Shown: positions 1-64,000 of the stretch, piece by piece | Layout: every line of letters begins with the position of its first letter | Numbering within the stretch: position 1 is the stretch's first letter | NCBI GenBank assembly: GCA_032768795.1 | Contig: CP136490.1 | Span: forward strand, 5,022,001-5,086,000 | Length of the DNA: 64,000 bases | Direction: 5' to 3' | DNA from: Tremella fuciformis | Taxonomy: Eukaryota; Basidiomycota; Tremellomycetes; Tremellales; Tremellaceae | Notes under the pieces: generated by a model | What the model was told of the DNA's origin: nothing | Database searches by the model: none | The model's input: the letters and a program-made list of their open reading frames with translations, nothing else | Program-made: the position numbers and the translations under genes

Positions 1-147
1 GCGCGGCTCAGCACACCTCGCTCTCCCGAAGTCGCAACAGACTATCTCACCTCGACCAGACAAGAGAGCTACAAGGAACAATCGCAGTCGAGACGGGAAA
101 GGTGAGACACATCATATAATGGCGTGCGTAATGCCAGCTGGTGATTC

Positions 148-230
148 GACCGTGTGGCTTAGTGGTCAGAGCGCCCGTTTTACATGCTGTGGAACACGGG
201 AAATCGGCGGTTCGAACCCGCCCATGGTCA
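148..230 (+). tRNA. tRNA-Val (anticodon TAC) with 10-nt intron
   Basis: The stretch folds as a tRNA. The acceptor stem pairs 148-154 with 223-229 (one G-T pair), the D arm is 157-172, the anticodon stem pairs 174-178 with 196-200, and the T arm pairs 206-210 with 218-222 around the loop TTCGAAC. The anticodon loop is 17 nt instead of 7, which fits a 10-nt intron at 185-194, directly after position 37. The anticodon is then T181-A182-C183, reading Val codon GTA. CCA is not encoded, as expected in eukaryotes. A run of five T near 269-273 may end transcription. Confidence 0.87.
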
Positions 231-754
231 AGATAGCTTTGTGCACTCATCATGAGTGTTCGTCCTCATTTTTAGCTTGCTTGGAACCGCTTCCAGTGCA
301 TCGAGACGTCCCGCTGATCGCTGAGGAAGGGATGGAGTTGCTAGGGGTCATGACAAACAGCTCTCACTCTACAGGCGCAAACGGGTTTCTCTCTGCGAAA
401 AAGACGATGTGTTCAGTGACTCCATAGCAAATCAAGCTGTCTCGCACGCATGATCCGCGCCAGCTGCACAAATAACAGAATGCACGTCAGTATGCAGCGC
501 AGCTCCTTAGCTGTGCACCATCCACCCGCGCTCTCCTTGGCGCCATAATGTTCAAACTAGGGGCTAAGCGTCGAGCCACCCCCACGCCGATCGTTTTCGA
601 GGCACAATGACGTCAATCGCAGTGGCGAGTGGGGTTACAGTTTAGCCCACCAAGGCAGTATATAGTCTCGCAGCTGAAGTCATTTGTCGTGCTCCATATA
701 TCCTACCACAGTCAACTGTATCGCACACGACCAGTCAGACTACACATCGCAATA
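231..754. other. intergenic region, no gene seen
   Basis: Between the tRNA and the next gene I see no coding signal with a plausible codon pattern or splice sites. The last 150 bases probably hold the promoter and leader of the gene starting at 755. A TATA-like stretch (tatata) lies near 659-664. Confidence 0.5.
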
Positions 755-1597
755 ATGGGTCTTTTCGGTAGCAGCGATCCCGTCAAGCAGCAGGAGAAGG
801 CTCTGGCATCTGGTACGTCGCACAGTCCTGTCACTCGCTAGCACCGGCCCCGCTCGCCACCCGCCCTTTACCCCCCGAGATCTACGGAATGGTCCGCGGT
901 GGGTGCTGATCACACAGAGGCCAAGCACGAGGAGAAGCAGGTCAAGCAGGCGACCAAGGATGTCACACACGCCGAGAAGAGCGAGGCGAAGGCCGCCAAG
1001 AGCGAGCACAAGGCTCACTCGGTGAGTGCCTCAGCACGCGTCCAGGGAGGATGTAGCTGATGCGTTTGATAGGCACATGAGAAAGCGGTGCAGGTCGAGG
1101 CCAAGCTTGCGTCCGAGCTGGAGAAAGTCACACACAGTGAGTCGCGCGTCAAGACTGTAGTGCTGTCGCTGACGCTGTCAGAGCACAACGCGGCCGTGTC
1201 CAAAGTCCAGACCACGGGCAACGACGCCAACAACCACACTAATCAGCATCAACGCGCGGTTCAGGAGGTCGAGCAGAAGAAGGTCAACCTCCAGCATGTG
1301 CAGGCGGCCGTGGGTCATTCAACCCGTGCTATGCGTATAGCTCACCACCAGCACCACCAACACGAGGCCGACCGCGAACATCGTCGTGCTGAGCTGCACC
1401 CCGCGGAGGAGCTCGGTGCAGCTGGGGCCGGCGCAGCCGCCGGCGCAGGGCAGACTGGAGCAGGTGTGCCCCAAGCTGGACAGACAGCCCCCACCGGTCC
1501 GAGCGGCCACGTCGGCCTGGCGAGGGCCGAGGCGGCCAACGCCGAGCAGCACGCCGCACAAACTGGCGCTGGGTACGGGGCACAGGGACAGGTGTAG
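755..1597 (+). CDS. small charged coiled-coil protein, function unknown
   Basis: Four exons (755-812, 918-1021, 1073-1136, 1182-1597) join in frame to about 213 residues. The third intron is 45 nt, a multiple of three, so it can be missed as coding sequence; its gtgagt donor and gctgac branch argue that it is real. The N-terminal two thirds is rich in Lys, Glu, Ala and His with repeated KxE/AKxE patterns and looks like a long helix or coiled coil. The C-terminal third is rich in Gly, Ala, Gln and Pro and is probably disordered. There is no signal peptide, membrane segment or enzyme motif. I do not recognise the family; a structural or stress-related role would be a guess. The exact 3' exon structure is less certain than the start. 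Confidence 0.6.
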
Positions 1598-2190
1598 GCA
1601 AAGCGGTACTTCAAGTATAATACCCTCGATGCAACATTGTCATACGCGATGACCCACGCACGCTCAACTCGGACATCACATGGCCGATCACCTATTGTGC
1701 GATGAAACAGGAACCGACAGCTACCATCAAAGGCCCGTGCGCGCGGTCCCGACTTCGCTCTCGAGCGATGGCATGTCGCTGCAGAGTCTGGCCTCTGATG
1801 GAGGCACACAAAACAGTTCCCATCATTCAATCAAACGCGAGTCCTTTCCCCTTTGACATCTCTTGGCCATGTTCTTGTCATCGCGCCTTTCAGCGCCATA
1901 TCGTGAGTCGCCAGAAGGGACGAGACAATCCCCTTTGGGACCGCTTTGTCCTCCCGCGACTCCGTTTTCGCGTCGTTCCCACTTGTTGCTCACCCTCGAT
2001 TTGGAAGACCCATAACACGCCCACCCTTTCTCGCCGACCTCGCGCTCCCCTTCGAGTTTCCCATCTTTCTTCGAGTCCTGTTGTTGATCATTGTCGCTCC
2101 TTACTATATTCTACACTTCACGTTGATCAGTTCCATCCGTGACTTCATCCTGCAGCGCCAACTCTTGCCCCTCCTTGCTCGGTGTCCAAT
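1598..2190. other. intergenic region, promoter of CPL1-like gene
   Basis: No convincing coding sequence. The last 300 bases are rich in C and T (runs such as ccctttgacatctcttgg and ctccttcgagtttccc), typical of a fungal promoter and 5' leader, and lead to the start at 2191. Confidence 0.45.
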
Positions 2191-2900
2191 ATGCGCATCT
2201 CCGGTCTCGCCTTCGCCTTTTGCGCGTCCCTTTTCTCGGCCAGCCTTGTGATGGCAGCTCCGCGGTATGACCATGACCACGACCATGATCACGAGGAGCA
2301 GGACTGGCACCATCATCATCGACCTAGTCCCAGTTCCAGCTTGAAGCCAAAGAGGGCCATTGTGAGTATCTCTCCCTGCCAATTTGCCACCGTTCGCCGT
2401 CGATCACGCGCTGATTCTATCAGCCAGCTCAGTACCCGGTTTTGGCTTTGGGCAGCCAAAATGATCTTGCGCGATGCCCGTCCACATCGGTCGCGTGCCC
2501 GATATGGCCCGTGTTCTTGGCCGACGTCACGCCGTCCACCGAGTGGGAGTGGTCAGTCACGCTCTGCCAAGTTGAGTGACTTGTTGATGGGCAGCGTAGC
2601 GGTCGAGGAAGACCTGTACTCGTGCGGCGGGTGTGCTACACTGTAGTGAGTGCAACGAGGCAGTGCGCGCTTCCATGAGTATTGACTGGGTAGTCACGAT
2701 GAGCTCGATGTCGACGGGCTCCCGACCACCTTTGGGACCGACTGCTCGGCTATAGCCGGCGTCGGCGCAACGACGTGCCAGGCGGGCAAGTGTGTCGGTG
2801 CGTCCCTCTCCCAGAGACGATGGACCGTTTTTGCTGATGTGCAGCGTACTCTTGCAAGTCGGGTTACAAGCTCCTCAGTGGCCAGTGCGTCTCTGCTTGA
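2191..2900 (+). CDS. secreted cysteine-rich protein, CPL1-like domain
   Basis: Five exons (2191-2361, 2424-2551, 2595-2645, 2694-2797, 2845-2900) give 169 residues. Residues 1-23 form a clear signal peptide ending in a VMA-AP type cleavage site. A short tract of His, Asp and Glu follows (HDHDHDHEE and HHHH), which could bind metal. The C-terminal half has the Cys pattern of the CPL1-like domain of basidiomycetes: a CPS..C pair, LYSCGGC, a GTDC segment, TCQAGKC and YSC with a final GQCVSA end. Such proteins are secreted or wall-associated. The founder CPL1 of Cryptococcus neoformans is linked to capsule and host interaction; whether this copy does anything similar is not shown here. Frame and phases fit at every junction. 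Confidence 0.8.
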
Positions 2901-3312
2901 CGCACCTCCGGTCCAAGCCCCGGACAAATACCTCGACCCGTTCCGACAGACACGCCCCGCTTCAGCACCTTGGGATCAGCTTCTTAGTGATATATAGTCT
3001 GTCAGCCGTCTGCGGCCTCCCCGCTCCTTCTCTTTGTCTCTGATTGCCCCGTTTGATGAGACGACTCATGTATGCCAATGGACATTGCTTACTCGTGATT
3101 CTCGGGGTGAGATTCGGGACCGGTGTGAAATGCCGGATAACCCCGGACAGGTCGGCGCCGGCGTTGAGCCCTGGCTAGTCAGCTTGGGGACCCCTCTTTT
3201 TCACTTCGCAATAGGCACATCAGCTGTCGCCTTCTCATCTCTCTTTGCGTGTGTTCTCTTTCTGCTGCATAGACCATAGACTCGCATACGTCGTGGAACC
3301 GATACTCTCGTC
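2901..3312. other. intergenic region between CPL1-like gene and carrier gene
   Basis: About 410 bases with no supported gene. They should hold the 3' end of the CPL1-like transcript and the promoter of the carrier gene. A TATA-like gtgatatatag lies near 2986-2996. Confidence 0.4.
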
Positions 3313-4629
3313 ATGTCCACCGAGCTCAAGAAGCCCGTCCGTGAGTCTCAAACAAGCCTGACACGGCCGGACGCAGCTGATTCCAGCCCTCCCCTTCGTG
3401 TACACATTCACCGCCGGAGCTATCGCAGGTGAGTCATGGCATGGCATTGCGCAGAAGCAGAGCTGATAGGCAAGGATGTACCGAGCTCCTGGTTCGTATC
3501 TCATCCCTCATGCCACCTTCACCACCCTTGCAGGCTTCTGCAATGCCATTTGGAGCAAATCCCGGCCGCGGACATTCCAGGTAGACAGTCACACAGCTCA
3601 CACGATCAGCTCCTTTACCCGCTAGACGTGGTCAAGACCCGCCAGCAGCTTGATACCGCCGCCAAAGGCACAGGCATGATGCAGACCTTCAAGAACATTG
3701 TTGCGCAGGAGGGGTCAGCTCTCCGTGGCTGCAGACGCTGATATGAGCTGACCACCAGGCCGCGCCGGCTGTACCGAGGTATCATCCCCCCTTTGATGCT
3801 CGAGGCACCCAAGCGTGCCGTGAAGTGTCAGTGAAATGCGATGAGGGCTAGGATTCTGGCTGACTGCGGATAGTCGGCGCCAACGGCTGGTGGGGCTCGT
3901 ATTACACCCAGAACGGCCAAATACCCATGACCCAATCGCTCGCCATCCTGACGGGTGCCTGTGCCGGTGCGACCGAGTCTGTCGTCGTCACCCCCTTCGA
4001 GCTAGTCAAGATCAGGCTACAAGACAAGAAGAGCACCTTCAAAGGCCCTCTCGACGTCATCAAGCACTCTTTCAAGACCGCCGGGCCCCTGGGGTGAGCG
4101 AATCCCCCCATATTGCACATACGACAAGCTCACGTGCAGTCTCTATCAGGGCATGGAATCCACATTCTGGCGTCACGTTTGGTGGAATGCAGGATACTTC
4201 GGTGTCATCCACTTCATGAAGGGATTGCTGCCGAAGCCCACAAGCAAGAAGCAGGAGCTCGTGAACAACTTGATTGCGGGTACCGCGGGTGGCTTCGTCG
4301 GCACGACCTTCAACACGCCCTGTGAGCCGCCGTTCTCAGCCTTCTGCGCTCATCTCTGACGATGCAGTCGATGTGATCAAGTCGCGCGTGCAGTTGACCG
4401 GTACCGGGGACTGGTCGTACCCTGGCCTCATCAAGGTCGCCCGGACAGAGGGTATCGGAGCGTGGTACAAGGGTTTCGCACCCAAGGTGTTGCGTTTGGC
4501 ACCGGGCGGTGGTGTTCTTCTGCTTGGTGAGTGACTGCTTTCCTGACTCGCAATGGCTTGTGCTGACTCACAGTCGTCGAGGCCCTCTCTGCCGTCTTCA
4601 GGCAGCAACTCGGACCTCCGTACATCTAG
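3313..4629 (+). CDS. ODC1: mitochondrial 2-oxodicarboxylate carrier (SLC25 family)
   Basis: Nine exons give 291 residues, the usual size of mitochondrial carriers. The three repeats are visible with their signatures YPLDVVKTR, TPFELVKIR and the last PxDVIKSR split by an intron. The start PLPFVYTFTAGAIAG and the segment RGIIPPLMLEAPKRAVKF match fungal 2-oxodicarboxylate carriers (yeast Odc1/Odc2), which exchange 2-oxoadipate and 2-oxoglutarate across the inner membrane for lysine synthesis and breakdown. Exons: 3313-3340, 3387-3428, 3475-3491, 3610-3713, 3759-3826, 3874-4093, 4140-4321, 4368-4526, 4574-4629. Exon 3 is only 17 nt, but it supplies exactly the CTELL residues needed between AG and LLYPLDVV. 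Substrate is inferred from family resemblance. Confidence 0.88.
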
Positions 4630-5296
4630 ATGCAAGAATGCCTATCTCTCTCATCGCTGCGCGAGAGTCTTATGAGGTTGGACCTGAAGTGCAAGTGGCG
4701 CAAATCTGCACGTCAAACATCGGCAGCTTGAACGCGCTTTCCAGACAGTCGGCAACAATTCGCCCAAATCTGACCGGGAGAGCTGGCTGCCCCACAATTA
4801 TGCAAACAGGCAACACCCGATATTACAATACTCAGCTCGTGGTCGAGCCTCATGGGACGGATTGCTGCGACCTTCTCCAATCCATGGTGACAGGTTGCGT
4901 TAAGGGTGACCTGTCAGAAGTCTCAAAGCGCTTCGATGTTGAATGAGTGACGCCATCGACGCTCGCTAGATGGATGGGGTTGAAGCTCGCGTCTGAGGCC
5001 GTTTCCGCTCTTCAACGATCGTATCAGATTGCTCATATGACCTGTGGCCATCAGCACAAACGCGTGTCGCACTTGTCAACAAAGCATCTTAATGACGAGT
5101 AATAGCTGGCGCATGCCCAGATAGGCGTCGAATCGAATGACTCGTGTGCCTCCAGTCCTTTGTAGTTTGACCGGACGCACGGAGCTCGTCAACGGTCTCT
5201 CGACGGGTGCATTCGGAACGTCGAGACACATATGTCGTCTCTTCCCAGTCCGTCTGTCTCTTCTGACTTGACCACATCGCTGCTACCTTGAACTCG
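4630..5296. other. intergenic region before paralog 1
   Basis: No gene seen. The part from about 5157 to 5245 resembles the sequence before paralog 2 (about 7029-7110): both contain CCTTTGT, then TTTGAC, CGCACGGAGC and ACATATGT in the same order. The promoter region was therefore duplicated together with the gene. Confidence 0.55.
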
Positions 5297-5871
5297 ATGA
5301 CGGAAACAACGGTAACCACAGACACCGAGACTCTGGGTCCTTTCGCTAGCATTGTGTGTGACACTTTGCCATGTTCTGGGCCGGAGTGCATCTCCTTCTT
5401 CGATGGCACGATGTTGAAGTTCGAGAGGTCGGTCCCCTCATCACTGCTCAGTCTTCTGGCTCATTCCTCCCAGCGGCAGATTCGAGGCGTTTAAGGATTT
5501 AATTCGGACCGCTTTCGATGCAGATCGCAGCTTTGCAGATACCATACTACAAGCCTTCGACGAGGTGACTGAGCGATCTATCGCCCAGTTTCCGCTGGGC
5601 ACGCACTCAAAAGCTGCGAGAGAGCTGCTTGGCTGGAGCGAAGCCAAGTGGATCCAAGTCTCAAACACGACAATGGGCCATATCAATAAGTACTTCTCTT
5701 CCTCTTCCCTCCTAGTCATACATCCTGACAATGCGCAGTCGGGAGTTTGTTTCCCACCAAGACGATATATGGCGCGTGCTCCCCGTAAGTCGTAACAATA
5801 TGCTCGTCCTCGGGCGGGGCATAGAAGAATGTGACAAGCGTCTCGAGCAGATTCAGGAAAGCAGGGGCTAG
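5297..5871 (+). CDS. unknown small protein, three-member local family, paralog 1
   Basis: Three exons (5297-5427, 5474-5689, 5739-5871) encode 159 residues with two phase-2 introns. The protein starts with a Thr-rich leader. Exon 1 ends with CDTLPCSGPECISFFDGTMLKF; exon 2 has a helical stretch DTILQAFDEVTERSI followed by LLGWSEAKW; exon 3 ends with a charged helix RLEQIQESRG. It aligns over its whole length with paralog 2 and more weakly with paralog 3. There is no signal peptide or known domain that I recognise. The Cys trio in exon 1 (C-x5-C-x4-C) is kept in paralogs 1 and 2 and largely in 3. Expression and function are unknown. Confidence 0.65.
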
Positions 5872-7220
5872 CTTCGTTCACTTCGGTCCAGTACCCGTCC
5901 GTACCGGGCGTGCCCACTTCTCGTGAGTGGGTACGTCAGCAGTCATATGAGGAGACAGAACACGAGGCTGGGGTGGCGAAGGATCGATGTTGGAGATCTC
6001 ACACTATCCTTTTTCACTCGTAGTCGGCCGAGAAGCTGGAGCAAATGATGCACCATGCATATTACTAGCAACGAGAGCCCGTGGACAGAACATGGGTGAC
6101 ATTGTGGATCAGGCTTTGCCTCGTTCGTCACACCGGACAACGACATGAGGTCTGACCTGAGCATTGGGGATCTGCCCCTCTCACACTGAAGCAAGGTCAA
6201 ACAGGTATATACCAGTTCGGCCTCATGGTCGACGAGCATATGATGGCGAGGTACAAGCGGCATCATTCTGTCGACAGCTTCAATCGCTTTCGGCGCCTTC
6301 TCGACCGCAAAGCAAGCCTCAGGCGCCTCATTCTCAATGGTCACCTGTGATCATGGTTCGCCAAAACATGATGCCGTTGATTGTGCGAAGACATGTCATT
6401 GCGACCATGGAGCATCACGCGGAAGGAATTTCGCGCTCCACTTCCTCTTCGGCATCTTCTGATCACGATGCCATCGCTCCCACAGCCAAAGACCAATTCA
6501 TCTGGGGCAGAATGGACACATGTCAAACGTGCTCAAACCCAGACCTCAGATCTCGTCCTTACAGCGGAGCTCTCGTGTCCTTCCCTCGTTGCAGCTGGCA
6601 GCAGAAGTCCCTGGCGACGTCTATCGCAGGTTATGAGACTCGCGGTGTCCTCGCACTACCATCTGTCACTTCGTCACACGTATTCGTCTACCGCCACTAA
6701 GCATATGTTGACATTTTACCATATACCCCTGCACACGGGGGTTACCAAGGGCTTTGACCCTCTCCGGAGTCCCCTTCTTGGTGCGATGGCCTCTGACGAA
6801 CAAGGCCGTAACGCGATTGAAGCTGGTCCTCGTCGTTTTGTCCTACAGTAGTCGTTTCAGTTTCATCAGGAGATCTATATCGCTCATATCAGTTTGCCCC
6901 TGATCACCTCTGACATCGACCCAGACACGTATCGGGCTCTACGACGCGGTGCGGAAAAGAGGAGCGCGACGAGCTCCAGGGTAACGGATGTGTGTGACCT
7001 TTAGATGACCGTCAGATAGGACCTCTCATCCTTTGTGCTTTGACGGATCGCACGGAGCACGCCAGCGGTCACTCCGCCATTCACTTCGGTGCGTCGCAAT
7101 ACATATGTGGGGTCCTCAACCCCTATAACCCCCCCCCCCCCCCCCCCCCCCTCCCCCCCCCACCCCCCGCGAACTTGCCACCTACGCCGACTGAGACGTG
7201 ACGCTACTACCTTCCAGGCA
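5872..7220. other. gene-poor stretch between paralogs 1 and 2
   Basis: I see no gene with convincing splice signals. A short open stretch around 6197-6350 (Tyr/His/Arg-rich, ending in a stop) could be a decayed exon but has no partner. The 3' part contains the duplicated promoter region of the paralog family and, just before the next gene, a long poly-C tract. Confidence 0.4.
7129..7168 (+). repeat. poly-C tract in front of paralog 2
   Basis: Twenty-three C, then T, nine C, A and six C. The tract ends 52 bases before the ATG of paralog 2 and interrupts the region that otherwise resembles the promoter of paralog 1. Such a tract is prone to length change and to sequencing error. Confidence 0.9.
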
Positions 7221-7779
7221 ATGACAACGAGAGCGAATACCCTCGGTGCCTCTAGTAGGACTGTGTGCGCCACGTTGCGGTGTTCTGCCGCTGACTGCGT
7301 GCGCTTCTTTGATGGCACACTGTTGAAGTTTGATAGGTTTGTCGGCTCTTTAGCTTGAGAGCGCTCTGGCTCATTCTTTTCAGAGACAGATTTGACGAGC
7401 TGGAGGAATACGCCCGGACCGCCTGTGCCGAAGATCCCACTTTCGAAGATACCCTACAGCAAGCCCACGATGAAGTGACTGAACGATCTCTTGTCCGCTA
7501 CCCTCTGAGCAAGAGGTCAGAGGGTGCGTCGCAGATCCTTGGGTGGTCTCTTGACAAATTCTTGCAATATTCGAATGGGACGTTGCCCTATTTCAATCGG
7601 TCCGTCTGCCGTTGCGTCCCCTGACTGTGGAGGCTAATTGTGCCAGTCAAAGGTACAGGCCTACCGGTGGCGAGATGAGCAACGCGTTAGCCTTAGGTCC
7701 TTCGTACATGAGTATAATCAATTGGGGCTTGGACGACTCTAACGCGCGCCTCGAGGATATTCAGTCCAGCAGAACTTAG
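7221..7779 (+). CDS. unknown small protein, three-member local family, paralog 2
   Basis: Three exons (7221-7336, 7384-7599, 7647-7779) encode 154 residues. Exon 2 (216 nt) and exon 3 (133 nt) have exactly the lengths found in paralog 1, and both introns are in phase 2 at the same sites. Shared blocks include RCSAADCVRFFDGTLLKF, EDTLQQAHDEVTERSL, ILGWSLDKF and the C-terminal RLEDIQSS. The N-terminus is shorter than in paralog 1. It is probably soluble and mostly helical. I do not recognise a family. A poly-C tract sits in its upstream region. Confidence 0.67.
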
Positions 7780-10270
7780 CTTGGACCACTCCGGCCGACA
7801 CGCCCTCCATAGTCCAGTGTACAGGGGTTTTCCTCATTCACTCATAATGAGGCAGGCGTTTTGACGTGGTGTATGAGAAGCAACGCATTAGTTGGTGTAG
7901 TCGTCGGGGTTGGGTATCTCGCTCTCTCCTCTTCCACTCACTGACCGTCGGAATGGTGGGACATTTGCTGCATCTACACTGTTCGTAACAATGAGGAGCT
8001 GTAAACAGAGGAGATGACATTTTCAGTCAGGCTTTACATGGTTGGTGAGAGAAAACCGAGCGCGGCAACCATGGTGAGGCCTTGTATCTCTAGGTGTGCA
8101 CCCCAACAAGCCTGGAGCTCGTCTCATCCCAGGCACGCAACAGAAGTGACTCCGTAGCACCTCCCGTAACGCATAGGCTCACATCTTTGTTCATTGCGCC
8201 GCGTTGTTTTCGGAGCAGCTGTCAGCTCAAAGTGCTTAGAATAGTCCAGAATCGCTAAGGTTCCACTGGAAAATTGGAGCCAACGGGACTCTAATCAGTG
8301 AAGCGTCTGACAGGCAGCTTTTGACCAGTTTTTAAGAGGCTTTTCCGCTAGCGAAGCATTGGTGACTTCGGGTACGCTTGCTTGTATGTCGCTTCAAAGA
8401 CAAGATCTCCTCTCCGAGCAGCTCGGGCAGAATCGTCCATTCCATGGAACTTCGTCCTAAATGAATGAGCCATGAGTCTTTATCGTACAGTATCTGTGGT
8501 CCCACTTAGTTTTCGAATTCGAGCATTGTCCCGTCGAAGCATGAGATACACACCTGCATCGAACAAGATAGGCGCTCGCAAACAACATTGCAGCTAGGCC
8601 CGGTAGGCGTAGACTCGACAACGGTTTGTGTGTCGGTCATGATGTCGATGCTTCCGCAACCATTGACTTAGAGAGTGGCGAGCGTGTGAGAGGGAGACTG
8701 GGCCTGCCAAGAGGTAGACTGAACCTTTCATGACTTGCCCCGCGCTCACGTACTGTACGAGGACGCAGCGATATGCTCCGTGCGTTTGGTTCGCCACCAG
8801 GAGCTTATCGAAAGGCACACCTTCTGCTAATCCGCAATATAGGGGAGCCCATATTCCCCTCCTTCTCGAGACACCCTTGTAGTGATAGGAGCGGTCTCGA
8901 GAGAGGTAACGCACGGTATTTTGGGGAAATATTTGACACGCGAACCAGTACGGGCGCCAACGAATGACTCGGAGGCTACGTACCTAGCTGGACATTGAGG
9001 TGGTAGATCATGACTGATTGTCTCCGGTTCCCTCTCATCACAGATTATGTTGGTCATTGTTAGAACCGTCAGTGGGGATGAGCAACCCATATACCATCGT
9101 CAAGTAGGATGTAACTGCGCACAATGACATTCGCTTGTCCATGAGTGATCGCTCGCCTTCCGAGACGTCATCGAGTGAAGCAGGCACATGCAATCTCGGC
9201 AACTCAGACCTCACCTGGCCCGCTACTGGAAGATTGAAGTATCATGTCTGGCCGCATGTCTCGGCGAGGTGCTATGTGGCGCGGTCCGTGCGCCACGATA
9301 GATACCCCTGGACGTCCGGCTGCTAGCCTGATACACATCATGCACGTACCCCGTGTTGCGAAAATCGTTGGGTCGTGTACCGTCATCTAATGATACATCT
9401 GATACGCGAAATAGTCCATCTGCTATGGCGGGACACGCCTTGGATAGCTGGTACCTGCTGTGACAAGGATAAGTAAGGTCACATCCGGTGCGAAATACGC
9501 CATGATGAGTCTACGAGTAGGCATGTTTCTCGGTTTGTCCGTCTTCATCCGTTTACCGACTGTTCGTGAACATGGCACAGTACCACAATGATCGTCTTTG
9601 ACACCATCATCCTGCACCATGACTACTCGCATCACAGACCGACTGCTCACATCACAGACACGCCATCTGTCGGAGAGGCAACAAGTTTCAGGCGAGAGGG
9701 GTACAGAGCCAAACACACGCCAGAGCGAGTCAACGGGACGGCAGATGAAGCTGGAGCGCAGATTTGCTGCACATGCAAGAACGACCGCCTCTCTCCAACG
9801 TGTTTACCAATGTTTAATGAGTTAATTTCAACAAATTCTGTAGCGAAACAACGCATATTTGGGCATCGTGTAGCTTTCCTACGTAATGCAGCGGTGGGCC
9901 TTGCAGCAGGGAGACTTTCGATGACGCACGCTTTGCACTTTGTGCAAGCTTTTCAAACCTGTGTAAGGGCTATCGCCAATGACACCTGTTCCGCAGTACG
10001 AGTTTGGCTATCTTCTCCAGGTCAGTCGCCAATTCTGCAAGGCAATGCACTCGTTGTGAAAACTTCTCGCCTTGCAATTTCAAAATCGGCCAGTACTCAG
10101 CTATTTGTGGTCGGATTTCACATTGCTCCTTCGTGTACAGCTTAGTAGGAGTAAAGCGACAAAGGACGACGGGACTTGAGAAAAAGTATAAGAAGATGGC
10201 GTCTTGGCTGCCTTGCCGCTCGAACGATCCATCTTTGACTCATCCTCTCGATCGCATCGGAAATCTCATC
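7780..10270. other. 2.5-kb stretch without a recognisable gene
   Basis: Both strands were read. The open stretches are short, lack coherent amino-acid composition and cannot be joined by plausible introns. I see no tRNA, no LTR-like repeat and no target duplication. It separates paralogs 2 and 3 of the small-protein family and may be decayed sequence. The last 70 bases lead into paralog 3. Confidence 0.4.
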
Positions 10271-10830
10271 ATGGCCGACAGTGACGCTGCCTCTGAGAAG
10301 CCAACTCTGAAGCCCAATTGCCAGACTGTCAAAACTGAGATAGGCTGCACCAATGCTGAGTGCGTTGCCCTTTTTAATGGCCACATGAGGCGGACGAACC
10401 TGTAAGTCTTGTCTAGGTCTCACGAATAGCCTTGTGGCTCTGACACTCAGGACACGGTACGCAGAGCTGAAAAGTTCGGCCGACACAGTCATCTCTAACA
10501 AGAAGGAGTTCAAGAACACTATGCAAGCTGCTTGGACGGAAGTGACGATTGACTCCTTAACTACCGCCGGTTCGGGACCGTGGTTTGAAGCGGCTCGTGC
10601 CTCGCTCCACTCGAGTGCCGCGGACTTCGCCAACGGGACGATGGCAAATTTTGATCCGTAAGCTTGCCCGCCTATGCGTGAATGCTCCCGGAGATGACCT
10701 CAGCGATCAATGGCAGCTTTACATGACAAACGTGGTGGCGGTGGCTTCCTCATCCCCTCACAACGCAATGATCATAAAGTCGGCTCAGGAAGAGATACAA
10801 TCAAAGTTGCAGTGGTTAGGCACCTTATGA
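10271..10830 (+). CDS. unknown small protein, three-member local family, paralog 3
   Basis: Three exons (10271-10401, 10451-10657, 10704-10830) encode 154 residues. Exon 1 is 131 nt, identical in length to paralog 1; exon 2 is 207 nt (three codons shorter than in the others); both introns are in phase 2 at matching sites. The block GCTNAECVALFNGHM corresponds to the Cys/FFDGT block of paralogs 1 and 2, and FANGTMANFDP matches their NTTMGHIN/NGTLPYFN end of exon 2. Overall identity is low, so this is the most diverged copy. Function unknown. Confidence 0.6.
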
Positions 10831-11243
10831 ACCCATGATTCAGCCTCTGAGTCTCGGAGTGCGAACCGTTTGCGCTCCACTTGACTCAGCTACAGAACGA
10901 TTCAATCAATAAATACTACAGTAATTCGACTCAGTCGTAATCATCCTTCGTCTACTTAAGTTTCTTGTTCATCACTCGCTTTACGGTACATTCCTGTCTA
11001 TGCATGATTTTCCCCTAATAATATTGGCAACAACGAGTCTCCGTAAGGACAACTCCTATTGTACCTTCCACATGAGATTACCAGTCCAGACCGCATCGCT
11101 CACATCTCAACAAGCTCGACGTCCCTTGCGGGTGCAACCGCGCTGCGGACGATGGCAGCTCCATGACATGCAGCGACCGGCTGACTGTCTCAACGCCGCC
11201 ATTCGCGCACTGCGGCTTGAAGAGTATACAACTCTGAGGCTTC
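10831..11243. other. intergenic region, 3' side of PPR gene
   Basis: About 410 bases without a supported gene, lying between two genes that converge here. An AT-rich patch around 10900-10930 could hold the 3' end of paralog 3. Confidence 0.4.
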
Positions 11244-13494
11244 CTACTCACCATGTGCAGGTGTGGATTTTGACCTTCTCGGGGTATGCAAGAGCTTCGC
11301 CATATCCTTGGCCAACGTCTCTAGCTTCTTCTGCTCCGCGCCCTCCGCCTTTTCGGCGACCCTTTCGGCGGCCCTTTTCACCTCTGCTGCGAGAACCATG
11401 GTGTGATGATTTTCAGGGCGTCGACTTTGACCGGCGCCAAGTTTTGTGTCGTGGCGGTCTGTGCTCTGTACCGATCCAACCTCTCTCGAATCGCCACCGA
11501 AAAAGGTCGAGCGTCCGAAGTGCTTGAAGATATTCAGAGCTTGGGTGGCTTGGGCAATCCCCCTGCCGTTCGCCGACTTGAAGAGAAAGACCATCGCTTT
11601 CGTCTCGATCGGTACAGGGCGGGTAGGTCGCCACGGTCTGGCCCGCACATCCACGTCCTTGCCATTGGGCGATTCCCACACGTATGGTCCAGAGACTTTC
11701 CCGTGTTCGACGCCTTGGGGCAGATGAGTCATGCGCCGAAGTAGGAGCAGGGCCGACTCGAAGTCTGGCGAGCCGTCGCGCCACCTCGCACTGGCAAGAC
11801 CGTCCACATACGCGGACGCCCTCCAAGGATGCTCAGGCTGGTAGTTGTTGAAAATGTTCATGACGACATCGATATCCCCGTTCAGAGATGCGATCTGCAT
11901 CGCTTTCAAACACAACTTGTCATCCGCCTCGAGAGCGAGTGGCGAGTCCATAATGAGCCGGACCGTGCGCATTGCGATTCCGGGAGCGGCGAGTCGCAAT
12001 GCGACAAGCACGGCGAGTGCGACATCGACCGTGAATGGCATACGTGGCAGACCAGTGATATCGGGCACTTTGGTCGCGTCGAGCGCATCGAACCGAGCGA
12101 GGACACGAGCGATCCCGGGATAGTCGGTGAAGTCGATAACATCGGTGATCAATTTGACTGCCAGCGCTTTGTCGTCAAGGCTCCCATGGGAGAGGTTGTA
12201 GAGGATGCGGAAGAGCAGATTCTCATCGATGAGGCGCTCCCCCATCTTGGCCTTCTGGATGGCTGCGCGAAGGATGTTGTTCACCAGGGGTCTGACCCTC
12301 TCGATGATGACTTGCCGGGCATCATGATGGCCCGGTGCCGTTTCAAGTGTCTGAGTCACAGCTGACATCATGGTCGTGTATGTGAGCGTGTCTGGAGCGA
12401 GCGGCCCCACTTGATCCAATTGCAAGAAGGCGGCTTGCATCTCATCCCACATCCCATGACGAGACAGGAATTTGAGGTACGAGTTTGTCGGTGCGCTGTT
12501 GATGTCTTGAGAGTAGTCTTCGTCTCGGCGGCGGGCGGTGACTGATCCGCTAGACGCCAGCAGACCCCCCAGACCATCATCCTCGTGCGCCTCGCTCTGC
12601 TTCGCAACGAGCTCCCGGAGGTGACGTTGAGCTTGGTCATAGATGAGGTCAACGCGAGTCAAGGTCCGCTCAGATGGTCTGGCTTTCGGACTAAAAGGTG
12701 AAGGCCCAGAGTGCGGGACTTGTGCGTAAGCGTTGAGAAGAGTGGTGTACATCTGCGTGTGAGGTTTAATACCGCGTTTCTTCATCTACGAAGATCAGCA
12801 CTATCTGGCCGTTGCAACGTGAGAGACATACGTCGTTGAAAGCGGTCCACATGCGATCCAGCCTTCCCTCCCTGCCTAGCAGAGCGAAGAGCCGTCCCCA
12901 GACCGGTCCCGTCGCATGACTCCTCGGCGCATCGTAGACCATCGATATCGCCTTTTGCACATCCTCATTCCGCATGGGCGACTTGCATCTCCCGATGTGC
13001 TTGCCCAGGCGCTCGGACAGCTGGTATGCCGGGTCACCTCTAATGCTGGCCGCGGGTGGTCCTCTCGGGTCCGTCGACCGGCGAGGGTCGGATTGAGGAC
13101 GCGGACGGGGGCCCGGCTGATACCGCGGCAGCGTCTTCGCCTGCGGAGGCAAAGGCCATGTTGGTTGACTCGCAGCACCATCCTGGTCCGGTCCATCCGC
13201 CCTCTCCTTGCTCTTGCCTTTCCACGGCGCAGCGGGCTGAGTCGGCCACAGCTTGACCTCTTGGTAGCTCGGCCCGGGGACCTTCGACCGCTGCGTCTGG
13301 TACTGCATCGGGAGTCTGTCCAGGTCGTTCATGTCCCATAGAGCCGCTGAACCGGTGCCGGACAAGACATTGTCCCGGATGCGACGCTTGGCGGATTTGG
13401 CGCCGGCAGTGACAGTGGACGCATGGCGGGCTGAGGGTATTGTTGATGGACCAGCTGCAGCAAGTACGCTGCTGACGCGCTGGAAAGCTCGCAT
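11244..13494 (-). CDS. mitochondrial PPR-type RNA-binding protein
   Basis: Two exons (13494-12832 and 12785-11244) give 734 residues. The start at 13494 opens a basic, Ser/Ala-rich N-terminus typical of a mitochondrial import signal. The exon junction creates MWTAFNDMKKRGIKPHTQMYTTLLNAYA, best seen as the helix pair of a pentatricopeptide repeat with the usual AFxxMKxxGIKPxxxxYxxLLxAY pattern; a second clear unit is around LAPDTLTYTTMMSAV. PPR proteins of fungi act on mitochondrial transcripts (stability, translation or ribosome assembly). The specific target cannot be told from sequence. The C-terminal end KTPAHGE lies on a strong gtgagt donor, so a further small exon downstream cannot be excluded. 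Confidence 0.78.
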
Positions 13495-13658
13495 CGTCAG
13501 TCGGCGAGGGGCGACAAGCGTCGAGAGTGACAATGAGCTTGAAATTCATAGCAATCCGAAATTGAAACAGGTCTATTGTTTCAGGTGGAGGCTTCCCTGA
13601 CTGATTCGTGGCAGGTGGCAAATGTGGCACTTGACTTCATCCGTGATGCATGCAAGCC

Positions 13659-16509
13659 CTAACTCTCAAAGAACTGATCCAGACTGCCATTGTACGCATT
13701 CAGCGGCCAAGCAGAATCAAGCGGCCCGAGCGTAGTCATGCTATTGAAATCCCCCGCGATGCTCCACAGGCTCTCCGGGTCTGCCAGCGGGCCAAAGGGA
13801 TCCGCCAGCAGCGTCTGTGTCGTTTGGGGGGTCAAGCCGCTAGATGCAGTAGGTTGTGTTGGGAGCTCAACACCCGGCACAGTCTGCTGCTGTGCCCAGG
13901 TCTCCGAGAAGGCATTCCACGACCCAGAGCCTGGTGAGATGCCCGGGGCATTATCGGGAGAAGAGAAGGATAGCTCAGATTCTTGCGCGATGCGATTATC
14001 TTTGCTCGAATGGAAAGGCGGACGCAGTAGATCTGTGGCGGCGTGGTCGCGGTCGAATGGTTTCGGCGAGCTGTGCGAAGAGGGCGGGTGTGATTCGTCC
14101 AGAAAGTTCTTGGGCTGTCTGGCGCGGCGATCCCCAGAGAGGCTGCCGTTGTTGAGAGCGCGCAGGATGGCGGCAGGCAATCCAATTTCCAGCTGCTCGC
14201 CTAGACCGTATCGCCTGAACAGGCGGAGGGTGTCGTGTAGCTGTGCATTAGTTTTGACTAACACGGTCAAGGCCAAATGCAAAGGGGACGCACCAGGCTT
14301 CCAGAGTACGGGAACAGCCCCTCCATAGCCTGCAGATGCACAAATGCAGGCTTGCAGAGCGCCACGACTGCCCGCTTCATCTCCGCTGACGGCGAGGGAT
14401 GGCGGTACAGATCCCAAAGGGTGATCCGGATCGCTTGATAGAAGCAGATCGAGATATACGGGTCCCGCGAGACGAAAGTCGGGCAGTGGTCCAAAACCAA
14501 TTGACACATGCGCAGAAGCTTGGCTGCGTAGTCGACACACTCGTCCTGCGCTGCCTGAATGTAGGAATTAGGCGCCGCAAGGAGGACTTCGGGTCTGGCG
14601 GCTTCAACAAAGGCGAAGATCGCGATCCGGCATAGGTCGCAGCTGTCCATTAGCTTGAACCTAACATCGATACAGATACTGACTAAGAGATGTAATGCCA
14701 AACGTGCAATGTGAACAAAGCCGTAATTTGGGCAGAGTGGATAGGAAAAGGCATGCGCCGCTTCTCTATCTCCAACTGAGGAGGTAGATTGTCCTCCCAC
14801 CACTGTAGAGATCTGCGGCATTTCCAGGATGTCGAGCGGTCCTCCCATGGAAGAGAAGTATCGCTTGACAAGTTGCGCACATACGACAAGATCTTGGTAC
14901 GAATTGCAAATGCGCAGATGTACTGACACAGCGGGCTCTGAGCCGTACGCGTATGCAGCGGTGGGCTCGTCCACGTCCCATCGATCGCTAGGTCGGGGAG
15001 GATGAGTCGACCAGCATCGTATTCCTCGCCCGACTCGAAAGCCTCTTCGTCCACCGGGAGCGGGATCCTCATGGCCGAGTGCGGGATGTTGGTATATTCC
15101 GAGAAGCCATCCGAGACATACAGATCGATCATGTAGACGGCCCACATGAGACGGCGACGGGACTCGATTTCGAACCAGGACAACCTGGACTTTTGTGATT
15201 CTTGGGAGTTTGGGTCAAAGGTGTTGAGTCGCAGTGCGAAAGCCAATCTAGGGGTTTATCAGCTTTTCCTCGGGCAGTGTCGTAGTGAACTGACCTAATA
15301 GCACTGCCAGATGTCATCCACGCCGCGACCAAGTCCCGTGCGTACAGGTCAAAGTGGAAACAAATGACGAGTGAACCGAGGGTTGCGCTCGTCATTCGGC
15401 CATTCTCGATCTCCATCATGGCCTGTCGTTTCGCCTCGGCGATCCATTTCTGCGCTGGTGCCGCGTCGGTCAGGACGAATTTGGCCGATATTGCGCAGAC
15501 AGCCAGTAATAGGCAAAGCGAGACTGACTCGTCCTCGACTGCCTTGATGAATGTCGCACGATGGAGGAAGGAGAAGATGGTACAAGGATACACGTCGACG
15601 AAGTAGGCATTGATGAGCTCCTTGATGAGACGTGCGTTGCCGACCTGACTCATGACGGCGGCACTGACCATAAGCTTTGATCACATCATGAGAGGATAAA
15701 CGGACTATCTGGAGAGGGGACTTGACGGTGGATGAGTGATGATTGGAGCGTCTCCCTCTGCCTCGTACACACACGGGATACCCTTGATGAGGCAGCCACC
15801 GCATTCCGGCCGCTCCTTGGAGCACTCGAGCGAATTGAGCTGGCAGGCGCGACACTTGCTCCCGTCGTTGGTCTTACGCTTTACCCGGCGTCTTGGGAAG
15901 GCTTTGAATCAGTCAGCAAGGACCACGGATGCGTGAAGGAGGCGCTCACTGCCGTCGTCTGGTGTGTCCCACATGCACCGCAGACCCAAGCGGCGACACG
16001 CACCGCACTGCCCGCCTTGCCCGTTCTCATCCAAATTCGGATGCCCCTCCTCGTCGCAGCGCACTCGGCGGCGCTTGCACTGCAGACAACCTTGCAGTAA
16101 GCGGTCCGCCGGTACGCGAGAGGGAGAGGCGAGACTTACCAGTGCGCACTCGGGTCCTCTTGACTTTGGGTTTGCCCTCTGAAGCGACCGAGGCAGCCGA
16201 CACCGAGTCCCTGCGTCCCACCTCTGGCGAGGAAGACCCGTGGCTGTTGCCGTTGGAGGTAACGTTCCGCCCAGGCGAAGTGGCAGAGGCGTTGGGGGCA
16301 CGGAAGCTCTGTCTTGGCGAAGTAGCGCGGGCGATACTGCTGGGCGGGGCCATGGACATGAGCGGACTGGCGAGAGCGTCGCCCTCTCCCCCGCGCGACG
16401 GCCCCGCGCCAAACGCCTCGGAGTCTTTGCGGGTCAAACCGTGGTGCTCCGCGGGATGCGGCGGCGTCGGGCCCACACTCGTAGCGTCGGGGTGCTGTGA
16501 CTGTGCCAT
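13659..16509 (-). CDS. Zn2Cys6 transcription factor with two zinc-cluster modules
   Basis: Seven exons (16509-16140, 16090-15950, 15901-15727, 15663-15295, 15247-14684, 14642-14294, 14240-13659) give 849 residues, with phases consistent at all six junctions. The N-terminal 120 residues are Ser/Pro-rich. A first cluster has Cys at about 125, 128, 135, 152, 155 and 162 with the basic KRRRVR between the second and third Cys; its linker between Cys 3 and 4 is long (16 residues). A second set C-x2-C-x6-C-x6-C-x2-C-x6-C follows at 187-214, preceded by RRRVKRK. The middle (about 230-640) is a fungal-specific transcription factor domain with the typical AIRLAFALRL and ESRRRLMWAVYMID segments. The C-terminus is Ser/Pro/Gln-rich and may activate. 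Target genes are unknown. It is divergent to RRS1. Confidence 0.85.
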
Positions 16510-16981
16510 CGCAGTGACGCTGTCTTGGCCAACAAGAGAGAGTCAGATTAGATAGAGCCACCACCGCGTCGACGTCGCTTGTGAAGAGAGGTCGTATCGA
16601 TCGGCTACGAGGGGGCGGGTGCGAAAGCGTACATATATGTGACGAGCAGCCCCTCACCTCCGGCTACTACAGCTCCAGTCTTTGCACGCCGAGAGCGAGG
16701 GGCGGGGCCGCTCAGGGGTTATGGCTCTGCTAAACGCTGCATGCCTCCTCTCGTTCTCCGTCTTTGCATATACAGTCGGACACAGCCAAGAGGTAAGAGA
16801 GCAGAGGGTAGCGATCGCTCGGTTGGCTCGGCTGAAAAGCTCGGATGGGTTCCGAGGGGGAGGGAACATTTAAGTGGAGCCTGACCATGTGTCAGACACG
16901 TGTTGGTCAGAGATGGGTAAAAGTTGCTTTTCGAGCTTCGATCCTACCTCAACCTGCCTCGATAGTACAGATCTTGCCAGC
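16510..16981. promoter_or_regulatory. shared region between divergent regulator and RRS1 genes
   Basis: A 472-base region separates the two start codons and must hold both promoters. A short plus-strand open stretch starting at 16720 encodes a hydrophobic segment but ends without a good continuation, so I do not call it a gene. Confidence 0.5.
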
Positions 16982-18078
16982 ATGGACGTCTCGCAGGAGC
17001 TCGCTGACTATGCGGCCAAGCAGTGAGTCCTGTCATTGACTGCACGTTGGGTATCTCAGCTGAAGCACTCAGCACTACCGACCTCCTCCCTCGGGACTCG
17101 GTCCAGGTGGACGCAGGTCTGCTCGCCGCGTTCGACAACACGCCAGTCGAGACCGAGGCTTACAAGTGAGCTGGATCAGAGGTGCAAGTCGTGGCTGACA
17201 CATCTGCAGCGCCAACACCGCCGCTCACCTGCTCGCACTAACCCTCACCTCGACGCACCACCTCCTTTCTGCCCTCTTTCAACTTCCCACCAAATCCACC
17301 CCGACAGGCCCTATGACCCAGCTTCCTGCGCCCGTCACGCTCCTTCCCCGAGAAAAGCCACTGCCAAAGCCCAAGCCGCTGACAAAGTGGGAGCGCTTCG
17401 CCAAGGCCAAGGGGATCAGCCACAAGAAGCGCGAGCGGGAAGAGTGGGACGAGGACCGCCAAGAGTGGGTCAAGCGGTGGGGCCGAGGCGGGAAAAACAA
17501 GGAGAAGGAGGAGCAGTGGCTGCACGAGGTCAAGGGCGGAGACGGTGCGCAGCAACTCCACGAGGAGTGATCAAGTGCTGATTGCAGATCCCGACCACGA
17601 CCCCGCTGCGACCGCCCGCAAAGAGCGCAAGGAGCGGATCGCCAAGAATACCGCCCAGCACGCGCGCAACCTTGCCCAAGCGGCCGCTGCTTCGTCCTCG
17701 TCCGCCACGCCATCCGTCTCAGCTGCCAACTCGGCCAAGCGCATCCAACGGAAAGCCGAGCTCGAGCGCTCTATGCTCATCTCCAAATCGTCCACTGCAT
17801 CGCTAGGCAAGTTTGACAAGAAGATTGAGGGCGAGCCGAAGGCCAAGGGCATCAAGAGGAAGTTCGAGTCGAACGTCGGTGGCGAGGAGGGCTGGAGCAG
17901 CGAGAAGGGGCGGTCCATGGATTTGCTCAAGAGTCTCGAGGGCAGGAAGAGGCGGGAGGGCAAGGATGGCGGCGACGTGAATGTGCGGAAGGCTGTCAGG
18001 TATCATGATCGAGTGGAGAGGGCCAAGGGCAGGTCGGAAGGCAAGGGCGCGAGGGGCAAGGGCAAGGGGAGGAAGTGA
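16982..18078 (+). CDS. RRS1: ribosome biogenesis regulatory protein RRS1
   Basis: Four exons (16982-17022, 17073-17165, 17210-17544, 17588-18078) give 319 residues. The core motif LPREKPLPKPKPLTKWERFA and the following KGISHKKREREEWDE stretch are the hallmark of RRS1. The N-terminal part DLLPRDSVQVDAGLLAAFDNTP is also typical. RRS1 works with RPF2 to bring the 5S ribonucleoprotein into pre-60S particles in the nucleolus. The C-terminus is basic (GKGARGKGKGRK-like), as expected of a nucleolar protein. All phases agree. Confidence 0.93.
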
Positions 18079-18232
18079 GCCGGTCAGTCGGCCAGCTGGT
18101 CTCTCTTCGTTGGCAGGTCTCGTTTCATGCATACACTGTAATATCTATGCGGTCTATTGTCGCGACAAGATTTGGATGATACAGATGCTCATGCACTTTT
18201 GGTCAGATCCAGGACCATATTGATATGTCTCG

Positions 18233-18883
18233 CTAGTGGTCAGCTTTTCTCGCATCCCTTCGCAGCCAGCTCGACTCACTCCCTTCTTTCATGTAGTAGT
18301 CGCCATGGGGTTCGTAGCCTAAACGGCGGTAGAAGCCAGTAGCATCGACTCCTCCTTCCTTCGGATCTCCAGCCTACACCTAAGTCTGGGCACTTTTCGA
18401 AACAATGATGGATGAGGGTGCTCACCTGCGAATGACAATACACCCTCGGTCCACCCACACTCTTGACATGCTCATGCACCGCCACGCATAACGGCTTCCC
18501 CAGTCCCATCCCTCTGTACGACTTGCGAATGGCCAATCTGCCCAGCTGCGCGTCAGCTTGCCTTGTTCGGGGAATACGCCAGGCGGCTGACCTGGCCATC
18601 GGGCATCACGCGGATGGTGCCGACGGGCTGCTCGTCCGAGTACAGTACAAAGTGCGTGGAGATGGGGTCGTCACTGACAATCAGCGCTGTCGAGAGATCA
18701 AGAGTCAGCGCACGGATTGTCAATTTCTATGCGTTCCGGGTACCCCTGCTCCACGATGAACACTGCCCATCAGCGTCCCGCTCGAATCATCGGAAGTGAC
18801 ATACCCTCGTGTCGAATAGCCATAGAGTGTGCCATCTGCTCCGGCGTCGTGACTCTCACCACCTCGAGGTTCGGAGCTGCCAT
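18233..18883 (-). CDS. GNAT-family N-acetyltransferase
   Basis: Five exons starting at 18883 (exon 1 18883-18805, exon 2 18762-18714, exon 3 18673-18592, then two more) give about 156 residues. The order of motifs fits a small GNAT enzyme: VFIVEQGYP near the N-terminus, HFVLYSDEQPVGTIRVMPDG (beta strands), then LGRLAIRKSYRGMGLGKPLC, which is motif A with the R/Q-x-x-G-x-G/A loop that binds acetyl-CoA, and finally ATGFYRRLGYEPHGDYYM, the usual FYxxxGF end. Yeast and fungal relatives of this size acetylate small amines or protein N-termini; the substrate here is not known. A 43-nt intron between NP and DDP is needed to keep the frame. Confidence 0.85.
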
Positions 18884-19176
18884 GGTAGCGCGTCGGCTCT
18901 TGAGCTATGTTCGGCCTGTGTACAGAGTCGTCACGTAGGCTGTCGTCTTGGCGCAGCCCGCATCCCTTTACTGCTTAAGGCTCATGCACAAGTCGCCATT
19001 TGACCTCCACCCTTATCGCTTCAAGCTGTAGGTGTGGGTTTGGGATATATTCAAAAAGTACCCGCCAAAATATATTGGCCGCCCGTTTCCAAGTCCGTCC
19101 CATTGGCCATCGTCCCGACTTGTCCATCTTCACCCGTCGTTCACTTGTCAGACCCCAACAAGGCATCTCGAGCACC

Positions 19177-19670
19177 ATGAACTGGATCGTCAACCGTGAG
19201 TCGAGTCTTCGCGCCGTCAAGGCAAATGGTTGATTCCCGTTTCTTGCGGTGTGGGTCAGAGGAAGAGCGGGACTGACTCGCAGGCCCGAACCGCGTGCAG
19301 GAGAAGCAGATTGCCATGCAGGTGAGCTGCCGTTTGAAGTACATTTAGGCGTCCTCGACCGCCATACGACCTGAGCACGGATAGCAGGGAGGTATGGAAT
19401 GGAGGAGGGAGATGGCTAGAGGCAGCAGGACTCGGCGGAGAAAGGTGGGCATGGGAGATACTAATTGCCAGGCGCAATCTGGCAAGAACTTTGTCTACCT
19501 CCGCGGACCCCGCTCGAGACTCTACTTTGGCGGCTACATGGCCCTCTTCACCGTCGCCTTTGTCGGCTCGTCATTCCAGCTGGTGCAATATGCCCGAGTT
19601 GGTCTTATTCGTTGTCGGAAAAGCACGGAAGCTGACAGGGCAGGGAAAGGCCAAGAAGGTCGGCGAGTAG
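19177..19670 (+). CDS. COX7: cytochrome c oxidase subunit VIIa (COX7)
   Basis: Four exons (19177-19195, 19284-19321, 19472-19597, 19644-19670) give 69 residues. The middle, VYLRGPRSRLYFGGYMALF, followed by one membrane helix and a lysine-rich tail, matches the subunit VIIa/COX7 pattern (W/YLRGPRSxLY then a single helix). The protein would sit in the inner mitochondrial membrane as part of complex IV. The last exon contributes only eight residues. The gene is easy to miss because every exon is short. Confidence 0.82.
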
Positions 19671-19954
19671 GATTGCAGTGGCATGCACGCATATACGATC
19701 TGACGTCGCCCTTCATTCCCGCAGGACTACTAATCGTTCCTCAAGAGACACTCGAGGATGAAAGCTGTTCCCGGAGAGAATGATTCATGTCTATGGTGGT
19801 ATCACAGGCAATGCTTCAGATGGCCGCCCCATCGAGCACGTTGCACGCTGCTTCCGGAAGGTGGGCCGTCGTCACGCATTCGTGACTCAACATCCTTGGC
19901 GTTCACCATCCCAATCTCGCTCAAGCCGCCTCCAGGGCGCTCCTGTCGAGATTG

Positions 19955-22783
19955 TCATCCCGATTTCGGGTCGAGCTTCCAGGGCAGCTCGTGAAGCTTG
20001 GCGTAATCAATGGCCCCGTTGTTGGCGAGAACATCGTTGTCCATCTTGAACGGGATATCGAACTTGAAGTCCTCGCACCCCGTCCTCTTGACCAATCTCT
20101 CAAAGTCCCTATACTGCTCCGCCATCGGCCCCTCTCTATCGGGCGACTGGTCGTCGATCGCCCATTCCACGCCCAACGTCAACTTGCCCGTCTTGACCTC
20201 CCAGTCGTGGTCCCTCTCCCACAATAACTGGCCCTTCCGCTCTGTGCGGCAGACCATCCTGAAGTGCTCGCCGTCGTGCCGGTACATCTCCTTATAAGTC
20301 AGATCGCCCTTCGTCGCTTCGAACGCCATCGGTTCGCCCGTCCACGCGACGGACCCCGGTCCGTCTGGATCATTGATGACGGTGCCGTGCCAGGCATCTC
20401 GCACCCTATTGCGGAAAGTCGCGCGCGTGCTGGTCATCCATTGCGACGCCTGGGACCTGGTGTTGGCCACAAACGGCCATCTCTTCTCCTTCTCCGTCCC
20501 CGTCCCAGTCTCCCTTCCCGTCTCCCTCTTGACAGTGCCGTTGTCTGCCGTTGTTTCCCCGGCCGTCGACTGATAGGCTGGCTGCGGAGTTGTCGGGACG
20601 TATCCTGAATCTGTCGCAGTCGATTCATATGTCATGCGTCGCGAGGTGCCGGCCGTCCTGGGCGCCGCTTTGGGCTTTTTCGCAGCGGGCGGCGGGACTG
20701 TTGTTTCGTCCGGCGCGGCTCGCCGGGCAGTCTCGCGTGGCCTGGTCTGCTCGGTCTGCGTCTCGAGCGCGGTCGTCTGCGGCGCGGCAGAGGTGTCGTC
20801 CCCAACCGCCGTGGTGGCGGTCTCCTCCTCCGTCAGCTCGACGATCCGTGGCACCCGTGTCTGCTGCTGAGACGTGTCAAACTTGGACGCGTCAACAACC
20901 ACAGACGACTGTTCCTGTGCCTTGGGACCCTCGCGCTTGACCTTCTTGGTGGGCGTGGCTGTGGTGCTCGTCTTGACTGCGCCCTCGTCATCGGCATCAC
21001 TCACCGGTTCCGATGCCTCCCCTTTCTTGACCTTTTTCGGGGCGGGTTTCTTCGTGTCGCCGTTTGTGCTCGGTGAGGCCTTCTGCTTGGGGTCGGGGCT
21101 TCCGTACTTGAGTACGTTAACCGTCCACTCGGAGGCCGAAGCATATGTGTCTTTGTCCTTGCCCTTGTAGTGCGGACGGAGCACATTGGCGAGTTCCAAG
21201 CCCGTACCTAGAGTTTCCTCAGTGATCCCATAGCTTTCAAAGACCTTCTTGCGGGGCTCGATATACTCTGACATGCTCGTCGCGTACTTGCCGTCCGGCA
21301 TGAAACTCTGCGCGGCGAAACTTGAGATCAATTTGTCAAATCTGCTCAGACCGTTGCCGTCTTTCTTCTTGACGAGCTTGGCAGTGGCTGTGCTCACCGA
21401 GCTGGCGAAAGTCTTGAACTGGTCGTACTGCTCCTCGGTGGTGTACTCCTTGATGGGGTTCTTGAGGGTCTTCTGCGGCTGCTTCGTCTGCTTGGGCTTG
21501 GTGGTGGCTTTGAGCTTTTTGCTCGCCGTGTCCGTGACCTGGCCAGACAGCCACTCGTAACTTTCGTCTCTGAGCATGTCGGTCGTCTTCTCGTGAGCGT
21601 ATGCTTTTTTGAGAACGCCCATGACGTTTGTCAGCTCGTCGTAAGTCTCCTTTGAGAGGTTCGCAGTCTCGGTGAACAAGGTCTGGTATTCCTCCCAATA
21701 GTTTTTCGCCTTCTTCGGCCACTTGTGCGCCGCCTTGGACCCCGTGGTCTCGGCGGCGAACATCGAGACGATGTTGTCCAGCTTCGTGGCGGCCGTCTCG
21801 TCTTCCTGTTTCTGCTTGAGCTCCACGAGCTTGGAGTAGAGCGACTTGACCGACTCGTAGGCCCCCTCCATGGGCTCACTGTTTGGCTGCGATTTATACG
21901 CACTTAGCACCTGCTTTACAGGGTCATTTTTTGTGCTGCCAATCAGATCGGTGCGCAGTCGGAGGGCAAAGTCCTTGCGCTCCCGCAGGTCATGCTTGTC
22001 TATCGGGAACGACGACCGCACGGCTGTCGAGAGCGAGCTCAGGTCCTTGAACCTGCTCTCAGTGAGGCCGATGGAGTCAAACAACTCCTTGGAAGCTTTG
22101 ATGAGCTCGCTGCTGCTGGTCTTCGTTGGGACTCCAAACGCCTCAGTGGTGAATGCGTCAATCACGTCGCTGAAAGCCTGCTTCTGCTTGCCGAGGGCCG
22201 GCTGCTGCCGGCATGTGTCGTACATACTCGTCAGACCTTTGCTCATAGCCGACAAGCCGGCTCTGTCCGCCTCGCTGAGATACTGGCTGACAAAACTCTG
22301 CGCCGATTTCTGTGTGTTTTCTGTTGCGCGCGCTGTGGGATCGGCAGGGTCGTAAGGGATCGCTTGGTCGACCATCTCACCAACCCCCAGCTGTCCACCC
22401 AAATATGCAGCAAGCATTTTGCGGTCCTCCGCGGTGTTAAGCGGCGCGTTGGCGCGAATCGCGTCTCTCAAGGAGGTGATCTTGTGGAAGTCGTCGAACG
22501 TCAAGCCCAAGTCCAATTTCTGAAAGGGGATACTCTTAAGGGTACCCTCCAGGGGGTCGGTCCCATCCGGACGGCTCAGTCCAGCAGAACTGTTTGCAAA
22601 GGATGTTGCAAGTGAGGTGAGTAAGTCTTGTTTGCTCGATTCTTTCGTGAGCGCGCCGGGCCGGAATATTACATTCTTGAGGTGGTTCCAATCTGGGAGG
22701 TTCGATTCTGTGCCAAGCACCGTCTCCATCAATGTCTCCGGTGTCAGATCGACCAATGATGTCCCTGTCGTTGTCGTCGCCAT
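19955..22783 (-). CDS. large unknown protein, 942 residues, single exon
   Basis: A single uninterrupted frame of 942 residues starting at an ATG at 22783, unusual in this intron-rich window. The first 560 residues are predicted mostly helical and contain repeated units of about 130-150 residues with phrases such as FAAxxF/FAAQSF, LxxSFAA and FESYGITE, suggesting degenerate internal repeats. Residues about 570-760 are low-complexity and charged with stretches such as KKPAPKKVKKGE (possible nuclear signal). The last 150 residues look like a compact domain rich in Trp, Asp and Arg (for example LLWERDHDWEVKTGKL). I do not recognise any family. It has no signal peptide or membrane span. Confidence 0.7.
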   Translation of the reverse strand: MATTTTGTSLVDLTPETLMETVLGTESNLPDWNHLKNVIFRPGALTKESSKQDLLTSLATSFANSSAGLSRPDGTDPLEGTLKSIPFQKLDLGLTFDDFHKITSLRDAIRANAPLNTAEDRKMLAAYLGGQLGVGEMVDQAIPYDPADPTARATENTQKSAQSFVSQYLSEADRAGLSAMSKGLTSMYDTCRQQPALGKQKQAFSDVIDAFTTEAFGVPTKTSSSELIKASKELFDSIGLTESRFKDLSSLSTAVRSSFPIDKHDLRERKDFALRLRTDLIGSTKNDPVKQVLSAYKSQPNSEPMEGAYESVKSLYSKLVELKQKQEDETAATKLDNIVSMFAAETTGSKAAHKWPKKAKNYWEEYQTLFTETANLSKETYDELTNVMGVLKKAYAHEKTTDMLRDESYEWLSGQVTDTASKKLKATTKPKQTKQPQKTLKNPIKEYTTEEQYDQFKTFASSVSTATAKLVKKKDGNGLSRFDKLISSFAAQSFMPDGKYATSMSEYIEPRKKVFESYGITEETLGTGLELANVLRPHYKGKDKDTYASASEWTVNVLKYGSPDPKQKASPSTNGDTKKPAPKKVKKGEASEPVSDADDEGAVKTSTTATPTKKVKREGPKAQEQSSVVVDASKFDTSQQQTRVPRIVELTEEETATTAVGDDTSAAPQTTALETQTEQTRPRETARRAAPDETTVPPPAAKKPKAAPRTAGTSRRMTYESTATDSGYVPTTPQPAYQSTAGETTADNGTVKRETGRETGTGTEKEKRWPFVANTRSQASQWMTSTRATFRNRVRDAWHGTVINDPDGPGSVAWTGEPMAFEATKGDLTYKEMYRHDGEHFRMVCRTERKGQLLWERDHDWEVKTGKLTLGVEWAIDDQSPDREGPMAEQYRDFERLVKRTGCEDFKFDIPFKMDNDVLANNGAIDYAKLHELPWKLDPKSG

Positions 22784-23387
22784 CTTGAGGGGATGGAGGT
22801 GCTTGACGTCGACACGGAGAGAGCCCAGTCGTGCGGATATGTAGACTCAATAGTCGACAGGAGGTGACAAGGATGAGCGCAAGACCACAGATTAGTACTG
22901 ATTGGTGTGAAGGGGCAGGAGGTGATGAATCAGCGGTTGAGCGGCCTGATGGCCGAACGGCGGGGTCGTTGGTGAGGTATGTCGGGTGATGTGGCGAGAT
23001 GAACAGGGGGAAGGCGGTGAGAAATGGCGAGGAGGAGCGGTTTGAGGCGGTAAGCCTCCCATATATATCGCTACAGCTGTGTGGGCTCTCGCGCCGGTTT
23101 TCGAACATGTTAGAGACCTTGCCTTCCTTTGAGCTCGCTGAGTCCCAGACCCCGCGCGTGTCAAAGGGGCAAGCTCTCGTCTTTGTCGTCTCACGTCGCG
23201 GCCTTCGTGGCTCGAATGTGCCAGCACTTCGAGCAGTGTGTTTGCCTAGCCGCAGTCCAGGTCATACAGCTAAGCAGAGAGCAAGGCAGAGCATCAGCAC
23301 TGTACATCTAGTATCTATCCTGTCGCGTCAGTCCGTCGGCCACGCGCAGAGAACCACAACACACGTGAGGGGGTCAAGTGACGACCA
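22784..23387. other. intergenic region, promoter of the 942-residue protein gene
   Basis: No gene seen. The gene on the left starts at 22783 and the one on the right ends at 23388, both on the minus strand, so this holds the promoter of the first and the terminator of the second. A TATA-like tatatat sits near 23061-23067. Confidence 0.45.
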
Positions 23388-24940
23388 TCATGCAGCGATG
23401 ACCTCTTCGTCCTTCATCTCCTCCTTGCCCTCCTCAACACCGCTCCAATCGGGCACCTCGAAGCTCCATTCGTGCTTGATGGTCCCGCGGTGAATACCGG
23501 TGATAGCATCTCTGAGAAGGCGGATGAGAGGGTTGTACGGGATCTTGATGTCGGCGTCCTTGTATCCGACCTCGCGTATAGACACAACTGCGACGCCGGT
23601 CCCGCAACCGAACATGCTGATCATCAGGACTGCCTTCCTTGCCCAAAGAAGCTTACCCTTTGAGCGTGCCATCGGCCGCGCTCTCAACAATTTCCGCCAT
23701 GGCAATATCTCTTTGTACCACGCGGATTTTGGTAGGCATGCCTCCAATGGGGAACGACTTCTTGCCGGAAGCGTGCGATGTGAGGAGCTCGATGAGTGAA
23801 TCTCGAGTCACACCTGGAAGGACGATTCCGTTCTCGAGTGACATGGTGACAAATTCCAAGTCTGGGGTCAGTATATGAAGTTGGCCCGCCTCCAGCAGCA
23901 GATACTCACAGCCGTCCGGCGCTTCTTTGAGAATGAAGACATTCATGCCACCAGCCTCGGAAACAAAGTCTTCCTCGCCATGGAGCCATAGACTCATGTT
24001 GTAGCCAGCCTTCTTGGCGACCCCGACCGGTCCTGACTATCAGGAAGACTGCAAGATCAGGAGCTAGAGACCTGCCGTAGTTTGCCCCGATCTTGAAGCT
24101 GCCGGTGCCTCCTGGCCAAGCACGAATGAATTTGCTGCACGCGTCTAGCCTCAACCCGCTTTCTGGCGATTCCGAGGAGGGGAAGATCTTGGTACCGAGG
24201 TTGAGTCCGGTGACGACATAGAGCAGGGCCTCTGTGGCATAAGGATCCTCCTTCAAGCCCCATCCTTGCGACATTTCGATAAGAGTCGGACGCATGTAGA
24301 GATTGCCGCCGTCATATGAGGGGACGATGGGCTCCTCTGCAAGTCTCAGTCGATGGCCACTACGCCAGGTTGCAGACACTGACCCAAAGCCACGAGCTTG
24401 GCGAAGAGATCAATCAACTCGTCATTGTCAAAATCGTACTAGCTCATCAGCTCGAGCTGCTTCTCTCAGGGTTCAGCTCACAGGAAGACCGAGACGCCAC
24501 GCCGACTTCTTGAGACGCTCGCAGTTCTTGTTCGGGCGGAACAGCCTGAGCTTGCCATCGTCTCCCTTGTAGCACTGGCAATTAGTTGCGAAAGCCGCAA
24601 CAACGCGAGCTGGACTCGCCTTCATGCCCTCAAAGCAGCTCACGGCGTACTGGATGGATCCAGCCAGAGGGTCGACCGAGATCTCGCCTCTTGGACCGAT
24701 CTTGGGCTGCCCCCAACCCGAGTGCCTCGACCAGGGGATAGTTAGCATGTAACGCCCATGAGCGTGGGGCGTCGTCTCATCTTTTGATGGCGGCAGGGGG
24801 GAGAAGAAGAGGTTAGACGCCTTGAGCGGCGAGTGGGACTTGAAGGGTGGGGGAGGGAGGTCGAACGAGGTTGAGGTGATGTAGGTGTGAGCGCTGGAGT
24901 GGCCGTTGGCCCCGTTGACCTGACCATTGGCTTTGGACAT
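23388..24940 (-). CDS. BAT: branched-chain amino acid aminotransferase
   Basis: The protein shows the class IV aminotransferase features in order: QYAVSCFEGMK, YMRPTLIEMS, FIRAWPGGTGSFKIGANYG (the Lys that holds pyridoxal phosphate is the one in FKIGANYG), EAGGMNVFI, LPGVTRDSL and the end MFGCGTGVAVVSI. It converts Val, Leu and Ile and their 2-oxoacids. Exon 1 is 24940-24620, and further exons follow to the stop at 23388. Two introns appear to use GC instead of GT at the donor (24619-24575 and the one after ANY-G near 24072). I chose ATG 24940, but an in-frame ATG at 25036 would add 32 residues that could direct the enzyme to mitochondria, so two forms are possible. Confidence 0.9.
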
Positions 24941-25036
24941 CTTCGCTGTTGTGCAAGTGAAGAGTAAAGCACAATGGAGATCAGCTCCAACTTCAACCCC
25001 TTGTTCGAGTCGGACTTTTGCGATAGCTGATAGCAT

Positions 25037-26670
25037 AGAGAGCGTTCCTGATTTTCTTTCCTGAACCTACACGGACATTGTCAATCTCCGGCAAAGACCA
25101 CCTGATCACTTTAAAACGTCACCTGTCCCCCTCCCATTTGTACTCTCCAAGTGAGCAGCAAAGTCGTCTGGTACTGCGGGCAGTCGTCCCCGCTCCGCCT
25201 CTGACCCGAGTGTCGTCAACGGGAGGTGCTTGATGGACGATGACATGCACGCCAGAGCTCGCCAGAGCCAGCAGAAACGGACTCAAGGACCTGCAGCAAG
25301 AGGGGGGGATATGCACGTCATTCAGCGGCCTGTGACACCGCGACAGAGACGGTCCAGCTGACAGCAGAGAACAGCTAGGATAGATGAGATACTGGTGCGT
25401 GTGGCTGCTCTTCGTGCCGGCTGGGCGAGGGCATCAAAGGAGCTGATCAGCCAGACTTGCTCATCCCATCGACGTGCCATCGCTTCTACTGCTTCTCGTC
25501 GAAGAGTGAGTCACTGACCTCGAGTCCGCGCTTCAAGGACCTCTCATACCTCCTCACCGGTCCCAACCCGCGCTGCAAGCCTTCAACACACCCGTTCGAC
25601 TCTTCGACGGCTTCTCCCTTCGGCAGCTCATCACCTCGGTCCTCTCATCGCATCTCTCTTCCCCACAAGGATCGCGCAGATCATTTCGCAAAAAAGTCTT
25701 GGTCCGCTGCCTCTGCCTGGAGCGTGCCTGATTTCCGACGACGCCGAAGTGGAATCGAAACAAGAAAACTGCCACACCGAGAATTCAGGAAAGCACCGAT
25801 ACCGCCGCGCCCCCGATTCCATTTCAGGGATACCAAAGGGGCCAACGCACGCGCCCTTTGGACTGGCTCTTGGACCCTGAGGTCGAGTTTCCGTGGGCTC
25901 TTGCGCCTTTGCGACACATGTTTCCCCTCCCCTCCCCCCCTCCCTCTCTCTCTGTTGCCGCCGTCGCCGCCGCCACTCTCTGCCCTCATCGTCGTTCAAC
26001 TCGCGTTCCTCCCTCCCCCTCCCCCCCACCTCTTCCACCCATCCACCTCATCTGATATCACCCACACTCTCTCTCTCTGTCTCTGAAACATCTCGATATA
26101 CCTCATCAGTAGGATCATCTTGGATACCCAAACCCCCCACCCCCTCCCGGCGCCTCGCCGTCTCAGCGTCAACACATGATTCCACCGACGCGACTCTACC
26201 CTTGCCCGACCAGACGACCGAACCATCGGCTACCCACACGCATGGTCGACAACTCCTCCTGTTGAAGGAAGGAGGGAGTGAATAAGCGACCGACGCGCGG
26301 GTTTCAACGTTGCCGCCGCATCGCTCAACATTGCCACCACACGCCGGTACATCAGTCACTACCATTCAACATCACACGCCTTTCATTCAACCGAGCTTCA
26401 TCACGCTCCGTCACGCCCATCAAAGGCATTGCCTACCCGAGATTTAGAGGCGTTCCGACACGTCTGCATCACGAGTCAGGAGCATAGAGCGAGGAAAAAG
26501 ACTGCCTGCACGTTGCTTCGAGCAGCGAGGAAGCAGGGAGATATCCCTTTCCAGCGCCCGGTGTCATCGCGACCGAGGATCTCGTTCACTGAGAGAGAGC
26601 GGCTTGGACAAGACGATCCGGACATTCCGAAGATCAGTCATCGCTTCTCGACCTGCTGTGTCGCAGCGCC
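25037..26670. other. long upstream region of the Whi3/Scw1-type gene
   Basis: About 1.6 kb without a supported gene. From about 25900 the plus strand is strongly pyrimidine-rich (runs of CT, CTCT and CCC), which is common in long 5' leaders of fungal regulatory genes. Plus-strand open stretches here have low-complexity Ser/Pro translations and no homology signs. A leader intron is possible but not provable. Confidence 0.45.
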
Positions 26671-29625
26671 ATGGCGTCCCCACACTCGTCCCTCCCATCG
26701 CCCACCCTCTCCGCATCGTCACATCATCAGTCCCAGTCATTCTCGGCTTTGTCAGCATTGCAACAACCCGCCCGAGCATCGTCGGCCCTGTCAGGCATGT
26801 CGGGCGTGTCGCACGGCAGTCAGGGCCAATCGCCTACCCCCGACGAGGTCCTGCAACCTCAGCTGACGCCTCAAGCGCCCATGCAACTCTATCCCGGCGG
26901 TCCCGGCTTTCCCAATGCCAATCCCTCGGCATTCTTGCCGCAAGTTACATCCTCGCCTCCCCCTCAGACCCCAGCCTACATCCCGCCTCCACAACACGCC
27001 ATGGCCCCGGATCCGATCCATCTCATGCAGTCCTGGGGTCAAGACCAGTGGCGAGCAGGACCGAGTCAATATCAGCAACGATTCGGGCGAGCCAGCGTCG
27101 CCGGCGGTCCGATGCAGCAACCAATCCCGCCAAACTCCGTCGACGGGTATCCTCGTGCCATGAGCATTGGAGGCGGGGTCGGTCTGCACAACCCTGCCAT
27201 TCAGCATGCAATGATGAATGGGCATCGTCCAGGGTCGGCACAGAGCCGGCGTCGGAGGGACCGAGACGACGAGCGGGATCGCGATGATGATGAAGTGATC
27301 TCGACCATCTTTGTCGTGGGTTTCCCGGACGATATGCAGGTGAGCCTGGACATCCCGCTCGTCTGAGACAATTTCTGATCATCACAGGAGCGCGAATTTG
27401 CCAATCTTTTCACCTTTGCCTCTGGCTTCGAGGCAGCCACACTGAAATTCCCTTCTGGATCGCGTCATAGAGAGCCCACTGCTGCCCTTTTGGCCGAGCT
27501 GCAGCAGCTTGCGGCGATGCAGCAGGAGCATGGGGATCAGCAGCCATTAGAGGAGGCCATAGCAGCACTTCAACTATCTGGGACTGCGTCCACCTCGTCA
27601 TCGACTACCCCCTCTGCCGCCATTTCGATGACACCCTCGGCCCCAAATGGTCCAGTCCTTGGTGGGCCGTCGATGCCCACGCGTCGCCAAACAATCGGTT
27701 TTGCACGTTTCCGATCACGAGCCGAAGCTCTGGCTGCGAAAGACCTGCTTCAAGGCCGAAAAATCGACTCACTGACAGGCGCGACCTTGAAAGCGGAAAT
27801 GGCGAAAAAGAACCTGCACACCAAAAGGGCTACGACTAGCGAAGAAGTCCTCGGTCTCCTTCTTCGATCGGGTCGTCTCGCAGGTCTGGTGAATCAGGCC
27901 GGCGGCGTGCCGGGCATGTCTGCGCCCCCCGGCGGACCGCTTGTCGCACCACAGGCCGCACAGTCAGCGAAAGAAGCCTGGGATTCGTTTGATAAGGACC
28001 CGACTCAGATGTCTCAGGCGCGTGATGACACAGAACGATCGAGGGGACCCCACGCGTCGATGAGTCACACCGCTGTGCCGCCTCAGATTCCAAGTAGCTC
28101 TGCCACTCCTTCCATTTCTGCACCGAATCCCGGCCCGGCCAACCTGACATCCACTGCTGCAAGCGCGCCGACCGCCTACAACTCTTTTGCCCCATACAAC
28201 GCCCCAAATCAGGCGTCTACCCAATCGAACGCGTCTGCTTCACCACCTCTCTCCGCCAAGTCGCCAAGCACCAGACCGACAGACTCAAAGGCTTTGCTGG
28301 CGCTTGCCGAGGAAGCGGACGAGATGGAAGGCTGGAGCATGGGAATGAACGTGGGCATGGGCATGATCGATGGCTATCAGCCTCGACGACCCGAGAGGGC
28401 CAGCCAAAGTGGTGCACGACCCATCGGCGTCAGCATGGGGATGTATCAGGCCATGTCCGGGCATGGTCTTCCAGGGTCTCAGCAGGGTTTTGGAGCCTAT
28501 GGTACCAGTCCGCCTGGTGGCAGCGACCATATGAGCGAGACGGGCAGGAGCATGGGAGCCTTATCGAACACCAACCCTGCTGATCAGAACCCACCGGTGA
28601 GCTTCGATCGCATCCGTTGTGAGGCTCTGCTAACTCCAGATCAACACGCTCTACGTCGGCAACCTCCCTGCCATCTCGCCTCCCACTCATCCGCCAAACT
28701 TTCTCGAAGAATCCCTCCGATCTCTCTTCTCGAGATGCCAGGGATATAAGCGGATGAGCTTCCGCCAAAAGATCAATGGGCCGATGTGCTTTGTCGAGTT
28801 TGAGGATGTGCCGTATGCCGCCCAGGCGATCCAAGATTTGTACGGCCACGCCCTGGTGAGTCCACTCTTCACTGAGGCACGGTGGTGACAATCGGTGCTG
28901 ATGATCAGGGTGGTCTAGTCAAAGGCGGTATTCGCTTGTCTTACTCCAAGAACTCGCTAGGTCAGCGTGGCAACGCCCATCAGCAAGGCATCAACAACTC
29001 GCTCTTTGGTGGTATCGCCCACACCGTCGCTCTCGCCGGCATGTCCCAGCCGACATCTGCGACGTCGCCTACTTACAACACACACTCTGCTCCGATCCCG
29101 ATGCCGCAGAACCCTATAGACCGTCGTACCTCGGACTCGACATCGCTCTCCCCGACTGCAGCGCCGTTCACGGCTCTCTCCCCTCGCTCCAGGTATTTTG
29201 ACAACGGCCCTTCACCGTCGGCTTTCCCCTCCAGCGCGACTTCCAACGCGTCCGCCCTGGGCAACGGTGCCGGTCCGAATGGCGGGAATGGGAACGGAAA
29301 TGGTGGCGGATATCCCAGTTTCCCCTCCTCGGCCAACTCGAACCACTCGTCTCTGGGAAGCGCAGGAACGGCACCGACCCAGATCGCAAATAGCGCCGCC
29401 TCTGCCTCAGCTCCAGGTGCTGGCGCTGGCGGGAACGGACACCTGAGCCCAGTAGCCTCGCCAATCCGGACACCCGCGAGCTTCGCGTGGCTCAGCAGTA
29501 ACGGCCCTATGGGCGGAGGCGGCTATGCCTTCGAGCCGAGCCCGTTCAACAACCCCGTCGGTGCCGGCGTGGGATCGCTCAATGGCGCTGCGAGCGCCTG
29601 GGCTCAAGGTCCCTCCCCGCATTAG
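26671..29625 (+). CDS. RRM RNA-binding protein, Whi3/Scw1 family
   Basis: Four exons (26671-27339, 27388-28596, 28640-28855, 28909-29625), all with phase-0 junctions, give 936 residues. The protein has a long Pro/Gln/Ser-rich N-terminus, a first RRM-like unit around TIFVVGFPDDMQ/EREFANLFTF with RRQTIGFARFRSRAEA, and a C-terminal RRM with INTLYVGNLPA, GYKRMSFRQKINGPMCFVEF and GGIRLSYSKNSLG. This last RRM with the NGPMCFVEFED block is characteristic of Scw1 of fission yeast and Whi3 of budding yeast, which bind mRNAs of cell-cycle and cell-wall genes. The flanks are low-complexity (Asn/Gly/Ser) and could drive condensates as in Whi3. The last exon ends in a Ser/Pro-rich tail. Confidence 0.88.
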
Positions 29626-30064
29626 TTTCGACAAACCTCGACAATCCTCAATTCGTTCTGTAAAATAGATGTTTCTTCGCTTTGGCCCCCTCTTTGCTTG
29701 CTCCGCCAGTCACTAGGACAACCCACAAAACATCGCACCGTATCGCATTGCCATACTTCATCTTTCGCCGCCGTCTCATGTCAAAGGTCTCCTTTCTTCG
29801 CATCATCGTACTCGTACCAGCACTCCAGCACCCCAGCACCCCATACATACCATGCCCGTCCGGTCGCCTCGCACATTTCTTTCTCATTCTTCATTTTCGC
29901 TTGCTCGTCATCCATACAGTTTTCACCCGGCCCTCTGGGCGACCTCATCGTTTCATCGTGTTCACATACAGTAGGATCGCAGGGCGGCCGCCATGCCATA
30001 CTTGGCCGCCCCATACATATGCCATATGCACTTGTCATTGACTCGCATTACCCCCCAGCCCAGA
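29626..30064. other. intergenic region between convergent genes
   Basis: Two genes end here from both sides. The sequence is pyrimidine-rich with no coding sign and holds both 3' ends. Confidence 0.45.
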
Positions 30065-32574
30065 TCACTGCGACGCCTTGACTTGGCTCTGCCTGCGCTT
30101 GAGATTCTTCTCCACCATCCGTGTCCGGCGCCAGCGGCCCATCTTGCGCCAGGTCGTTTCGAAGCCGGAGCGCAGGTAACTGAAGCTGAAGATGAGGAAG
30201 AAGACGACTGTACATGGCGCGGCGACCTTCCAGAAGTACGACACGGATCCCTCGATCTCGGGGAAGCCCGTAAAGTTCTGCCCGTCAGCGAGTTGGCTCT
30301 CTTGGCAGTGGAGGGACCAGGGCCTACCATGCCAAAGTACGACGCGATGAATGTGAGCGCTGCTCGTTAGATCGTCCAGCCTCGTCAAGGGGATGATGCG
30401 CTCACGGAGGAAGACGACAGTGACAATGCTCAGTCGCTCCATCGAGTTGTTCGTCTGGAAGCTGAGGACATTCTGGATGTTAGTTGAGCCCGCATAATCC
30501 GTTTGGCGACGCACAAAGACGTAATCTGTAAGGTGATCACAGGTCGCCACAAACTGGTCCATGCTCGACACGATCAGCTCGAGGTGATCCAGTACGTCCC
30601 CGATATACACCTTGGTCATAGGTGTGAAGAAACCCTGGTTGGCGCTGGAGCCGTTGGGTCCTTGTCCGGTCGGCGGAGCCAGCTGGCCAGACTTTTCTGT
30701 ATACGTTTGAACGCTATGGTGGTCACCGCTCGGGGTTGGTGAAGACGGCCGCGAGACGATTGGGTCGAGTGCGAGCCACGCTGTGTCCCTCGACGAGTGA
30801 TTCTTGTCCTGGGGCCGAGGACCGGCCGTCATCGCTGCTGCAGCCGCGGACCGCTGGGCGTCTTGGTCCCGCACGATGTAGCATACGTGCAGGAGGGGAG
30901 TGAGCGATCGACGGAGACGGATGAGCTGAGAGGAGAGGATGTGCAGGTGCCGCACGGTCTCCATCTGCGGGTCGACGAGGACCGTTGCTTCGAGTTTGAG
31001 GATTTCGGATTCGAAGGTCTGTGATATCTGTTCTTGAGCTACTGCTAGCTTCTTGCAGGGATTATAGCTACCTCGATTGCCAAGTCGACGGCTGAGGAGT
31101 GAGCTGGGCCACAGAGGAGGAAGAGTATACCCACAGACATCGAGCATCGCTTGTGCGAGCATGCTCACATCACCCGACCGACGAAGCAAGCTCTGTCCGT
31201 CTTCTAACCGGTGGTAGATCGGCTGCATCACATCCTGTATCGGTTGGCGGCACAGAGATATGAGCGTCCCTGCGACTTTAGCCCCAGTCAACAGCTAAGC
31301 TCGGCACCCACCATCGCGCATCATGAAGACGCTGATGATCCCTCTTCGGACCGGGACCATATACTTTGCGGACAGTTCATCAACGGTAATGCGATGAGCG
31401 GCTTTCGAGAATGGCTATTGGTAAGCGGCCGCGAAATGCTGTCAGACCGAATGACGTACCGATTCACCGGTCTGCAGCCGGCTGAGTCCCACACTTGGCT
31501 CAAAGACACCCTCGACACCTTCGGGAAGCCGTAGTTTCGAACCAGACGCCTGGCCACCAAGGAGCCTTCCTAAAGAGCCTCGTCTGACCGGTTGAACAGT
31601 TTGTTGGTCGCCAAAGACCTTATTGTATGCCCCATCCGCCATGGCGTCTGCGGCAAGCGATAGGAACTCCTCGTCGGCCGAGTGCATATGCTGTACGAGA
31701 ATCTGCATGTACAGATGGGTCTTGTAGAAGTCCAGCTTGGAGCGGGGCGAGTTGGATGCCCGAAGAGCATCTTCGATGGCCAGCGGGTGTAGGTTGAACC
31801 GGAGTGAGAGAGTCTTGATCACTTCCCAATTCAGACCGTCGATATGGACTGCGGGTCAGCTTGGTGGCTACGTAGACTGAAGACTGACTCCATCTGACTC
31901 CTGACGGCTTGCCGTCCAACTGCGGTCGCGAGCCGTGCACATCGAGCCATTCTTGCAGTCGATCTCCGGCAAACTCGACCTTGGTGTTGGTACCGTCCTG
32001 TTCCGGATTACTGGTGTAGTCCACAACCTGGGATACATCAGTCTATGCAGATTGCATGACTGCGCTAGACTCACTGTGACTTTGGTAGGTCCCTTCAGGT
32101 GCGAGTAAGCGTCCTCGTCTCGCTTGCTCCTGACGTCCACACCAGGCTCGTCGCCCGTGCCCCCGCCGGCACCACTCAGCTGCCATTGGTACGGAGTTCG
32201 CTTTGCGCTCGACGTCGGGGAGATGGCAGGTGCGCTCTGCCGCCGCCTGTGCAGACCCGCTAGGAACTTGGGAGATGTTGGAGAATGCGGCTGAAACGGC
32301 GAGCCAGACTCGATGTCCGCATGTCGAACGTGACGCTCGCCATTGGGCACGACCGATTCAGGCTGAGATTGAGTATCCGCCAGCGAGTCTGGCCGGTCAC
32401 CCAGGGAAGAAGTCGAGGCGAAGCGATGGGCAGCCGTCACTGCTAGAGCTCGGGGGTGGAACGAATCTGAGGTTAGTCGCCCCTAGGAGACTGGTATTCT
32501 GTACACGCACTGCCATGGTGGGGACGCAAGTCCCTTCTCTCGCTCGCCGGAGCGTTGAGAGCCTCTGACGACAT
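30065..32574 (-). CDS. CorA-family magnesium transporter (ALR/MNR2-like)
   Basis: At least nine exons. I resolve exon 1 as 32574-32511, then an intron (32510-32467) and a long Ser/Arg-rich cytosolic region. Typical CorA segments follow: FNLHPLAIEDAL, KLDFYKTHLYMQIL, ITVDELSAKYMVPV, then the helix VDLAIETFESEILKLEATVL, HLELIVSSMDQF, NSMERLSIVTVVFLPLTFIASYFGMNF and a second membrane helix near TVVFFLIFSFSYL. The GMN motif that defines the pore lies at the end of the first membrane helix, and an intron falls exactly between its Met and Asn codons. The basic C-terminal tail (KNLKRRQ) is cytosolic. The protein probably imports Mg2+ across the plasma or vacuolar membrane; which one is not decided. 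Confidence 0.87.
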
Positions 32575-33013
32575 GTTGTTGAGCGGGACAGTGGCTGGCG
32601 GTAAGGATGAGGTGGTGAGTGTTCGCGGCAGGTTCAGTTGCGGGATGGATGTCGAGGGATTCATTATTGCGTCATAACCTCTCTGTCGGAATTTCCTCTT
32701 GACTGACGGGGCGAGAACAGCGTTTATCGCCTTGGACAGAGATGAGGATGATATACAAGCAGGACGAAGCAATGTGCGAGAGCAAGCGGACATGACAGGG
32801 ATGCAAAAGGATTCTACTTGTGGTCGACTACGGAGGGCGTTAGACACAATCAATGACGATGTGTCTATCATTCTCATTCACAGTGGCGTCGCGTGGTGGA
32901 GGCGGGATGAAATTAGCTTAGAGACAGAGATTCCAGCAGTTGACGGGGAAGAATGATAAGGCAACGAGGACTGAGTGCGATACATGCTGTGCTGTGCTTG
33001 TTAATGAGCAAGA
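32575..33013. other. intergenic region between transporter and TMA22 genes
   Basis: Both flanking genes are on the minus strand. No coding sign; probably the promoter of the transporter gene and the 3' end of TMA22. Confidence 0.4.
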
Positions 33014-33799
33014 CTATACCTCTGCTTCTGCTGCCTTCTTCTTCTTGTCCTCGACCTGGGTCATCAGCGACCACCAGCTGGCTTAGCGATTGATATGGCC
33101 TACCCGCACGACTTGATCTGCTGGGGCGCCCTTGAGCACCCCAACCTGCGCGCGCAGCATCTCGACAATCTCGTCTCCGACATCTCCCTGGATGACGATC
33201 TCTTCCTCTCCTTGTGGATTCTTCGACACGCTGGATCCCGTAGCAAACTTGCCCGCAAAGAGCTTGGCGGCCTTCTTGAGGTCGACGCCGAACGCCTCGA
33301 GACCGTGCACATGAGTCTGGTGCTTTCGCTTTGTCCTCTCAGCCCGCTTGATCGTGATTTTAGCGGCCTACATGTCAGCATGCCTGTAACGACCATATCA
33401 CATCACCAGTGGTTGAAAGAAGTTCTGGCGTCAACACACCTCTTTCTTCTTCGCTTCTTGTTCTGCCTTCTTCTCGGCTTTACGCTCGGCCTTGACCGCA
33501 TCTGCCTCGAGCTTCTCCTGCTTCTCCACGGACAGTGTTCCCATGCGGGTTGTCAGAGAGCCTGGACACGGATCAGCTTGCCGCACTCCTCTGCCTGTAA
33601 CGTTGGGTGGCGCATGTAGTTTGAAGAGCTCACCTTCTCCCCATAGCCTGCTGAACTCGACCTGGTTCTCATTCTCGAGCCAAGTTTTGCATTTCGTGAT
33701 GGAGGGCCCGAATTCGCAGTACTCGGTCGGGAGAGAGCACACCCCGCAGTAGAAGGGTTGGACGGGTTTCGTCGACGGACCGGCAACAGCAGCAGCCAT
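33014..33799 (-). CDS. TMA22: density-regulated protein homolog (DENR/TMA22)
   Basis: Exons starting at ATG 33799 give a protein of the TMA22/DENR type. It starts with a Cys-containing N-terminal module (FYCGVCSLPTEYCEFGPS), followed by a Lys/Glu-rich linker and a C-terminal SUI1 domain with ITIKRAERTKRKHQTHVHGLEAFGVDLKKAAKLFA, which is split in this description only by family knowledge. The protein forms a complex with MCT-1/Tma20 on the 40S subunit and helps recycle post-termination ribosomes and re-initiate. The last exon adds VEDKKKKAAEAEV to the end. The first intron (after WGEG) is 70 nt or so, longer than most here. Confidence 0.9.
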
Positions 33800-34024
33800 G
33801 ATGCAATCTAAAGGTGTCGAGAGCTCTCTGGGCGTATTTGAGCGTCCACAGGAGGCGTTGTTGCCAGGTTGTGAGAGATTCAAGCAGAGAAAATGACGGG
33901 TCAGAAAGGGATGAACGTCAACTTTCCGGACGAAGCACGCCCGATGACTTTGGCCTCGTCAGCCCCTTCTATCCTCATTCCACATCATTGCTGTACACCG
34001 CACGCCTGAAGGCGCCTCGTCGCC

Positions 34025-36483
34025 ATGTCGGTGCACGAGCCGACCTTTCAGGCGCTCAAAGAGATGGGCATCGATGCTCCTCTAGCCCGCGAGGCCGCGA
34101 CCCGCTTCCACTCGGTAGAGCCGGCCATCAACTGGTGCTTCGGCGACGGGCAGTCTGTGTGTGATGCCAACGACTCGTGCTGGTGACGGCTTACATGCAG
34201 TGGCAACCATCGTCAGACGCTCTACCTAGCTATGGCGCTTTCGAGTCGGTCCACACGACCAGACAGCGCGAGCTTCTCGACAGCTCAGCGACCACAAGTA
34301 GCACATCGTCGTACGCCAGCACTCCGACACCATCTTTGCCTCCTCGGCCAGCTGCGCGGTCGGCCCCGTACAAACCTGATGGCGTCTTCGAGGCGAACTT
34401 CAACGATGAGGAGGACGAGGAGCTTCAACGTGCCTTGGCCATGTCCCGGGGCGAGGACATGGAGGTGGACGAGCAGAGGTTGGAGAGGGAGAGGAGTGTT
34501 CGGGCCGACGCACCGCCTCCCAGTCCAGAAAGGGATCTGGAGGAGGAGGATGTGAACAATGCTCTAAGTGGTGTCGCACCCCTGTTCGGGCCCAGCAACA
34601 AGGACGATAAAGACGGTAGCATGGCCATGGTGCCGGCGTCGGTGGGCCCTCCGCCTCTTTAGGAAGCTTATGCTGACTGGCTAGCAGAGCAGAGAGGACG
34701 ACGATCTGAACAGAGCAATACAGGACTCGTTGATGACCGCAAGCTTCCACAGTGCGTCGGCAATGGCGGAAGAGAAGCCTGCGCCACGCCCTCGGGCGCC
34801 CGGGGCGTAAGCATTGGCGTTGTCTACGATGATGCATCGCTGATCATCCAGTCCGATGGCACTATATTCGCAATCTGGGCACTGGACATTTGGTGCCAAC
34901 CTCCTGCAGAGCCTGTGCGCCGTCCCTCAGATACGCGAGATCATCATGGAATCGGTCCTCCCCGACCTGGCCGACCAGAGTTAGCAATGTCATGATTGGG
35001 GATGTGGCTTGAGCTGAGCTTCAGACTTAACCGATATGCAGCAGATCCTGCAGCGTATGGACAGCGACTACGACGAGAATTACCTCGAGGTGGATGACCT
35101 CGTCGAACGCGTGTTTGGAAGCCCGTCTGCTCAGCAGCTCCCGCCTAATGAGGCTTCCAAATGTCAGGCTCGTCGTGTACCTCAAATGAACCCACTGATT
35201 GTGCAGATCTGAAAGAGCAGTTTCAGTTCGCCTTCCGATACTTTCTCTCGCTGCAGATGCCTGGGAAGGAGTCGAAAGGCTCGTACTGGGCCGATCCAGA
35301 CGTGTCAGTGGCCCGCTGTGCCTCGACGCTACCGCGTGCTTACAAGCAGACTCTTCTCTACCGTCCTTGAGCCTGCCCGCACTGCCTCGGACGTGACCTT
35401 TGTACGGAATGGTCCTCTGGCGACAGATATCTATGGCGCAATGTCAGATGCTCTGTGGACAGCCGATACTCCGAACCAGGCCGTGGCGTCATTCTCAGAG
35501 GTCTTGACGGTTTTCTTGGTCCCGGGACCAGGAGAAAGACAATTGTGGCAATTTGACGAGCGAGTGGTCCTTGGTGAGCAGCTTTCTTCGGGCTCGCAGG
35601 TCCGACTCAAAATCAGATCGCTTCCTGTGCGAGAACGCCGCATCGTCTGCGCAGATTCGTGCTCAGCAGAGTCTTGCTACAGCAAATGTCAAGCGACTGA
35701 AGGACAAGCTTGAGACCTTCACGACGTATCGCGGTCAGACTACAATCGAGAATATCATTACGTCAGTATCCAGGACATGTTAGGTCTTGACTGATGAGCA
35801 GATTGATCAAGCACTACGATGGAATGCCTGCCACTGGGGATGCCATAAAGGACCAGTCACAGTCGGAGATGCGGAGCAAGGTGCGTTGTCGATCGAAGGT
35901 CGAGGATGTGGCTAAAGGACAGCTTCAGTCCATTTTGGAGGGTTTGACATTGAAAGTGCAAGCTGTCGACGAGGAGCTTCAGACGGAGATCAAGGCTGCC
36001 ACTGGAGGTGGCTTTGAGACGTCGGATCCCGCTCTGAACAAGCATGTCGTCCGTTATCCGAATGGAAGCCGATTGAGACGCTAACACGGCCAGTTCCAAT
36101 TGCGGGCTGCACTGTTCTACGACGGCGCCCTTGTCGGCCCCAAGCACCTCTACACATATGTGCGAGAGGGCGAGCAATGGTGGAAGATTCTTGATCACGA
36201 GGCGACCAAGGTGGACTTTGAGACCATCAAGACGGACCAGACGGGGTTCTATCTTGAAGCTGGACCGTATATCCTGTGAGCCAAGCAAGCTCCCTGTCGA
36301 GATCGATGACTGAGACCTTGCAGGATCTACTCCCGGGACGGACCGAGACCTCATACTGCAGTCGTTCAGGGCGGTGATGAGGCAACTTCTTCCAGCGAGG
36401 ATCAACCTATGCAAGAACCCTCGGAAGGAAGCTCGGGCGACCCGGTGCCAGAAAGTGATAAACCATTGATAGATCTAGAGTGA
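34025..36483 (+). CDS. USP25-like protein with UBA and UIM, catalytic Cys not visible
   Basis: Many exons. The N-terminus is a UBA domain (ALKEMGIDAPLAREAATRF with the EPAINWCF end). An acidic stretch with DEELQRALAMS and a later DDDLNRAIQDSLM look like ubiquitin-interacting motifs. A USP domain then begins with FGANLLQSLCAVPQIREI and ends with the clear C-terminal box FQLRAALFYDG, HLYTYVREGEQWWKILDHE and ETIKTDQTGFYL (His box and Asp present). In active enzymes the N-terminal Cys box would have NxGNTC just before the FxANLLQ-like part. In the frame that joins best (acceptor at about 34851), the corresponding residues are SGHWTFGANLLQ, so no cysteine lies at the expected place. The protein may bind ubiquitin without cutting it. 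See the finding. Confidence 0.78.
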
Positions 36484-36642
36484 AATGTCGGTTGGGCCGG
36501 CTAACTAGCGATTGAAGCGACATTTAGCCGTGGTCGTGCGGTCATGGTGACTTTGTCACCTACTTTGTAGGCATACATACATAACGAGCAGCATGAGCAT
36601 GGACGTGATTGAATGTTTGCTCGACGATACCTTGCAGCAAAG

Positions 36643-37855
36643 ATGACGCTGAACACCCAAAAGCCCGTCTTGGTGACGTGAGTGTGGTTGATGGAGAGGT
36701 GGGCGGACTGACGATTCAGCGGTCTCACCGGCTTTGTCGGCTCGGCGCTGGCACTCACTCTGCTGCAGAAGGGCTACAAGGGTGTGTAGGGAAGAAGTGC
36801 TTATAGTGTATCGTGCTGACTGTAGTCCGCGCTGCCGTGCGCACGCTCGATCGGGCCGAGCCCTTCAAGACCCACCCGCTCTGGTCAAAATACATCGGCG
36901 GCCAGCTCGAGATCGTGGCCGTGGGCAGCCTCGCCGCGCCGGGCGCATTCGACAAGGCCATACAGGGCGTCGAGTACGTGCACCACGTCGCTGCGCCCCT
37001 GCCGAACGTCATAAAGGACCCCGTCAAGGACATGCTGGACCCCGCCGTCAAGGGCTCGCTCAACATGCTCACCGCCGCGAGCCAGCCCGGGTCCGTCGTC
37101 AAGCGCATCACGTTCACCTCGTCTTTCGGCGCGTGCGAGGATTATGGCCAGCCGTGGAACCCGAGCTACACGTACAACGAGGACTCGTGGTGCCCCATCG
37201 AGCGCAGCCGCGCCGAGGCGTTTGAGAACAACGACCAGGCGCTTGTGTACTGCTGCGCGAAGAAGGAGGCCGAGCAGGCCATATGGAAGGTGCGGAGCGT
37301 TCATGCCGTGCTGGCGCAAGTCGCTGACGTGCGCAGTGGGTCAAGGACAACAAGCCCAACTTTGATGTCAACGTCGTCCTGCCCGTGTTCATCATCGGCC
37401 CCACCGTGCTGCCCGTCAAGGGCGTCTCCTCCCTTCCCGCCTCGCTCGAGTCGATCGGCAAGTACTTCCACAGCAAGTCGCTGCCGTCCGAGCCGGTCGC
37501 CCCGCCCATGGTCGCCCTCGCCGACATTGTCTCGGCGCACATTGCGTGTCAGGAGACACCTACAGCCGGCGGTCAGCGGTTCCTCGTTGGCGGATATGGC
37601 CACACCCCCGGGCTGGTCGCTTCGTGGTTGCGCAAGGGCATCCCCGAGGCTGTCGACCGGATACCGGAGGGCGACGAGACACCTGTGGGCGGCGACTTCA
37701 AGTGGGACGCATCGAAGTGCGTCAACATCCTCTGGATTACCGGATGCAGCTAATATGGCAGAGCTGAGCGCGAACTGGGCATCAAGTACACCCCATTGAA
37801 CATCGCGGTCGTGGCAGCGGGCAAGCAGTACCTCCAATTGGAACAGGAAGCATGA
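36643..37855 (+). CDS. NAD(P)-dependent reductase, SDR extended family (GRE2/dihydroflavonol reductase type)
   Basis: Five exons (first exon 36643-36677; then junctions near 36720, 36825, 37291 and 37712) give about 335 residues. The Rossmann motif TGLTGFVGS is created by splicing. The catalytic Tyr and Lys lie in YCCAKKEAE (YxxxK), preceded by the Ser of TSSFGACED. The later part AHIACQETPTAGGQRFL and the segment RELGIKYTPL at the end match the epimerase/dihydroflavonol reductase group. Members reduce ketones or aldehydes such as methylglyoxal. The substrate is unknown. Confidence 0.85.
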
Positions 37856-38059
37856 TTTTCCACGCAGTATTGAACGAACGCGGACCAGGTACTTTGCCAG
37901 AAGGGCACTCTGCGCTGTCCCCAGAGGAATAAGAGGGAAGCTACAGCATGCATATCGGTCGTTGACGCTCACGATTCTGAGATTGACGCCGTGGTATCAT
38001 CTACGACATCATCCTGACAAGTAATCCGACTCATGTCGCCTATGGCGACCAAAGGATTT

Positions 38060-38890
38060 TCACGGATCCACGAGCAAGTCTGACATAGTAGTCGTGCGGA
38101 CTGAACAGGCCGAAGACGCCGACTGTGTGAAGCCCTGCGCTGTATCGCCTGAACTGGGTGTTTCGATGTAGGTCTGGATGGTTCTATACAATGAGCAGGC
38201 CCACTCCGCTAGAGCGCGACCATCGATCTCCGCCAGGATCGTATCAGCCCAAGTCGGCGGAGTTGAGCGAACTCCCTTGCCATACCAGTACACCCTTACC
38301 TCGGGATTCTGGATTTCAGCTTCACTCCACCTCTTGACGAAAGGGCGCATGATATCTTCCAACGTCTCGAGCCTCTGGCGGAGTTCACCTATCGGATACT
38401 GTTGCGCTATCGAGTCGAGAGACTCGTCATCGTTCTGAGGTGTAGCCTCCAGCGTGTCGAGGTTGTGACGGTAACAGCAGAGACTCTCGTGATGCAACTC
38501 GCAGAAGCGGTTCCACTTATGAATGTTGATATCGACCCCGTCCTCGAGCAGGAGAGGGGGCTCTTCTGCGGTTTCTGTTTCTCCACAGCCCATCATCTTG
38601 TCCATGTCGATGAGCGATGTCCAGTCGTCTTCAGGAATAAGAGTCGAGTCTTCCGACATATCAGCATCGTCCAGCAGCTCGGGTTGTGCCAACACCGAGT
38701 CGTCGATAAATTCTGGCCCTGGCTCTTCCATCCAATTGCTGGACGGCCACGAAAGGGCAAGATCCTGCGGTAGCACGTCCATTCTCGGTGAGTCACGCAC
38801 GGTGCTGAGTTGCGGTGTCACTCGATGCATGCGAGGAGCTGAGTGGGGGTCATGGAGCATTTGTGAAGGTCGCATTCTGATGGGGAGCAT
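38060..38890 (-). CDS. orphan acidic protein, unknown function
   Basis: An open frame of about 276 residues from ATG 38890 to the stop at 38060. An upstream non-ATG part of the same frame extends to 38950, so an earlier exon or a different start is possible. The protein is acidic in its middle (DDADMSEDSTLIPEDDW) and has a C-terminal half with regular hydrophobic spacing (LRQRLETLEDIMRPFVKRW and TWADTILAEIDGRALAEWACSLY), which looks helical and folded. I do not recognise any family. Confidence 0.5.
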   Translation of the reverse strand: MLPIRMRPSQMLHDPHSAPRMHRVTPQLSTVRDSPRMDVLPQDLALSWPSSNWMEEPGPEFIDDSVLAQPELLDDADMSEDSTLIPEDDWTSLIDMDKMMGCGETETAEEPPLLLEDGVDINIHKWNRFCELHHESLCCYRHNLDTLEATPQNDDESLDSIAQQYPIGELRQRLETLEDIMRPFVKRWSEAEIQNPEVRVYWYGKGVRSTPPTWADTILAEIDGRALAEWACSLYRTIQTYIETPSSGDTAQGFTQSASSACSVRTTTMSDLLVDP

Positions 38891-40076
38891 TCGAAATGGG
38901 ACGAAACACCTGTCAAGTATGCGCTCCTTAGTCTCCCTCAGCTCTGACACGTCGGCCTTTCAAGACGATACATGACGTGGACCGCTTGACGCAATTGCGA
39001 CGGTCTCGCGTGACAGAGGGCACTTGAAACTGGCAGCGCCGTTTCAATGCCGTGCCTCGTTTGGGCTGAGCGGAGTGCCGCCCAGACTCACCAGACACAC
39101 TCCTGACTCCTCCAATCCTGCGGGGCACGAGCTGGGATATCTCGGCAGGGGTGAAATGCAGCTTTTTCGAGCAAAATATATACAGTACTTTCAGACGTAC
39201 ATCCAGTCAAACGTCCGGCTAAAAGCATGCCCCATACACCCTTTCGCTGTTGAACCCTTGTCGAGTATATAGTAGCAAGATCCACATTGTCCCCGAGCGG
39301 CCCTTTCAGTATCCAGAGCTGTACTTTGTTCAGCTGAACCCGAGCTGTCGGCGTGATCGCTGCTCACTGAAGTTCCCTCCTACGCCACCTTTCGTGCGCG
39401 GCTTCATTATTGTTGTTGGAGCAGTAAGCCCCGAGGACGCCTCAAAGGGTGAAGATCACCTCTTCGGAAAGGGGCTTCGTGCAGAACAATAAGACCAAGA
39501 CTGAGCAGTCGTGCACAGACCGCCAGATTCACAATACACATATGTACATATACAGAGGTGCAGAGATGGGCGACGACATGGCTCTCATCGTTGTGCACCA
39601 ATTGTTCCGTCCTCCCTGTGCACGGCGCTGCGAGAAACAACGTGTTCAGGGAGGTACAGGACTTCTTGAATCTTCGAGCGACCCAGTTGAAAAAGGAGAT
39701 CATGCAGCCTTTCACATCGACTCTTTATTCGGTAGGGGGCATGTTCGCGTGGAAAGTCCTCTGAAGACGCTTTGTGCCCCCGTAGTCGCTTGCACGATAC
39801 GAACGAAGGATGCCGGCGGGATACGCTTCGCCAGCGGGTTGGCAGGCCTTGGGGTGGTATGTGTGGACGTTGTGCTGGAACGGAGTACGTTGAGTTCCGC
39901 CATCGTCGCAACGAGCAAGCGGTACCCTGATTCGAGAAGGACTCATAGTATGTACATACATAAGACAGAGGATTGCAAACAACGGCGTATGGCCTCCTGA
40001 TGCTGTGCACATAGCGTGCACAGCAAACGGAAAGGGTTGTCCCGTGTGTTGCTCCATGATGAAAGTACGATGAAGT
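38891..40076. other. 1.2-kb stretch without a recognisable gene
   Basis: Short open stretches on both strands overlap but none has a convincing codon pattern. A short AT-rich patch of alternating purine and pyrimidine (cacatatgtacatata) lies near 39538-39552. It separates the orphan gene from the 3' fragment of the interrupted host gene. Confidence 0.4.
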
Positions 40077-40334
40077 CTATTTCGTCGACTTGGCGGTCGG
40101 CGGCGATGCGCCACCGGACTTGGTGGCCACTTCAAAGCAGTCTTGCAAGATCTCCTCGACCTGCTTAGTCGATTCGATGTCAGCTCATGTCGGCGCATGT
40201 TCCAGTACTCCATGCCCATCCCATTCCTCCTTCAGATTTCTATCTTCTTCGTCGGTGTGGGTGACCACGAAAGGCTTCGCGGAAGACTTCAGATCCTCGA
40301 GCCTGCTTTTCGCCTCGTTTAAAGTGGCGGTCCC
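40077..40334 (-). pseudogene. 3' part of host gene split by element A
   Basis: This is the 3' half of a gene that element A interrupts; the 5' half is at 61775-62025. Reading on the minus strand, the 5' half ends with an incomplete codon at the target duplication GTCCC, and the 3' half continues in the same frame with ATLNEAKSRLEDLKSSAKPF. A 48-nt intron (40208-40161) and a last exon ending at 40077 follow. Without the insertion the gene would encode 151 residues. The part here is charged and helical. I do not recognise the family. Confidence 0.75.
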
Positions 40335-40532
40335 TGTCGGGATCGGTGAACGCGAGTTGGTATGTGAGTGACTGCCTTGCTGGTCGACTGATATGCCAGG
40401 ATGAGTTACCAGGTGACAGATGAATAATACATTCTTCGAAGAAGGTATCCTCTCCTTCTCAGTCTGTATATGTAGAGTTCTCACGGGTAGTCGGCTACTA
40501 CGGACATGTCCGTGATGACGTATTCCATTACA
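40335..40532 (-). repeat. 3' LTR of element A (198 bp)
   Basis: Starts TGTCGGGATC on the plus strand and ends CATTACA, so the ends are TG...CA. Matches the copy at 61577-61774 base for base as far as I can check by eye. The flanking GTCCC is the target duplication. Confidence 0.95.
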
Positions 40533-40751
40533 GTCGCCTCCTCCTTTGTCCTCGGGCGTCGCGACCGAGCCTAGCGACGGGCGTCTCCTTGACGACGGTC
40601 GTGAGGGTGTCGACATGAGAACTGCAGAGTAGGGCGTGCAGTGACGGGCGCGGTAATATATGAACCAGCCAGGTTGGGCGCCCGTTCTTCGTCCATCTCT
40701 CTTCTTTCTTGAATCCTCGAGCGACACCCCAACTTGCCAAGTACGTTAACG

Positions 40752-41679
40752 ATGCCTGCTCGTATCTACACCGCCGCAGACGTGTCTGTATCCCCTCCTG
40801 CCTCGTACGCCATCGTCGATGCCAACGACGATTCGACTACATACCGCATAGGCAACGGTAGAACGTACCGAGCGCGACATGTCGGCTTTGACGGGACCCT
40901 CACTCAGGCCAAGCATCGAGCGGCGGTACGTGGCAGTTACTGAGCGGTATTCGCTGACTAGTAGGATCTCTCCAACCAGCTATCTTCGACCTTAGCGGCG
41001 ATGTCGGTTGATGAAGCTGGCCGGCACCGAGCTCATGTGATGCGCACCGCCGTGGCATTCATAGCAGCGTGGGATGGTCGGCTAAGGATCGTAAGGGCCG
41101 CCGACAGTGAGTCTATTCCGCGATTACACGGCTCATTACCAGAGTGTAATGCCTGCGAAAAGGCTGGCAAGCCTTGTGTCGTGGCCGCTATAGTACTCCA
41201 AGGAGGCGGGTCCCGCGCAGTTTCCTCGCAAGTACTGTTTTGTTCCTGCCAACTACGCTTACCTCAGCTGCGTGCGTTGTCACTCCCAGCATGGAGTTTC
41301 TTGCGACATCCAGCTCGGTCTTGCCCTAGGCAAACGTCCTCGGGGCACCGTTCGCGAAAGTGCCTGGCAGGAACTGGGCTCGACTCTGCAGGATCTACGG
41401 AGCGAGCTGTCGTCTACTGACCGCATGACCGCCCATGACAAGAAGAGATGGAAGGGGTACGTCGGGCGAGCCTTGTTTGTACGTTAGCATATTTGGTCAC
41501 TTACGGTTGCTAATTGGCAGATAGTCGACGGATTCCAGGTCAAGACGGAGCACAGGTCTCCCAAAAGGCCAGTTGACTATTCCAAGTATAGAGGCCGCGG
41601 CGGCTATGCACAGGAGTCGGACCCATCCGACGACGAGGCGACCGATCAGGAGGACGCCGAGGCCGATGACGATGCGTAG
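40752..41679 (+). CDS. Antisense accessory gene of element A: double Cys-cluster protein
   Basis: Four exons (40752-40925, 40965-41177, 41221-41478, 41521-41679) give 267 residues, all phase-0 junctions, introns of 39, 43 and 42 nt. The gene lies between the 3' LTR of element A (from 40532) and the end of its pol (41803), on the strand opposite to pol. Cys at about 119, 122 and 129 form CNACEKAGKPC, and a second group CVRCHSQHGVSC lies at 146-157; splicing brings the two together. The pattern CxxCxxxGxxC is shared with the antisense gene of element B. The N-terminal part reads like a small folded domain (YAIVDANDDSTTYRIGNGRTY); the C-terminus is acidic (SDDEATDQEDAEADDDA). A zinc-binding, possibly nucleic-acid-binding role is inferred only from the Cys pattern. 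Confidence 0.78.
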
Positions 41680-41802
41680 TAGGTGTTGTAGGTTGGCGCT
41701 TCCTTCCTCTTCCGGGGCGTGTTGTACATAATTATGCGTTCTCTTGCATGTAATGACCGTCGCGTAGTTGGAACAACGAGTGTAGGTTATTGACAGGTAC
41801 GC

Positions 41803-44777
41803 TCACGCGTACCTGTTAGGTACGAATCTCTTTCTCCTACTCTGGCTCTCCGAGTTTGAGTAGGCGTCGTACATGGTGGTGAAGGCAGGGTCGCTTTCCA
41901 CCTCTGCCGCTGGTTCCCATGTACTGTCACTGATAGGCCATCCTATCCACTTGATACGGTAGTGTTTGGAGGTAATCCCATGTTTGTCCTTGACCATTCG
42001 TTCGTCGAGGATCGCCTCGTAGGTATAACCGTTGTCATCTAACACTATGTCGCTGACGGGCGACTGCGTAGGTTGTGACTGGCTAGTACTTGTTTCCTCT
42101 GAGGCGTAGAAGGGCTTCAGGTATTCCACGTTGATCACGTCGTGGATCCTGTAGGACTCGGGGAGGTGCAGCTTGTATGCGTTGTCGTTGACCTTTGCTG
42201 CCACCTTGAATGGTCCTAACCACCGGTTATCTAGCTTGGCTGATGTCCTAGCTCCTTTGTAGTTTCGAGCAGAAAGTAAGACTAGGTCGCCCACTTTGAA
42301 TGTCTGTAACCGGCGTTTACGGTCGTATTGCTGTTTGTTCTGTGCCCGTGCGTGCTTGATCTGTTCTTGAAGGTACTTGAATCTTTCAAATATCCTGCGT
42401 GTATACGTCACCCCCTCCTCGCTTTCGTGCGAGGAACTTCCCAATGGGTCTGTCATATTCTGCCTAGGGGTGTAGCCGTACCAAGCATCGTAGGGGGTCA
42501 TTCTGGTGGTTCCGTGCACCGTGGTGTTGTATACGAATTCCGCTGTAGGAAGCAGCACGGACCAGTCGTCCTGTTCGTAGTTGGCATATACGCGTAGGTA
42601 CTGGCCCAGCCACTTGTTGACTATTTCGGTTTGCCCATCCGTTTGTGGGTGGTACGCGGTAGAGAACTTGAGGTCACAGCCAAGCTTACTGGTGACTGTG
42701 CGCCAGAAAGCTGACACGTACTGTGCTCCTCTGTCCGAGATGATACGGTCTGGTAACCCCGTTCTTGGGTAGACTTTCGTAAGAAACGCCTCCGCCAGGG
42801 TAGGGGCGTCGAGCTTGTCGATAGGTATAAAGATCGCCGCCTTCGTTAGCTGGTCTACCCAGACGCTGATGTTGGTATAGCCCTTGGAGTCCGGTAATTT
42901 GGTGATGTAGTCGGTAGATACAGTTGACCAGGGTCGCTCTGCCACGGGTATGTCTAGCAGTAATCCTGGTTGTAGTTGGTTGGTATGTTTGGTCTTTTGG
43001 CACGTTTCGCAATGCTTTACCCATGTTTTGACGTCTCGTCGCATCCTTGGCCACCAGAATCTTGCAAGTAGCCTGGATGTGGTCTTAGCCACCCCCGGGT
43101 GGCCAGCCGTCGGTAGGTTATGAGCCCATATGAGGACCGTGGTTCGTTGCTTCTCGGGCACGATAGGTAGGTCGTGGTAGTAGAAGAGGCCGTCCTTGTG
43201 TTTGTATTCTTCGGGATGGCTCTTCGTAAGAGCCACGTATTTTTGTTGTTCGTGCACATCCATGGCGCCTTTAAAGTCTTCTTGAGCCATAGGGTCCTTG
43301 TATTCGACCCTAGTTGCCAGGTACTGTGCTGAAGAAAGCAACGCCTTGAAGTTGTGCGCGTTGAGTTCTGGTGACAAGGTGGTTGCTTTGGTGTCCGTAG
43401 GTCGATAGTCTGGTCGTCTGGACAGGGCATCTGGCTTGGTAGCTTGTTTGCCTGGCCTATATTGGATGACAAAGTCGAAATCGGCCATGTACTCGCTCCA
43501 TCTAGCTTGCCTCCTTGTCAATTGCTTGGTGGTTAAGAAGTACTCTAGACTTCTGTGATCGGATAGTACGACCACTCGTACTCGGGTACCTTCGAGGTAA
43601 TGTCGCCAACTCTTGAATGCGTACACGATGGCTAGGAACTCCTTGTCGTGAACTGGATAGTTGAGTTCTGCCGGATCCATCTTCCGAGAAGCATATGCGA
43701 TGGGTCTGGTCGTACCATCTGGGTAGGTGTGTGACAGGATCGCACCCAGAGCGTAGTCCGACGCGTCCGTTTCTAGTAATAGGGGAAGATTTGGGTCGTA
43801 GTGGCTGAGTACGGGAGCCGTAGTCATCGCTCGCTTGAGAGAATCGAAAGCGTCCTGCTGTTTGGGTCCCCATTGGAAGGGCGTTCCCTTCTTGGTTAAG
43901 TCGTGTAAGGATTTGGCTATTACCGAAAAGTTCCTGATGAATCTGCGGTAGAAGTTGGCGAACCCTACAAACGACTGTGTCTCCTTCAAGTTCGTAGGCG
44001 TGGGCCAGTCCTGTACCGCCTCCACCTTCTTTGGGTCCATCTTGATGCCGTTTTTGTTAAGAACGAAACCCAGGAACTCCACCTCGTTGCTGTGGAATTG
44101 GCATTTCGAGAGTTTGGCGAATAGCTTATACTCTCGTAGTCGTCGCAGGACTTCCTGTACGTGGCGGGTATGGTGTTCCAGATCCTTGGAGTACACCAAT
44201 ATATCGTCGAGGTATACAGCCACGTACTTGTCGAGTAGGTCGTGGAAGACGTGGTTGATAAATAGCTGGAACGAGCCTGGTGCATTGCAGAGCCCGAAGG
44301 GCATGACCAGGTACTCGTATTGTCCGAAGGGTGTGCGGAAGGCTGTCTTCCACTCATCCCCCTCCGCTATGCGGACGAGGTTGTATGCACCCCGTAGGTC
44401 TAACTTGGTAAACACGGTCGATCCACGTATCTGGTCGATTACGTCGCCTATCAGGGGCAAAGGGTATTTGTTCTTGATCGTCATGGCGTTGAGCTTGCGG
44501 TAATCGACGCATAACCGCAGACTTCCGTCCTTCTTTTTGACGAATAGGACTGGTGCTCCTGCGGGGGATCGTGACTCTCTGATGAAGCCTTTATCCAGGT
44601 TTTCTCGCAGGTACGCCATTAGTTCTTCCCTTTCTCGTGGGCTAAGTGCGTAGATAGGCCCAGCTGGTGGTACCTTGTCCGAGCTCAGTTGGATGGCGTG
44701 GTCGAATTGCCGATGTTCTGGTAGCTTATCGGCCTGTCCTTTATCGAATACGTCTTTGTAGTGTGCATATTCGGCAG
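41803..44777 (-). CDS. Element A gag-pol, 3' segment: RT, RNase H, integrase, chromodomain
   Basis: This segment continues the frame of 53427-53764 once element B is ignored. It contains the reverse transcriptase (KKKDGSLRLCVDYRKLN, then the YLDD active site near 44205), RNase H (ETDASDYALGAIL), the integrase zinc part (HPGVAKT with CETCQKTK), the DDE core (STDYITKLPD, ISDRGAQY, and the Glu of GQTEIVNKW) and a C-terminal chromodomain (YRIKWIGWPISDSTWEP). The stop is at 41803. The first 91 codons of the open frame that runs into the LTR of element B are not part of it. Chromodomain elements of this kind are known to favour silent chromatin. Confidence 0.92.
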
Positions 44778-45290
44778 TGTCACGACGGACGTAGGGAGAG
44801 CACATGGAAGCCACGTGGGGAGACGGAGCTCGGACTCGTTGATTCAACGCATCACTCGCCGAGCTCACCGAGGGACGACGGATACTTAGGAAGACTGGGC
44901 GCGCGATACGTTCCGTAGTCTTCTCCCAATTGTTGTTCTCTGCAGACACGTAGACTGCCTGCTCCGTCCCGTCGCTTGGCTTGCCAGTGACACCGAGTCC
45001 CCCGCCGAGTTCCCCGTCTACCTCCCTCAACTCGCTCGCGCTCGTCGAGTTCACCTTCCCGCTCGCCGAGTTCAGCGAGTCCCTCGCCGCACCCCTCGCT
45101 CAACCCGTTCACCTCCTTGAGCTCAGCGAGTCCCTCGCCGAGCCCCTCGCTCACCTCCCCGAGCTCAGCGAGTCCCTCGCCGAGCTCCTCGCCCAACTCG
45201 CTCATACCTATCGACGTCAACGACCCCCACGCCGACCGTTCGGAGTACGTGCCCGCCGGGCCCTGGACAGAGAAGGCGGTCGTCGTGACA
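44778..45290 (+). repeat. 5' LTR of element B (513 bp)
   Basis: Ends are TGTCACGACG and CGTCGTGACA, a perfect 10-bp inverted repeat with TG...CA. The inner part repeats a short unit like GAGTCCCTCGCCGAGC three times. Preceded by the target duplication GGCAG. Confidence 0.95.
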
Positions 45291-45399
45291 GTATTGGGAG
45301 AAGACTACTACCGTCGGACACGTACCCAGACCGCTGAGTCCTGTTTCTCCTCGTTCATCTCGTCGAGGCCTCTCTCTCCCTCTCTGAGCCCTCCTCATC

Positions 45400-46665
45400 A
45401 TGTTTCCTTCCGCACCTGAATCCTCTCGTCTACCCAGGAGATCCCCCAGGCTCAATGAGCCCGAGGAGGAGCCTCCTGCACCACCCATTCCCCCTGCCGT
45501 GACCGTGACTAGGGAGGAAGAAGGCGGGGCTACCCCGCCTGACACTCCCAGGGCGTCAGAGTCTCGGCGAGCTCGCCGAGGCTTGGGCCCAATGCCTACA
45601 CCTCCCGCCGACATCAGTGATGCGGCGAGCATGGCGCTCTTCTTGAAAGAGCTCGAGCGGTGGAATATCCGCCGCGAAGCCTTTGAGGAAGCCCGCCTCG
45701 AGCTTCAGGAGGAAGAAGAGTTCCTCCGCCCAAGAGGGCGAGCTCCCTCGTTCAGCCCGGCGAGTTCAGCGAGCGGCGCGCCGAAGGAGCCGAAGGTCAA
45801 GGAGCCTGACACCTTCTCTGGGGAGAATCCCGCCAAGCTGAAAGGGTTCCTGTTGCAGTGCGAGCTGATGTTCAGTTTGCATGGGGGCAGGTACCAGTCG
45901 GAGGAGATCATGGTTTCGTTCATGATCTCGTACCTGCGGGGACCGGCTCTTCAGTCTGTCGAGCCGATGGTAGGTATGCGGCCGCGACCCGCCGAGCTCG
46001 CAACGGTGGACGCGTTCAAAAGGTACCTCAAGTCCGCCTTCGGCGACCCGGACGAACGGGGTACGGCAAAGCGACAACTTCGAGCGCTGCGGCAGACCAA
46101 GTCAGCTGCCGAGCACTTCGCTAAGGTCAGGGAGCTTGTTGCGGTGGCTGGTTTCACTGATCAGGTCGCGATTGTGGACTGGGCCATCCATGGGCTCAAG
46201 TCTCATCTTAAGGACGAGATCGCTAAGCGCGGCGAGTTCTACTCGCTGACCGAGCTCGTCGAGTTTATTGTGCCTCTAGACAATCGCCTCCGTCATCGCG
46301 AGGAGGAGAGGAAGCTGGAGGAGGCTGCTGCGGCGAAGGCTGAAAAGCACAAGCCGGAGTATGCCAAGGCTGAAGCGCCAGCGCGGCGCCCATGGGCTGA
46401 GCGCTTGGGCGCGTCGCTCCCGCCGGCTCGCCTCAGCGAGCAGCGCGGCGAGTCCTCGGCGAGTTCGGGCCCTTCTGGGTCAGACTTGCTGAAGTCAACG
46501 CGCAACCCCGATGGGTCTCTGACGGAGGCCGAGAGGGAGCGCCGTTTGCACAGCGGGCTCTGCTTGCGGTGCGGGCAGGGCGGCCACCAGCTGGCTAACT
46601 GCCCCACCGCTAAGCCGAGGCCGCTGCCCCCGATTCCCGCCCAGGGACAGGCCCCAAAAGCCTGA
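45400..46665 (+). CDS. Element B Gag
   Basis: A 421-residue frame from ATG 45400. The middle has the Ty3-type capsid pattern (KEPDTFSGENPAKLKGFLLQ, SYLRGPALQSV, LRALRQTKSAAEHF, DWAIHGLKSHLKDEI). A CCHC zinc knuckle CLRCGQGGHQLANC lies near the C-terminus. It ends with the slippery stretch CCCAAAA and a TGA seven bases later. It forms the virus-like particle core and packages element RNA. Confidence 0.93.
   Translation: MFPSAPESSRLPRRSPRLNEPEEEPPAPPIPPAVTVTREEEGGATPPDTPRASESRRARRGLGPMPTPPADISDAASMALFLKELERWNIRREAFEEARLELQEEEEFLRPRGRAPSFSPASSASGAPKEPKVKEPDTFSGENPAKLKGFLLQCELMFSLHGGRYQSEEIMVSFMISYLRGPALQSVEPMVGMRPRPAELATVDAFKRYLKSAFGDPDERGTAKRQLRALRQTKSAAEHFAKVRELVAVAGFTDQVAIVDWAIHGLKSHLKDEIAKRGEFYSLTELVEFIVPLDNRLRHREEERKLEEAAAAKAEKHKPEYAKAEAPARRPWAERLGASLPPARLSEQRGESSASSGPSGSDLLKSTRNPDGSLTEAERERRLHSGLCLRCGQGGHQLANCPTAKPRPLPPIPAQGQAPKA
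46653..46659 (+). promoter_or_regulatory. probable -1 ribosomal frameshift site CCCAAAA
   Basis: In the Gag frame the bases read C CCA AAA, an X XXY YYZ heptamer, followed by GCC TGA. The pol frame is exactly -1 to gag and stays open through the gag stop from before this point. An inverted repeat CGGCGAG (46685-46691) and CTCGCCG (46713-46719) could form a hairpin downstream, though 25 bases is longer than usual. Pol has no ATG of its own near its start. Confidence 0.72.
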
Positions 46666-49600
46666 GGGATGGTGGACAACAGCTCGGCGAGCATCATCCC
46701 TTTCCGCATCGACTCGCCGCGACCGTAATCTTTGACTGTTCCCGTTCTCCTTCATCCCAGACCGATGATACCCGTATACCCGTGACTCACACTGATTCCC
46801 CACAAGGTTGGGCAGCCTCTGAGAGGCTCCTAGACAACCCCACGCACGCTGTTGTCGCAGGTCGCATCAGCGGGCATCCCGCGAAGATCCTCCTGGATTC
46901 AGGAGCCTCCGCTAACTTCCTCGCCAAGTCGTTCGCCGAGCGACACCGCATTGCCCTCAATGCGTACGACAAGCCCGTCGGACTCACCTTGTTCGACGGA
47001 GTAGAGTCGTCTGATGGCCCGCTGACTCACTTCTCTCGCGAGCGAGTCGAGGTGGGCCAGTATGCTGGCACAGCAAGGTTCGAGCTCACGCGCTTGAATG
47101 GAGCTGATGCAGTGTTGGGCTACCCGTGGCTGCGAACTCGCCGAGTTGTAATCGACTTCGGCGAAGGAACTGTCACGGGAGCACCCTCGCAAGGTTGGGC
47201 AGAGCCCGTTCCCACTTCCAATGTCGCCGAGTCATCCCCTTCATCTCTCTCCCTCTCGCCGCCGCCGAGCTCCACCGTGTCCCCTGAATCCACCGAGTCC
47301 ACCGTGTCCCCTGAAGTCGCCGAGTCTATCGAGTTCCCTACATCCGCTGTGTCCGCCGAGTCCCCTGTGTCCGCTGTTCCCCGCTCTCACCCCTGCCCCG
47401 CTGTCCCTACCGAGTCCGCTGATCCCGAGCTGCCTCCAACCTTGCCTTCCCCCTGCTTGTCGACCAAGGATGATCGAGCAGGACAGTCGCCGAGCGCTGA
47501 GCCCTCGCTGAGGAAGCAGCAGCCGGGGAGGAAGCGAGTCAGGAAGAGGCGGATGGGAACAAAGAAACGCGCCTTCTCCCGCTCCAACTCTATTCCCGTG
47601 ACCCACCCATGCCGCTGGCCATTCGTCGCGGTTGCTGAGGAGCTGAAACTATGCGCGGTCAGCACAGACTCGCCGAGCTCGCTGAGGTTCGACCAGTTGG
47701 ACGAGCTCAGCTCATGGCCCTCTTTCGAGCCGCCCGCCGAACTCTCTGAGGCTGAGATTCAGCTGATTGCCGCCAGCGTTCCTGACCAGTACCTGGAGTT
47801 TCTCGACGTCTTCCACCCCAGGAAAGGCGTCGAGACCCTCGCGCCACACCGAGCATATGACATGAAGATCGAGCTGAAGGCGGGCAGCTCGCTCAAGCTT
47901 GCCCCGCTCTACGAGGTCGCCCAAGATCAGAAGGAAGCCATGAGGCAAATCCTCGAGCGAGAAGAAGCCGCAGGCCGCATCCGGCCTAGCAACTCGCCGT
48001 ACGGCTCGCCGACCTTCTGCGTGCGTAAGACTGATGGTGTGAACTGGCGAATGGTGGTGGACTACCGCCATTTGAACAGTGCCACCGTTCCTGATGCTTA
48101 CCCTGTCCCGCTGATCTCTCAAGTCATCTCTGATCTCGGCGGCTCTGAGTGGTTTTCCTGCTTTGACCTAGTCTCGGCGTATCAATTGCTAAGGCTCGCC
48201 GAGGGGTTTGAGAGCCTCACCGCTTTCCGCACGCCGTTCGGCATGTACGAGTCGCTAGTCGTGCGCGATGGGCTGCGGAACGCGCCAGCCGTCTTTCAGC
48301 ACTTCCTGAATGAGCTTTTCAGTGATCTCAGGCAGTGGGTCACGGTATACATCGACGACATCATCGTCCACGCCAAGACGCTCGAAGAGCTTCGCCGAGT
48401 CACTCGGCTAGTTCTGGAGCGGGTGCGAGGAACCTCCCTGTTCTTGAAGGCGAGTAAGTGTCGGTTTGAGCAGAGATCCGTCAAGTTTCTTGGCTTCATG
48501 ATCTCCAAGGACGGCGTGGCGGCTGATCCGGGCTACGTCCAAGGGGTCCAAGAGGCTTCGAGGCCCAAGGATCTCCATGAGGTGCGACGCTTTCTGGGAA
48601 TGGCGAGCTACTATCGGCGGTTCGTTCCTCACTTCGCTAAGGTCGCCGGGCCGCTACACCATCTGACGAAAGCGTCGGTTGGTTTCCATTGGGGTGAGGA
48701 GCAGGAACAGGCGTTCCAGGCGTTGAAGGAGAAACTGAGCCAGGCTCCGGTGCTCGCCTTCTTCAACCCGGAGTTGCCGACGATTGTGCAGACTGACGCA
48801 TCGGCCTATGGCTGGGGCTTCGTCATCTCGCAAGTCAACTCGGCGAATGAGGAGCACCCCGTGGCCATCGAGTCGGGCTCGTTCAAAGGCGCCGAGTTGA
48901 ACTACACGGTGACTGAGAAGGAGTTCCTGGCTATCGTTCACGCCTTCCGGCGCAAGCGGCATCTGTTGTCTCAGGTTCATTCCACGGTCATCACTGACCA
49001 CTTGAATCTTACTTACTGGATGGAGCCGCGGCAGCTGAACCCTCGCCAGGCTAGATGGGTTGAGATCTTAGCCGGGTTCGATTACAAAATCGTGTATCGC
49101 CCTGGTAAGGAGGGCGAGCTTCCCGATGCGCTCTCCCGTGACTCGGCATATCTCCCAGGGCCATTGATGCAGCAGCCGCAGAACTTCATCCAGGCACTCC
49201 CCACCGCCGACTCTTCCTCCACGGTCTCGTCCTCCCTCGGCCATCTCCTCCGTGCAGCAACACTCGGCGAGATCGGTGTCGAGGAGGAGGAGGAGGAAGA
49301 GGTCGGCGAGGAACGCGTTGAGGTCGCCGAGTTGTCCCCGGTCCTGGCTGAGTTAACCTCTGACGCGCCTACTCTCGCCTCGACCCACCCTGTCCTGTTG
49401 GGATTTTGCCGAAGGCTCGGCTTCTCTGGGGAAGCGCTCTTGCAGCGTGACCCCGAGGGAAGGCTGCGAGTCGACGGACGACTGTACGTGGAACCGGGGC
49501 CAGAACGGGTGCAGATCCTGAAGGGACGGCACGAAGCTATCCTCGCAGGGCACCCGGGCGTTGCGAAGACTCTCGAGTTGGTGAAGCGCGACTACGCGTG

Positions 49601-50864
49601 GCTTGGCCTTCGGCGCGACGTGGAGGCCTTCGTCCGCGCATGCGCAGTATGTCAGCGGACCAAGACCGACCGACACCGGGCTCACGGCTTCCTCCAGCCA
49701 CTGGAGATAGCTGAGAGGCCCTGGGCATCCATCTCCATGGACTTTATCGAGCCCCTGCCGGTCTCTAACGGTTTTGACTCGATTCTGGTGGTTGTTGACA
49801 GACTAACGAAGTGGGCGATTTTCATCCCGACGACCACTCGGCTCAACTCGGCGGGACTCGCCGAGTTGATCATTGATCACGTGGTCTGTCAACACGGGCT
49901 CCCGCAATCCATCGTCTCTGATCGAGGTTCGAAGTTCACCAGTAAGCTGTGGGCCAACCTGTGCAAGGCCTTGGGTATTAAGCTGTCCTTGTCCACGGCT
50001 TTCCATCCGCAGACTGATGGGCAAACTGAGCGGGTAAATCAAGTTCTCGAGCAGTACCTTCGGGTCTTCTCGACCTATCAGCAAGACAACTGGGCTAAGC
50101 TTTTGCCGTGCGCATCGTTCTCGTACAACAACTGGAAGCACTCGGCCATCGAGATGTCACCGTTTGTAGCAAACTTTGGGTACTCGCCGAGGTGGACGGA
50201 GGACTTGGTGAACTCGGAGAACTCGGAGAGGGAGGGTGCGGATGCCGGTGAACGACTGGGACTGCGGAAGGCGACGGAGCTGAGTGATCTGCATGAGCTC
50301 TGCCGGGCTAACATTGAGGCGGCGAACCGCGATTATGCGAGGCACTACAATGCTAAGCACTCGTCGCCGCCCAGCTTCAAGATCGGTGACTCGGTGCTCC
50401 TCTCGCTGAAGAACATCGAGACTCGGCGACCGATGAAGAAGCTGGACCTCAAGTTCGGTGGACCGTTCGAGATCATCGAGCAGGTCAACCCGGTAACGTA
50501 TCGCCTCGCTCTCCCTCCCTCCATGAAGTGCCACGACGTCTTCCACGTCAACCTCCTGAAACCCTTCCAACAGCCTACCTTGCCCGGCCAGTCGTACGAG
50601 CCTCCCGACCCGGTGGAAGTGGACAGCGAGCTGGGAGAGAGCTGGGAGGTCGCGGCGATCCTGGATTCTCGAATACGCCGTGGACGCCTTGAGTACCTCG
50701 TTGAGTGGTTGGGCTTTGAGCTCACGGATGAGCACGCGACTTGGGAGCCGTTAGCTCATGTGAGCGAGTCGGCCGCCGAGCTCGTCGCGGACTTCCACGC
50801 CGCTCACCCAGAGAAGCCATCAAGTGCGCCGAGGCCTCGGCGAGGCGCTCGCCGAGCCGTATGA
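46657..50864 (+). CDS. Element B Pol: protease, RT, RNase H, integrase, chromodomain
   Basis: Open in the -1 frame to gag, so made as a Gag-Pol fusion. Order of domains: protease (KILLDSGASANFL), a Ser/Pro-rich linker, RT (RKTDGVNWRMVVDYRHLN, YIDD at 48348-48359), RNase H (QTDASAYGWGFVIS), integrase zinc part (HPGVAKT with CAVCQRTK), DDE core (SMDFIEPLP, VSDRGSKF and the Glu of GQTERVNQV) and a chromodomain (LEYLVEWLGFELTDEHATWEP). All catalytic residues I checked are present. The frame ends at 50864, 108 bases before the end of the antisense gene. Confidence 0.93.
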
Positions 50865-50972
50865 ATACTGCGTATTCCTGCCTGAATGATGCGTTCACGA
50901 AGATGATGCACAGAACACTCTATAATCAACGACTATGAACACCTCTTCCCCTCTTTCCCCCCCCCTCCTCTC

Positions 50973-52647
50973 CTATCGTCCTCCCGACCCACCGGGGGCC
51001 GGTCCCTCGTTGAGGTCCTCAAGACCCCACTCGCTCAGATCCTCCCCAAGCATGCGCCGCAGCTCATTGACGGCGTACTGACGCAGTCGGGGGTTGTCCG
51101 GGCTGCGCGCGAGCGCCGCGAGGCCCTGGGCGGCTGCAAAGTCGCCTGGACCGATGTGGCGTTCCGCAGACCGCTGAGGTGTCGCGGGCGCGTCGCGCCG
51201 AGGTGTCGCCGGGGGGTCGCCGCGCAGTGGCGTCCGCTCGGCGGTCGGCGAGCTGGACGGCGCCTCCCCATCCTTCAGAGTACAGCGGCCGGTTGTGCAG
51301 GTGTAGCACTTTCGGCCTATTGTGCCCGGCGGGACGAGGCAGCGGCGTCCCTCTCGTCTACACCGACGACACGGCCGCTCGGCGTCTACCGCGTCCTTGT
51401 GGTGGTCCTGCTGATAAGTATCTACCGCTGGTTGTAACGGGTACTGACGAGGATCTTCGCTGGCGTCCGATTCTCGTGCCGCCCGGCTCGTCGCGGGGTC
51501 GCTGGAGGCGCTGCCGGTCTCCGGGAAGGTGTCGCGGCCGCCGCAGGCGTCCGCGGCGCCGCTCGCGGTGTCGGTCTCCGCGCCCCCTCCCCCTCCCCCC
51601 TCCTCTCCCCCTCCTCCCTCCCCTTGCCCTTCCAGCCCATCGCCGCCTGCAGTGCCTCCATGGAGGCCTCCATCCTCTTGGCCGCCGCCTGCAGCGCGGC
51701 CTCAGCCGCCTCCTCCGCCTCCATGTCGACGTCGTCGGCCCCGCTGACCTCCCTGACCTCGCTCACTTCGCCGCGCGAGCCGCTTGCCTCTCCTTGCGGT
51801 CGGCGACTAGGTCGTGTGCGCGGCGGCGTGGGTAGGCGCTCGCCCAAGGGTAAGTCATGCACGACGGAGTAAACTACGTCGCACATTGGGGCCTCCGAGT
51901 CGGGTCGGTCGAAGGGGTTGAGGTAGGCGGTGGCTCCAGCCCGCCAGCTTGCCTCGGCGTCGAACACGCTATCGGTCCGTTCGATTCCTGCCCGTCAGTC
52001 TCATCTCTTCTTGATAGTGCCGCTGTGGCTTACGCGGGCGCCGCCCCATCCGCTCGCCCTCTCTTTCGTCCACCGGCAGAGCAGGCTCGAGCTCGAGCCT
52101 CTCCGCGCCGCCCTCGTCCACCTCCATCTCCTCGTCCTCCTGCTCGAGCTGCGTCAGCGGCGAGCTGCCGCCATCGCCCTCCTCCTCCTCCTCCTCCCCC
52201 TCCCCCTCCTCCGCCCCCTCCTCCTCCTCCTCCTCCCCGTCCACCACTCCCCTCATCACCTCCCCGGCAACCTCCCCCTCGCCGAGCTCTTCGATCTCGA
52301 GCTCGTCGCTTGCCGAGCGCTCTCGACGAGTGCCGCGCCCGCGACCGAAAGTCCGCTGGGTGCCGTCGAATCCTTCCCGTCAGCTCTGCATCTCCCTCTT
52401 CTCGGCCACTCACGTCGCGCCGGCTGCTCCTCTCGCCCCTCTTCCCCCCCTCGCTCCGCCCCCTGGCCCTGCACAACCAGGGCTACCCTCGACGGCACGA
52501 CGAACCGCCCGCCCCACCCTTCGCGTCAGCCACCAGTTCGCTCGCTCGGCGCGCTGCGCGCGCCGACTCACTGGTCTGCCCCTCCGCCTGGGCTCGTCGT
52601 CTCGCCGCGCTCGCCTTGCGCGTTGCCGCTGGTGTTGTTGGGGCCAT
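50973..52647 (-). CDS. Antisense accessory gene of element B: double Cys-cluster protein
   Basis: On the strand opposite to pol, between pol and the 3' LTR. The last three junctions are well supported by phase: acidic exon 52372-52034 (enters and leaves in phase 1), then 51987-51449, then 51410-50973 with introns 51988-52033 and 51411-51448. They give an acidic run of Glu, a segment VFDAEASWRAGATAYLNPF, a helix of Ala/Glu and then PCRRCRREGRRC and CYTCTTGRC, followed by a C-terminal helix LRQYAVNELRRMLGEDLSE. The CxxCxxxGxxC module is the same as in the gene of element A. The N-terminal exons up to ATG 52647 are uncertain. Zinc binding is inferred. Confidence 0.7.
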
Positions 52648-52908
52648 GTTGTTGCTGGCCGAGTGATGAGATAACGGAGAATGGAAAAGCTGAGTCCTCT
52701 GTCCACTTGTCCTCGGCCGTGTGTTTGGTTGCCCAGCAACTAGCGCGCCTCGCCGCATCAACATCGTACCTGAAAGGACCTCGCTGACCGTCTCGCCGAG
52801 TCCCTCACCGAGCCCCTCGCCGAGCCCCTCGTCGACCTCGCCGACTCCGCCGCCGACTTCCACAATCACGACTATCTCGCAGGAGCTCGATCGTAAGGTT
52901 GGGCAGAG

Positions 52909-53421
52909 TGTCACGACGGACGTAGGGAGAGCACATGGAAGCCACGTGGGGAGACGGAGCTCGGACTCGTTGATTCAACGCATCACTCGCCGAGCTCACC
53001 GAGGGACGACGGATACTTAGGAAGACTGGGCGCGCGATACGTTCCGTAGTCTTCTCCCAATTGTTGTTCTCTGCAGACACGTAGACTGCCTGCTCCGTCC
53101 CGTCGCTTGGCTTGCCAGTGACACCGAGTCCCCCGCCGAGTTCCCCGTCTACCTCCCTCAACTCGCTCGCGCTCGTCGAGTTCACCTTCCCGCTCGCCGA
53201 GTTCAGCGAGTCCCTCGCCGCACCCCTCGCTCAACCCGTTCACCTCCTTGAGCTCAGCGAGTCCCTCGCCGAGCCCCTCGCTCACCTCCCCGAGCTCAGC
53301 GAGTCCCTCGCCGAGCTCCTCGCCCAACTCGCTCATACCTATCGACGTCAACGACCCCCACGCCGACCGTTCGGAGTACGTGCCCGCCGGGCCCTGGACA
53401 GAGAAGGCGGTCGTCGTGACA
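52909..53421 (+). repeat. 3' LTR of element B (513 bp)
   Basis: Same length and, by eye, same sequence as 44778-45290. Followed by the second copy of GGCAG. A purine-rich stretch (GGTTGGGCAGAG) lies directly before it and may be the second-strand primer. Confidence 0.95.
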
Positions 53422-53426
53422 GGCAG

Positions 53427-53764
53427 GTAGCTCTGTCTCAGTAGGCGGTTCTGCCGTCGTGATGGCGGTGTAGAGCCACGCAGTGGCCTGGTCTGACGTC
53501 TTGTCTGTTGTGTCCCGTGGTGCTAGAGTTCTCGCGCTCCAGTCTACCACAGGCTGCACTTTGTCCAGAAAGGGCATGCCTAAGATCAAGTGTGCTATGC
53601 GTATCGGGGAGACTATGAAGTCGGCGTGATAAGGTTCGAACCCCCTTCCCAGTAGGACCGTAAGCTGTACTCGGTGGGTTAAGAGTCCGTACTCGGATAC
53701 CCTGCCATCCGCCATTACCAATGGCGTTGGTCGTTTGAGTTTTGTCATGGGGAGGTGATGTCGA
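53427..53764 (-). CDS. Element A gag-pol, protease segment between two insertions
   Basis: This short piece joins the gag/protease part (from 58819) to the RT part (to 44777). It carries the end of the aspartic protease with the typical ILGMPFLDKVQPVVDW flap region. Both borders are target duplications: GTCGA of element C on the right and GGCAG of element B on the left. Ignoring both insertions, the three segments total 4776 bases from the ATG at 60286, a whole number of codons. Confidence 0.85.
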
Positions 53765-54082
53765 CGACGGAATCTTAGCTCTGAGGCAATGGGATTCCGG
53801 TCACCTGTTGCCCGCTCAGCACTTGCTATGAGTGATGCATTCGGACTTACCTGTTGCCCGCTCAGCACTTGCTATGAGTGATGAGGAGGGCAACAGGCGG
53901 CGGCATTCTACAAGGTCGTCGAGGGTGTCGGCGTTATAAGCGGAGTTATCGTTGGTGGCAGCTTCTCTGCCTCGTCGAGGGTGAACCTCGTCGAGGCACA
54001 ACCTCGTCGAGGATCGAGTAGCCTCGACGAGGTTACTCGAAGATGAGTCAAGCTCATGTGAGCGTGCCACCTATTTCCGTCG
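53765..54082 (-). repeat. 3' LTR of element C (318 bp)
   Basis: Contains two 35-bp direct repeats (53803-53837 and 53849-53883) and several CCTCGTCGAGG or CCTCGACGAGG palindromes around 53965-54030. Same sequence as 58501-58818 by eye. Confidence 0.94.
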
Positions 54083-54101
54083 CCTCCCCTCGCGAGCATG
54101 T

Positions 54102-57100
54102 CTATTGACTCATCTGCCCTCCTTCTCCTTGTCTTTCCAATCCCAGTAACTGCCGGAGCTGTCTTGTCTTCTCGGCCGAAAGGGTCTTGGTCAGGATGTC
54201 GGCTCGATTGCTGTCCGTTGGTGTGTATTTGAGCTCAAGCAGACCACCAGCTTGATGCTCTCGTATCCACTGGGCTCGCATGTCGAATGCTTTGTTCAAC
54301 TTGAACCCGTGTTGATGTTTGGCCAGTTGAATGGCCCCATTGTTGTCGTTGTAGATGGGCACTGCTCCATCTATGCCTAGGTCGAGGTCGTTCAATAGTT
54401 GCCTGAGCCATATTGCCTCTTTGCCCGCTTCTGTCGATGCAAGGAGCTCTGCCTGTGTCGTCGACAGTGCGACTGTCGGTTGTCGCCTGCTTTTCCATGA
54501 TACGATGCCTCCGTAGGTGTTGAAGATATAGCCAGTTGTTGATCGGCGTGTATCGAGACATCCACCCCAGTCTGCGTCCGCCCATCCTAACAGTGCTCGT
54601 CTCCCTCCATGAGCATCGAAGGTGAGAGCAAGATCCGAGGTTCCTCGAAGATACCTCAGTAGGTGCTTTGCGGCCCTCCAATGCGCGAGGGACCATTTGC
54701 TTATGAAGCGACACAGCAGTGAGGCTGCGTAGGCGATGTCGGGTCGGGTGATAGTGGCGATATAGAGGATTGACCCGGCGAGTGCAGGAAACGGTTTGTC
54801 TCGAGCCTCCTCGACCTCCTTTGGCGTAGCCTCGACGAGCTTTGCGTCTGGCAAGATTGTCTTGCAGGCTTTCCCGGTTTCACCGAAGCGTTGAAGAACT
54901 GCCTCGATGTAGTGCTCTTGTGATAGGTACATCTTCTTGTTTGGCCTGTCTCGGTAGATGTTGATACCGAGGAAGTATGAGACCGGTCCTTGATCCTTGC
55001 ACTCAAGTTCCTTGTCGATCCTCCGCTTGATCTCGTCGATTGTTGATCGATCGTTGCCGGCTATGAGCATGTCGTCAACATGGACTGAGATCATGCACCG
55101 CTTGTGTCCTTGTTGCAGCGAGTAGATGCATGGGTCCGCTAGGGTCGGTTTGAAGCCTAGCTCCCGTAGGAACTCGTCGAGGCGCTTGTTGAACAAGTGC
55201 GGTGATTGTCGGAGACCGTATAATGACTTCCGGAGGTGCAGGACGTGATCGGCAGCGATGTCGCTACCTTCTGGTGGCTCGATGAAGATGTCCTTGTCGA
55301 TATTGGCCTTGAGGAATGCGCCGATGATGTCGATTTGGTCGCATTCCCAGTCGAGGTAGTTAACGATGGTGAGGAATAGGCGGAATGAAGACTTGTGGGT
55401 GACCGATGCAAAGAGTTCGTCGAAATCCCGTCCTGAGACTTGTTGGAACCCTCTCACGACGAATCTAGCCTTGTATTGGCTTGCTTTGCCCGTGTCCCCG
55501 TCGATTTTGCGGGTGAAGACCCATTTGCCTGTAAGGGTGCGGTGGTTCTCTCTGGGGACTTTCTCCCACACTCCGTATTTCTCCATCTTTGTCATCTCCT
55601 CGTCCATGGCCCTGTTCCACTCCTCCCAGTCTGCAGCTCGACGAGCTTCGGTGTATGACTGAGGGTTGGTGAGTGACTGGGCTGATAACGCGTGCTCGAT
55701 GGCTACTCGGTTATAGTCCATGTCGATGTCGTGCAGAGGGTGATGACTGGGCTCTTGACCTGCTAGTCTCCCGGACCGTCTTGGTTCATCTGCATCGGCC
55801 TCTATGGGCTGGTTTAGCCGACGATCTGGATCCTCTGGTCCGTCGTCGGGGTTCGGTTCTGGGCTCGGTGCATCCTCTCGAATGTATTCGTTGGCCCAGC
55901 CTCTCCCTTGCCTTGGCACGGCTTGGGGAGGTATGTCGTCCATCTCTTCCCTTTGTTCCTCTTCTTCTGGTGCCTCCCCTGCCTCGACTATCTCGTTCAG
56001 CTCGATTGATGTATCGTCATCCTCGTCGAGGCTCGTCGATGCTTGTCGAGGTTCAGGTTGAGGCGGCTCCAGAATCCGTCGCGGTTCATCTGAACGTGGC
56101 GTTGTCTTCTTGCCCGTGATGAATGTAACGTCTCGACTTGCGATGACCCTGTTGGTTTGGGTCAACACCTTGTAGCCCCAGCTCCCTTCTGTGTATCCCA
56201 GCAGTCGACCGCATTGACCCCGCTCGTCGAGCTTTGATGCGGGGCTCACAACTCGATAGATGCAGTGTTGGCCAAATGGCTGCATTCCTTCATATCGTAT
56301 GTCAATGTCGTGATGTGGTCGAAAGAGAGCGACAGGGATTTTTCCTTGGGAGTCTGGTAGCCTGTTTCTGGTGAAGACTACATATCGTAATGCGTCGACC
56401 CAGAATTGACTTGACAGGTTCGAGTCCGCGAGACATGTGCGGATGTCATTGAGGATGGTGAGATGGACGCGCTCGACTCGACTGTTTTGATTGTGTGCGT
56501 CGGTCGGCGTGAGGGTATGCTCAATTCCCTTGCTTTTACACCAGTGGCTGAATTCCTTGCTCGTGAACTCGCCTCCTTGGTCTGAGCGGATGGTCTTGAC
56601 CGTTCGATCAAGCTGATTCTCTGCCAACTTGATGTAGTCTTGTAGTGCTTCGGCTGCATCCGACTTCTTCTTGATTGGTATAGCTTGCACAAATTTGCTA
56701 TGGTCGTCGTAGCAGGTGAGGAAGTATTGGAAGCCTTCTCTCGACTGGACGGTCGCTGGTCCCCATAGATCGACTGATACCTCGACGAGGGGTTTGCCGG
56801 CTCGACGCGGGTTAGGTAGAGATGCCGAGCGCGTTGCCTTTCCTTTCAGGCAATCCATGCATTCGACTCTCCGAAACAATCCCGTCCACTTTGCGCCTAG
56901 CTTCCCCTCTTCCCCAAGCTCCCAGACCTTCCTCATGTTCGAGTGACCTAGGCGCTTGTGCCAGGTGAGGAGGCGGTTGTCTTCGGCTTCAGTGTTTTCT
57001 CTTGCCTGAAGTGCTCGGTGAATGCGCGAGGTGGTGCGTACCGGTGTGTCGTCTACAACCCATAGGTTGCCGAGCTTCTTGCCCCGGAGGATGACCTTTC

Positions 57101-58403
57101 CTTTCTCGACCAATGTAGCCGAGTCACTCGAGAAGCGCCAATGGGTCCCTGTGTATGGACCGAGGCGCTGTGTGGAGAGGAGGTTGTGCGTGAATGAGGG
57201 GACATAGAGGGCGTTCTTGTACCATACGTTCTCGAATGTCAGGCGGCCGGAGTGTGTAGCCTCGACAATTGACCCATCTCCGATCTGGATTTTGATGGGC
57301 TTGTCGAGCTTGGTGAGGTGGGAGAGGAGGTGTTTGTCCTTGATAAACGGACTTGTAGCACCGCTGTCGATGATGATGGAAGTGGAGGGAAGGTTATCGT
57401 GGGCGTGCAGTGCGATCTCTGTCGCATAATAGCCTTCCTCCTTTATCTCCCTCGACGAGCCTCTCTTGGCCTCACTTGATGAGTCGTCTCCTGACTCGCT
57501 CTGCTCCCTCGCCTTCATTCCCTTCCCCGCTTGTCCTCCTTGCTTCTTCCTCCTGTCTGCTTCCTTTGCCGACCTCTGCTCCTGGATGTGCTTCGGCACT
57601 CCAATCACTTTCCAGCACTCATCTGTGGAGTGCCTCCCCTGATCCGGATGGTGGATGCATCTCTTGCCTGCCGGTTTTGGTAGAGATTTGCTGAGCATCC
57701 CCATCTCGTTTACGCTCTCGCCCTTTTGTTGACGTCGGCGGTGTTCATCGGCAACCCTATCGATAACCTCGTCGAGATGGATCTTGTTCGACGAGGTCCC
57801 TGAGTAGAAGGTCGATGCGAGGAGGCCGTATGAGGACGGTAGGCGACGGATGGCGGCGTATGCGCCGATCTGGTTGGCGAATTGCTCAAGGGTGAGCTTG
57901 GAAGTGATGGCGGAGGAGGTGATTTCGGCCAACTGTGACCGGATAGCAGTGAGATGAGGTTCGGGGTCCTCATTCTCTGGGATGGTCTCGCCAAATATCG
58001 ATGACCATAATTCGGCTAGGCGAGATCCGTTATCGGCCCCATATGTGGTGACCAGGTGATCGTAAAGCCCCTTCGGTTGAGGATTCTCGAAGTCGATCAG
58101 GCTCGAGGGAAGCTTATTTTGGACAGTCTCTGTCAGACTGCCGTAGAGAGTGGAGAGGGCGGTGGACTGCTCCTTCTCATGCTCGTATAGAGCAACTGCT
58201 CTCTTTGATGTCTCGGCTGCTGTGGCCGGACTTGACACTGGATATCGAGCCTCGACGAGTGCTCGGATCGCTGACGCGTCTTTGGTGATGTGGGGGACAA
58301 GGCCGGCGGATCCGAGGACGACTCGAATCTCGCGCACCCACTGGGCGTAGTTGTCGCGCCCATTGAGCTTGCGCTCTTCTTTCACCGTCTGCACAGATGG
58401 CAT
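54102..58403 (-). CDS. Element C polyprotein: gag, protease, integrase, RT, RNase H
   Basis: A single frame of 1433 residues from ATG 58403. The order protease-integrase-RT is that of Ty1/copia. Seen motifs: protease IIDSGATSPFI; integrase HKRLGHSN with CMDCLKGK, core VSVDLWGP, SDQGGEFTS and the Glu in NSRVERVH; RT with LYGLRQSPHLFNKRLD and the active site HVDDMLIAG near 55070; RNase H with WADADWGGC and LSTTQAELLA. The gag part has a short CxxH...C segment (CIHHPDQGRHSTDEC) in place of a standard knuckle. No stop or frameshift is seen, so it looks functional. Confidence 0.93.
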   Translation of the reverse strand: MPSVQTVKEERKLNGRDNYAQWVREIRVVLGSAGLVPHITKDASAIRALVEARYPVSSPATAAETSKRAVALYEHEKEQSTALSTLYGSLTETVQNKLPSSLIDFENPQPKGLYDHLVTTYGADNGSRLAELWSSIFGETIPENEDPEPHLTAIRSQLAEITSSAITSKLTLEQFANQIGAYAAIRRLPSSYGLLASTFYSGTSSNKIHLDEVIDRVADEHRRRQQKGESVNEMGMLSKSLPKPAGKRCIHHPDQGRHSTDECWKVIGVPKHIQEQRSAKEADRRKKQGGQAGKGMKAREQSESGDDSSSEAKRGSSREIKEEGYYATEIALHAHDNLPSTSIIIDSGATSPFIKDKHLLSHLTKLDKPIKIQIGDGSIVEATHSGRLTFENVWYKNALYVPSFTHNLLSTQRLGPYTGTHWRFSSDSATLVEKGKVILRGKKLGNLWVVDDTPVRTTSRIHRALQARENTEAEDNRLLTWHKRLGHSNMRKVWELGEEGKLGAKWTGLFRRVECMDCLKGKATRSASLPNPRRAGKPLVEVSVDLWGPATVQSREGFQYFLTCYDDHSKFVQAIPIKKKSDAAEALQDYIKLAENQLDRTVKTIRSDQGGEFTSKEFSHWCKSKGIEHTLTPTDAHNQNSRVERVHLTILNDIRTCLADSNLSSQFWVDALRYVVFTRNRLPDSQGKIPVALFRPHHDIDIRYEGMQPFGQHCIYRVVSPASKLDERGQCGRLLGYTEGSWGYKVLTQTNRVIASRDVTFITGKKTTPRSDEPRRILEPPQPEPRQASTSLDEDDDTSIELNEIVEAGEAPEEEEQREEMDDIPPQAVPRQGRGWANEYIREDAPSPEPNPDDGPEDPDRRLNQPIEADADEPRRSGRLAGQEPSHHPLHDIDMDYNRVAIEHALSAQSLTNPQSYTEARRAADWEEWNRAMDEEMTKMEKYGVWEKVPRENHRTLTGKWVFTRKIDGDTGKASQYKARFVVRGFQQVSGRDFDELFASVTHKSSFRLFLTIVNYLDWECDQIDIIGAFLKANIDKDIFIEPPEGSDIAADHVLHLRKSLYGLRQSPHLFNKRLDEFLRELGFKPTLADPCIYSLQQGHKRCMISVHVDDMLIAGNDRSTIDEIKRRIDKELECKDQGPVSYFLGINIYRDRPNKKMYLSQEHYIEAVLQRFGETGKACKTILPDAKLVEATPKEVEEARDKPFPALAGSILYIATITRPDIAYAASLLCRFISKWSLAHWRAAKHLLRYLRGTSDLALTFDAHGGRRALLGWADADWGGCLDTRRSTTGYIFNTYGGIVSWKSRRQPTVALSTTQAELLASTEAGKEAIWLRQLLNDLDLGIDGAVPIYNDNNGAIQLAKHQHGFKLNKAFDMRAQWIREHQAGGLLELKYTPTDSNRADILTKTLSAEKTRQLRQLLGLERQGEGGQMSQ

Positions 58404-58500
58404 GTCGGAGGACCACTTCGAGGCTGGCGGTGCGTAGGCAGGGTCGACGAGTTTGTTGACGCGTTCTATCTACCGCGACTTGTCGAAGGAGACGTTACCA

Positions 58501-58818
58501 CGACGGAATCTTAGCTCTGAGGCAATGGGATTCCGGTCACCTGTTGCCCGCTCAGCACTTGCTATGAGTGATGCATTCGGACTTACCTGTTGCCCGCTCA
58601 GCACTTGCTATGAGTGATGAGGAGGGCAACAGGCGGCGGCATTCTACAAGGTCGTCGAGGGTGTCGGCGTTATAAGCGGAGTTATCGTTGGTGGCAGCTT
58701 CTCTGCCTCGTCGAGGGTGAACCTCGTCGAGGCACAACCTCGTCGAGGATCGAGTAGCCTCGACGAGGTTACTCGAAGATGAGTCAAGCTCATGTGAGCG
58801 TGCCACCTATTTCCGTCG
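58501..58818 (-). repeat. 5' LTR of element C (318 bp)
   Basis: Partner of 53765-54082, with the same two 35-bp internal repeats (58539-58573 and 58585-58619). It lies upstream of the polyprotein start and should carry the promoter. Confidence 0.94.
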
Positions 58819-60286
58819 GTCGAGCCACATACTCGTCGTCGACAAAGTTGGACGTCGCTCCCGTATCTAGGAGGGCCCTAGCGGTCTCTCCAGGGATTTG
58901 TGATAGGCCAATCGGGACGTTGAACAGCCTTGTAGGCGTTTCATAATTGGCGCGTACGCCGTCCTCTTTTGATGTTCTTTTGGACCCTTCGAGGGGTTCC
59001 GTTTTGGTTAAGTACAAGGCAGACGGATCCGCCCTGCACGTCGCCTTCCTAATGTAATTGCGTACTACGTTCTGTGTTTTAGCTACATACGTCTTCCGTT
59101 CCGCCTGTTCAGGCGTCAAATTCTTCTCGTTCCACCCTTGAATTTCTTGATAGCCTAGGTCCGGTATCACCTTGTGTAGACCTTTGTATTTGGCCATTAC
59201 CCGGTTGAACCTGTCTCTCAAGTTTCTTTTCTGGGGCTCGCTTGGTGGAGTGAGTCTGACGTTCACTCTCTCTGTCGCCATCGAACCTTCTTGGCTGTTG
59301 ACAGCTGCGTAATCGCCTGTTACGTGGTTCTCTGTGGTCTGATCGGTTGTGTCGGTTTGGGCTACGTTGATCCGGTGTGGCGGTAACTTGTTCTGTGGTC
59401 GAGTCCAACAGTTGTTGATCGTGTGGCCCATTTTCCCACAATAGGTGCAAGCCCCTGCCTCTATACGGGCCTTACGTTCTTCCTCCGAGAGAGGACCTCT
59501 CGGCTGTTGCGTGAACGTCCTGCCACTTTGAGGCTTAGGGGTTGTAGACTTGTTCGCCGTGCGTGGTGGTGACTCTCTGTTACTTGCCGTGTCCAATCCC
59601 ACTTTTGGGCGGAAATGCCCTCGTACTTGTTGACTAGGGGTGTTGAATCGGGTATTTCCTTGGTGTCGGCCCGGCGGGTTTGGTCCCTGAAATGGGTGCT
59701 TGGGGTGCAACGCACGGACTTCTCGGTCTGCGTCGTCAATAGACAGGGTACGCTCGACTAGGTCGTTGAAGTCGCTGAATGTAGGGCGTGGTCGTTGCGT
59801 CATGAGTTCGCGTTGCAGGTACTCACGCAATCCCTTGTAGAAGGCCATGCACTGCGTATCCGGTGACTGATTGGTCCGTGCTAGGATAGTACGGAACTTT
59901 ACTACGTACTCAGAGGCCGACATGTTGCCTTGTCTGAGTCGGTCCAGTTCGAAGTAGGCCGAGAATTCCTCATGGTGACGGCCAAAGGTTCGTCGAAGCT
60001 CGGTCATAAACCCTACCAGGGTGGTAGGTTCTTGATTGTTGTCGACTAGGCCAGTGTACCACTGCTCCGCCTCGTCGCGTAGGTAGCCGGAAGCAAAGAT
60101 CACTTTGAGCTCTTCGGTCGGGTAGATAGGTGCTGCGATTCGCAGGTATCTTTTGACTTGGTGCACAAAAGCATCCAGCTTCAGTCGGTCTAAATCGCCT
60201 CTAAAGACATCCGGCTTCTTGATATTCTTGGCGGCCTCGGCGGCCACTTTGATGTCCACGGGTTGATTCAGCCCCGTAGTTGTCAT
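58819..60286 (-). CDS. Element A gag-pol, 5' segment: gag, CCHC knuckle, protease start
   Basis: Starts at ATG 60286; the open frame reaches further to 60364 without an ATG and begins right after a good splice acceptor (ctaatacag), so a leader exon is possible. Contains a capsid-type region (KKPDVFRGDLDRLKLDAFV, GYLRDEAEQWY, LRREL-like helix), a zinc knuckle CTYCGKMGHTINNC and the protease active site LLDTGATSNFVDDEY. The frame is cut by element C at the target duplication GTCGA. Confidence 0.9.
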
Positions 60287-60364
60287 GTACGGTTCTGTAG
60301 TCGACGTCCTCGGCTGTGTAGGCTCTCTGTCAGACCTGTACCCGGTGACCTGTATTAGATCCAA

Positions 60365-61072
60365 CTAAAGCTCACCTAAATCAATCTATCGGTTCAAGCT
60401 GCTAACTATTAACGACTATTCGTAACAGATAGTAACGAACAAGAGTAGAGTGGAACCAAGCTGGGTGAGGAGCGATCAAGACTCACTTCACTTATCTATC
60501 TCTCGTCACTGGTACGGTCGATTCTCTAAGTAGACGTTCTATCTAGAGGACTAGTTAACTAGATCGCTGAGGAACTTCCTCTGCGATCTTCCTTCTTAAG
60601 TATCTGCTGACTCTCGCCCGCTCTCACTCTGATCCTTCTAGCATCGTCCTTCGTGGATCGTTCCATCGTTCTCCTAGTCGCTTCTACTCGTTCCCAATAC
60701 TCTCTAGTATTCTCTCGTCGTCTCTCTTCTCTTCTATCGTCTTCTCTCCGCGCTGGCTTGCATCTAATCTCCTTGCGTGCCCGTCGTCGTCCTTATCGTC
60801 CTCGGTCTCCGCCCCGTGGCCCTGACTGTGAGATAACTCTATCCTCCGTTATCGTGGACCTGACTCTTGTCCTTGCGTGCGTTCCTATCTCAACTCGGCC
60901 GATGGAAGACTGAGACGTATCCTTCTATCGTTCTCCAGGTTGTTCCAGCGCTTTCAAGAGCAAGTCGTAGTTATTCGTGACTAATAGTGACGGTTCTATC
61001 GTACTCACGTTCTTCGGTTCGTAGGATCCTTTGGATGTTTCCGTCGGAAGTTGCCTCGTGGTAGTCTCGTGG
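60365..61072. other. Element A leader between ORF1 and gag
   Basis: No clear coding sequence except a short minus-strand stretch after ORF1 (about 61070-61012) that ends on a strong donor (gtgagtacg). The right end of this stretch could be the intron of a spliced leader joined to gag at about 60343. The plus strand is rich in TCTC and TCGTC runs. Confidence 0.4.
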
Positions 61073-61540
61073 TCAGGATGCCGTGTCGGTTTCCTGACAC
61101 TCTCGGACAGGCTGTCTTCGTGCCTGCTCCATCTGTTGGAGCTGCATCTCGATCCTAGTTCGTTGGTCGAGTAGCTCTTGATACGTGGGACCTTGGCTAA
61201 GGTGCGGGGGATTGCCCCGCACAAAAGGGGTAACTCGGGGAATTTCTTCCTCCGCTAGTCGAGTTGATAGATAGTGCGAACCATGTACTCCGTTCGTATC
61301 CACCGGGTACGTTGTCGGTGGAGCCTCGAGTGGAGCGGTTCTTGAGTCGCTGTTGCCAGTCGTCGGCTGTTCTTCGAGTGGTTGCTCGAGATTGGACAAC
61401 GGCGACGAGCGAGTAGTAGGTGACGAGGGTTGAGGGTGTATCTGAAGGCTTGTGTGGCTGTTATCGGCAGGTAGGGTCGCCTGGGCGTCGATTCCCGGCG
61501 CTCCTCCTGTTGGGTTCTGTCTCGTAGGTCTTCCTGACAT
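61073..61540 (-). CDS. Element A leader ORF1, unknown
   Basis: A 155-residue open frame starting with ATG at 61540, just inside the 5' LTR. The product is rich in Pro, Thr, Ser and Gln and ends with a helix (QELLDQRTRIEMQLQQMEQARRQ). It could be the N-terminal part of Gag if spliced to the main frame, or a short leader peptide. No known domain. Confidence 0.45.
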   Translation of the reverse strand: MSGRPTRQNPTGGAPGIDAQATLPADNSHTSLQIHPQPSSPTTRSSPLSNLEQPLEEQPTTGNSDSRTAPLEAPPTTYPVDTNGVHGSHYLSTRLAEEEIPRVTPFVRGNPPHLSQGPTYQELLDQRTRIEMQLQQMEQARRQPVRECQETDTAS

Positions 61541-61576
61541 ACCTGTCGTCCACAAGTATGGGAAGAATGTATTAAC

Positions 61577-61774
61577 TGTCGGGATCGGTGAACGCGAGTT
61601 GGTATGTGAGTGACTGCCTTGCTGGTCGACTGATATGCCAGGATGAGTTACCAGGTGACAGATGAATAATACATTCTTCGAAGAAGGTATCCTCTCCTTC
61701 TCAGTCTGTATATGTAGAGTTCTCACGGGTAGTCGGCTACTACGGACATGTCCGTGATGACGTATTCCATTACA
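61577..61774 (-). repeat. 5' LTR of element A (198 bp)
   Basis: The partner of 40335-40532. It lies upstream of the gag part of the minus-strand element, so it is the promoter-bearing copy. It is followed on the plus strand by the target duplication GTCCC and the 5' fragment of the host gene. Confidence 0.95.
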
Positions 61775-62025
61775 GTCCCCGCTAGAAGTGACCCGAGTCT
61801 TTCCGAGTATCGCGAGATTCGCGCGCGGACGCCCTCAGATAAGGCATTCCATGCGGTGATATACCACATGTCGTCTGCGCTGGGCTGCACTCCCTCAGAC
61901 GGCGTGACAAGTCTCTCCGCGGGAGGGTCTTCTGTGCACGGCTCGATGGGATACCCATTCTCCTCGCACAGTCGTTCGTAGAACGCATCGAAATTGGATA
62001 TGCTAAAATAATCCGGTCCCACCAT
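61775..62025 (-). pseudogene. 5' part of host gene split by element A
   Basis: Begins with ATG at 62025 and runs without intron for 83 codons plus two bases until the target duplication GTCCC (61775-61779). It encodes residues such as YFSISNFDAFYERLCEENGY and WNALSEGVRARISRYSERL, probably helical. The matching 3' part is at 40077-40334. The frame continues exactly when one copy of the duplication is counted. The insertion leaves a possible truncated product that would read on into the LTR for a few dozen codons. Confidence 0.75.
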
Positions 62026-62871
62026 TATCGGACTGCCTGCTCTATGTTGGCTCTTCTCTGTACTGGGGAGAGGAAGTTGAGGGTGATCGTGGCTGCCATA
62101 CCCGCTGTAACATGCTGAGAAGTCTCAACTCCTGAGGAAAATACCAGAAAAAGGAGGTCTTCCAGCCTGTGCGAGACAATTCCTCGAGCGCAACCCACTG
62201 AGGACCCTTTTTCCCAAGGCTGGCAGCAATGCTGTCATACCGAAGAGACTGGTTTCAGTTGAACCATTGTCCTCCAAACCATAAGGGCTAAAGATCAACA
62301 AATGTTATGCGAGAGACGGATTTGTTACGAGTCAATGACAGGCATGATTTCGTTGGGCGTGTCCCGCCTTGGCGTGTCTCGGGTTTCCTCAAGATGATCA
62401 CATTTCTCATCGCCAATCCCTGGAACCCAGATGCTTTCCATCGCATCGACTTCCGAGGTGCATCTGTTGCTTTACAATGAGGAGTGGGGTATGTAGTGCT
62501 GACGCGTTTCTTATACCAGCTTCTTTGAACACTTTGGCTGATCCTACGAGGGCCTGCTCGAAGGCTTAGCATAGCAGCTGTGGGGCACAGGTGGGCATCA
62601 GGCTACATGCCACTCGGTCAGAGCGTACTCTTGCAATCAAACTTGCGCAAAGAACTCTCTGCATGCATCTCCCCCGTTATGACATGTAGTATGTACGGGA
62701 GCTAGGATAGCACGGTAGGCAGAAAGTTCGGCCAGCGGTTTTCGTGATACTATTTGGCTAATGTGACGAACATCCTCTAGGTGTCCATAGAAGACATTGT
62801 AATCGAGAGTGCCCTCGATGAGCAAGGTCAGAGGATTGCAGAAGGGGGAAGGAACGGGGGAGTATTCCGTG
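62026..62871. other. intergenic region upstream of the interrupted host gene
   Basis: Holds the promoter of the interrupted gene (minus strand). A minus-strand open stretch at about 62819-62637 (LIEGTLDYNVFYGHLEDV and ELSAYRAILAPVH) has a coding-like composition and could be a last exon of the gene at 62872-63645, but I found no junction that keeps the frame. Confidence 0.4.
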
Positions 62872-63645
62872 CTACTGTAACGTCCACTGCGAAGCCCCCT
62901 CACCAGAAGAGGACTCCTCACCCCTTATGTGACTGCTCCCCTGAATGTTCGCGCAAGTGTCCATATATGACAGCATGTCGTGCACCTTCTGCAGTGCGCT
63001 TTCGGTCTCACCGGAAGCCATGCTCTCTGCCAGGAATTGGAGATCGTCCCGAAGACTACGATTAGCAGCTTGTCTCTGCGCCCGATAGTTAGACGACTGA
63101 GGCTGCAAGTATTGCTCCATTCGTCCCTGACCCGCCAACAGAGCAGGGCAGTCTCTGCTCAGCTGGGTGTTTATCCTGTGTACCCCTTGTTTGGTAGCGT
63201 CAACCTCGCTGGTTAGAGTGTTCATTCCGTTGCCAATGGTCGCCAAGGCGTAGAGGGCGTTGTTGAGTTGAGTAGTTGTTTCCATTGCTCTATCCCGCCA
63301 CTGAATTGCCAGCTTCCGGTGCTTGCATGTTCTCTTACAGCTGGCTTTGCCTTTCCCTTTTTCGGTCTCAGTATCTTCAGCCGACTCAGCCTCAGCACTT
63401 GGCATGCAGGAGCCACGGGCTCTGGACGTCGAGGATCCAGGCTGCAAGGCTGATTCGTCGAGTGTATCCGGCAGGGTGCTTGGATTGAAGTAGGTGTCAT
63501 TCGGGGCGACCCATACCGGCTGCGCGAGCGATCCCTGCTCCCTCAAATCTGGGTCGAGAGAAGCATATGCGTCGTAAGTGGGACCATCTCCGTTGGAATG
63601 GCGGTCGCGACCCATCGGGACGTGGTGTGGATAGTTGGAGAACAT
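62872..63645 (-). CDS. orphan protein, unknown function
   Basis: An open frame of 257 residues from ATG 63645. The N-terminal half is Ser/Pro/Asp-rich and probably disordered; a basic Cys-containing patch CKRTCKHRKLAIQWRDRA lies in the middle; the C-terminal half looks like a long coiled coil (LNNALYALATIGNGMNTLTSEV and RSLRDDLQFLAESMASGE). No known domain. It may extend into a further exon downstream. Start is supported by lack of an earlier in-frame ATG nearby. Confidence 0.55.
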   Translation of the reverse strand: MFSNYPHHVPMGRDRHSNGDGPTYDAYASLDPDLREQGSLAQPVWVAPNDTYFNPSTLPDTLDESALQPGSSTSRARGSCMPSAEAESAEDTETEKGKGKASCKRTCKHRKLAIQWRDRAMETTTQLNNALYALATIGNGMNTLTSEVDATKQGVHRINTQLSRDCPALLAGQGRMEQYLQPQSSNYRAQRQAANRSLRDDLQFLAESMASGETESALQKVHDMLSYMDTCANIQGSSHIRGEESSSGEGASQWTLQ

Positions 63646-64000
63646 TTTCCAAGAGATAGTTTAGGGAAGATTTGTTCACTTTCACGGCGGACTGTCTACT
63701 CGCTTTTGTAGCTGTGTGTTGTCGAGGTGTATAATGTCGCAGCGATCACAAGAAGTCTTCCATCGCTATCCGCCAGCGTTGTCCATACGGTGGCGGGGTG
63801 CTGATCGCCTCCTCTGTCCTTTGTTAGACTAGACGAAACGCGTAACGGGATTCACGTACAATCTGCGGAGCACGCCCCTTTGTTCGGAAGAGCGCGCGGG
63901 CTCGCTTTCTGAGGGGGCGCGTACATATTGCATCATAGGCGGCGAGAAGATCCGCCCCCGCTCTTTTTCTTTGTACAAAGCTGACAGATGTCTCGCTTGG
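63646..64000. other. right edge, promoter region of the orphan gene
   Basis: No gene seen. It should contain the promoter of the gene starting at 63645 and perhaps that of a gene beyond the edge. Confidence 0.4.

Follow-up and report, generated by a model that had tools for sequence, protein, structure and literature searches.

Antisense six-cysteine genes between pol and the 3′ LTR of Ty3/gypsy retrotransposons in Tremella fuciformis, and their sense counterparts in two Ty1/copia-type frames

Introduction

A close described system is brtn, an antisense gene of Boty-like gypsy elements in Botrytis and Sclerotinia (Zhao et al. 2011, as given in excerpts of PMC7264820, PMC8365987 and PMC4227169). 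In plants, antisense open reading frames (aORFs) are described for Retand (TRP28), Grande (gene23) and RIRE2 in excerpts of PMC11963269 and PMC7264820; the former puts the share of Retand clusters with antisense TRP28 ORFs at 97% and proposes that these act in regulation. PMC11963269 also names antisense genes of HTLV-type retroviruses; PMC5987419, PMC2864245 and PMC12810828 were consulted as well.

Here we analysed a window of 64,000 nucleotides from the basidiomycete Tremella fuciformis (assembly GCA_032768795.1, contig CP136490.1, positions 5,022,001 to 5,086,000, forward strand) and searched the genome it comes from (one genome, 28.1 Mb in 11 contigs). A first-pass annotation of this window had described two gypsy elements, each with an antisense gene between the end of pol and the 3′ LTR; both genes were recovered exactly, at 40752–41679 on the plus strand (gene A) and at 50973–52647 on the minus strand (gene B). 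Positions without a contig name refer to the window, and loci elsewhere carry L numbers or contig positions.

Results

Two nested gypsy elements

Element A spans 40335–61774 in minus orientation and carries a TSD of GTCCC. Element B, on the plus strand and with a TSD of GGCAG, sits inside the pol of element A, whose own sequence within the listed pol ORF stops at 44777, where B inserted. The annotated LTR lengths of 198 and 513 bp proved right, with both members of each pair identical and a TSD present. The features, taken from listed ORFs, Pfam matches and repeat comparison, are as follows.

40335–40532, minus strand: 3′ LTR of element A, 198 bp, identical to 61577–61774, with TG...CA ends; TSD GTCCC at 40330–40334
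41803–45054, minus strand: 3′ part of element A pol (RT, RNase H, integrase, chromodomain); listed ORF, Pfam
61577–61774, minus strand: 5′ LTR of element A; TSD GTCCC just beyond
44778–45290, plus strand: 5′ LTR of element B, 513 bp; TSD GGCAG
45400–46665, plus strand: gag of element B (PF03732); listed ORF, Pfam
46782–50864, plus strand: pol of element B (protease, RT, RNase H, integrase, chromodomain); listed ORF, Pfam
52909–53421, plus strand: 3′ LTR of element B, identical to the 5′ LTR

Both elements have the characters of Ty3/gypsy chromoviruses, namely TG..CA LTR ends, a 5-bp TSD and, by Pfam, the order RT, RNase H and integrase followed by a chromodomain in pol. The annotated difference between a continuous gag-pol frame in A and a frame change in B also held, since an open frame of 1832–1886 aa, long enough for a fused gag-pol, was found around 12 of the 18 element A rows, while gag and pol of element B occupy different frames.

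A Ty1/copia element is nested in element A as well; its two repeats (53764–54063 and 58500–58799) match exactly over 300 bp or more, its frame lies at 54102–58403, and Pfam detected RVT_2. A tRNA-Val gene (anticodon tac) was predicted at 148–230 using a bacterial setting.

Antisense gene A

Gene A was modelled with five exons encoding 256 aa, in agreement with the several introns annotated before, and its parts, obtained from the gene model and the comparison of copies, are listed below.

40752–40925, plus strand: exon 1, frame kept in 19/19 copies
40965–41106, plus strand: exon 2
41143–41227, plus strand: exon 3, first cysteine triad from 41145
41228–41267, plus strand: predicted intron 3, GC-AG type (GCAAGT...CAG), with a donor that keeps both cysteine groups in one frame
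41268–41478, plus strand: exon 4, second cysteine triad to 41304
41521–41679, plus strand: exon 5, acidic C-terminus, stop codon at 41677–41679

The four predicted introns measure 39, 36, 40 and 42 nt. The third was modelled as GC-AG because the neighbouring GT donor splits the cysteine groups between frames; a GT-AG model with this adjacent donor (GTACTG) was rejected, as it shifts the second group out of frame. Gene A and the pol of its element are convergent, with 123 bp between their stops. The encoded motif reads CX2CX6C-X17-CX2CX7C, in which the first half is the CxxCxxxGxxC noted earlier, followed by the second cysteine group as annotated.

The region 40533–41802 occurs 19 times in the genome with 96–100% identity, each time adjoining element A pol, and the copies fall into two subfamilies (7 and 12 copies). 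The gene A frame is open in all 19, and all four intron-end dinucleotide pairs are intact in 18 of them, the exception being L023, which has AC for GC. Between the subfamilies, represented by one copy each (L010 and L017), dN/dS was 0.052, with 18 synonymous changes over 191.5 sites and three non-synonymous changes over 576.5 sites; in the same pair, non-coding differences numbered 12 in 157 intron sites and 10 in 342 flanking sites. Across the 19 copies, variable exon sites numbered 9, 2 and 26 at the first, second and third codon positions, respectively. The frames shifted by +1 and +2 gave ratios of 6.3 and 6.9, and the three reverse frames gave 0.11, 0.77 and, in one case, no synonymous change. 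For the 3′ 1500 nt of element A pol in the same two subfamilies dN/dS was 0.109, against 0.052 for gene A. The protein database search with protein A returned a single match, an unspliced fragment on a 600-base contig that is almost identical in sequence.

Antisense gene B

Gene B, antisense to element B, was modelled with four exons encoding 463 aa. Its parts, again from the gene model and the comparison of copies, are the following.

52572–52647, minus strand: exon 1
52034–52372, minus strand: exon 2, with the acidic stretch
51449–51987, minus strand: exon 3
50973–51410, minus strand: exon 4, with the six-cysteine module at 51282–51371 and predicted C-terminal helices

The predicted introns measure 199, 46 and 38 nt. 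The gene B stop is convergent with the pol stop of element B at a distance of 108 bp, so that both genes end about 110–125 bp from pol, as the annotation had put it. The cysteine motif is CX2CX6C-X10-CX2CX4C, the first half being again CxxCxxxGxxC.

The copy analysis covered the eight full copies, with partial copies left out. The frame is open in all eight and differences in exon length are multiples of three; variable sites numbered 14, 31 and 59 at the three codon positions, respectively. In pairwise comparison, dN/dS was 0.30 for L035, the full copy that diverges most and is without the modelled acceptor AG of intron 3, whereas the close copies L032 and L033 gave 0.73 and 0.76 from 25 and 16 changes, respectively, ratios that speak little for selection there. 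Gene B contains GC-rich, low-complexity stretches. A protein database search with exon 4 found no homologue, and a single-sequence structure model of this exon reached a mean pLDDT of 60, weakest in the cysteine half, with values above 80 confined to the C-terminal helices.

Taken with the copies, the two antisense frames behave as retrotransposon-owned protein-coding genes under purifying selection. The earlier view that the elements have kept an accessory gene is borne out by this selection and by the presence of gene A in all 19 copies. The transcripts would be spliced as modelled at the predicted introns.

Genes A and B compared

An acidic region had been annotated in both proteins and is indeed present in both, but its place differs, being C-terminal in protein A and near the N-terminus in protein B. 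BLASTP of protein A against protein B gave no alignment outside the cysteine module, and Pfam scans of the two proteins found no family above cut-off. A common origin of genes A and B, which are alike in the cysteine module alone, is plausible.

The cysteine module

Thirteen modules from eleven groups were aligned and share six invariant cysteines in the pattern CX2CX6-9C-X8-22-CX2CX3-8C. All 13 have isoleucine, leucine or valine in one of the two positions that follow the third cysteine, and in 10 the last cysteine is followed by serine or threonine. The six cysteines would bind zinc.

Classical Zn2Cys6 proteins have the spacing CX2CX6C-X5-12-CX2CX6-8C. By this rule, the modules of the group F2 and of the two copia-type frames L060 and L074 have the spacing of this class (PF00172), whereas those of A, B and most other groups depart from it. 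Three of the 13 modules matched Zn_clus (PF00172) weakly (best E 0.012), as did two of 13 shuffled ones (best E 0.24), none above the Pfam cut-off. In a PDB profile search with the modules the best match was AlcR (E 0.028), and 9 of the 17 listed rows were entries that we take to be Zn2Cys6 factors. Membership of that class first seemed supported by these rows and was then dropped, as one control set with shuffled non-cysteine residues returned 10 such rows out of 12 (best Gal4, E 0.13). The likeness to Zn2Cys6 is one of cysteine spacing and no proof of membership. Weak likeness was also seen between 3 of 13 modules and DUF3716 (PF12511), a family of unassigned function (best E 0.009; shuffled controls 0 of 13), none of the matches reaching the curated cut-off. 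A genome search for DUF3716 pointed to two weak places, and no element was seen in the 1.2 kb inspected at one of them.

Reach across other gypsy groups

The first-pass annotation had proposed that the gene was kept or acquired twice. That it is kept stands; "twice" proved too narrow. In this one genome, nine gypsy groups (A, B, C, F2 and five groups found by sampling) carry the six-cysteine module in the corresponding antisense position, and two Ty1/copia-type frames have it as well. The groups were defined by integrase score and frame length, not by a tree, and outside the window exons or frames were worked out rather than whole gene models.

Family C (L054–L059) was reached through relatives of gene B. 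In L054–L058 pol is convergent to the cysteine gene and 42–64% identical to element B pol, the longest matches having 60% (L056) and 59% (L058) identity; the stretch examined at L059 contained no pol. The cysteine exon of L054–L058 (L059 left out) gave dN/dS of 0.046–0.151 in 9 of 10 pairs, with dS of 0.47–0.74, and 0.35 in the tenth pair (L057 and L058, four changes). Because the module is shared together with pol (about 60% identity in the longest matches), B and C would most simply have received the two together by co-inheritance.

For the survey, 12 other gypsy groups were chosen by integrase match and blind to the cysteine gene, and each contributed a single 3′ stretch of 3.2 kb. The full module was antisense in five of the 12 stretches (L062, L063, L067, L068 and L071) and sense in none, against an antisense expectation of 0.013 in 12 stretches from dinucleotide shuffles. 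L061 had the first cysteine triad only, and no module was found in the sampled 3′ stretches of L065, L066, L069 and L070. Together with the misplaced stretch of L072, which covers the beginning of another element, this makes five of the 12 stretches without the gene, so the gene is probably dispensable for gypsy elements. No cysteine module was found in the 3′ stretch of L064 (C9:620800–624000), yet its antisense frames behind pol are 63–96% identical to those of L071 (C1:738500–741700); since the two differ in integrase score and resemble each other in the DNA behind pol, an exchange of 3′ modules between families is possible.

Two single stretches had further features. Two antisense six-cysteine modules, their first cysteines about 1.26 kb apart, were seen in L068 (C2:2159350–2162550), and L069 (C8:133100–136300) had several sense open frames behind pol.

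Homology led to the group F2 (L073), whose antisense frame consists of one exon and lies 59 bp away from the stop of pol; a protein database search with the F2 protein found no homologue. Across groups, the gap between pol stop and gene stop ranges from 25 to 258 bp, where for L067, L068 and L071 the longest frame already open as the stretch begins was followed to its first stop, which was used as the pol stop.

Genome-wide positions of the module

Measured against an integrase reference set of 150 listed matches of 207 candidates, 78 of 115 module matches were antisense and 1.2–2.4 kb downstream of a listed integrase, two were sense and 4.6–4.8 kb from one, and for 35 the 6 kb upstream contained no listed integrase. 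Six of these 35 belong to family C, five of which adjoin pol on direct inspection. The 115 matches comprise 19 (one per copy of element A), 18 of 65 rows (12 of B and six of C), 56 of 62 rows and 22 of 25 rows, the remaining three of the last set being family C again. Exon duplicates and fragments were left out, as were two B-like places that have the cysteine part (C10:13.3 kb and C10:271.7–272.3 kb), the Ty1/copia match and a weak match at C2:2733333; the two B-like, the Ty1/copia and the C2 places have no listed gypsy integrase within 6 kb upstream.

Sense modules in Ty1/copia-type frames

Two Ty1/copia-type frames, of 1763 aa in L060 (C1:2593196–2593693) and 2023 aa in L074 (C8:43169–43567), carry the module as well, here in sense. 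In both it follows a copia-type pol end in the same frame and is read straight through, with no break. The pol end of L060 and the copia element of the window, which is without a six-cysteine tail, share 38% identity across 271 residues, and the pol end of L074 is 53% identical to L060 in the 38 residues compared; Pfam found no family on the L060 pol end. The F2 antisense protein matched the tail of L060 with E 2e-5 (related C4 copy, 4e-4; tail of L074, 0.018), and these alignments, short and cysteine-rich as they are, point to a relationship of the gypsy and copia modules across superfamilies. In L074 the module is followed by an acidic, perhaps coiled-coil stretch.

Discussion

The antisense frame is a recurrent accessory gene of these elements, and we consider it probable that its spliced transcript would encode a trans-acting, zinc- and nucleic-acid-binding factor in the service of the element. 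On the wider reading our judgement is evenly balanced: one portable zinc-cluster gene family might have spread across the LTR retrotransposons of this lineage and crossed superfamilies, being antisense and mostly intron-bearing in gypsy chromoviruses and a sense, intronless Pol extension in Ty1/copia, and coding for a retroelement-owned nuclear factor. The antisense place would suit an intron-bearing gene: by the logic of retrotransposition, the genomic RNA is a product of the opposite strand, so that the introns of the antisense gene would survive copying.

As to what the protein does, our first choice, tentatively held, is that it would regulate LTR transcription or the RNA of its own element and would be expressed from a separate promoter, placed upstream of the gene on the side of the 3′ LTR. 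A regulator is favoured because the gene is separate and acidic stretches are present in A and B. The reading that comes next, rather unlikely in our judgement and partly overlapping with the broad statement above, is a cofactor of the particle or the pre-integration complex, which would move with cDNA and integrase and aid nuclear entry or target choice. It is favoured because of the copia fusion, in which the module, in frame behind Pol, would be synthesised and packaged along with it; such delivery would fit work in the particle or before integration better than an early transcription factor. The pol of both A and B also ends in a chromodomain, which is a targeting domain. However, a separate gene in its own orientation leaves the stoichiometry with Pol unset in gypsy, the copia module could equally be cleaved off, and acidic stretches suit a regulator equally.

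We regard it as improbable that the gene serves self-limitation, either through a trans-acting factor for copy-number control or through an antisense transcript that feeds RNA silencing. Such a transcript would be complementary to the genomic RNA, and Piwi-domain matches were found in the host (C1:6108748, C1:3861549–3862735 and C10:743182), so RNA silencing was retained as an option; self-restriction also has a precedent in yeast, in the p22 of Ty1 (excerpt of PMC4599808). However, an effect of the RNA alone would leave the amino acids unconserved, whereas gene A has a dN/dS of 0.052, and a function in silencing only is ruled out by the codon pattern. A self-limiting protein would furthermore be harder to maintain across so many groups. 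Chance open stretches or carried fragments of host genes, for which the low complexity of gene B and the want of a Pfam family above cut-off might speak, can be dismissed almost entirely in view of the exact spliced frame under selection, the expectation of 0.013 in 12 stretches and a position common to many groups.

To our knowledge, fungal LTR retrotransposons are usually described as gag-pol only. An accessory gene in many families, under selection as strong as that on pol, would imply that an accessory function similar to those of retroviruses is present in these elements. The locus also shows a route by which an intron-bearing gene can ride in a retrotransposon, and the genome offers a natural experiment, with the module as a separate antisense gene or as a Pol extension, and with families that have it and families that do not.

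Both the place, from pol to the 3′ LTR, and the antisense orientation are known already; searches of the open-licence PMC literature yielded no description of the six-cysteine gene in many gypsy groups of one fungal genome or of its copia counterpart, nor of any antisense six-cysteine gene in basidiomycete LTR elements. The Boty elements with brtn resemble A and B in being fungal gypsy elements with a chromodomain, as the excerpt of PMC4227169 has it, and in carrying an additional gene, likewise antisense, in the interval from pol to the 3′ LTR; they differ in their ascomycete hosts, while the present module occurs in nine groups of one genome, and brtn was compared by its description alone. 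The plant aORFs, as excerpted in PMC11963269 and PMC7264820, are likewise antisense between pol and the 3′ LTR and present in most copies, and their products are predicted to be DNA-binding (TRP28) or nuclear (gene23). They differ in their plant hosts and in that Retand belongs to a non-chromovirus lineage, whereas A and B are chromodomain gypsy elements; in these excerpts the six-cysteine module is not named for them, and the present module is found in Ty1/copia-type frames as well. In the terms used for the aORF-3R class, genes A and B are both antisense and placed between pol and the 3′ LTR, and gene A is conserved as a coding frame in 19 of 19 copies. The antisense genes of HTLV-type retroviruses, with HBZ as the antisense product of HTLV, are retroviral, unlike A and B, and might be compared with them in the way they work, as antisense-coded regulators.
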